A DNA stretch of 34,113 nucleotides, taken from contig JAJXZS010000047.1 of the NCBI GenBank assembly GCA_021779955.1, positions 1 to 34,113 of the forward strand, read 5' to 3'. This DNA is from Chloroflexota bacterium (lineage in GTDB: Bacteria > Chloroflexota > Anaerolineae > Anaerolineales > Anaerolineaceae). The notes below the pieces were generated by a model. It was not told the origin of the DNA and ran no database searches. It was given only the letters and a program-made list of their open reading frames with translations. Made by a program: the position numbers and the translations under genes. How positions within the stretch are numbered: the stretch's first letter is position 1; each line of letters begins with the position of its first letter. Shown one piece after another: positions 1-34,113 of this stretch.

Positions 1-583
1 GTTCAGATACGCCCGAAGCATATTCATCCTCCCAGATGGCAGAGATCAATTCATCTCTGCGAACCACCTTTCCGGCCTGCTTATAAAGCACCTCAAGGAG
101 CCGGAACTGGGAAACGCTCAGCGGCGGTATCAATTCCTGCCCCTGGATGAACACTCTGTGTGATTTTTCTTCCAAAACCAGGCTGTTAAGAATCGACTGG
201 AGCGGTAATTTATCAGCAAGGGGCATCGTCGCATCGGAGGCGTAGAATGCGAATGTCTGCACGAGTGCGATCTGGATGATATCCCCATCTTCCAGGTTGC
301 GATTCTCCCCGATCTTGACGCCGTCGAGATAAGTTCCGTTCTTGCTGCCCAAATCCTCGAGCAGCGTGCTCTTTTGATCGAGCGTCAGCCTGGCGTGGAA
401 TCGCGAGACCTGCCTGTCGGGGATGATCACATCGCAATCCGGCTCACGCCCGATGGTGATCGATGATTTGATCAGCCAGCGCCTGCCTGTCAGCGGGCCT
501 TCTTTTGCCACGAGGACCGGGTATTCACTCGACGACTTGCGCTCTTCAATTTGATTAACGGCCGTACCTCTCGTATCGTCCAT
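1..583 (-). CDS. FHA domain-winged-helix (OmpR/PhoB-type) regulator, 3' partial
   Basis: The frame starts at an ATG at 583 and stays open to the left edge, so the C-terminus is missing; about 194 residues are visible. Residues from about 40 to 95 form a forkhead-associated domain, which binds phosphothreonine: GREPDCDVIIPD, then SRFHARL, then GSKNGTYLDG, in the usual order. A segment with PPLSVSQFRLLEVLYKQAG followed by VVRRDELISAIW matches the start of a Trans_reg_C winged helix, which binds DNA. FHA first and DNA-binding domain second is the reverse of the mycobacterial EmbR order. It is divergent from a Ser/Thr kinase 95 bp away, so I infer that the kinase, or another kinase, phosphorylates a protein the FHA domain reads. 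A weak Shine-Dalgarno-like AGGTG lies about 11 nt before the start. Domain calls are strong; the target genes are unknown. Confidence 0.88.
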   Translation of the reverse strand, partial: MDDTRGTAVNQIEERKSSSEYPVLVAKEGPLTGRRWLIKSSITIGREPDCDVIIPDRQVSRFHARLTLDQKSTLLEDLGSKNGTYLDGVKIGENRNLEDGDIIQIALVQTFAFYASDATMPLADKLPLQSILNSLVLEEKSHRVFIQGQELIPPLSVSQFRLLEVLYKQAGKVVRRDELISAIWEDEYASGVSE

Positions 584-678
584 TCCGTTAGTTTACACCT
601 CTTCATGTATAATATATCAGAAGTTGTAAACTTCCAACCTTTCAATCTGGATAACAACCTGAAACTCGAGCCATCTGC
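584..678. promoter_or_regulatory. Divergent promoter region with a perfect inverted repeat
   Basis: This 95-bp gap separates the FHA regulator and the kinase and must hold both promoters. It contains a perfect inverted repeat, GAAGTT-GTA-AACTTC, at 620-634. An AT-rich block at 608-617 contains TATAAT on plus (608-613) and TATTAT on minus (614-609). No -35 box at 16-18 bp spacing is convincing for either direction. The inverted repeat is a plausible operator for the winged-helix protein encoded alongside, which is inference. Confidence 0.45.
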
Positions 679-1662
679 ATGCCTTTACCTTTAAAAACAG
701 GGGAAACTCTTCGTGGTCGATATCGCATCCGCCGCATCATTGGACAGGGCGGCATGGGTTCGATCTATCTTGCCGATGACTTGCGCCTTGAAGGCCGGCA
801 AACTGCCGTCAAAGAGGTCGAACACGACAAAACCCTCCCGCCGAACTTGATTCAGGAAGCTCGCGACCAGTTCTTCCGCGAGGCTACCGTTCTCGCCCGC
901 CTCGACCATCCAAATCTCCCCAAAGTTTCCGATTACTTTTCCATCGGTTTCCATGACTATCTGGTGATGGACTACGTTCCTGGCGAAGACCTGCGCACAT
1001 TGATGCTCGAAGCCCGCGAAAAAGATGCCTTCCTCAGTGAAGCCGACGTGCTCAATTGGTCGAACCAGCTCGCCAACGCACTGATCTACCTTCACAACCA
1101 GATCCCTCCCATTCTTCACCGCGACATTAAGCCCAGCAACCTTAAATTGACCCCGAATGGGCTGGTCAAGCTGGTCGATTTTGGCCTGGTAAAGGTGCTC
1201 GCCCCCGGTGAAGTGACCATTACCATCCTACAGGGGCAGGGGACAGCACTCTATACCCCCCTCGAGCAATACGGCGGAGATATCGGCCACACCGACGCTC
1301 GCAGCGATATTTTTGCCTTCGGTTCGACGATCTACCATCTGCTCACCAATAAACCCCCCGCGGATGCGCGTGAACGCTTCCTCAACCCGCTTGCGTTGAC
1401 GCCTCCGCGATCGATCAACCCGAATATCAGCCCAAAGACAGAGAAAGCGGTCCTTTGGGCGATGGAACTGCATCCCGATTCGCGCCCCGAAAGCATCGAA
1501 GAATTTCGCGATGCGCTCATCGGCGATCGTCAGGTACTGATCAAATCCATCAGCCAATCCACCAGCATGGCCAGGGCATTTCTGACGCGAACCGATCAAC
1601 AATTGATTGTGGGCGCTTTAATACTGGCTGGGCTGACTCTTCTGGTCACTCTTCTCGGCTGA
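679..1662 (+). CDS. Membrane-anchored Ser/Thr protein kinase (PknB/Hanks type)
   Basis: This is a 327-residue Hanks-type kinase. Visible motifs are the glycine loop GQGGMG at 22-27, the ATP lysine in AVKE (K45), the helix-C glutamate E68, the catalytic loop HRDIKPSN (147-154) and DFG at 167-169. A TPLEQYG-type P+1 segment follows. The kinase domain ends near residue 280. A single hydrophobic segment at about 308-326 sits at the extreme C-terminus, so the catalytic domain is cytoplasmic and tail-anchored, with no PASTA or other extracellular sensor. It probably phosphorylates proteins recognised by FHA domains; the divergent neighbour carries one. The 3' end overlaps the convergent GH3-like gene by 45 bp. 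The Shine-Dalgarno sequence is weak, but the next ATG would cut into the glycine loop, which supports this start. Confidence 0.93.
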   Translation: MPLPLKTGETLRGRYRIRRIIGQGGMGSIYLADDLRLEGRQTAVKEVEHDKTLPPNLIQEARDQFFREATVLARLDHPNLPKVSDYFSIGFHDYLVMDYVPGEDLRTLMLEAREKDAFLSEADVLNWSNQLANALIYLHNQIPPILHRDIKPSNLKLTPNGLVKLVDFGLVKVLAPGEVTITILQGQGTALYTPLEQYGGDIGHTDARSDIFAFGSTIYHLLTNKPPADARERFLNPLALTPPRSINPNISPKTEKAVLWAMELHPDSRPESIEEFRDALIGDRQVLIKSISQSTSMARAFLTRTDQQLIVGALILAGLTLLVTLLG

Positions 1663-4476
1663 AGCGAGTTTACTGTTCTTCTTCTCGAGCATGTACCATG
1701 TGATGGCTGCCGCAGCCCCCAATACACACCCAATCGCCGTGCCGATCAAAATCACCCAGGTTCCCAAATTTTGGATGCCGGTTTTGCCTCCCGGCAAACC
1801 TACTGCAAGCCATAAATATACCAGGTAGCCGCAGCAGATCATCAATACCCCCACCCTCACTCTCCAGCGCCGAGAAAACCAACTGGAAAGCAGAAAATAA
1901 GCGCCTAGAGCCAGGCCGCCCGCGCTGATTGTCGCCACGAACCAGTCTGCCACATCGGGTAAACCGCGTTGGTGATGGGTCTCCACCACCGGCGCAGCGA
2001 CTTGCGTTGGGGCAGGTGAAGGCTCCTCGCCAGGCAGATAGGTCGGCGCGGGCGTCGGCTCGATCGAGGTGATTACACCGCCGGCGTTTGTAATGTCTAC
2101 GCGCAATATCTGCGACACCGTTGCCTGCAAAGAAGTCACTTTCAGCTCGAGCAATCCGGTGCTGGGTATCTTATACGTTGTCCGGGCAATTCCATCCGTG
2201 GTTTGAGTCGCCACCTGCTCCACCGTGCCGCTTGCAGAGCGAGTATCGATCAGGAAGTTCACCACCGTTCCATCGGGTACGGGATTGCCATTATGGTCGC
2301 GAATGATTCCTGTGCGTATGGGCAGGGTGTCGCCGACCTTGAAAGTCAATGTTGTGGTCGGTTCCAGGCTCGGGCTGCTTGTTCCCTCACCCGAACTCTG
2401 TGTCAGGGTATCCAGCATCAGCGGGATGATTTGCGAGGGATCGGGTGCGGTGGCTTCGACAAGATTGTAACCTGCGCCCGGTACAGACACCGGCAGGCTG
2501 CCAGTTGGATTCACTTCCTGGAAAAGCACTCGAGCTGCCGTATCCACAAATACCGGATTCTTGCTGTAAATGCCGTAATAAGCGGTCAATTTGGAGATAT
2601 CGGTCGCATCCAGGAAATACGGCGCATTGAATGCAAAACCGACCAGTTTTTTGCTATGCACCAGATCAGACCGGCTCATAAACAACTTCCTGAATATGGC
2701 CAGGTCAGAAGAATTGGCATTCAAATCGGTGAAGCCAAACACCACCCAATCTGCCACGGTCATGTCGGCAGATAAATTTCCGGCTCCATCGCTGCCGTCC
2801 AGCAGTGCGCTCAGGTTGGCAAACGAGTACGTGAACACCCTGAAATCCTGGATTTGCTCACCCGCCGAAGGACCATACAATCTCAATACGGCATCCCCAA
2901 GGTTTTGCGCAGAAAACCTCGTCGTTTCTGTGCAAGTGCTGCATTGTTTTTCGGTCACAGGGTCGGCAATAAAGAGGATTCGTTCGGAATTCTGCGGCGG
3001 ATTTCCGAGCACGGAATCGATATCGGTTTTGGACGGATTGATCAGGGTCACGCTTTCGCGGGCAACGTTAAGCGATACCGAATCCGATTTGCCAAGGATG
3101 GCCAATTGGCCAGGTAAATTGATCACTTTCGAAGGAGAAAACGTTGGATAAAGCTTTAGCTTGAGCGCAAGGATTCGTCCAACAGCGGCATCCACCTGTT
3201 GGGAGAAAGAGACGTCCTCCCGGTACTTTTGGACGAAATATTCCATCGTGCGCTGAATGGTGGTGTATTGGTCCGGATCGTCAGAGGAAATGATGCCCCC
3301 CAGATTCAGGAGGTCATTTCCGGCCAGAAACGCATTTTTGATGACCTGGCGAGCGTCGAACGTTGTGCCGAGTGGATTGAAGAATTCTTGCACCGCATTG
3401 CTGCCGAGGTTGTCGCTGACCAGCAATCCGCCTGCGCTGCGCCAGTCTTTGATGTCCGGTAGTGCCAATATCTCGTTCAAAGCCGCGTTATCGAATGAAA
3501 GCGGTTTTGTCGTGGAACTGATATTTCCCTGGAAACTCTCATAGCGAACGTTCGATACCAGCAATCCATCTGTCGCTTCCAGGGGGCTGCCGGCATTTCC
3601 GGTGACGGCGAAGAAGGGCGCCAGTTCAATATTGACCATGTCATTAAGGGATGCCCTGACCGTGCCGACTTCCTGTCCAAGAGGACGATCGGACTGGCCC
3701 ACACCCGGAAAATGAGTGGAAACCACCGCAATTCGATCGTTGCTGCCCTCGTGAACTCCGGCCACATAGGCTTTCCCCATCTCGCCCACCCAGTACGGAT
3801 TCCCGCCGAACGATTGCACGCCCAGGTCCTTGCCGCCGTCGCTGTTTACATCGCTCAACACATCCAGCGAAGGCCCAAGCAGAAGATTGAAGCCCAATGC
3901 GCTGAGTTCCTGCCCCACCACGTTTCCCACAAGACGCGCATTTTCTGTGCTCCAGGTTGCGCCTATGGCCATCTCATCTGGTAACGGAGTTACGCCTGAA
4001 AGAATCTGGTCATTCGGCGCGCCGTCCCCTTGCTGCGAAATGGCAACGAGCAGTGGAATGTAAGATCCAGGCTGAGGGGTTTGCCCCTCTATCGGAGGAT
4101 TCGTTTTCCACATGACCGATTGCAGACCGTTGATCATGGTCTGGGTATCGGCAGAGCTCGTTTCTCCTTCCGTGAAATTATCATTGGCAGCAGAGAGCAG
4201 CACCCCTCCGATGTGATAATCCGCGATCAAACTGTAGATTTGAGATCCCTCGCTGATATCCGTACCCTTGTAAGATACCAGGAATAACTGGCCGATCTTT
4301 TCTTCGGGACTCATTCTGGCAAGGTACGATTGGACCTGCATTGACGTTTGAGACGCGGCGCTGCTGGCCCCATCTTCAGCATGGACTACACCCAAAGGCT
4401 CTATCATGCCCCAGGTAAGTCCCAGTAAAAGCAGAAGTGAGAGCAGCCGTTGCCCGCGATTCATGACTGGCATCAT
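1618..4476 (-). CDS. Secreted GH3-like (NagZ-related) protein with Ig-like domain and C-terminal membrane segments
   Basis: The protein has about 950 residues. A signal peptide (MNRGQR then a leucine-rich core, with likely cleavage after VVHA) precedes a GH3 TIM-barrel. The barrel includes MSPEEKIGQLF, a HFPGVG segment equivalent to the KHFPG motif, and LLVSDNLGS, where the aspartate aligns with the GH3 nucleophile region. A second GH3-type domain follows, then a bacterial Ig-like domain (VGDTLPI to ILRVDIT), a Pro/Thr linker and three hydrophobic segments near the C-terminus. GH3 NagZ-type enzymes remove N-acetylglucosamine from cell-wall fragments. Here the usual Lys before HFPG is Thr, and the later GHGD/DSH residues are not obvious, so activity is uncertain. 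The ATG at 4476 overlaps the upstream stop as ATGA; 4494 and 4464 are alternatives, and 4464 gives the neatest signal peptide. Last gene of the operon. Confidence 0.82.
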   Translation of the reverse strand: MMPVMNRGQRLLSLLLLLGLTWGMIEPLGVVHAEDGASSAASQTSMQVQSYLARMSPEEKIGQLFLVSYKGTDISEGSQIYSLIADYHIGGVLLSAANDNFTEGETSSADTQTMINGLQSVMWKTNPPIEGQTPQPGSYIPLLVAISQQGDGAPNDQILSGVTPLPDEMAIGATWSTENARLVGNVVGQELSALGFNLLLGPSLDVLSDVNSDGGKDLGVQSFGGNPYWVGEMGKAYVAGVHEGSNDRIAVVSTHFPGVGQSDRPLGQEVGTVRASLNDMVNIELAPFFAVTGNAGSPLEATDGLLVSNVRYESFQGNISSTTKPLSFDNAALNEILALPDIKDWRSAGGLLVSDNLGSNAVQEFFNPLGTTFDARQVIKNAFLAGNDLLNLGGIISSDDPDQYTTIQRTMEYFVQKYREDVSFSQQVDAAVGRILALKLKLYPTFSPSKVINLPGQLAILGKSDSVSLNVARESVTLINPSKTDIDSVLGNPPQNSERILFIADPVTEKQCSTCTETTRFSAQNLGDAVLRLYGPSAGEQIQDFRVFTYSFANLSALLDGSDGAGNLSADMTVADWVVFGFTDLNANSSDLAIFRKLFMSRSDLVHSKKLVGFAFNAPYFLDATDISKLTAYYGIYSKNPVFVDTAARVLFQEVNPTGSLPVSVPGAGYNLVEATAPDPSQIIPLMLDTLTQSSGEGTSSPSLEPTTTLTFKVGDTLPIRTGIIRDHNGNPVPDGTVVNFLIDTRSASGTVEQVATQTTDGIARTTYKIPSTGLLELKVTSLQATVSQILRVDITNAGGVITSIEPTPAPTYLPGEEPSPAPTQVAAPVVETHHQRGLPDVADWFVATISAGGLALGAYFLLSSWFSRRWRVRVGVLMICCGYLVYLWLAVGLPGGKTGIQNLGTWVILIGTAIGCVLGAAAAITWYMLEKKNSKLASAEKSDQKSQPSQY

Positions 4477-5423
4477 TCCTTTCCAGGTCCGCATATCCGG
4501 TTGAATTCCTCAGGTTGGATATTCCCTCCTGAGATTACCACAATTTTGCTTTCCGTGCGATGCTCAGCACGTAATGCTCCGGCAAGGGCTGCTGCTGCGG
4601 AGCCTTCGATGATCTCATGATAAGTATTCCAGCAGAAACGGATCGCGCGCTCGATCTCCTCTTCCGATATTGGCATGATCTCGTCCGCCAGCTCTTGCAC
4701 CAGCGGGATGGTGATCGACCCTTCTTCCACTGCACCGGCGAGGCCATCGGCAATGCTCGGGGTTTCACTGACGCCATCCTGAGTGCCCGAATAAAAGAGA
4801 GCGTGCATGTAAAGCGAAGCTTCAGATTGGACTCCCACAACCCTGGGACGATTCTCCAGCCCGGCGAAAGCTGAAGCGATGCCGGAGAGCAAACCGCCGC
4901 CGCCCACGGGAATATAGATGGATTCCACCGTTGCCAGATTGTGAATCTGATCGATCAATTCAAGTCCGATCGTACCCTGCCCCGCAATCACCTGCCCATC
5001 GTTGTACGGCGAGATGAAGGTCATGGAATGTTGCGCAGCATAATCTCGCGCCGTTTTCTCCGCCAGGGCATACCCGCCATTTACCAGCCGGACGTCTGCG
5101 CCTAAGTTACGCATGGCTTCCACCTTGGCCGAAATGGCATGATCGGACGCAAAGACGATCACCTCGCTGCCTGTCTGCCGAGCGGCCAGCGCCACCCCCT
5201 GTCCGTGATTCCCGGCAGAGCAAGTCACCAGTCCTCGTTTCCTTTCCCAATCTTCAAGGCTGACGACTTTGTTGAGCGCTCCGCGAAGCTTGAACGAGCC
5301 TGTCACCTGGCGATTCTCCCATTTTAAGAAGAACCCTCTTTGAGGGTCTTCTGTAATGGGTGTGACAATAGCGGTCGGCCGGATTCGCGCCATTGCGGCC
5401 TGGAGCCACTCCTGCGGGATCAT
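4473..5423 (-). CDS. Threonine/serine ammonia-lyase (catabolic threonine dehydratase type)
   Basis: This is a 316-residue fold-type II PLP enzyme. Threonine dehydratases convert threonine to 2-oxobutanoate and ammonia in the cytoplasm, and many relatives act on serine. The PLP lysine lies in GSFKLRGA (K45). SAGNHGQGVALAA provides the substrate/PLP loop and GGGGLLSG the phosphate-binding glycine loop. Length matches the short catabolic form: there is no C-terminal ACT domain, so allosteric inhibition by isoleucine is not expected. Serine racemase and related dehydratases have the same motifs and cannot be excluded. Its ATG overlaps the stop of the phosphodiesterase gene (ATGA), and its stop overlaps the GH3-like gene, so it is translationally coupled in the operon. 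No isoleucine biosynthesis genes are nearby, which favours a catabolic role. Confidence 0.88.
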   Translation of the reverse strand: MIPQEWLQAAMARIRPTAIVTPITEDPQRGFFLKWENRQVTGSFKLRGALNKVVSLEDWERKRGLVTCSAGNHGQGVALAARQTGSEVIVFASDHAISAKVEAMRNLGADVRLVNGGYALAEKTARDYAAQHSMTFISPYNDGQVIAGQGTIGLELIDQIHNLATVESIYIPVGGGGLLSGIASAFAGLENRPRVVGVQSEASLYMHALFYSGTQDGVSETPSIADGLAGAVEEGSITIPLVQELADEIMPISEEEIERAIRFCWNTYHEIIEGSAAAALAGALRAEHRTESKIVVISGGNIQPEEFNRICGPGKE

Positions 5424-6169
5424 TGCTCCTCCAATACCTCGCGCGCTTTGAGCGGGTCGTTGACGATGATGCCGTCCACACCTGCGGCGTACAATCTGCG
5501 CATGTCGTCTTCGCCGAGCACTGTCCAGGCATGTACGCGCCGGCCTGTTGCATGTTCCATGGCAACGTACTTTGCGTCCACATCTGTGAAATACGGATGG
5601 ATGTTTTCCGGCGAAACTCGCCGCCCGTAGCTCGACCGTCCCAATGCGCCCAGGAAGCCCTTAAAGCATAAGAGCGCTCGGGATACTTCGGGTATCTGGA
5701 GTGCAGCCTTGCGCAGGTTCGATGCGAAGAAAGAAGAAAACAACACCCTCTCTTGCATCTGGTGCCTGCGCACGATCTCGGCCACCTGGTCGATCAAACC
5801 GTCTCGAGGTGATTGATAATTGGTGAGCTCGACGTTGATCAGGAGTTTGCTTCCGACAGCCTCGAAAACCTCATCCAGTGTCGGAATTTGCTCTCCCAGG
5901 AATCTGGAGTCGAAAAAGCTGCCGGCGTCCAGATTCTTGAGATCTTTCAGAAGCATCTGATTGACTGTCCCTTTGACTCCCGTGGTGCGCTCGGTGGTCT
6001 GATCGTGAATGACCACCACGTGCCCGTCGAGGGTCAGTTTGGCGTCGAGTTCGACTGCATCGGCGCGCTCTTCCACAGCAAGGTTGAATGCGGAAAGAGT
6101 GTTTTCAGGCGCACGCGCAGATGCCCCGCGGTGAGCAAAGATGACAGGTCGTTCGAATGAATCAAACAT
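5420..6169 (-). CDS. Glycerophosphodiester phosphodiesterase (cytoplasmic UgpQ-like)
   Basis: This is a 249-residue GDPD-family enzyme that hydrolyses glycerophosphodiesters to glycerol-3-phosphate and an alcohol. The N-terminus shows FAHRGASARAPENT, with the catalytic His-Arg and metal-binding Glu. VELDAKLTLDGHVVVIHD follows, with the second metal-binding Glu-Asp pair and catalytic His. The C-terminus has HAWTVLGEDDMRRL and GVDGIIVNDP, the usual end of the barrel. No signal peptide is visible, so it is probably cytoplasmic. It begins 2 bp after the AAA ATPase stop and its own stop overlaps the threonine dehydratase start. Family assignment is firm; the substrate headgroup is not shown by sequence. 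Confidence 0.92.
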   Translation of the reverse strand: MFDSFERPVIFAHRGASARAPENTLSAFNLAVEERADAVELDAKLTLDGHVVVIHDQTTERTTGVKGTVNQMLLKDLKNLDAGSFFDSRFLGEQIPTLDEVFEAVGSKLLINVELTNYQSPRDGLIDQVAEIVRRHQMQERVLFSSFFASNLRKAALQIPEVSRALLCFKGFLGALGRSSYGRRVSPENIHPYFTDVDAKYVAMEHATGRRVHAWTVLGEDDMRRLYAAGVDGIIVNDPLKAREVLEEQ

Positions 6170-6171
6170 TC

Positions 6172-7506
6172 CTATAACTCAACAAAATAAGATTCAGCTG
6201 CGCGGTCGATCAGATCTTTTGTCATTTCCGGTTCCACGCCCAGGTAATGCGCGATGTCCAGAATCTGGTCGCAGAGATCGCGCGGGTGCGACGCGCGCAC
6301 TTTGCGCTTGGCTTTGATGTACCATTCCTGGATCAGGTACGCCAGGCCGTCATCGCTGTAAGTCACTTTCTTCTGAGCGGCGACACGCTTCATGATCTCG
6401 CGAAATTCGTCATAAGACGGATCGGGGATCTCCACCTTGTGGCGCAAACGGCGCAGGAAGGCTTCATCCACCAGGTCCTTTGGCGGCAGGTTCGTCGAGA
6501 AGATGACCAGCACGTCGAAAGGAACTTCGATCTTGCGTCCGGTATGCATCGAAAGGTAATCGATGCGGTTCTCGAGCGGAACGATCCAGCGGTTCAACAG
6601 ATCGCGCGGGCGAACTTGCTGGCGTCCGAAATCATCGATAAGCAGGATGCCGCCGTTTGCTTTCACCTGGAAAGGCGCTTCATAGAACTTCAGCGTTTCA
6701 TTGAACACCAGGTCGAGACCTGCCAGCGTGAGCTCGCCGCCGACCATGATGAACGGCCTTCGAATGCGTACCCAACGCGAATCCTTACGCACGCCGCCAA
6801 GCGCTGCTCCATCCACCGAATCGTCTTCAGGCGCCAGTTGGTGATTCACCGAGTCGAACATGGTGATCACCTGCCCATCCACAAAAATCGAATAAGGGAC
6901 ATACATGGTCTGCGACAAAACGATGTTGCCGACCGCGCGCGCGACGCTGGTCTTGCCGTTTCCTGGAGGGCCGAAAATAAAGATGGAAGTTCCGGAATTG
7001 ACCGCCGGTCCGAGACGATGGAACGTGTGCTCGCTGAACACGAGGTCGCCAAGCACCTTGCGCATGTTCCTTGCGGTGACCATCACGTGTCCGCGGCTTT
7101 GTTTCCGTACCGATTCGTTGTACATCTCCAGGGGAATCGGCGCAGGGCCAGCATATTGGCACCTGTCGAGCGCCTCGTGAGCGCGAGAGATGCCTGCGCT
7201 GGTGATCGCGTAAAGATACGCACCGTCGCCAAGACCCATCTGCGAAGAGCGGACTTCGATCATCTTGTCACGCTTCAGCGCTTCTAGAAGCAGATCGACC
7301 GTTCCGGAGAAGGGAAGAGCAATGGCCTCCGCTATCTTGATCCCGGTCAAATACCCTTGAAAATAAAGTATCTTCAGCACCAGGTCTTGCAGCCATAGCA
7401 CTGAGAGTCCTGTATCTTCTATTTTCTTGATCGGTGGAGGGATGAATGTGGGATGAGTTGAACCAAGTTGCGATGCAGCCGTGGCTTCGGCTTCAGAGAC
7501 ACTCAT
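6172..7506 (-). CDS. AAA ATPase with N-terminal winged-helix-like domain, function unknown
   Basis: The 444-residue protein has two parts. Residues about 30-115 look like a winged helix or MarR-like domain (LVLKILYFQGYLTGIKIAEA, then a wing-like YLYAITSAGISRA). From about 145 there is an AAA+ module with Walker A GPPGNGKT (179-186), Walker B ILLIDDFG (287-294), a sensor-1-like FSTNLPP and an arginine-rich FLRRLRHKV segment. It lacks membrane segments. Similar stand-alone ATPases occur in Chloroflexota and Planctomycetes, to my knowledge without a defined role. It has a strong Shine-Dalgarno AGGAGG about 9 nt before the ATG and a promoter in the 70-bp gap upstream, so it leads the operon. The partner substrate is not evident. 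Confidence 0.85.
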   Translation of the reverse strand: MSVSEAEATAASQLGSTHPTFIPPPIKKIEDTGLSVLWLQDLVLKILYFQGYLTGIKIAEAIALPFSGTVDLLLEALKRDKMIEVRSSQMGLGDGAYLYAITSAGISRAHEALDRCQYAGPAPIPLEMYNESVRKQSRGHVMVTARNMRKVLGDLVFSEHTFHRLGPAVNSGTSIFIFGPPGNGKTSVARAVGNIVLSQTMYVPYSIFVDGQVITMFDSVNHQLAPEDDSVDGAALGGVRKDSRWVRIRRPFIMVGGELTLAGLDLVFNETLKFYEAPFQVKANGGILLIDDFGRQQVRPRDLLNRWIVPLENRIDYLSMHTGRKIEVPFDVLVIFSTNLPPKDLVDEAFLRRLRHKVEIPDPSYDEFREIMKRVAAQKKVTYSDDGLAYLIQEWYIKAKRKVRASHPRDLCDQILDIAHYLGVEPEMTKDLIDRAAESYFVEL

Positions 7507-7550
7507 TTATAATTCCTCCTGATAAAAAATGATGAATATAAAACTTATTT

Positions 7551-7580
7551 ATTATAGCATGCGGGTTAAAATAAGGTTAA
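7551..7580 (-). promoter_or_regulatory. Predicted promoter of the AAA ATPase operon
   Basis: On the minus strand, TATAAT (7556-7551) is preceded by TTAACC (580-575 in the 7500s) with an 18-bp spacer. The start codon lies 44 bp downstream with a clear AGGAGG ribosome-binding site. The -35 box overlaps the last codons of the EamA gene. The -10 match is perfect and the -35 is moderate, so some readthrough from the alr-recJ-eamA operon is also possible. Confidence 0.55.
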
Positions 7581-8506
7581 TCGCTTTGCAAGTCAATTGA
7601 CGGTTCAACTGCTCTTCTTTGCGAAAACCGGATCTGAACGATAAATGTCCCTGAAGCAACAAGCAGCAGACCGATGATGCCCTTAAAATCGATGCTCTCG
7701 TTCAGGAATACCCAGGCGAGAATGGCGATTTGTACCATCATGGTCGAGTTGATGATCGATGACTCCATCGCCGTCAGCGTCTGCAAGGTGTAATTCCATA
7801 TAGTGAAAGTGAACGCAGTATTGACCACGGCCAGCAGGAGCAAGATCCCCCAACTCTCCAGGCTGATTGGCGGCAACCCCTGGGTGGCGATCCCCGTCCC
7901 AAGCATCAGGATGGACCCAATTCCCATGCTCAGCGCCGTCAATGGCAGTGGGCGAATGCGTCCTCCCATGTTCATATTCCTGCCCAGCACCGAACCGAAA
8001 ACATTGGCAAGCAAAGCCACCACTGCTGCTGCAATGCCGATCAACGCCCCGCCTGAGAACGCATGCGGATAGAAATACACGACCATGCCGGTAAGATTCA
8101 GCAGCACCCCAAACCATTGTAAGCCGGTGGGTTTCTCCTTGAGAAAGAGGATGCCGAAGAATGCAACGAACAGTGATGTCAGGTTCAGGATCAGGCTGAC
8201 CGTGATGGCCGGAAGATACGCCAGCCCCACGAACTGTCCCCCCTGCGCCAGGGCGATCAAGACCACGCCCAATGCTGCCAGTTTCAACCAATCCCGCCTG
8301 GTTAACCTCTTAACCTGCGCCCACTCTTCCCTGCGAAAAAGGAATGGCGCAAGGCAGATGAACGCCAGGGTGTAGCGCATGCCTGCGAAAGTCAGCGCGG
8401 GAATATCGCGCAATCCGATCTTGATCAGCACCCACGAGGTCGACCAGATGAACGTGACCAGTAAGGCGAGAAGAATGGCTTTGATCCTGGACGGCGGTTT
8501 GCTCAT
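7577..8506 (-). CDS. EamA/DMT-family transporter
   Basis: This 309-residue integral membrane protein has about ten hydrophobic helices in two EamA repeats, the layout of drug/metabolite transporters that export amino acids, nucleosides or other small metabolites. FIWSTSWVLIKIGL near the N-terminus and FAGMRYTLAFICLAPF match the first repeat, and NTAFTFTIWNYTLQTL matches the second. The N-terminus is Lys/Arg-rich (cytoplasmic) and the C-terminal tail is polar. The start overlaps the recJ stop (GTATGA), so it is translationally coupled to recJ and last in an alr-recJ-eamA operon. The transported substrate cannot be read from the sequence; proximity to alanine racemase could suggest an amino acid, but that is weak. 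Confidence 0.9.
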   Translation of the reverse strand: MSKPPSRIKAILLALLVTFIWSTSWVLIKIGLRDIPALTFAGMRYTLAFICLAPFLFRREEWAQVKRLTRRDWLKLAALGVVLIALAQGGQFVGLAYLPAITVSLILNLTSLFVAFFGILFLKEKPTGLQWFGVLLNLTGMVVYFYPHAFSGGALIGIAAAVVALLANVFGSVLGRNMNMGGRIRPLPLTALSMGIGSILMLGTGIATQGLPPISLESWGILLLLAVVNTAFTFTIWNYTLQTLTAMESSIINSTMMVQIAILAWVFLNESIDFKGIIGLLLVASGTFIVQIRFSQRRAVEPSIDLQSD

Positions 8507-10248
8507 ACGTTGCCAGGTGCCATGGAGGAGGGTTTCATGTCGCGAACGTTCAATTGGAGCACCGACTTCGAATTGTAATTATTCTCTTCGATGGAATAGA
8601 AAATGTCGAGATGGGAAGGCATCGCGTCCATCCAGGCTGCCTGCCTCCAGGCAACGGCATCGACAGTGCCGCCATGGAAACGCACTTTGAACTTCAGATG
8701 ATTCTGATCCTTGCCGATCTTGCGCGCATCTACGATCTCGACATTCCTTGAGATGAACCGCGCCTCCGGATTTTCCATGCCGGTTGGCTCGAGACCCTTC
8801 AATTGCGCTAATACATCGGGTGGCAGGTCGTCTACGTTCACTTCCATGTCGGCTTTGAGCGTGTGGCGCAAGTCAATCCCCGAGAGCTCTCTCTCGGCAA
8901 TCTGCTGCAGGCGTTCCACCAGCGCTTCCCGGTTTTCGATCTTGACCGTGAAACCGGCGGCTGCGCTGTGGCCGCCGTGCCTCACCAGCAGATCGGCGCA
9001 TTCATCCAGCGCCTGCGTGATGTGAAATTCGGGGATACTCCGGCACGAAGCTTTGATCACGTCCTCTTCGACCGTCCCGATGATGGCAGGACGGTAGAAA
9101 TTCTCTACCAGCTTCGACGCGACCAGCCCCATGATCCCCGAGCCGGATTTCGTCGTGAACGACGAATAGTCGAAATCCGCCAATGAGAAATCGCTGATCA
9201 GGTACCTGCCCTCGATGCTGCCCATGCGATCCGCCACCCAGGCCTGCAATTGCCTGGTAAGCTCTTGCCGCTCCGAATTTTGATTTTCGAGCTTCTGTAC
9301 AATCCCTCCAACTTCTTCCCGGTCTTGTGAAACCAGCAGTCTATAAGAAAGCAGCGCCGAATCCATTCGCCCGGCAGCGTTCAAACGTGGCCCAAGAATG
9401 TACCCGATATCGCTTGCATTAACCAGCCCCGGATCGCGTCTGGCGATTTCCAACAATTTCGTCACGCCAAGGCGCTTTCCCTTGTGAATCAGGTCCAATC
9501 CCCGCTTCACCAGCGACCGGTTTTCTCCCTTGAGCGGGACGATATCTGATACCGTGCCAAGCGCCACCAGGTCGAGCCAATCTTCGGCCTGAACCCCGGC
9601 GACAGGGTGCTTTTGCAGTACGGCTTCGGCGATCTTATATGCCAGCCCCACGCCCGAAAGCTCTTTGCAGGTGTACGGATCGCCATCTCGTTTGGGGCAG
9701 ATAACCGCCACAGCTTCAGGCAGATCGTGCTTGGGATGGTGGTGATCGCTGATGATCATATCAACACCAAGCGAACGGGCGAAGTCAGCTTCACGCGGTG
9801 AGCGTATGCCGCAATCGACCGTGAGAATCACTTTCACATTGGAATCAGCAAGGACCTGGATGGCATCCTGGTTCAGCCCATACCCTTCTTCGAACCGGTT
9901 TGGGATATAGCGGTGCGCGTGAATCCCCAGGTATTGAAGTACTTGCACCATTAACGCCGTGGCGGTGACGCCGTCCACGTCGTAGTCGCCGTAGACGGCA
10001 ACCATTTCGCCGCGGTCGGCAGCTTCGAGCAGCCGCTCCACCGCCGCTTCCATGTCGATAAGCTTGAAAGGGTCTTCGTCTACAGGCCGGTTCTCAAGGT
10101 ACATTGCGGCGCTTTCAGCATCACCTATACCCCGGTTATAGAGAATCTGGCGCATAAAGCGGGGGTATGCGGAGAGCGCTTCTGATCGCTCTTCAGGAAT
10201 ATCCGGATACACCCACCAATTCTTGGACTGTTGGGCTTCACTCATCAT
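8503..10248 (-). CDS. recJ: Single-stranded-DNA-specific exonuclease RecJ
   Basis: RecJ degrades single-stranded DNA 5' to 3' in recombination and mismatch/base-excision repair. The 581-residue protein has the DHH phosphoesterase core: YGDYDVDG (about 86-93), VDCG, and the signature DHHHP (168-172). A DHHA1 region with RHGGHSAAAGFTV follows, then a C-terminal OB-fold (ARKIGKDQNHLKFKV) that binds DNA. Length and motif order match bacterial RecJ. It starts 9 bp after alr and its stop overlaps the transporter gene. Two in-frame ATGs open the gene (10248 and 10245), without a clear Shine-Dalgarno. recA lies about 12 kb away on the other strand in a separate transcription unit. Confidence 0.95.
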   Translation of the reverse strand: MMSEAQQSKNWWVYPDIPEERSEALSAYPRFMRQILYNRGIGDAESAAMYLENRPVDEDPFKLIDMEAAVERLLEAADRGEMVAVYGDYDVDGVTATALMVQVLQYLGIHAHRYIPNRFEEGYGLNQDAIQVLADSNVKVILTVDCGIRSPREADFARSLGVDMIISDHHHPKHDLPEAVAVICPKRDGDPYTCKELSGVGLAYKIAEAVLQKHPVAGVQAEDWLDLVALGTVSDIVPLKGENRSLVKRGLDLIHKGKRLGVTKLLEIARRDPGLVNASDIGYILGPRLNAAGRMDSALLSYRLLVSQDREEVGGIVQKLENQNSERQELTRQLQAWVADRMGSIEGRYLISDFSLADFDYSSFTTKSGSGIMGLVASKLVENFYRPAIIGTVEEDVIKASCRSIPEFHITQALDECADLLVRHGGHSAAAGFTVKIENREALVERLQQIAERELSGIDLRHTLKADMEVNVDDLPPDVLAQLKGLEPTGMENPEARFISRNVEIVDARKIGKDQNHLKFKVRFHGGTVDAVAWRQAAWMDAMPSHLDIFYSIEENNYNSKSVLQLNVRDMKPSSMAPGNV

Positions 10249-10257
10249 TCTGGCTGC

Positions 10258-11373
10258 CTATTCATCAATATAATACCTGGGAACCCGAGCTGTCAGCCCG
10301 CAGACTACCTCATAATTGTTGGTGTCCCACGAACGTCCTATTTCTTCTGCGCTGATGCGTTCTTCGCCTTGCTGACCGAGTAATACCACTTCATCTCCGG
10401 CTTGAGCTTCGGGCACGCCGTCCAGTTGGTACATCGATTGATCCATGCACATGCCGCCCACCTGGCTGATGCGCTTGCCGCGCAGAATGGCGATGTTACC
10501 AAGCCGCCTGCGCAAACCATCTGCATACCCGACAGCGCATGCACCGATGCGTTCCTTTTTTGTGGTCACATAACGGCAGTTGTAGCCGATACCTGAACCG
10601 GGCGGGAGCACCTTCAACGAAGTTAGTCGCGTTTTCCAGGCGAGCGCCGGCTCGAACTCCGCGGGTAGGGGTACCTCGTCGGACGGATCCAGGCCATAGA
10701 TCGCAATACCCGGGCGGATCGCGTCGAAAGCAGCTTCGGGGTATTTGAGCGCAGCAGCCGAATTGGCCGCATGGATGATCGCCGGGCGGAATCCACCGCT
10801 TTCCAGCTCGCTGATCACCTTGTTGAACTTCGAGAGCTGCATCTCAGTCGTTTTCGTTTGGATCTCATCGGCGCACGCAAAGTGGGTGAACAGGCCTTCG
10901 ACCACCAGGTTCTTCTTCAACCTGAGCTGCATCACAAACGCCGGGGCTTCCTCCGGGAAAAGGCCCAACCTGCCCATGCCCGTATCCACCTTGACATGCA
11001 GTTTGAGCGAATTCTTTTCGCCGGCCATGACCTCGGCATATTGTGCTGCTGTTTGATTTCGGTAGACCGTCAGTCCGATATTCAATCGGGCAGCTTCGAC
11101 CGCGTGTTCGGGCGATGTGAAGCCAAGCACCAGGATCGGAGCATCGATGCCTGCCATGCGCAGCACATTCGCTTCTTCAAACCTCGCAACGCAAAGGCGA
11201 TTGACACCTTCTTTGAGCACTGCCCTTGAAACATTGATCAGGCCGTGCCCATAAGCATTGGCCTTCACCACCGCCATCACCGGTTTGCCCGAAATTTGCG
11301 CCAACCTTTGAACATTCCGGCGAATCGCCCCCAGATTGATTTCCAACCAGATCGTATCTGCAATATTGTCCAT
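10258..11373 (-). CDS. alr: Alanine racemase
   Basis: Alanine racemase interconverts L- and D-alanine with PLP, supplying D-Ala for peptidoglycan. The 371-residue protein starts WLEINLGAIRRNV and carries the PLP lysine in VVKANAYGHG (K37). The other catalytic base is Tyr264, in GSGIGYN. KVDTGMGRLG, GLFTHFACAD and RPGIAIYG are family signatures, and GYADGLRRRL lies in the C-terminal beta domain. The frame is open further upstream, but that extension lacks homology-like features and runs into the tgt promoter, so the ATG at 11373 was chosen. That ATG gives a normal length and sits 6 bp after a TATACT box, which suggests a leaderless message. First gene of alr-recJ-eamA. Confidence 0.95.
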   Translation of the reverse strand: MDNIADTIWLEINLGAIRRNVQRLAQISGKPVMAVVKANAYGHGLINVSRAVLKEGVNRLCVARFEEANVLRMAGIDAPILVLGFTSPEHAVEAARLNIGLTVYRNQTAAQYAEVMAGEKNSLKLHVKVDTGMGRLGLFPEEAPAFVMQLRLKKNLVVEGLFTHFACADEIQTKTTEMQLSKFNKVISELESGGFRPAIIHAANSAAALKYPEAAFDAIRPGIAIYGLDPSDEVPLPAEFEPALAWKTRLTSLKVLPPGSGIGYNCRYVTTKKERIGACAVGYADGLRRRLGNIAILRGKRISQVGGMCMDQSMYQLDGVPEAQAGDEVVLLGQQGEERISAEEIGRSWDTNNYEVVCGLTARVPRYYIDE

Positions 11374-11379
11374 GGCTCT

Positions 11380-11409
11380 AGTATAAACGAGCCGGTGCCT
11401 GCGGAGCAA
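11380..11409 (-). promoter_or_regulatory. Predicted alr promoter, apparently leaderless
   Basis: Minus strand: TTGCTC (11409-11404), an 18-bp spacer, then TATACT (11385-11380). Counting 7 nt past the -10 box puts the transcription start on or next to the A of the alr ATG at 11373. No Shine-Dalgarno is visible between the promoter and the start, consistent with a leaderless mRNA. Confidence 0.5.
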
Positions 11410-11582
11410 GGAAAAGAAAGTTAAAAAAAAGCCTGCGCCAATGATCGGCAGCATTATGCACTTCTGAAACCCGGCTATTTGCAGCCTAATTTCATCAAAA
11501 TTCATTCCTGGCCTTGAGAATTCACAACGGTTCTCGAATCTCGCTTCTCGACCATTCTCTACTCTCCAATCCTCTTGTAGGC

Positions 11583-11588
11583 TATAAT
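11583..11588 (+). promoter_or_regulatory. tgt -10 box, apparently leaderless
   Basis: A perfect TATAAT ends 8 bp before the tgt ATG at 11597, so transcription would begin at or next to the start codon. No Shine-Dalgarno fits in the remaining bases. The -35 region (TACTCT at 11560-11565) is poor and lies in a CT-rich tract. The 223-bp alr-tgt gap otherwise shows no gene. Confidence 0.45.
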
Positions 11589-11596
11589 TCCCTGCA

Positions 11597-12727
11597 ATGG
11601 ATGAAGCTCCCTTTACATTCGATTTGATTGCCACGCAAACCAACGCCCGAGCCGGAGTCTTCCACACACCCCATGGTGACCTGGAAACCCCCGTGTTCGC
11701 TCCTGTGGGCACACAGGCCACGGTAAAGGCTGTTACCCCTGCCCAGCTCGCAGAGACGGGCGCAACGCTGGTCCTTTCCAATACCTATCACCTCTACCTG
11801 CGTCCCGGGGCTGACCTCGTCGCCGAGATGGGCGGTTTGCACGAGTTCATGCAGTGGCCCAAACCCATGCTCACGGATTCCGGCGGCTTCCAGGTTTTCT
11901 CTCTTTCGGCCATCCGCAAGATCGATGCGGAAGGGGTCACATTCAAGAGCCACATCGACGGCTCGATGCACCGGTTTACCCCCGAAAGCTCCATTCAAAT
12001 CCAGGAAAAGCTCGGCGCAGACATCATCATGGCTTTCGACGAATGCTCCGATCCTTACGACGAGACCTACAATCGGTCCGCCGTCGATCGCACCCACGCA
12101 TGGCTCGAACGCTGCGTCAATGCCAAGACTCGCAACGACCAGGCTCTCTTCGGCATTGTTCAGGGCGGGGTGTTCCCCGAATTGCGGCGCGAGTCAGCGC
12201 GCAAGGTTGCGGGCATGGACCTGCCTGGCCACGCCATCGGAGGGCTTTCAGTCGGTGAATCCAAGGCCGAAATGCACGAAATGATCGAACTGGTGAACGA
12301 GATTTTGCCCACAGGCAAACCTCGCTACCTGATGGGCGTCGGCTCACCCGAAGACCTGATCAACGGGGTGCTGCGCGGTATCGACATTTTCGACTGTGTA
12401 CTGCCGACGCGTCTCGCCAGGCATCAATCTGCTTTCACGCATGCCGGCCGCATCAATTTGATGAACGCTGCCTATGCGCACGATAAGCGCCCGATCGAAG
12501 AAGGCTGTGAATGCTACACCTGCCGCACCTTCACCCGCGCATATCTGCGCCATTTGATCATGGCCAAAGAAATGCTCGCGGCAACGCTCATATCGATCCA
12601 TAACATCCAGTTCCTGGTGACGCTGATGAAGCAGTCGCGCCAGGCAATTCTCAAGGGTCAGTTCGCGAACTTCGCGTCCGATTTCCTCGCGCAGTACAAA
12701 ACCTCTTCGAAAAAGGTGTCGTCATGA
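11597..12727 (+). CDS. tgt: Queuine/preQ1 tRNA-guanine transglycosylase
   Basis: Tgt exchanges guanine at tRNA position 34 for preQ1 in the queuosine pathway. The 376-residue protein has the substrate-pocket aspartate in TDSGGFQVFSL (D94), IMAFDECSD, GIVQGG, and GGLSVGE followed by LPTRLARHQ. The zinc site is C304-E-C306-Y-T-C309 with a downstream His. Length and motifs match bacterial Tgt. It is first in an operon with the fused undecaprenyl-diphosphatase gene, whose ATG overlaps the tgt stop. No queA, yajC or secD, frequent neighbours of tgt elsewhere, are present here. Confidence 0.96.
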   Translation: MDEAPFTFDLIATQTNARAGVFHTPHGDLETPVFAPVGTQATVKAVTPAQLAETGATLVLSNTYHLYLRPGADLVAEMGGLHEFMQWPKPMLTDSGGFQVFSLSAIRKIDAEGVTFKSHIDGSMHRFTPESSIQIQEKLGADIIMAFDECSDPYDETYNRSAVDRTHAWLERCVNAKTRNDQALFGIVQGGVFPELRRESARKVAGMDLPGHAIGGLSVGESKAEMHEMIELVNEILPTGKPRYLMGVGSPEDLINGVLRGIDIFDCVLPTRLARHQSAFTHAGRINLMNAAYAHDKRPIEEGCECYTCRTFTRAYLRHLIMAKEMLAATLISIHNIQFLVTLMKQSRQAILKGQFANFASDFLAQYKTSSKKVSS

Positions 12728-14286
12728 GCATTCTCCAATCCATCATCCTGGGCATCATCCAGGGCTTGACCGAATTTCTACCCGTTTCCAGTTCTGCGCA
12801 TCTCGTGTTGATCCCCTACCTGCTCAAGTGGAACATCCCTGCCAGCCAGGTTTTTCCGTTCGACGTGCTCGTCCAGCTCGGAACCCTCGCCGCCGTGATC
12901 ATCTACTTCTGGCCAGACCTGTGGCAGATTATCAAGGAATTCGTCCTGGGGATCGTCAAAGGCAAACCCTTTGCCGCTTTCGAATCGCGTATGGGCTGGT
13001 ACCTCATCCTGGCGACCATCCCTGCCGGCGTGGCGGGACTTTTTCTGAAAAGCAAGGTCGAAGCGGCCTTCAGCAGCCCGATGGTAACGGCGCTCTTCCT
13101 CTTTCTGACCGCTGCCTTCCTTTTTATTGCCGAGAAACTCGGCAAGCGTCGAAAGAACCTGAGCCAGATGAACTGGCTCGATTCGTTGATTGTCGGCCTC
13201 TTCCAGGCAGTTTCGATCTTCCCTGGCGTTTCACGCTCCGGGTCTACGATCTCTGGCGGCATGCTCCGCGAATATGACAGGCCAACCGCCGCGCGCTTTT
13301 CCTTCCTAATGTCCATCCCTGTGATGCTGGCAGCCGGCGCTTTGAGCGTCAAAGATCTCCTCGATGTACCCCAACTCTCGTCATTCCTACCAGTGATGGC
13401 GATTGGCTTTGTTACGGCAGCGGTCGTTGGCTACTTCTCCATTCGCTGGCTGCTATCCTTCCTGCAGAAGCGTTCGCTGATGGCCTTTGCCATCTACTGC
13501 GCCGCTCTCGCCGTGGCGGTGCTTGGAGTGATCCTGCTTCGCGCGCCTTCGGCCGCGCAGGCGAATGCTGCCGCCGAAACCCCTGTATTAAGCAAGGACT
13601 CGCCGGTTGTGCTGAGGCTGACCTACACCCCCGCCCTCGACGGATCGACAGAAGCGTTTTCCTCCTGCGCCGGCCAGTTATCAGGTACCGGCCTTGTTGT
13701 GCAGGAACGCCCCACCAATTCACTCGCCGCGACAAACGCCGATATCCAGATGAGGTTTGGCGCTCCTGAATCCCTGGCGCTGCCTTCTTACGCACTGGGC
13801 ACCGAGACTCTCGAATTCATAGTCAATCCCTCGAACACGCTGCAAAGCCTGCCGCTCGAAATGGCGCAGCAGGTCTTCAGCGCCAGGTTCGCCACCTGGG
13901 GCGATCTCGCAACCGCTTGCCCGGAGTGCTTTAGCACCGCCCTTCCTGAAAACATCAAGTCCGGCGCAATCGCGCTCAACTTCTACGCTGCTGACGAAGA
14001 TATCCAGGTTTTGATGGAAAGCGCCGTGACCTCAGGCGTTCTCCCCGCTCGCGCGCAGGCGCTTCTCATCCCGGATCCCGCGGCCATGGTCGAGACTGTC
14101 GCAGGTGAAACTCAGGCCATCGGTTACGTACCCTCGGCATCGCTGGCCGGTTCGGTCAGGCAGATCCGGATCACGGGGATCGACTCTGCAAAGTTGGAGT
14201 TGCCTGTGCTGGCGATTACGCAAACCACAGCGCAAGGCGCAGCGCTCGCCTGGCTGGAATGCCTGCAGAGCGCGCTCGCGCACTGA
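12724..14286 (+). CDS. uppP: Undecaprenyl-diphosphatase (UppP/BacA) fused to a PstS-like substrate-binding domain
   Basis: Residues 1 to about 272 are a complete UppP, which removes phosphate from undecaprenyl diphosphate outside the membrane so the lipid carrier can be reused for peptidoglycan. QGLTEFLPVSSSAHL supplies the acidic motif (E17) and His26, and FPGVSRSGST (about 166-175) is the second motif; about eight membrane helices are present. UppP normally ends near 270 residues. Here roughly 245 more residues follow without a frameshift. The extension looks like a type 2 periplasmic-binding fold: VNPSNTLQSLPLEMAQQVFS then WGDL resembles the PstS family 'NP...L...IF...W' stretch, and ETQAIGYVP resembles its later 'AIGY' segment. 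The domain would be extracytoplasmic if the last helix ends outside, which is inference. The ATG overlaps the tgt stop. Confidence 0.9.
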   Translation: MSILQSIILGIIQGLTEFLPVSSSAHLVLIPYLLKWNIPASQVFPFDVLVQLGTLAAVIIYFWPDLWQIIKEFVLGIVKGKPFAAFESRMGWYLILATIPAGVAGLFLKSKVEAAFSSPMVTALFLFLTAAFLFIAEKLGKRRKNLSQMNWLDSLIVGLFQAVSIFPGVSRSGSTISGGMLREYDRPTAARFSFLMSIPVMLAAGALSVKDLLDVPQLSSFLPVMAIGFVTAAVVGYFSIRWLLSFLQKRSLMAFAIYCAALAVAVLGVILLRAPSAAQANAAAETPVLSKDSPVVLRLTYTPALDGSTEAFSSCAGQLSGTGLVVQERPTNSLAATNADIQMRFGAPESLALPSYALGTETLEFIVNPSNTLQSLPLEMAQQVFSARFATWGDLATACPECFSTALPENIKSGAIALNFYAADEDIQVLMESAVTSGVLPARAQALLIPDPAAMVETVAGETQAIGYVPSASLAGSVRQIRITGIDSAKLELPVLAITQTTAQGAALAWLECLQSALAH

Positions 14287-14295
14287 GAGGTCAAG

Positions 14296-14490
14296 TTGAC
14301 AGTCAAAATCGTTTTGCGAGATCACGAATCCAGTATTCCTGCTCCCATCAGCCTCGAAGACGCACTGGAGCAGTTGCATCTGGATGGCGAATTGTACGTG
14401 GTCCTGCGCAACGGAATAGCGATTAAAAGCGATGAGATACTCCAGGACGGAGACGTCGTCAGGCTCATTCCGGTAATGATCGGCGGCTAA
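14296..14490 (+). CDS. Small ubiquitin-fold sulfur-carrier-like protein (ThiS/MoaD type) ending in GG
   Basis: The 64-residue protein has the beta-grasp pattern: MTVKIVLRD strand, a helix (SLEDALEQL), YVVLRNG, and DGDVVRLIPVMIGG. The last two residues are Gly-Gly, the C-terminus that ThiS, MoaD and archaeal SAMP proteins need for adenylation and thiocarboxylate formation or conjugation. It starts with TTG at 14296; a GAGAGG Shine-Dalgarno (14285-14290) 5 nt upstream fixes this start. It lies 9 bp after the uppP fusion and before a terminator, so it is last in the tgt-uppP operon. No thi, moa or E1-like gene is in the window, so sulfur transfer, cofactor synthesis and protein modification are all possible. 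Confidence 0.82.
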   Translation: MTVKIVLRDHESSIPAPISLEDALEQLHLDGELYVVLRNGIAIKSDEILQDGDVVRLIPVMIGG

Positions 14491-14515
14491 AGGACTTTTC
14501 CTTCAGCAGGGATAA

Positions 14516-14550
14516 AAATAGAGCGGATTATCTCCGCTCTATTTGTTTTC
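14516..14550. terminator. Bidirectional rho-independent terminator
   Basis: A perfect 12-bp stem (14516-14527 with 14533-14544, core AGAGCGGA/TCCGCTCT) closes a 5-nt loop. On plus it is followed by GTTTTC; on minus the A-rich flank gives TTTTTAT. It sits between the convergent ubiquitin-fold gene and glnA and should stop both transcripts. Confidence 0.85.
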
Positions 14551-14557
14551 ATGGGGT

Positions 14558-15901
14558 TTACGCCGTTTCGAGGTAACGCCCAACTTCCCAGTCCATCACA
14601 TGAAGCCTGTACTCCTCCCACTCGGCTTTCTTGGCGCGCACAAAGGCTCCGTAGAGCGCGTCATCGAGCGCATCCTTGATCACCGCGTCGGCTTCGAACT
14701 CGATCAGGGCTTCGCGGAGGGAGCCCGGCAGCTCATCGACGCCGAGCGCATGCCGTTCGTCTGAGGTCATTTCGTAGACGTTGATGTTGTTGAGCGGTTT
14801 TGGAGGTACGAGCCCCCGGTTGATCCCGTCCAGCGCGGCTGCAAGCATCACATTGTAAGCCAGGTAAGGATTGCAGGATGGATCAGGGCAGCGCAGTTCG
14901 GCGCGCGCAGCGCTGCTCATACCCTTGTTGTAGCGCGGAATGCGAATGAGCGCGGAGCGGTTGGTTTGAGCCCATCCGATATACACGGGAGCCTCATACC
15001 CCGGAACGAGCCTTTTATACGAATTGACCGTCGGCGCCAGGACGGCCGACATCGCTTTGGCGTGCACCAGTTGGCCTGCGATAAACTGGTAGGCGATCTT
15101 TGAGAGGTTGAACGTGTCGTTGGGGTCATAGAATGCATTTTTGCCATCAAGAGTCGCCAGAGATTGGTGGCAATGCATCCCCGAACCATTGATCCCGAAG
15201 ATCGGTTTGGGCATGAAAGAAGCCAGCAGCCCGTTTTGAGCCGCAATGGCTTTTACTGTGTACTTCATGGTCAGCACGTTATCGGCAGAGCGCAGCGCAT
15301 CGTCGAAGCGGAAGTCGATCTCGTGCTGCGCGAGCGCCACTTCGTGATGCCCGACTTCGACATCGAGCCCCATCGTCTCGAGCGCCTGGATCAGCTCCGT
15401 GCGCACTCGCACCGCCTCATCGTTTGGGCTGAAATCGAAATAAGTCCCGACGTCGTGCGGCACTGGGTGGATGGTCTCGGAACCGTTGCCATTGCGGCGG
15501 AAAAGGAAGAATTCGGGCTCGGAACCGACGTTGAATGTGTAGCCTTTCTTCTTGAGCGCTTCGAGCGACCTCCGCAGCGCGCCGCGCGGATCCCCTGCAA
15601 ACGGAGAGCCGTCAGGCAGGTAGATGTCGCAAAAGAGACGCGCGCGTTTGAGATCATCCGGAGACCAGGGAAGCACTGCGTATGTGTCGATATCGGGACG
15701 CAGTAACATGTCGCTTTCCTGGATGCGCGAAAAACCTTCCACTGATGAACCGTCGAACCAGATGCCGTTGTCCAGGTCTTCCGCAAGCCGGCCGATGGGC
15801 GCATCGACGCTCTTGACCGAGCCGGTGACATCCGTGAATTGGAAGGAAATGAATTTAACCTGATCAGCTTCGATACGCGAGAACAACTCTTTCTTATCCA
15901 T
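14558..15901 (-). CDS. glnA: Glutamine synthetase type I
   Basis: GlnA makes glutamine from glutamate, ammonia and ATP in the cytoplasm. The 447-residue protein is type I length. The N-terminal beta-grasp contains FQFTDVTGSVKSVD and WFDGSSVEGF. The catalytic domain has SEPEFFLF, GHHEVALAQHEIDF, NGSGMHCHQSL and NRSALIRIPRY, then RCPDPSCNPYLAYN. The shorter length and lack of a visible Asn-Leu-Tyr adenylylation site suggest the GSI-alpha class. The frame is open to 15997, but the ATG at 15901 is preceded by AAGGAG with good spacing and starts at the canonical MDKKELF-like N-terminus, so it was chosen. It is monocistronic, ends at a bidirectional terminator, and has a strong promoter with a structured leader of about 320 nt. 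Confidence 0.95.
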   Translation of the reverse strand: MDKKELFSRIEADQVKFISFQFTDVTGSVKSVDAPIGRLAEDLDNGIWFDGSSVEGFSRIQESDMLLRPDIDTYAVLPWSPDDLKRARLFCDIYLPDGSPFAGDPRGALRRSLEALKKKGYTFNVGSEPEFFLFRRNGNGSETIHPVPHDVGTYFDFSPNDEAVRVRTELIQALETMGLDVEVGHHEVALAQHEIDFRFDDALRSADNVLTMKYTVKAIAAQNGLLASFMPKPIFGINGSGMHCHQSLATLDGKNAFYDPNDTFNLSKIAYQFIAGQLVHAKAMSAVLAPTVNSYKRLVPGYEAPVYIGWAQTNRSALIRIPRYNKGMSSAARAELRCPDPSCNPYLAYNVMLAAALDGINRGLVPPKPLNNINVYEMTSDERHALGVDELPGSLREALIEFEADAVIKDALDDALYGAFVRAKKAEWEEYRLHVMDWEVGRYLETA

Positions 15902-15929
15902 CTTGCGCTCCTTAAAAAAGTGAATGAAT

Positions 15930-16026
15930 CCAGTCAACTCGAGCAGCCCGACTGGTGGATGAGGTTGAAAACCAAATACAGGTGAACATTGGTTCACCTA
16001 CCTTTGATCCAACCTTGTCCCAGTCG
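15930..16026 (-). promoter_or_regulatory. glnA leader: long nested hairpin with an alternative competing stem
   Basis: Read on the minus strand, a long interrupted hairpin is built from stems 16026-16020 with 955-949 (CGACTGG/CCAGTCG), 16015-16010 with 967-962 (AGGTTG/CAACCT), 16008-16003 with 976-971, and a perfect apical AGGTGAAC-CAAT-GTTCACCT (15999-15980). The 3' strand of its outer stem (955-950) can instead pair with GACTGG at 935-930, forming a second hairpin followed 10 nt later by a U6 tract just before the AAGGAG of glnA. The two pairings exclude each other, the logic of an attenuator, although the U tract is too far from the stem for a classic terminator. Confidence 0.55.
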
Positions 16027-16066
16027 TCGCCGTCTGGTTTTCAGTTTTCACAGTTTTACAGGAATT

Positions 16067-16198
16067 GAAGCCCCGGCAGGGCTTCGGAGGCATCCGCTGA
16101 TCGATCGATTTTCCTCCGGAAACATCCCGGAGTTAACTCCCTCTCGCGAAGGAGAACCTCCACCTCGTCATCTCGAATGAGACTCAGCCGCTCGTTCC
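16067..16198 (-). ncRNA. Candidate structured leader RNA of glnA, with glmS-core-like blocks
   Basis: On the minus strand, downstream of the glnA promoter, ATGACGAGGTGGAGGTT (from 16171) and GCGGATGCCTCC (16097-16086) flank a helix GGAGG/CCTCC (16161-16157 with 16090-16086). A short hairpin TCTC-ATTC-GAGA (16182-16171) precedes GACGAGG, and GCTGA at 16188-16184 can pair with TCAGC at 16100-16096 as a pseudoknot. Further hairpins are CTCCGG/CCGGAG (16114-16132) and a perfect 7-bp GAAGCCC/GGGCTTC stem (16067-16085). From memory, GACGAGG, GGAGGTT and GCGGATGCCTCC are conserved blocks of the glmS ribozyme. The insert between them is longer here, and the downstream gene is glnA, not glmS. A cis-regulatory RNA is likely; its ligand and any catalytic activity are unknown. 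Confidence 0.6.
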
Positions 16199-16224
16199 AA
16201 TTATTCGGTTTTCACAATGTGGTA

Positions 16225-16253
16225 ATCATACAGACTGGAATAAGGTTTGTCAA
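16225..16253 (-). promoter_or_regulatory. Strong sigma-70-type promoter of glnA
   Basis: Minus strand: consensus TTGACA (16253-16248), a 17-bp spacer, then TATGAT (16230-16225). Transcription should begin near 16218, giving an untranslated leader of about 320 nt that spans the two structured elements before glnA. Confidence 0.8.
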
Positions 16254-16298
16254 TAGGATTGTCGATATTTTAAGATGAACAATCTCGTGCCTCGAGTC

Positions 16299-16325
16299 AA
16301 AGACCTATGCAGGTCATATGTCTTT
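16299..16325. repeat. Imperfect 11-bp inverted repeat upstream of glnA and the radical SAM gene
   Basis: AAAGACCTATG (16299-16309) and CATATGTCTTT (16315-16325) are inverted repeats with one mismatch around a 5-bp spacer. It lies 46 bp upstream of the glnA -35 box and about 200 bp before the divergent radical SAM gene. The size fits a dimeric regulator operator; a hairpin is the alternative. Confidence 0.45.
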
Positions 16326-16455
16326 CACTGGATCTCCACAATAAATCTACCTATTTTTAGCCGCTTGTAGGTATTCTTACCCATACGCTTTACCAACCTG
16401 CCTGCTATGATGAGAACTGTAATACCCGAAACACGAACGGTCGTTGATTATTCCC

Positions 16456-16474
16456 GGCGCGAGCGCGCCTTTTT
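16456..16474 (+). terminator. GC-rich hairpin with T5, possible attenuator before the radical SAM gene
   Basis: A 5-bp all-GC stem (GGCGC at 16456-16460, GCGCC at 16465-16469) with a GAGC loop is followed directly by TTTTT. It has terminator form but no plus-strand gene precedes it, so it would act on a transcript that starts in this gap and leads into the gene at 16528. The stem is short, so it may be fortuitous. Confidence 0.4.
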
Positions 16475-16527
16475 GCCGACGCCAGGGTTATCACTCATAA
16501 TTACCGTCGCATAATAGGAGTTGAAGA

Positions 16528-18000
16528 ATGAAGGTTTTGCTGCTCTACCCGGAATTCCCGGATACTTTTTGGAGTTTCAAGCATGCACTCAAATTTATCG
16601 ATAAGAAAGCCGGCAATCCGCCGCTGGGATTGCTGACGATTGCCGCCATGCTCCCCCATGGTTGGGAGAAACGCCTTGTAGATATCAATGTGCAGGCATT
16701 GACCGATGCCGATCTCGCCTGGGCGGATTTGGTCATGATCTCGGGGATGGTCGTGCAGCAGGAATCGGCGCACGAGCTCATCGACCGGGTCAAAGCTGCG
16801 GGAAAGACCGTTGTTGCAGGCGGCCCGCTCTTCACCGGTCAATACGAAGAATTCCCCACCGTTGACTATTTCGTGCTCGATGAAGGTGAAATTACCCTGC
16901 CCCGCTTCCTCTTTGATTACTCCCAGGGTAAACCCGAACACATATACACCACAACCGAATATGCCGACATGAGCCAGACCCCAATTCCTTTGTGGGAACT
17001 TGCCGACTTGAAAAAATATGCCACGCTGAGCGTGCAGTTCTCGCGCGGATGCCCTTTCAATTGCGATTTCTGCAACATCACGGCCATGTTGGGTCACAAA
17101 CCGCGCACAAAATCGGCCAAACAACTGATTGCCGAGTTGGACCGGCTCTATGATCTTGGCTGGCGCGACTCAGTCTTCATCGTTGATGACAATTTCATCG
17201 GGAACAAAAAGATTCTCAAAGAAGAAGTACTGCCTGCGATGATCGAGTGGCGCAAAGGCAAGTCTGGCGTGGCTCTCAACACCGAAGTATCCATCAATCT
17301 TTCGGACGATCCCGAGTTGATGCGCCTGATGGCCGCCGCGGGGTTCATCGAGGTCTTCGTTGGAATTGAGACGCCAAGCGAGGATGGCCTGGCGGAATGC
17401 AGCAAGTCGCAAAATCGCAACCGCGATCTGATCGCCAGTGTGCACCGCATCCAGGCGGCAGGCATGGGCGTGCAGGGCGGCTTCATCGTTGGCTTCGATT
17501 CGGACACCGAGACCATCTTCAAGAGGCAGGAAGAGTTCATCATGAAATCGGGCATCACCTCTGCCATGATCGGGCTGCTCCAGGCGCCGCTCGGAACAAA
17601 GCTCTATGCGCGCATGAAAGAGGAAGGCCGCCTCACAGGCACGATGACGGGCGACAATGCCGATGGCACGACCAACATCATTCCAAAACTCGATCTGAGC
17701 GTCTTGCGCGATGGATATTTCTCCCTGGTGCGCAACCTCTACGCCCCCAAGGCGTATTACCAGCGCGCCAAAGTTTTTCTCAAAACGGTGAAAGCTCCGC
17801 AAATCAAGATGCACCTGGATTGGACATACATTCGAGCATTGTTCCGCTCGATGGTCGCGCTCGGCATCAAAGGCAAGGAACGTGTCGAATACTGGAAACT
17901 GTTCCTCTGGGCCCTCTTCCGCCGCCCAAGGCTCTTCCCCGAAGCCATCACACTCGCCATCTACGGCTACCATTTCCGCGTGTTGGCCGAAAGGTACTAG
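16528..18000 (+). CDS. B12-binding-domain radical SAM protein (DUF4070-like C-terminus)
   Basis: The 490-residue protein has an N-terminal cobalamin-binding-like Rossmann domain (MKVLLLYPEFPDTFWSFKHA to about 150, including VVAGGPLFTG and VDYFVLDEGE). The radical SAM barrel carries the iron-sulfur motif C175-PFN-C179-DF-C182. IVDDNFIGNKK and FVGIETPSED are typical of the barrel, and the C-terminal region (LYARMKEEGRL onward) resembles DUF4070. Class B enzymes of this type methylate unreactive carbons or build lipids; hopanoid methylases and several uncharacterised groups share the layout. The substrate cannot be assigned, and no hopanoid gene is nearby. The DTFWSFKHA segment shows the usual B12-binding His pattern is not obvious, so cofactor use is uncertain. 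AGGAG 6 nt before the ATG supports the start. Monocistronic, with a terminator downstream. Confidence 0.88.
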   Translation: MKVLLLYPEFPDTFWSFKHALKFIDKKAGNPPLGLLTIAAMLPHGWEKRLVDINVQALTDADLAWADLVMISGMVVQQESAHELIDRVKAAGKTVVAGGPLFTGQYEEFPTVDYFVLDEGEITLPRFLFDYSQGKPEHIYTTTEYADMSQTPIPLWELADLKKYATLSVQFSRGCPFNCDFCNITAMLGHKPRTKSAKQLIAELDRLYDLGWRDSVFIVDDNFIGNKKILKEEVLPAMIEWRKGKSGVALNTEVSINLSDDPELMRLMAAAGFIEVFVGIETPSEDGLAECSKSQNRNRDLIASVHRIQAAGMGVQGGFIVGFDSDTETIFKRQEEFIMKSGITSAMIGLLQAPLGTKLYARMKEEGRLTGTMTGDNADGTTNIIPKLDLSVLRDGYFSLVRNLYAPKAYYQRAKVFLKTVKAPQIKMHLDWTYIRALFRSMVALGIKGKERVEYWKLFLWALFRRPRLFPEAITLAIYGYHFRVLAERY

Positions 18001-18085
18001 TCTCGAAACGTAGGGGTAAAGCATCGTGTAAAAGCGTGGCATGTTCAAAGACACAAATCATCCACGAAGCTTCATCCCGTCCACA

Positions 18086-18124
18086 ATTCCCGATTTCTGT
18101 TTTTGCGAAATCGGGAATATTTTT
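18086..18124 (+). terminator. Rho-independent terminator of the radical SAM gene
   Basis: A perfect 12-bp stem (ATTCCCGATTTC at 18086-18097 with 18107-18118) with a 9-nt loop is followed by ATATTTTT. It lies 86 bp after the stop codon. Confidence 0.85.
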
Positions 18125-18149
18125 CCTCCCCCAAGCCAGCTTATTGTTT

Positions 18150-18437
18150 GTCATCCCGAGCGAAGCGAAGGATCTTCAACGAGATCTTTCAACCCTCGTG
18201 CTTCTTGCCCCGACCCCGCCGCCCTTGTTTGTCATCCCGAGTGAAGCGAAGGATCTTCAACAAACGCTTTCAACCCTCGTTTTACTTGCCCCGACCCCGC
18301 CGCCCTTGTTTGTCATCCTGAGCGAAGCGAAGGATCTTCAACAAACGCTTTCAACCCTCGTTTTACTTGCCCCGACCCCGCCGCCCTTGTTTGTCATCCT
18401 GAGCGAAGCGAAGGATCTTCAACGAACACTTGCAACC
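18150..18437 (+). repeat. Four-copy 81-bp tandem repeat
   Basis: Copies begin at 18150, 18231, 18312 and 18393, exactly 81 bp apart; the last is truncated near 18437. Each starts GTCATCCYGAGYGAAGCGAA followed by GGATCTTCAAC. Copies 2 and 3 are nearly identical throughout, and copies 1 and 4 differ in the spacer, the gradient expected from unequal exchange or slippage. The period is a multiple of three, so frames stay open across it. The related GTCATCCTGAGCGAAGCGAA element is widespread in intergenic DNA of Chloroflexota and Acidobacteriota and is often mis-annotated as peptide. I take it as noncoding. Confidence 0.9.
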
Positions 18438-18490
18438 ATGAACATCTCAAACCCAAATGTGTAGACTGGTGGAAACACGAGCCCGCCGGG

Positions 18491-21061
18491 TTATTTCGCC
18501 CAACCCACCCAGGAAACATTTCTCCAGGGTGCAATAACTTCTTCACCGTTTGAAATATTGACAAGATGCATCTCATTAGTATCTGCAGCGATGAAAGCAA
18601 AAAAAACTTGATCGGGCGATTCTACAAATTGTTCGACCAGCCCGGTACTGGCCAGAACTGATCCACTTTTTCCATTCCAATCGAACAATCGGAATTCGAA
18701 TAATCCATTTCTATCGACAGACTGGTGATTGATATCGATCCCAAGTATCTGGTCTCCATTCCATTCGATTCCGTAATCATCCAGGTGCTGGTCGATCACT
18801 GCACCCTCCTGCCTGCTCTTTGTTACCGGATCGTAAAAACAGAACTCCCTTTGAGCTCCGCTCGTGTCTGTTGGGCATAGGGCAACCACCTGGCCCGTTA
18901 ACGGATTCCAGTGGGGAACAAGCTCGTCGATCTGATCCGTGTTCGAAAGGTTGGCGATAATGCCTGGAATGCCTTCGGGACCGAATTCCAGGATGTAGAT
19001 ATCTTGTGCTCCGGATCCGCTTCCATTGATATAGCTGCCCTGCATCAATACGCGGTAACCAGAGGGTGAAAATTGAGGTTCATTAAGCGCTAATCCATCG
19101 GGGGTATCAAAATACTGTATCTCGCATTTTCCCGTCAGCCGGCAATTCAGATCGATCCAACCGATTTCGAAGTTCGGTTCACCTTGTTTTGGCGCAAAAT
19201 TGGATAATCGGAAAACCACCAGGCGCCCATCATGGGACCAATTCGCTCTCAGTTCAGTGCCTTTGACATTCTCAGGGCCTCGTGAAAAAGATACCAGCAA
19301 GGTTGGTCGCGAATCACCAAAACGCAGGGTATAAACTTGGATGCCGCGGTAAAACGTGAAGCCATCCTCGTTTACCCTCGTACCTGCCAGGTAATCGATC
19401 CCCATGCGGTCGGGATGTAAATAGACCTGATAAACTTGCCCGGGAAGAGTGGCAATTTGCTCGAGCTGGGGAGGGTTTGTTGGACTGACCGCATACAGGC
19501 CGGTCGTTTGATCTTCGACGACTGTGAATAGCAGCTCACCGGACTGCGGCAGCCTACCGCTAAAGCGATAGGATTCCAGAGCCATTTCAGTCGGCGTAGG
19601 AGCTGGGGAAAAAGCATCAGGATTGACAACCGCGGGAGTCGGTGAAGCCTGCAAAGTCATTGGCGGAAGCGAAAATGAGAATTCGAATGGTCCTGCAAGG
19701 ATGACTGACGCCTCAACGATGGGTAATTCGAGAACGCCGCTGATTTTCCCTTGTGGGCGGATCAGCTCGACGAACAACGCTTTGCTCCCGTCCAGATTGC
19801 CGCTACCATACAAGTCTTCCACCCGATCGGGTTTGCTCATTTGGAGCATCAGCGGGGTGATGCCATTCTTGGTTTCAACCGGTTCGGCGGCAAGCGTGAG
19901 GCGCAAGCTGTTGACACCATCCCCAACTAGCGTTGCCTTACGGAAGCGGATAACCGTATCGAGAATTTGAATATCAGCATCGATCTGTATCACTTGTCCA
20001 GGTTGTGGGCTGTCACCCAGATCCGCCTGGATAATCTGTTCAGGAATAGCCACGGTAGCAAGGACGGCCGGGATGGTCAGGGTGACTTTTTGCTCCGCGG
20101 ACGAAATAACGGGAAAAGTCAACGTCTCTCCTTGTTGTCCCGTCATCGGGTAGATAATTCCCCGCTCGTCACGGAGCGTCACAGGATCAGTTGCCGTGCT
20201 CCACACGAGACCCTGGTTGAAGTCGCCCGGAGTTATCTCGGGATTGGCAGACTGCACTTTAACCAGTACCGAGGTGTTTTCGAAGGTGGTTGTCGCAGCA
20301 AGCAGGCAGAGTTTCAAGTTATGCTGCACATCACAAATTTCAGATGGAGTTTTGGAGGCTTGGGCAGATGATGTACTTGGTTCCCCATAAGGAACGATGC
20401 TGACTTTAGGCAAACCGGATTGCGATGCTGGAATCCAGGTCAAGGGCAGGCGCCATCCTGAAGGAAGCGACAGGGTCGTCTGTGAAACACCGGCTGGAAT
20501 GGAAGGAAACTCGAGGCGTATGCCTTTCGTGTTCGGCTGGTTCGGGTCCCAACTCCAACTCACAAGATTGATGCGTCCGCTTGTTGAAGTCTCCAACCAG
20601 GCTCCGTCTGCAGGCTGGGCGGTATCGCCATATTCCAGCCAAAGGATTGTATGATCCATAGTTGCCAACCCCCTCACTGCGGTCAGGCTGTTCCCGGTGT
20701 GTTCTTGCTTGACGGGGTTGTTCAAAATGCGGGCAGAATCCAGTTGGATAAACCCAACAGGCGGGTAGTATCCGTAACCGAACAAACGGCTCGCAGCTGC
20801 CAAAACAGGTTGTCGGAATATGAAAACTGAAATGAGAACCGCCAAAACCAATCCAATCACAACCCAAGCTTTTCTAGAGAGGTTCTTCGGGAAGAAAGCG
20901 TTGCTCACAAGCTTTCCAATGCCGCTTGATTTTACAGCCGACGTTTTTGCATGTTCGACCAGTGATCGGCGTAGCTCGAGGACAAACTCTTCCTCCGGGT
21001 CTATGAGAAGAAATGCAGCTTCAAAGCTGGCACCAAACGCATTTGAAGGACAATTATCCAT
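18491..21061 (-). CDS. Membrane-anchored anti-sigma-like protein with TolB/WD40-like C-terminal propeller
   Basis: The 856-residue protein has a short cytoplasmic N-terminus (LLIDPEEEFVLELRRSLVEHA, the helical form seen in anti-sigma factors), a single membrane helix at about 66-86 (WVVIGLVLAVLISVFIF) and a large outer part. Residues about 95-480 are beta-rich with DUF4179/DUF5643-like features. After a Pro-rich linker (PTPAVVNPDAFSPAPTPTE), the C-terminal half contains repeats such as ANWSHDGRLVVFRLS, EPQFSPSGYRVLM and GIEWNGDQILGID, typical of TolB/WD40 propellers. It overlaps the ECF sigma gene stop by 8 bp and is therefore translationally coupled. I infer it senses an envelope or extracellular signal and restrains the sigma factor. 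No classical zinc anti-sigma motif is visible, so the regulatory role is inference. Confidence 0.72.
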   Translation of the reverse strand: MDNCPSNAFGASFEAAFLLIDPEEEFVLELRRSLVEHAKTSAVKSSGIGKLVSNAFFPKNLSRKAWVVIGLVLAVLISVFIFRQPVLAAASRLFGYGYYPPVGFIQLDSARILNNPVKQEHTGNSLTAVRGLATMDHTILWLEYGDTAQPADGAWLETSTSGRINLVSWSWDPNQPNTKGIRLEFPSIPAGVSQTTLSLPSGWRLPLTWIPASQSGLPKVSIVPYGEPSTSSAQASKTPSEICDVQHNLKLCLLAATTTFENTSVLVKVQSANPEITPGDFNQGLVWSTATDPVTLRDERGIIYPMTGQQGETLTFPVISSAEQKVTLTIPAVLATVAIPEQIIQADLGDSPQPGQVIQIDADIQILDTVIRFRKATLVGDGVNSLRLTLAAEPVETKNGITPLMLQMSKPDRVEDLYGSGNLDGSKALFVELIRPQGKISGVLELPIVEASVILAGPFEFSFSLPPMTLQASPTPAVVNPDAFSPAPTPTEMALESYRFSGRLPQSGELLFTVVEDQTTGLYAVSPTNPPQLEQIATLPGQVYQVYLHPDRMGIDYLAGTRVNEDGFTFYRGIQVYTLRFGDSRPTLLVSFSRGPENVKGTELRANWSHDGRLVVFRLSNFAPKQGEPNFEIGWIDLNCRLTGKCEIQYFDTPDGLALNEPQFSPSGYRVLMQGSYINGSGSGAQDIYILEFGPEGIPGIIANLSNTDQIDELVPHWNPLTGQVVALCPTDTSGAQREFCFYDPVTKSRQEGAVIDQHLDDYGIEWNGDQILGIDINHQSVDRNGLFEFRLFDWNGKSGSVLASTGLVEQFVESPDQVFFAFIAADTNEMHLVNISNGEEVIAPWRNVSWVGWAK

Positions 21062-21629
21062 GTTGAACCTCCATTTCTTTCTCTAGGCGAGCCAATATTC
21101 GGTACACTCTCTTCTTGGCGGTTTCCTCTTTACAGCCTGAGATCAAAGCGATTTCAGCGAAATTCAACTTGGCAACAAAACGAAGTCGAATGAGTTCTTG
21201 ATCCTCTTCGGGCAATTGACAAACTGCTCTACGAATCGTCTTTATTTCTTCCAGGTCAAAGGCTTCAAGGTGGGGATCATCTTTTGAGGGCAGGTTGACC
21301 ACGGCATCCAAGGGAACTTCCCTATGGTCTTGCCGAAAATAGTCGATCCATTTGTGTCTGGCAATCATGAACAACCAGGCAGCGAAATGACCCTTATGCT
21401 GATATGTCGAAAAACGGTCCAGGGCGCTTAGAAATACCTGTGAAGTTAAGTCTTGTGCTTCAGATGAATTTCCCACATGACTCAACAGGTAGTGATAAAT
21501 CTGGATCACATAGTGGTCATAGAGTGCCGAAAACGCTTGCCGATTTTGTTTTGCATCTGCCACCATTTTTTCCTCAGCATCAGCAAGAGTGCTCAGTCGG
21601 CTCGCTAATTGTCGTTTTGAGTAATTCAT
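21054..21629 (-). CDS. ECF-type RNA polymerase sigma factor
   Basis: The 191-residue protein has sigma-70 regions 2 and 4. Region 2 is visible as ALYDHYVIQIYHYLLSHVG, AQDLTSQVFLSAL and HFAAWLFMIARHKWIDYFR (helix 2.3/2.4 for -10 melting). Region 4 is LPEEDQELIRLRFVAKLNFAEIALISG then KEETAKKRVYRILARLEKE, the helix-turn-helix that reads the -35. No region 1.1, 3 or extra domain is present, as in ECF factors. The frame could begin at TTG 21635, but ATG at 21629 has GAGGGG 7-8 nt upstream and was chosen. The overlapping downstream gene is the likely membrane partner. Upstream is an 1100-bp noncoding gap. Confidence 0.92.
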   Translation of the reverse strand: MNYSKRQLASRLSTLADAEEKMVADAKQNRQAFSALYDHYVIQIYHYLLSHVGNSSEAQDLTSQVFLSALDRFSTYQHKGHFAAWLFMIARHKWIDYFRQDHREVPLDAVVNLPSKDDPHLEAFDLEEIKTIRRAVCQLPEEDQELIRLRFVAKLNFAEIALISGCKEETAKKRVYRILARLEKEMEVQHG

Positions 21630-21970
21630 GAACAAACCCCTCGGGTGTTTATCTCGATGTCCTATTATGTAAATCGGGTGAAACTCAAAATCGGGACATA
21701 ATCAGTAGACAAATATGTCAGCATTGCCTCATTGAATCCTTGAATCCGTGGTACTCGCTTCAAATAACCGTTATGTTTCTGTAGCCTGATAAAGATCAAA
21801 TGGTTCTTCTCCAAAAGAAGTTGTTCAGGTTGACTTATCTTACATCCCAAAAAGAAATAAGCCGCTTAAGGAACGCCACAATAGTTACGTGGTATTATAG
21901 CGTGCCCCCTCTCACTCTTAATGTCCTCTTGTGGGTACCTGATGAATTTAATCACGGGGCATGGTCCTGA

Positions 21971-22388
21971 GGTCGACGAGACCCGCCCGCCTCCATCCAG
22001 CCTCCGCGAACTGTCAAAGCTTCCGTCTGGGATTGGGATCTTTTCGTAAGGGCGCAGCGACGCTGCGCCCCTACGGCTACGCCCTCCTCACCCCTGTAAG
22101 GGCGGGTCTATGATGAATGAGTTTTCGGCGAGAGGTCGACGAGACCCGCCCGCCTCCATCCAGCCTCTGCATACGGTCAAAGCACCCGGCCAGCACCTTT
22201 TCGTAAGGGCGCAGCGACGCTGCGCCCCTACGGCTACGCCCTCCTCACCCCTGTAAGGGCGGGTCTATGATGAATGAGTTTTCGGCGAGAGGTCAACGAG
22301 ACCCGCCCGCCTCCATCCAGCCTCCGCAGACTGTCAAAGCACCCGGCCAGCACCCTTTCGTAAGGGCGCAGCGACGCTGCGCCCCTAC
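21971..22388. repeat. Roughly 160-bp tandem repeat with GC-rich palindromes, about 2.6 copies
   Basis: The unit boundary (GGTCGACGAGACCCGCCC or close variant) recurs at 21971, 22134 and 22291, 163 and 157 bp apart. Each unit carries a 29-bp palindrome, GTAAGGGCGCAGC-GAC-GCTGCGCCCCTAC, at 22046-22074, 22203-22231 and 22360-22388. A second inverted pair, GGGCGGGTCT with AGACCCGCCC (22100-22109 and 22142-22151), links adjacent units. Such GGGGCGCAGC palindromes are common noncoding mobile-like repeats in Chloroflexota and related phyla. No protein gene is supported in the surrounding gap 21630-22442; the rest of it is AT-richer unique DNA that must contain the sigma-factor promoter, which I could not place. 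Confidence 0.88.
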
Positions 22389-22442
22389 ACGCCCCTCCAA
22401 CCTTAAAATATCCCAATTCCACCTTAAAATATCTCAAATCTC

Positions 22443-22470
22443 TTGACATTTAGAACATCTGTGCTATAAT
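22443..22470 (+). promoter_or_regulatory. Strong distal recA promoter with overlapping SOS-like operator
   Basis: Consensus TTGACA (22443-22448), 16-bp spacer, consensus TATAAT (22465-22470). Within and overlapping it lies TAGAACATCTGTGCTA (22451-22466): TAGAAC-N4-GTGCTA, one mismatch from a perfect TAGAAC-N4-GTTCTA palindrome. The position between -35 and -10 is that of a LexA-type operator. LexA itself is not in the window, so assignment to LexA is inference. Confidence 0.72.
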
Positions 22471-22772
22471 AACACTCGAATCGCCTTGCACCTTAACAGC
22501 TGAATCCTTTGATCGTCCTCAGCTCCCGCTCGCCGCTGCAACCTTGTACTCCAGACACCTCTTTCCATCCCCGGAGCAAGTTTGTCCCATCCCGAATCGA
22601 ATGATTCGTTTTCAATTTTCGAATCAAGCTAAAACGATTCACGCTTCTTGTCCTTAATTATTCTCCACTCTCTATTCTCATTTTTTTCTTACGGTTCTCT
22701 ATTCTCGGTTCTCGACCTCCAACCCCATTTCATACTATAATTACTTCATCATTTCGCATGAGGAGATTCTCC
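22471..22772 (+). other. recA leader region with small hairpin and CT-rich tract
   Basis: If transcription starts near 22477, recA has a leader of about 295 nt. It contains CGAATC-GAAT-GATTCG followed by TTTTC (22593-22613), a weak terminator-like hairpin, and a CT-rich stretch (about 22660-22725). A TATAAT at 22736-22741, 31 bp before the ATG, could be a second, proximal promoter with a normal leader. No small ORF with a ribosome-binding site was found. Confidence 0.5.
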
Positions 22773-23879
22773 ATGGCAAAGAAACCCACACCCACCACCC
22801 AGAGCGGATTCGATAGCCTCGGCAAACAGGATCCGATGAATGAAGCAAAAAAGGCCGTCCTCGATAAGGCGCTCGGAGACATCGTGAAACGCTATGGCGA
22901 GGGTTCGGTGTTTCGCCTTGGAGAGACCCACTCCCTCGAGGTCGAAGCCATCCCAACCGGCTCGCTTTCCCTGGATATCGCGCTGGGCATCGGCGGAATC
23001 CCGCGCGGGCGCATCACCGAAATCTTCGGTCCTGAATCCTCGGGCAAGACCACCCTTTGCCTTCACATTGCCGGCGAAGCACAAAAACTGGGCGGCACGG
23101 TGGCCTTCATCGATATGGAGCATGCACTCGACCCTGGCTATGCTGCAAAGCTGGGCGTCAACATCGAGAATTTGCTCGTTTCACAGCCCGATACGGGTGA
23201 GCAGGCGCTTGAAATTGCCGAAACGCTGGTGCGCTCAGGCGCCGTGGATGTCGTGATCATCGATTCGGTGGCCGCGCTGGTCCCACGGGCGGAGATCGAG
23301 GGCGATATGGGCGACGCCAGCATGGGCATGCAGGCTCGCCTGATGTCGCAGGCGCTGCGCAAGCTCTCAGGCGCCATCAACCAGACCAAGACCGCGGTCA
23401 TTTTCACCAACCAGTTGCGCCAGAAGATCGGCATCATGTTCGGCAATCCTGAAACCACTCCCGGCGGGCTTGCGCTCAAATTCTATGCCTCTGTCCGTCT
23501 CGATACCCGCCGTATCCAGTCCATCAAAGTTGGCGCCGAGATCGTGGGCAATCGCACGCGCGTGCGCGTGGTCAAAAACAAGGTTGCTGCGCCTTTCCGC
23601 ACCGCCGAATTCGACATCATGTACAACGAGGGCATTTCGAAGGAAGGCGATATCATCGACCTGGCAACCGCGCTCGAGATCGTCACCAAACGCGGCGCAT
23701 TCTTCTCTTATGGAGAAATGCGGCTTGGACAGGGCCGCGAAAATGCCAAAGAATATCTCAGGCAGAATCCTGCCCTCTGTAAAGAAATCGAAACTGCCGT
23801 CAGGCAGCGTGCCATGGGCGGCGAGATTCCGATGAACCTTGGAGCCGCCGAAGAAGAAGCCGCAAGCGACGAAGCCTGA
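22773..23879 (+). CDS. recA: Recombinase RecA
   Basis: RecA forms the ATP-dependent filament on single-stranded DNA for strand exchange and SOS induction. The 368-residue protein has Walker A GPESSGKT (86-93), the Walker B segment [10 protein letters not shown] and [13 protein letters not shown]. The L1/L2 DNA-binding loop region runs through [14 protein letters not shown] to [10 protein letters not shown]. The C-terminus is acidic ([11 protein letters not shown]), as in other RecAs. An ATG at 22758 is in frame, but AGGAG 7 nt before the ATG at 22773 and the normal N-terminus select the latter. The next gene begins 14 bp after the stop, so recA appears to lead an operon. recX, a frequent neighbour, is absent. 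Confidence 0.97.
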
Positions 23880-23893
23880 TCGGACGAGGGTAA

Positions 23894-24436
23894 ATGGGGA
23901 AAGAAAGCGCAACGCGATTTCGCATTGCCTTGATACTGGTGGTGGTGGCTCTAGCCCTCTCCGGTTGTAACACGTTGCGTCCCAGCCGGCCGGTGCAAAC
24001 CGGAACCCAGTCTTCCGCCTTCATCGCGCCCACCCTTGCCCCAACGCTCACCCCATCCCCCACCGTGGACAGGACCACCCCCACCCAAATCCCCGACTGC
24101 TCCAATGTGCTCAGCTACCTGGAAGACTTGTCCATCCCAGATGGGACGCATTTCGAAGCCGGCAGCAAGATCGAGAAACAGTGGCAGGTGAAGAACAGCG
24201 GCACCTGCAACTGGACCGAAGCTTACACCCTCCAGCTCGTGGATGGTGAAGCGATGGGCGCGCAGGAGTCTCAAGACCTGGTGCAGGCCAAAGCCGGGGC
24301 TGAAGCCGTGGTGGAGATCAATTTCATCGCCCCCACAACCCCTGGCGAGCACAAAAGCTCGTGGCAGGCTTTCGACCCCGATGGCAAGCCTTTTGGAGAT
24401 AAGGTCTTCATCCAAATTGTGGTAAATGAACCATGA
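23894..24436 (+). CDS. Lipoprotein with NBR1-type Ig-like (FW) domain
   Basis: The 180-residue protein has a lipoprotein signal (hydrophobic ALILVVVALALSGC, lipidated Cys at 25), a Thr/Pro linker to about residue 65 and a single beta domain. The domain has KQWQVKNSGTCNWTEAYTL and EINFIAPTTPGEHKSSWQA. This Trp-rich 'FW' fold, first described in human NBR1, is common in Chloroflexota surface proteins and is thought to bind proteins or sugars. The gene is 14 bp after recA with GAGGG before the ATG, and its stop overlaps the next gene (ATGA). It therefore seems to share the recA transcript, an unusual setting for an envelope protein. Confidence 0.85.
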   Translation: MGKESATRFRIALILVVVALALSGCNTLRPSRPVQTGTQSSAFIAPTLAPTLTPSPTVDRTTPTQIPDCSNVLSYLEDLSIPDGTHFEAGSKIEKQWQVKNSGTCNWTEAYTLQLVDGEAMGAQESQDLVQAKAGAEAVVEINFIAPTTPGEHKSSWQAFDPDGKPFGDKVFIQIVVNEP

Positions 24437-25335
24437 TCCGGCTCGCTGAAGACCATCCCATCTTCAAATATACCAGGCTGATCGTCCTCTTCCTGGCACT
24501 GGGCATCCTCGCCATTGCCATCACCTTCTTATTCCTGACGCTAAATACCACCCAGGCATCCACCGATCCAAACGCGGCGCCTTCGCTGATTCCCTTCTAC
24601 ATGGCCAATGAGACCACTACGCTCACGCCTTTTCAGCCGCTGCCCACAGATACTCCAACACCCACCCCTACTCCGACCCTGACGCCCACTCCGACCCCAA
24701 CCCCGACGGCGACGGCAACGCCCACCCGCACACCCACAAGGACCCCCGTGCGAATCAAAATGCCTGTCGCAGAGGGTCTCCCATCTTCCGCTCACGTCGA
24801 TGGCGTGACAGGTTATGGCCAAACCCACAACCTCTCTTGCGAGTCTCGGGCAGCAGTAGATTGGGCAGCCTTCTTCGGCAAGTCGCTCAGCGAGGACTCG
24901 TTCCAGAATGCCCTCCCCAAATCTGATAACCCCGACAGCGGCTTCGTCGGAAGTCCGGACGGGGCCGGTGGACAAATCCCTCCAGGCGATTATGGGGTGC
25001 ATGCCGGGCCGGTGGCCAACTTGCTCAACGAATCAGGCGTATCTGCAGCAGCCAGGAGATGGGCAAGCATCGAATTCGTGCAGAGCGAGATCGCTTCGGG
25101 AGAGCCGGTGATCGTCTGGGTGATCGGCTCCGTCTATGCAGGATATCCGATCGAATATACGAGCTCAGACGGCAGCAAGACCACCGTTGCCTACAACGAG
25201 CATGTCGTCATCCTGATGGGTTACGATGAGTACGGCTTCACCTTCAGGGATGGCTACATGACCTACTGGCGCTCGTATGCAGAGTTCAAAAGCTCCTGGG
25301 GCGTGCTTGGCAACATGGCCATCTTCAGACCTTAG
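24433..25335 (+). CDS. Membrane-anchored C39-like peptidase-fold protein
   Basis: The 300-residue protein has an N-terminal membrane anchor (LIVLFLALGILAIAITFLF), a long Pro/Thr linker at about 72-105 and an extracellular domain. That domain has a Cys in NLSCESRAAVDW (C136), a His in YNEHVVILMGYDEYGF (H257) and a following Asp, which is the Cys-His-Asp order of the C39/papain-like fold. DYGVHAGPVANLL and GEPVIVWVIG are typical of the C39_2 group. Such proteins cleave peptides or bind without cleaving; substrate unknown. The ATG overlaps the previous stop, making it the third gene of a recA-lipoprotein-C39 operon, ended by a terminator 12 bp downstream. The catalytic assignment is motif-based. 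Confidence 0.82.
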   Translation: MIRLAEDHPIFKYTRLIVLFLALGILAIAITFLFLTLNTTQASTDPNAAPSLIPFYMANETTTLTPFQPLPTDTPTPTPTPTLTPTPTPTPTATATPTRTPTRTPVRIKMPVAEGLPSSAHVDGVTGYGQTHNLSCESRAAVDWAAFFGKSLSEDSFQNALPKSDNPDSGFVGSPDGAGGQIPPGDYGVHAGPVANLLNESGVSAAARRWASIEFVQSEIASGEPVIVWVIGSVYAGYPIEYTSSDGSKTTVAYNEHVVILMGYDEYGFTFRDGYMTYWRSYAEFKSSWGVLGNMAIFRP

Positions 25336-25347
25336 TAGATTTAAACA

Positions 25348-25385
25348 AAATTCCCGGAATCTGCTCTTGGCAATTCCGGGAATTT
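25348..25385. terminator. Bidirectional rho-independent terminator
   Basis: A perfect 13-bp stem (AAATTCCCGGAAT at 25348-25360 with 25373-25385) closes a 12-nt loop, with A-rich and T-rich flanks. It lies between the convergent C39-like gene and ahcY. Confidence 0.85.
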
Positions 25386-25401
25386 GTCCGACTCAAAAAG
25401 G

Positions 25402-27640
<2,239 letters not shown>

Positions 27641-27929
27641 AGTTCTCCCATCCGAAGGCTTATTATAAATGACTTGACAGGAAAATGGGAAAATCAATTC
27701 GCTTAACAGAAACTGGATGATTTGCGGGGATGACCTTTCGGCTTGCGTCGATTCATCATAAGCTTACCCCATTGGGGAGTATGGTGTACAATCTGAGCAT
27801 TGCACGTCCGATGCAAAATGAATTCACGCAAGACTAGTCCTGGCTACTCTCGCTGCATCTGTCCAAGACACATTTGCAGATTCACCAAACCGGGTTCCGC
27901 GCTTGAATCCCGGTCCAACAGGGAAATAA
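27641..27929. promoter_or_regulatory. Divergent control region between the PfkB and lytic transglycosylase genes
   Basis: No gene is supported in these 289 bp. On minus, TATAAT (27667-27662) lies 22 bp from the PfkB start. On plus, a possible TACAAT with an upstream TTACCC at 17 bp spacing lies about 140 bp before the transglycosylase. A small palindrome CCCCA-T-TGGGG lies around 27767-27777, at that -35. The -35 matches are weak. Confidence 0.4.
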
Positions 27930-30317
27930 ATGAAGAAACTCGCCATCCTGCTTATCCTCATGTTCATTCTCAGCGGCTGTACACCGTCTGCCTCGACCCC
28001 CAGCCCCGCGCAGACTACAGGGGCTGTAGTTTCGACGCCAGTATCCCCCACGCCTACCATCACCGCCACCCCAACGCCTCAAACCCGGGTCGTCAGCGCA
28101 GAGCAAGAACTGGTCAATGGCGACTACAATCAGGCGCTCAGCGAATTCCAGCAGGTCGTGACGACCTCTGACGATCCGCTGACCATCGCCAAAGGGCAAC
28201 TTGGCATCGGCAAGATCTACTTTTTCCAACACAATTATCAGGATGCGATCAACCAGTTTAGCTGGATCATCGCAAACTTCCCAAGCAGCGAACCGCAGAA
28301 CCTTGCCGTTTTCTACCTGGCCAGAAGCTATGATGCCCTTCAGCAGTACAGTCTGGCCGTGGAGAATTACAGTCACTACCTGGATATTGCCTCCGGACCC
28401 CTTGACAGTGAAATTCTGACCCTCAAAGCCAAAGCAATCGAGAATAGCGGCGACGTTGCGGGAGCAATCCCCGTGTATCAACAGGCCTTATCTTCTGCGG
28501 TACCGGCCAATCAAGAAGCGTTGAAAATCAAGATCTCGCAGGCGTACGAAGCCACGGGCGACACCGTTGAAGCTTTGGCGCGTTACCAGGAGATCTACGA
28601 CACTTCATCGAATGATTACACCAAGGCACAGATGGATTATTCGATGGGCAATATCTACATGCAGCAGGGATTGCCAGACCAGGCATATCCCTATTTTCAA
28701 GATTCAATTGTGAAATATCCCACTTCGAATGACACCTACCTTGGACTCGTCACACTCGTTGAAAATGGTCAACCTGTGGATCCTCTGCAGCGGGGGATCG
28801 TGGATTACTATGCAGGTCAGTACGGCCTTGCGATCCAGGTCCTCGATAGTTATATCAACGCCAATCCCGAGCACGATGGAACACCTCACTACTACAAAGC
28901 CATGAGCTACTGGAAACTCGGTGACTATACGAGTGAGATCGCTGAATGGGATCAAATCATTGGCGGCCATCCAGCGGATGCTTACTTCGCGACCGCATTC
29001 GATGAGAAAGCATCGACTCAATGGCAGTTTCTGAATCAATATGATACGGCCGGTCAGACCCTGCTTGAGTTTGTGGCGCTCCAGCCTGCCGGCACAGAGG
29101 CGCCCCAGTTCCTGTATGAAGCGGGACGAATCTTCGAGCGCGAAAACCGGCTTGACAAAGCATCGGCTACCTGGGCGCGCATCATCGACGAGTACCCGGC
29201 GGCACCAGAAGCTTATACAGGCCTGTTCGAAGCAGGCATAGCCTACTACCGAATGTCTGATTTTCAAAAAGCTCTCATTTCCTTCCAGAGGACACTGCTG
29301 CTGGCAACCAATCCGACTGACAAGGCAAGCGCAGCATTGTGGTTGGCAAAGACCTATGCCGCCCAGGGCGATACCACAAATTCTCAAACATATTACCAGC
29401 AAGCCGCAACTGCGGATTCCACGGGCTATTACAGCATCCGCGCGCAGGAAATCCTCAATGGGCAAACACCCTTCACCAGCGCAACGCGCAGCGATCTCTC
29501 GATCTCGATCGATACGGAGATGCAAGAGGCGGCTGGATGGTTGGCGCGCAGGCTCCAACTGCCGGCAGGTACTGACCTGACAGACTACTCCGGGATTTCA
29601 GATAATCCGCTTTTCAAACGGGGAGACCTGTTCCTGAAGCTTGGGTTTGTGGACGAGGCGCGCGCCGAATTCGAATCGCTGCGGCAGGAATTGCAGAGCG
29701 ATGCCATCGGTTCGTTTCGCCTCACCCATTATCTCGAAAGCGCAGGGCTTTACCGCACCGCAGTTCTCGCAAGCCGCCAGACGCTAGACATCATAGGCAT
29801 GAGCCAGCTTGATACATTGAACGCGCCAGTCTATTTCAATCACATCCGTTTTGGCATCTTCTATCGTGATGATATCGTGGAGGCTGCGTACGCTGAAGGT
29901 CTCGATCCGCTTCTGCTCTTTAGCATCGTGCGCCAGGAAAGTATGTTTGAAGGATCGATCGTCTCGAGCGCAGGGGCAATTGGCCTGATGCAGATTATGC
30001 CGGCTGTCGGCCAGGAGATTGCTGACACCTATGGATGGCCGCAGAATTACACAGAAAGCGATCTGTATGATCCGACGATCAACTTGCGCCTCGGCGCCCA
30101 TTATCTATCAAAATGGTTGGATTATTTCAATGGCGATATGACCGCTGCTCTGGCTGCGTATAACGGAGGCATCGGCAATGCCATGACGTGGAAGGAGCTC
30201 TCGGGCAATGACCCCGATCTCTTCCTCGAGATCGTGCGTATTGAAGAGACACGCAACTACGTCCGTTATATTACCGAGAACTACGAAATCTACAAGTCCA
30301 TTTATACGCATCCCTAG
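27930..30317 (+). CDS. TPR-containing lytic transglycosylase lipoprotein (SLT, GH23)
   Basis: The 795-residue protein starts with a lipoprotein signal (MKKLAILLILMFILSGC, Cys17). Residues about 55-560 are tetratricopeptide-like helical repeats (for example LGIGKIYFFQHNYQDAINQF and ESAGLYRTAVLASRQTL). The C-terminal SLT domain, about 650-790, has the catalytic Glu670 in VRQESMFEG, SSAGAIGLMQIMP, NLRLGAHYL and AALAAYNGG. This is the E. coli Slt70-like architecture with TPR in place of the alpha-toroid. The enzyme cleaves the MurNAc-GlcNAc bond to form 1,6-anhydro products outside the membrane. Monocistronic with its own promoter region and a hairpin downstream. Length and motifs are complete. 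Confidence 0.92.
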   Translation: MKKLAILLILMFILSGCTPSASTPSPAQTTGAVVSTPVSPTPTITATPTPQTRVVSAEQELVNGDYNQALSEFQQVVTTSDDPLTIAKGQLGIGKIYFFQHNYQDAINQFSWIIANFPSSEPQNLAVFYLARSYDALQQYSLAVENYSHYLDIASGPLDSEILTLKAKAIENSGDVAGAIPVYQQALSSAVPANQEALKIKISQAYEATGDTVEALARYQEIYDTSSNDYTKAQMDYSMGNIYMQQGLPDQAYPYFQDSIVKYPTSNDTYLGLVTLVENGQPVDPLQRGIVDYYAGQYGLAIQVLDSYINANPEHDGTPHYYKAMSYWKLGDYTSEIAEWDQIIGGHPADAYFATAFDEKASTQWQFLNQYDTAGQTLLEFVALQPAGTEAPQFLYEAGRIFERENRLDKASATWARIIDEYPAAPEAYTGLFEAGIAYYRMSDFQKALISFQRTLLLATNPTDKASAALWLAKTYAAQGDTTNSQTYYQQAATADSTGYYSIRAQEILNGQTPFTSATRSDLSISIDTEMQEAAGWLARRLQLPAGTDLTDYSGISDNPLFKRGDLFLKLGFVDEARAEFESLRQELQSDAIGSFRLTHYLESAGLYRTAVLASRQTLDIIGMSQLDTLNAPVYFNHIRFGIFYRDDIVEAAYAEGLDPLLLFSIVRQESMFEGSIVSSAGAIGLMQIMPAVGQEIADTYGWPQNYTESDLYDPTINLRLGAHYLSKWLDYFNGDMTAALAAYNGGIGNAMTWKELSGNDPDLFLEIVRIEETRNYVRYITENYEIYKSIYTHP

Positions 30318-30324
30318 ATATATG

Positions 30325-30366
30325 GCAAGAATCCCGAAATCAAAAAACAGATTTCGGGATTCTTGC
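30325..30366. terminator. Hairpin terminator between the transglycosylase and pdhC
   Basis: A perfect 17-bp stem (30325-30341 with 30350-30366, core AATCCCGAAATC) closes an 8-nt A-rich loop. There is no long T tract on either side, but position and stem strength support termination of both convergent units. Confidence 0.7.
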
Positions 30367-30369
30367 AGA

Positions 30370-31692
30370 CTATAGGACGATTCGCCACGGGTTTTCGATC
30401 AATTCGGCCAGGGCTTGCATGAATTTGGTAGCCTCGACGCCGTCACTTACGCGGTGATCTGCCGAAAGGGTCATGGCCATAAGCGTTTCAATTTCGATCT
30501 TGCCGTCTTTGACTACAGGTTGGGGTTTGGCCGCGCTGACTGCCAGGATGGCGACTTCGGGCGGGTTGATGATTGCGCTGAACTCGTCCACCTGGTACAT
30601 TCCCAGGTTGCTGACAGAAAATGTTGATCCTTCTATATCCTCCGGCTTCACTTTGCCATCCCGCGCGCGGGCGACCCGCTCAGCGCTTTCGCGCGAGATC
30701 TGCCGCAAGGACTTGATATCTGCATCGCGAACGACAACTGTAAGCAGCCCGCCTTCGACTGAGACTGCGATGCCAATGTTGACGTGGGCATGCCGGATGA
30801 TTGCATCCGCGCCGAGTGATGCATTGAGATTCGGGAATTGGCGCAGCGCAAGTGCAGCCGCCTTGACAACGAAATCATTTACCGAGATCTTTTCGCCTTC
30901 GGGAAGCTGAGAATTCATCTGCTTGCGCAACTCCAGCATCTGATCAACTTCGAATGAGCGGCTCACGTAGAAATGCGGAATCGTCTGCTTCGCCTCTGCC
31001 ATGCGCCGTCCGATGGCACTTCGTAACCTGGTCAAAGGCACAGAGACGTCTTCGCCTGAGAACGGCGCTGCAGCCTGTGTTTGAGGCACCGGCGCAGGCT
31101 TCGAAACCATGCTGGGAGTTGCCTGGGGAGTTGCGCTGCCCACAGTTTCGAGATCGTGTTTGACGATCCTGCCGTTCGGTCCGCTGCCTTTGACGCCTTC
31201 TAGTGAGATTCCCTTTTCTTCTGCGATATGTCTGGCTAATGGAGATGCCAAAACCCTGCCTTCAGCAGCAGGAGTCGAAGGGGTTACTGTTACAGGCTGA
31301 GGCGCTGCCGCTGTCGCCGGGGGAACAGCCTCAGTACCGGGGGATTGTTGAGGTTTAGCCTCTTCTGGCTTGGATTGGTGCTTGGGCTGCGCTATAACCT
31401 CTGAAGCCGCAGTTGGTGCTGCTTCAGTTACCGGTTGCGCTTCCACCTTTTCGCCCGGTTCCGCAATAATGGCGATCGGATTGCCAACCGGAACAACAGC
31501 CCCTTCCTCCACCAGCCTGTGCGCTACAACACCGCTATATGCCGAATCGATCTCGAGGGTTGCCTTGTCTGTTTCGATTTCAGCGATAATGTCGCCCTTT
31601 TGTATCGCTTCCCCTTCCGCCTTCACCCAACGCACCAGCGTCCCCTCCGCCATATCGAATCCAAGCTTGGGCATGGTAATTGTTTGAGCCAT
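30370..31692 (-). CDS. pdhC: Pyruvate dehydrogenase E2, dihydrolipoamide acetyltransferase
   Basis: E2 transfers the acetyl group from lipoamide to CoA in the PDH complex. The 440-residue protein has one lipoyl domain with the lipoylated Lys43 in IETDKATLE, an Ala/Pro/Thr-rich linker at about 85-140 and a peripheral subunit-binding domain (LASPLARHIAEEKGISLEGV). A second short linker leads to the catalytic domain, which ends with SADHRVSDG (Asp412, His413). RRMAEAKQTIPHFYV is typical of the catalytic core. The ATG overlaps the pdhB stop by 1 bp (TAATG), so it is coupled to pdhB. Branched-chain or acetoin complexes share this layout; pyruvate is the simplest reading. Confidence 0.92.
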   Translation of the reverse strand: MAQTITMPKLGFDMAEGTLVRWVKAEGEAIQKGDIIAEIETDKATLEIDSAYSGVVAHRLVEEGAVVPVGNPIAIIAEPGEKVEAQPVTEAAPTAASEVIAQPKHQSKPEEAKPQQSPGTEAVPPATAAAPQPVTVTPSTPAAEGRVLASPLARHIAEEKGISLEGVKGSGPNGRIVKHDLETVGSATPQATPSMVSKPAPVPQTQAAAPFSGEDVSVPLTRLRSAIGRRMAEAKQTIPHFYVSRSFEVDQMLELRKQMNSQLPEGEKISVNDFVVKAAALALRQFPNLNASLGADAIIRHAHVNIGIAVSVEGGLLTVVVRDADIKSLRQISRESAERVARARDGKVKPEDIEGSTFSVSNLGMYQVDEFSAIINPPEVAILAVSAAKPQPVVKDGKIEIETLMAMTLSADHRVSDGVEATKFMQALAELIENPWRIVL

Positions 31693-32663
31693 TACATCAC
31701 CTCTTTCACCGCGGCAACGATATCGGCGATCTGTGGGAGTGCTGCCTGCTCGAGATTGCGATTATAGGGCAGCGGCACTTCCTTCTGCGCCACACGTTTG
31801 ATCGGAGCATCGACATAATCGAAAGCTTCTTCGTAAATCCTTGCCGAAACTTCAGCGCCGACGCCGTAAGACTTCCATCCTTCTTCCGCAATGACAGCCC
31901 GGTTCGTCTTCTTGAATGACTCGATCACGGGCACCATATCCAGTGGGCGTAGACTCCGCAGATCCACCACCTCGGCATCGATGCCTTCCGAAGCAAGTTG
32001 ATCCGCGGCTTTTAGAGAATAATCGAGCATTTTGCTGTAGGTCACAATGGTAACGTCCTTGCCAGGCCGCTGTACTGTAGATTTGCCCAACGGCACAATG
32101 TAATCTCCTTCAGGCACCTCGCCCCGTAGCTGATACAATGTCGCGCTTTCGATGAAGAGCACCGGATTATCGCTGCGGATGGCAGCCTTGAGCAGCCCTT
32201 TCGCGTCGGCTGGAGTGCCTGGCGCAACCACGGTTAATCCGGGGAAATGGGCAAATATCGCGTCAGGTGTTTGCGAGTGAGTGGCAGCCAACTGACGCCC
32301 TCCCCCACTGACCGTACGGATGACCAGGGGCAGCCGCATCTGACCGTTGAACATGTAGTGCAGCTTGGCCGACTCGTTGACGATATGATCCATCGCCGAA
32401 AAGGCGAAGTTGATCGTCATGATCTCTGCGACCGGGCGCAACCCTGTCAGCGCTGCTCCTATGGCTGAGCCAACAATAGCCGATTCGGATATCGGGGTAT
32501 CTTTGACCCTATTAGCTCCAAAATGATCGTAAAAACCTCGCGTTACCGCATAACTTCCACCCCATACCCCAACTTCCTCGCCCATGATGAAGATTTTGGG
32601 ATCGCGTTCCATCTCTTCCCAAAGAGCTTGCGAGATCGCTTCGCGCATCGTGATTTTAGCCAT
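31692..32663 (-). CDS. pdhB: Pyruvate dehydrogenase E1 beta subunit
   Basis: The 323-residue beta subunit pairs with PdhA to decarboxylate pyruvate with thiamine diphosphate. It begins ITMREAISQALWEEM and carries GEEVGVWGG, DTPISESAIVG (binding the TPP aminopyrimidine through Glu), INFAFSAMDHIVNE and VRTVSGGGRQLAATHSQ. The transketolase C-terminal domain includes VVDLRSLRPLD. Length matches the E1 beta family. It lies 9 bp after pdhA and overlaps pdhC, so the three are one operon. The E3 gene (lpd) is absent from the window. Confidence 0.94.
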   Translation of the reverse strand: MAKITMREAISQALWEEMERDPKIFIMGEEVGVWGGSYAVTRGFYDHFGANRVKDTPISESAIVGSAIGAALTGLRPVAEIMTINFAFSAMDHIVNESAKLHYMFNGQMRLPLVIRTVSGGGRQLAATHSQTPDAIFAHFPGLTVVAPGTPADAKGLLKAAIRSDNPVLFIESATLYQLRGEVPEGDYIVPLGKSTVQRPGKDVTIVTYSKMLDYSLKAADQLASEGIDAEVVDLRSLRPLDMVPVIESFKKTNRAVIAEEGWKSYGVGAEVSARIYEEAFDYVDAPIKRVAQKEVPLPYNRNLEQAALPQIADIVAAVKEVM

Positions 32664-32672
32664 CTCTTCCTC

Positions 32673-33632
32673 CTATTCTTCCACGTAGACGTTGTCGAAA
32701 AGGGTATCCAGCGCCGGTTCGGGGCTGTTTTCCGCAAATTCTATCGCTTCCGCGATCTCGTCATCGACCTGCTTCTCGATTGCATCCATGTCGGCTTTGG
32801 TGGCATGCCGGCCGCTAATCAGTTTCTTTTGATAATTGCCAATGGGATCGTCCTCTTCCCACTGCCTGACCTCTTCCTGCTTGCGGTAGCGTTCAGGATC
32901 GCCCATCGAATGACCTCTGAAGCGGTAGGTGTTGGCTTCGAGGAATTGAGGACCGCTGCCTGCCCGAATCTGTTCGATCATCTCTTCAGCAGCAGCGCGG
33001 ACAGCGAGCACATCCATCCCATCTACAGCGCGGTTCGGCATCCCGTATCCAATCGCTTTTTGACGAATATCCGATACTGCCGAAGCGCGTGGGACAGAAG
33101 TGCCCATGCCATATTCGTTGTTTTCACACACCCATAGCACAGGCAGGTTCCATACTTTGGATAGGTTCAGTCCTTCATGAAAATAACCGATATTGGTGGC
33201 TCCATCGCCAAACAAGGCAATCGTGACCGCCGGGTTGCCCGCATACTGATCTCCAAGCGCAAGCCCGGCAGCAAGTGGGATGTGTGAACCGACGATGGCA
33301 TGCCCGCCCCAGTAGTTCAGGCTTATGTCTGCCATATGCATCGATCCACCGCGCCCACCCGAAACCCCGGTTGCTTTGCCTTCAAGTTCAGCGAGCACCC
33401 GCTTTACCGGAATGCCCGAGTTGATCGCCACGCCGTGATCGCGGTAGGCAGTGATAACGCGGTCGATGGGCTTGCGGGCTGAAATGATGCCCGTTGAAAC
33501 CGCTTCCTGTCCAATATAGAGATGTAAGAAACCACCGACCTTGCCATCTTGATAGAGCTCGGCGGCTTTCTCCTCAAGCCTACGGATTAAAACCATTTGA
33601 TGATAAAGTTCCAAATATTCTTTCTTTTGCAT
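32673..33632 (-). CDS. pdhA: Pyruvate dehydrogenase E1 alpha subunit
   Basis: The 319-residue alpha subunit carries the TPP/magnesium motif GDGATNIGYFHEGLN through to VCENNEYGMGT. YRDHGVAI and GGRGGSMHMADI are also family marks. RFRGHSMGDPERYR near the C-terminus contains the serine region phosphorylated in eukaryotic PDH. The frame extends to 33653, but ATG 33632 has GAGGAGGGG before it and gives the normal start. It is first in pdhA-pdhB-pdhC with a predicted promoter at 33714-33741. Acetoin or branched-chain dehydrogenase alpha subunits are the alternatives. Confidence 0.94.
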   Translation of the reverse strand: MQKKEYLELYHQMVLIRRLEEKAAELYQDGKVGGFLHLYIGQEAVSTGIISARKPIDRVITAYRDHGVAINSGIPVKRVLAELEGKATGVSGGRGGSMHMADISLNYWGGHAIVGSHIPLAAGLALGDQYAGNPAVTIALFGDGATNIGYFHEGLNLSKVWNLPVLWVCENNEYGMGTSVPRASAVSDIRQKAIGYGMPNRAVDGMDVLAVRAAAEEMIEQIRAGSGPQFLEANTYRFRGHSMGDPERYRKQEEVRQWEEDDPIGNYQKKLISGRHATKADMDAIEKQVDDEIAEAIEFAENSPEPALDTLFDNVYVEE

Positions 33633-33713
33633 CGGGTTTCCCCTCCTCTGCAAGTGACATTTTAATATTAATCCGGACGAATCCTATCATAATTAATTTA
33701 CGCAACTATTTAT

Positions 33714-33741
33714 ACTATACATGGAATTTATTTGAATTCAA
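33714..33741 (-). promoter_or_regulatory. Predicted promoter of the pdh operon
   Basis: Minus strand: TTGAAT (33741-33736), a 16-bp spacer and TATAGT (33719-33714). The leader to the pdhA ATG at 33632 would be about 75 nt. No conserved structure was noticed in it. Confidence 0.6.
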
Positions 33742-33771
33742 TTTGAGTTTTGGCAGAGCGCGAGTAAACAA

Positions 33772-33801
33772 ATATCCCCGATCAATTGAGATCGGGGATA
33801 T
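33772..33801 (-). terminator. Rho-independent terminator of the ppdK gene
   Basis: A perfect 12-bp stem (ATATCCCCGATC at 33772-33783 with 33790-33801) has a 6-nt loop. On the minus strand it is followed by TTGTTT. It lies 21 bp after the ppdK stop. Confidence 0.85.
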
Positions 33802-33822
33802 GAATCGGATGCGTTGCCTGGA

Positions 33823-34113
33823 TTACTTGCCCGTAACTTCTTCGCCCTTGTGCTTCAATGCAGCCTGGGCGGCTGCAAGTCGGGCAATAGGAACGCGGAA
33901 CGGGCTGCAGCTTACATAGTTGTTGCCGATGGTGTGGCAAAACTCAATGGAATCCGGGTCACCACCATGCTCGCCGCAGATACCGACTTCCAGCGATGGA
34001 CGTTCTTTGCGGCCGTCGTTGATCGCGATTTGCATCAACTTGCCGACACCGGCACGGTCGATCGTCTGGAACGGATTCTTGGGCAGAATACCCTGCTCGA
34101 CATACTTCACCAG
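33823..34113 (-). CDS. ppdK: Pyruvate, phosphate dikinase, C-terminal fragment (cut by window edge)
   Basis: Only the last 97 or so residues are in the window; the frame runs off the right edge, so the true start is outside. The sequence contains [23 protein letters not shown] and [20 protein letters not shown], the C-terminal signature of pyruvate phosphate dikinase. CGEHGG holds the catalytic cysteine region of the PEP/pyruvate domain. PPDK interconverts pyruvate, ATP and phosphate with PEP, AMP and PPi. It ends at a terminator and lies upstream of, and in the same direction as, the pdh operon, but a separate promoter lies between them. Adjacent pyruvate enzymes fit a shared role in pyruvate metabolism. 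Confidence 0.93.

Follow-up and report, generated by a model that had tools for sequence, protein, structure and literature searches.

The window, meaning the whole 34,113-nucleotide stretch of DNA analysed here, carries on its minus strand a promoter, a leader of about 300 nt and glnA, in this order. The gene downstream of the leader had been read from the sequence as glutamine synthetase, and it encodes a type I GlnA (TIGR00653); the TTGACA-17-TATGAT promoter was likewise found in its predicted form. Promoter-like sites (at least 9 of 12 consensus matches, spacing of 16-18, 10-90 nt upstream of the predicted cleavage-site G(+1)) are present in 46 of 60 glnA-type leaders, compared with 18% of shuffled sequences. 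Elsewhere in the window, positions 12724-14286 contain a UppP-like ORF of 520 aa, about twice the length of the model.

The original prediction recognized blocks in this leader that resemble conserved positions of the glmS ribozyme, which cleaves its own strand on binding the cell-wall precursor glucosamine-6-phosphate (GlcN6P), and considered it either related to or convergent with that class. Both blocks, GACGAGGTGGAGGTT at 16169-16155 and GCGGATGCCTCC at 16097-16086, and their GGAGG/CCTCC pairing are found at the predicted places, and they form the core of an end-to-end alignment with the glmS ribozyme family RF00234. The proposed extent of 16067-16198 holds for the core only, as the element reaches to about 15998 and takes in P4 with its GNRA loop and the P3.1 pseudoknot. 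At the Rfam gathering score (37 bits) no RF00234 match was obtained in the window, and a scan of the whole window with all of Rfam at gathering score was empty. A search with the Rfam glmS covariance model had been proposed as a check; in a permissive Rfam scan of 551 bases, RF00234 ranked first with all 167 model positions aligned and a score below the cut-off (20.9 bits, E 0.0091). The window RNA is therefore assigned to the glmS class via the aligned subfamily described below, its own score being under the 37-bit cut-off. Other families in the permissive scan (including sar, mir-5897, sR32 and PyrR208) gave weak matches to the leader, come from implausible sources and were rejected. Neither the window at gathering score nor positions 15900-16450 at E up to 10 gave a match to the glutamine riboswitch RF01739. 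The single-sequence minimum-energy fold of the leader is unexceptional (z -1.24), and the drawn P0 and pseudoknots are absent from it.

A comparison of related glnA leaders, also suggested in the original prediction, was based on a plain MAFFT alignment (A1) of 48 of the 52 non-redundant glnA leaders, with four shorter matches (L104, L123, L125, L141) left out. The scored structure, comprising the canonical glmS helices and three extra stems (61 pairs), was drawn on A1 itself. Two-sided changes occur at 44 of the 61 drawn pairs, and this count is the stronger evidence because the slid control is biased in favour of a structure drawn on the same alignment: 91.8% of the cells are paired compared with 40-45% in slid controls and none of 500 shuffles reaching as high, and the covariation score is 0.443 compared with 0.194 for shuffles and at most 0.127 for slid controls. 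In A1, two-sided changes were identified in P1, P2, P3, P3.1, P4, both extra core hairpins and P0; P2.1 and P2.2 have none, so that their support is conservation, not covariation. The double-pseudoknot core is nearly always paired (P2 in 99%, P2.1 in 96% and P2.2 in 100% of cells), and the three helix segments of P4 are paired in 83%, 69% and 90% of cells. The P3/P3.1 pseudoknot and a P4 with a GNRA loop and an A-rich internal loop, both features of the glmS class, are thus present. The longer insert and additional hairpins noted in the original prediction are real: two extra core hairpins are located between P2 and the AUCG strand and, in a model-fitted alignment, are common to the glmS-linked copies of these bacteria. 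Furthermore, nucleotides -9 to -5 pair with the segment after P3 to form P0, with two-sided changes at three of five pairs in A1 and at five of five in A2, an alignment comprising 101 RNAs of various gene contexts, the latter count being only supporting since A2 was fitted to the model.

Features of the glnA leader and its surroundings in the window (A1 and A2, alignments as defined in the text)
Feature	Position	Strand	Evidence or remark
Sigma-70-like promoter TTGACA-17-TATGAT	16253-16225	minus	-10 box ends 33 nt 5' of G(+1); sequence
Whole glmS-class ribozyme, predicted, glnA leader	16203-15998	minus	RF00234 model 1-167, 20.9 bits; 168.7 bits with model R1, built from the 48 glnA leaders of A1 including that of the window
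P0 5' strand GGAA, 5' of cleavage site	16195-16198	minus	pairs with 16064-16061; 90% of cells paired (A1)
Predicted cleavage site A(-1)/G(+1)	16192/16191	minus	RF00234 alignment
P2.2 5' strand CG(G)CUG, position 4 (16188) bulged	16185-16190	minus	pairs with 16099-16095
P1 hairpin	16171-16182	minus	two-sided changes at 5/6 pairs
ACGAGG: P2.1 first strand CGA (16167-16165) and predicted catalytic G (16163)	16163-16168	minus	invariant in 48 rows of A1
P2, GGAGG 16161-16157 with CCUCC 16090-16086	16086-16161	minus	encloses the two extra hairpins; two-sided changes at 2/5 pairs
Extra core hairpin 1, GNRA-type loop GCGA	16137-16154	minus	two-sided changes at 6/6 pairs
Extra core hairpin 2	16114-16132	minus	two-sided changes at 6/6 pairs
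AUCG: P2.1 second strand and predicted cofactor pocket	16106-16109	minus	in 48/48 rows of A1, in register in 45
P2.2 3' strand CAGCG	16095-16099	minus	UCAGCGG invariant in 48 rows of A1
P3 hairpin	16067-16085	minus	two-sided changes at 4/5 pairs
P0 3' strand UUCC, after P3	16061-16064	minus	A1, A2
P4, internal loop GAAAA/GACAA, GNRA loop GCGA 16030-16027	16011-16046	minus	two-sided changes at 14/14 pairs in three helix segments
P3.1 3' strand GGUAG	15998-16002	minus	pairs with P3 loop CUGCC 16079-16075; two-sided changes at 4/6 pairs, 81% of cells paired
glnA, type I glutamine synthetase, 447 aa	15901-14558	minus	TIGR00653, 532.3 bits, cut-off 429.15

The nucleotides expected at the active site of a glmS-class ribozyme are retained. 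The position preceding the predicted cleavage site, A(-1), is an A in 59 of 60 glnA-type leaders. The predicted catalytic G at 16163 presumably corresponds to G40 in the numbering of T. tengcongensis, and we take AUCG at 16106-16109 to be A50, U51, C52 and G53 of the same ribozyme. An excerpt of PMC7125110 assigns P2.1 residues 28-30 and 43-45 to the active site and cofactor pocket and describes the C2-G56 pair as critical; the positions correspond here to CGA, UCG and C16190-G16095. The cleavage-site G, the catalytic G and the pocket nucleotides, with their roles as given in that excerpt, are therefore all present, and the conserved pocket points to GlcN6P as the likely ligand. An RNA that has kept the fold as a processing or stability element, with cofactor-free cleavage or none, appears very improbable: a few active-site mutations did abolish the need for GlcN6P in laboratory variants, as stated in PMC11602151, but the conservation of cleavage-site G, catalytic G and pocket would be hard to explain without regulated cleavage.

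The original prediction made its case dependent on conservation in related glnA leaders, and 62 of the 101 family genomes indeed have the element before glnA. RF00234 matches (E up to 0.1) were identified in 84 of these 101 genomes, with scores above the Rfam cut-off in 30. When the downstream sequences were searched with tblastn for GlnA and GlmS, the 141 RF00234 places in the family comprised 62 before glnA, 77 before glmS and two before a small ORF; copies before glnA occur in 62 genomes, copies before glmS in 76 and both kinds in 54. The redundancy-filtered lists exclude three loci with matches shorter than 130 nt (L131, L018, L120). The glnA start codon follows the end of the match by 53-205 nt in the 62 glnA places (median 115; the value of 205 belongs to a partial match), and in a few glmS places the end of the match touches the start codon. 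Scores of at least 37 bits were reached by 20 of the 62 glnA-linked matches (best 53.1) and 14 of the 77 glmS-linked ones. The genome of the window itself contains a sister copy immediately before glmS (RF00234, 26.9 bits, contig C47:1084-1268) and a weak third match (12.5 bits, E 2.15, model positions 54-88). At the end of C47, the glmS frame continues into acyl-CoA-dehydrogenase-like sequence as judged by eye (L001 1-1017), probably an assembly chimera; the leader and the gene start are clear. Beside this glmS, a glycine riboswitch (RF00504, 63.1 bits; L001 1457-1557, plus strand) precedes an ORF resembling glycine cleavage H protein. In another genome (L045), glnA and glmS adjoin and each has its own ribozyme copy.

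Cultured strains share the arrangement, with the RNA 110-111 nt before glnA in Bellilinea caldifistulae (L180) and Levilinea saccharolytica (L176). Among 80 named glnA loci, the RNA was identified upstream of 62 (up to 350 nt away at 39 loci, 1.1-2.4 kb away at 23). The remaining 18 lack it; for ten of these, that of the cultured Leptolinea tardivitalis among them, the upstream sequence extended over about 3 kb. Not every glnA locus therefore has this arrangement. In the genome of the window, another and larger gene for glutamine synthetase (contig C2) has no such leader RNA, so that control would fall on one isoform.

Homology rather than convergence as the origin of the likeness to the glmS ribozyme is supported by the end-to-end RF00234 alignment, the 20 of 62 glnA-linked matches above the cut-off, the covariation in P1, P2, P3, P3.1 and P4 and the glmS copy in the same genome. 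Of the two options in the original prediction, the relationship to glmS stands and convergence falls. A chance or convergent likeness would fit the score of the window, which is under the curated cut-off, but it is ruled out by the family relatives and the covariation, together with the sister copies before glmS, and its probability is practically nil.

The pseudoknot proposed from GCTGA (16188-16184) and TCAGC (16100-16096) involves blocks that are present where predicted and regions that do pair, but in another register. We redrew it as P2.2 with G16188 (position 4) bulged, because 9 of 60 family leaders have A at this position (GCGACUG; the other 51 have G). The resulting pairs are C16190-G16095, G16189-C16096, C16187-G16097, U16186-A16098 and G16185-C16099. 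Opposite UCAGCGG, the glnA form thus pairs C5-G54, U6-A53 and G7-C52, with the bulge at position 4 and not 6. This difference separates the two groups in the family completely: GCG[G/A]CUG was found at P2.2 in 60 of 60 glnA-linked and 0 of 77 glmS-linked RNAs, and GCGCNNG in all 77 glmS-linked RNAs. The bulge at position 6 of P2.2 that is characteristic of the glmS class is therefore absent from the glnA subfamily, whereas the glmS-linked members keep C4. These motif counts cover 60 of the 62 glnA places, leaving out L131 (partial Rfam match, model positions 109-157) and L104, whose Rfam match falls downstream of its true core and whose leader is the same as that of L198, with GCGACUG. Three of the 60 leaders contain the signature motif twice; in the core-motif scan, roughly five of the octamers assigned to positions 1-8 in glnA-type leaders were mis-picked upstream, and the signature was recounted separately. 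Outside the family the signature has exceptions: where the RNA is present at named glnA loci (62 cases), GCG[GA]CUG was seen in 56, two have GCGUAUG (L243, L250), one is ambiguous (L190) and three are cut at the 5' side.

Further differences accompany the P2.2 signature. Position 26 is free in glnA-type RNAs (G in 37, A in 10, U in 9 and C in 4 of 60) and G in all 77 family glmS-type RNAs, and P4 was detected by a strict motif test in 45 of 60 glnA-type and 1 of 77 glmS-type RNAs. In a core tree (113 columns of a model-fitted alignment, midpoint root), all 44 glnA-type RNAs form one weakly supported group (0.69) without glmS-linked members. According to PMC7125110, the bulged P2.2 nucleotide is at least 97% conserved and P2.2 mutations are strongly detrimental, and its section 14 infers from double mutants that bulges moved towards the centre of P2.2 can retain activity. 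Since glnA-type RNAs do not fix the nucleotide at position 26, which belongs to a base triple in known structures, and P2.2 mutations are reported there as detrimental, activity or affinity could differ between the two types. The complete split at the core and the separate group in the tree would also suit a change of cofactor in the glnA subfamily to another amine metabolite linked to nitrogen status, a change that would include the altered P2.2 and the free position 26; rare riboswitch variants with other ligands are known in other classes (PMC10043782). We nevertheless regard this as improbable, since the P2.1 strands CGA and UCG and the C2-G56 pair at the active site and pocket are unaltered, and the altered positions are not among the ligand contacts named in the excerpt of PMC7125110.

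Outside the family, model R1 (E up to 0.001) matched 179 of 298 genomes of the class and 107 of 350 genomes of the phylum. Genomes with two R1 matches all belong to two families of one order in the phylum set, and the class set contains four more from other families. Seventy class-level places comprised 5 before glnA, 52 before glmS (three with an intervening gene) and 13 before neither; these numbers are not a census, since 40 places were hand-chosen, favouring high scores and the sister family, and 30 were taken automatically, and four of the five glnA cases (including that of the window) belong to the family already counted. Of the 52 class-level glmS-linked RNAs, 50 have the glmS form of P2.2, a further one proved to have it when inspected, and one is ambiguous. 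Nine of the 13 places before neither gene are from the sister family, lie before an Ada-like gene (assigned by Pfam in one and by sequence likeness in the rest; one locus has an extra small ORF first) and all have the glnA signature. In two loci of the sister-family type (L203 599-3001, L242 621-3001), the RNA is followed in an operon-like order by an Ada-like AraC/methyltransferase gene, an EamA transporter gene and glnA. The 17 phylum-level loci comprised two before glnA, nine before glmS and six before neither within the stretch examined.

Additional genes were observed behind the RNA. In two genomes of genus g30, an additional RNA of the glnA type lies before a 44-46-aa ORF whose product ends in IATGG (L314 1177-1407, L316 1175-1400); in a third genome (L315 1708-1922) the RNA can still be recognized (126.8 bits), although its core is disrupted (GAGGCUG, ACAAGG), and it is thus probably degraded. 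Five weak relatives of the small protein occur in other genera without the RNA; as a guess, its role could be to regulate glutamine synthetase. In three genomes of a different family, a glmS-type RNA lies before a gene for a DegT/DnrJ sugar aminotransferase (L168 1501-1770, L258 301-581 and L259 814-1077, the last assigned by sequence likeness only). Furthermore, the ORF immediately behind another glmS-type RNA (L277 1810-2050) contains a glutamate synthase domain (PF01645, 69 bits), and an ORF with GTPase and SIS domains is located between ribozyme and glmS in L163 (229-1742), with similar cases by sequence likeness in L167 and L252.

Judging from sequence, the glnA leader is very probably a full-length glmS-class ribozyme of a distinct subfamily that mediates GlcN6P-dependent self-cleavage of the glnA mRNA. 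GlmS converts glutamine and fructose-6-phosphate to GlcN6P. As GlmS consumes glutamine, regulation of glnA by GlcN6P would have a purpose, and this group of Chloroflexota probably couples nitrogen assimilation directly to its amino-sugar supply. At high concentrations, GlcN6P would bind the preformed pocket and serve as cofactor for cleavage between A16192 and G16191, and the 3' piece, with a 5'-hydroxyl end and glnA, would then be destroyed by RNase J. The genome contains a TIGR00649 gene (MG423; 581.8 bits, cut-off 400), a family which we take to be that of RNase J. Glutamine synthetase would drop together with GlmS, whose mRNA has its own copy, and the destruction of glnA mRNA at high GlcN6P would close a loop from the product to the glutamine supply; repression as the direction of control is suggested by analogy with glmS itself. 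Joining all observations, we tentatively hypothesize, as a possible though on balance doubtful reading, that a duplicated and specialized Anaerolineales subfamily of the glmS ribozyme couples nitrogen assimilation to cell-wall amino-sugar supply, that the shifted P2.2 makes it respond at a different level of GlcN6P or use another cofactor, so that the outputs of glmS and glnA are set separately by a single metabolite, and that in one genus the same RNA also governs the 44-46-residue protein, for which glutamine synthetase is a possible target.

Descriptions of the glmS ribozyme usually present it as a device for a single gene, and none of it before glnA was found in the literature searched. 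A survey outside that search (McCown 2011, RNA 17:728) reportedly located all but two of 463 glmS ribozymes in glmS mRNAs and is also said to describe Deinococcus-Thermus variants with extra core stems. The class itself is known; what appears new is a subfamily with its own core signature and the target gene glnA. In 62 of the 101 family genomes, cultured strains among them, a glmS-class RNA precedes another central gene, that of glutamine synthetase. Two questions follow: can a metabolite-dependent ribozyme coordinate two pathways at differing set points, and do natural RNAs make use of the shifted P2.2 bulge to which mutagenesis points?

Compared with glmS-linked RF00234 ribozymes, the glnA RNA has the same cleavage-site G, P1, P2, P2.1, P2.2, P3, P3.1, P4 (GNRA and A-rich internal loop), pocket and catalytic nucleotides; it differs in its position before glnA, in the P2.2 bulge at position 4 instead of 6, and in the two extra hairpins between P2 and P2.1 and P0, both of which are also found in Chloroflexota glmS-linked copies in the model-fitted alignment. 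The glmS-linked copies of the family (e.g. L001) share the extra core hairpins, P0 and the pocket with the glnA copies, but have GCGCNNG at P2.2 and a P4 that is mostly missed by the strict motif test, whereas the glnA copies keep it. The glutamine riboswitches (glnA motif RF01739 and downstream-peptide motif), whose structure is unrelated to that of the glmS ribozyme, likewise place glutamine synthetase or its small-protein inhibitors under RNA control. In contrast to what is predicted for the glnA RNA, their ligand is glutamine and they are not ribozymes; they are reported as restricted to cyanobacteria (PMC6316151). The same paper lists GlcN6P as a feedback inhibitor of enterobacterial glutamine synthetase; in this cumulative feedback inhibition, GlcN6P likewise lowers glutamine synthetase output, but acts on the enzyme and not on the mRNA. 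If the proposed function is true, the glnA ribozyme would be an mRNA-level counterpart to this classic enzyme-level feedback by GlcN6P.
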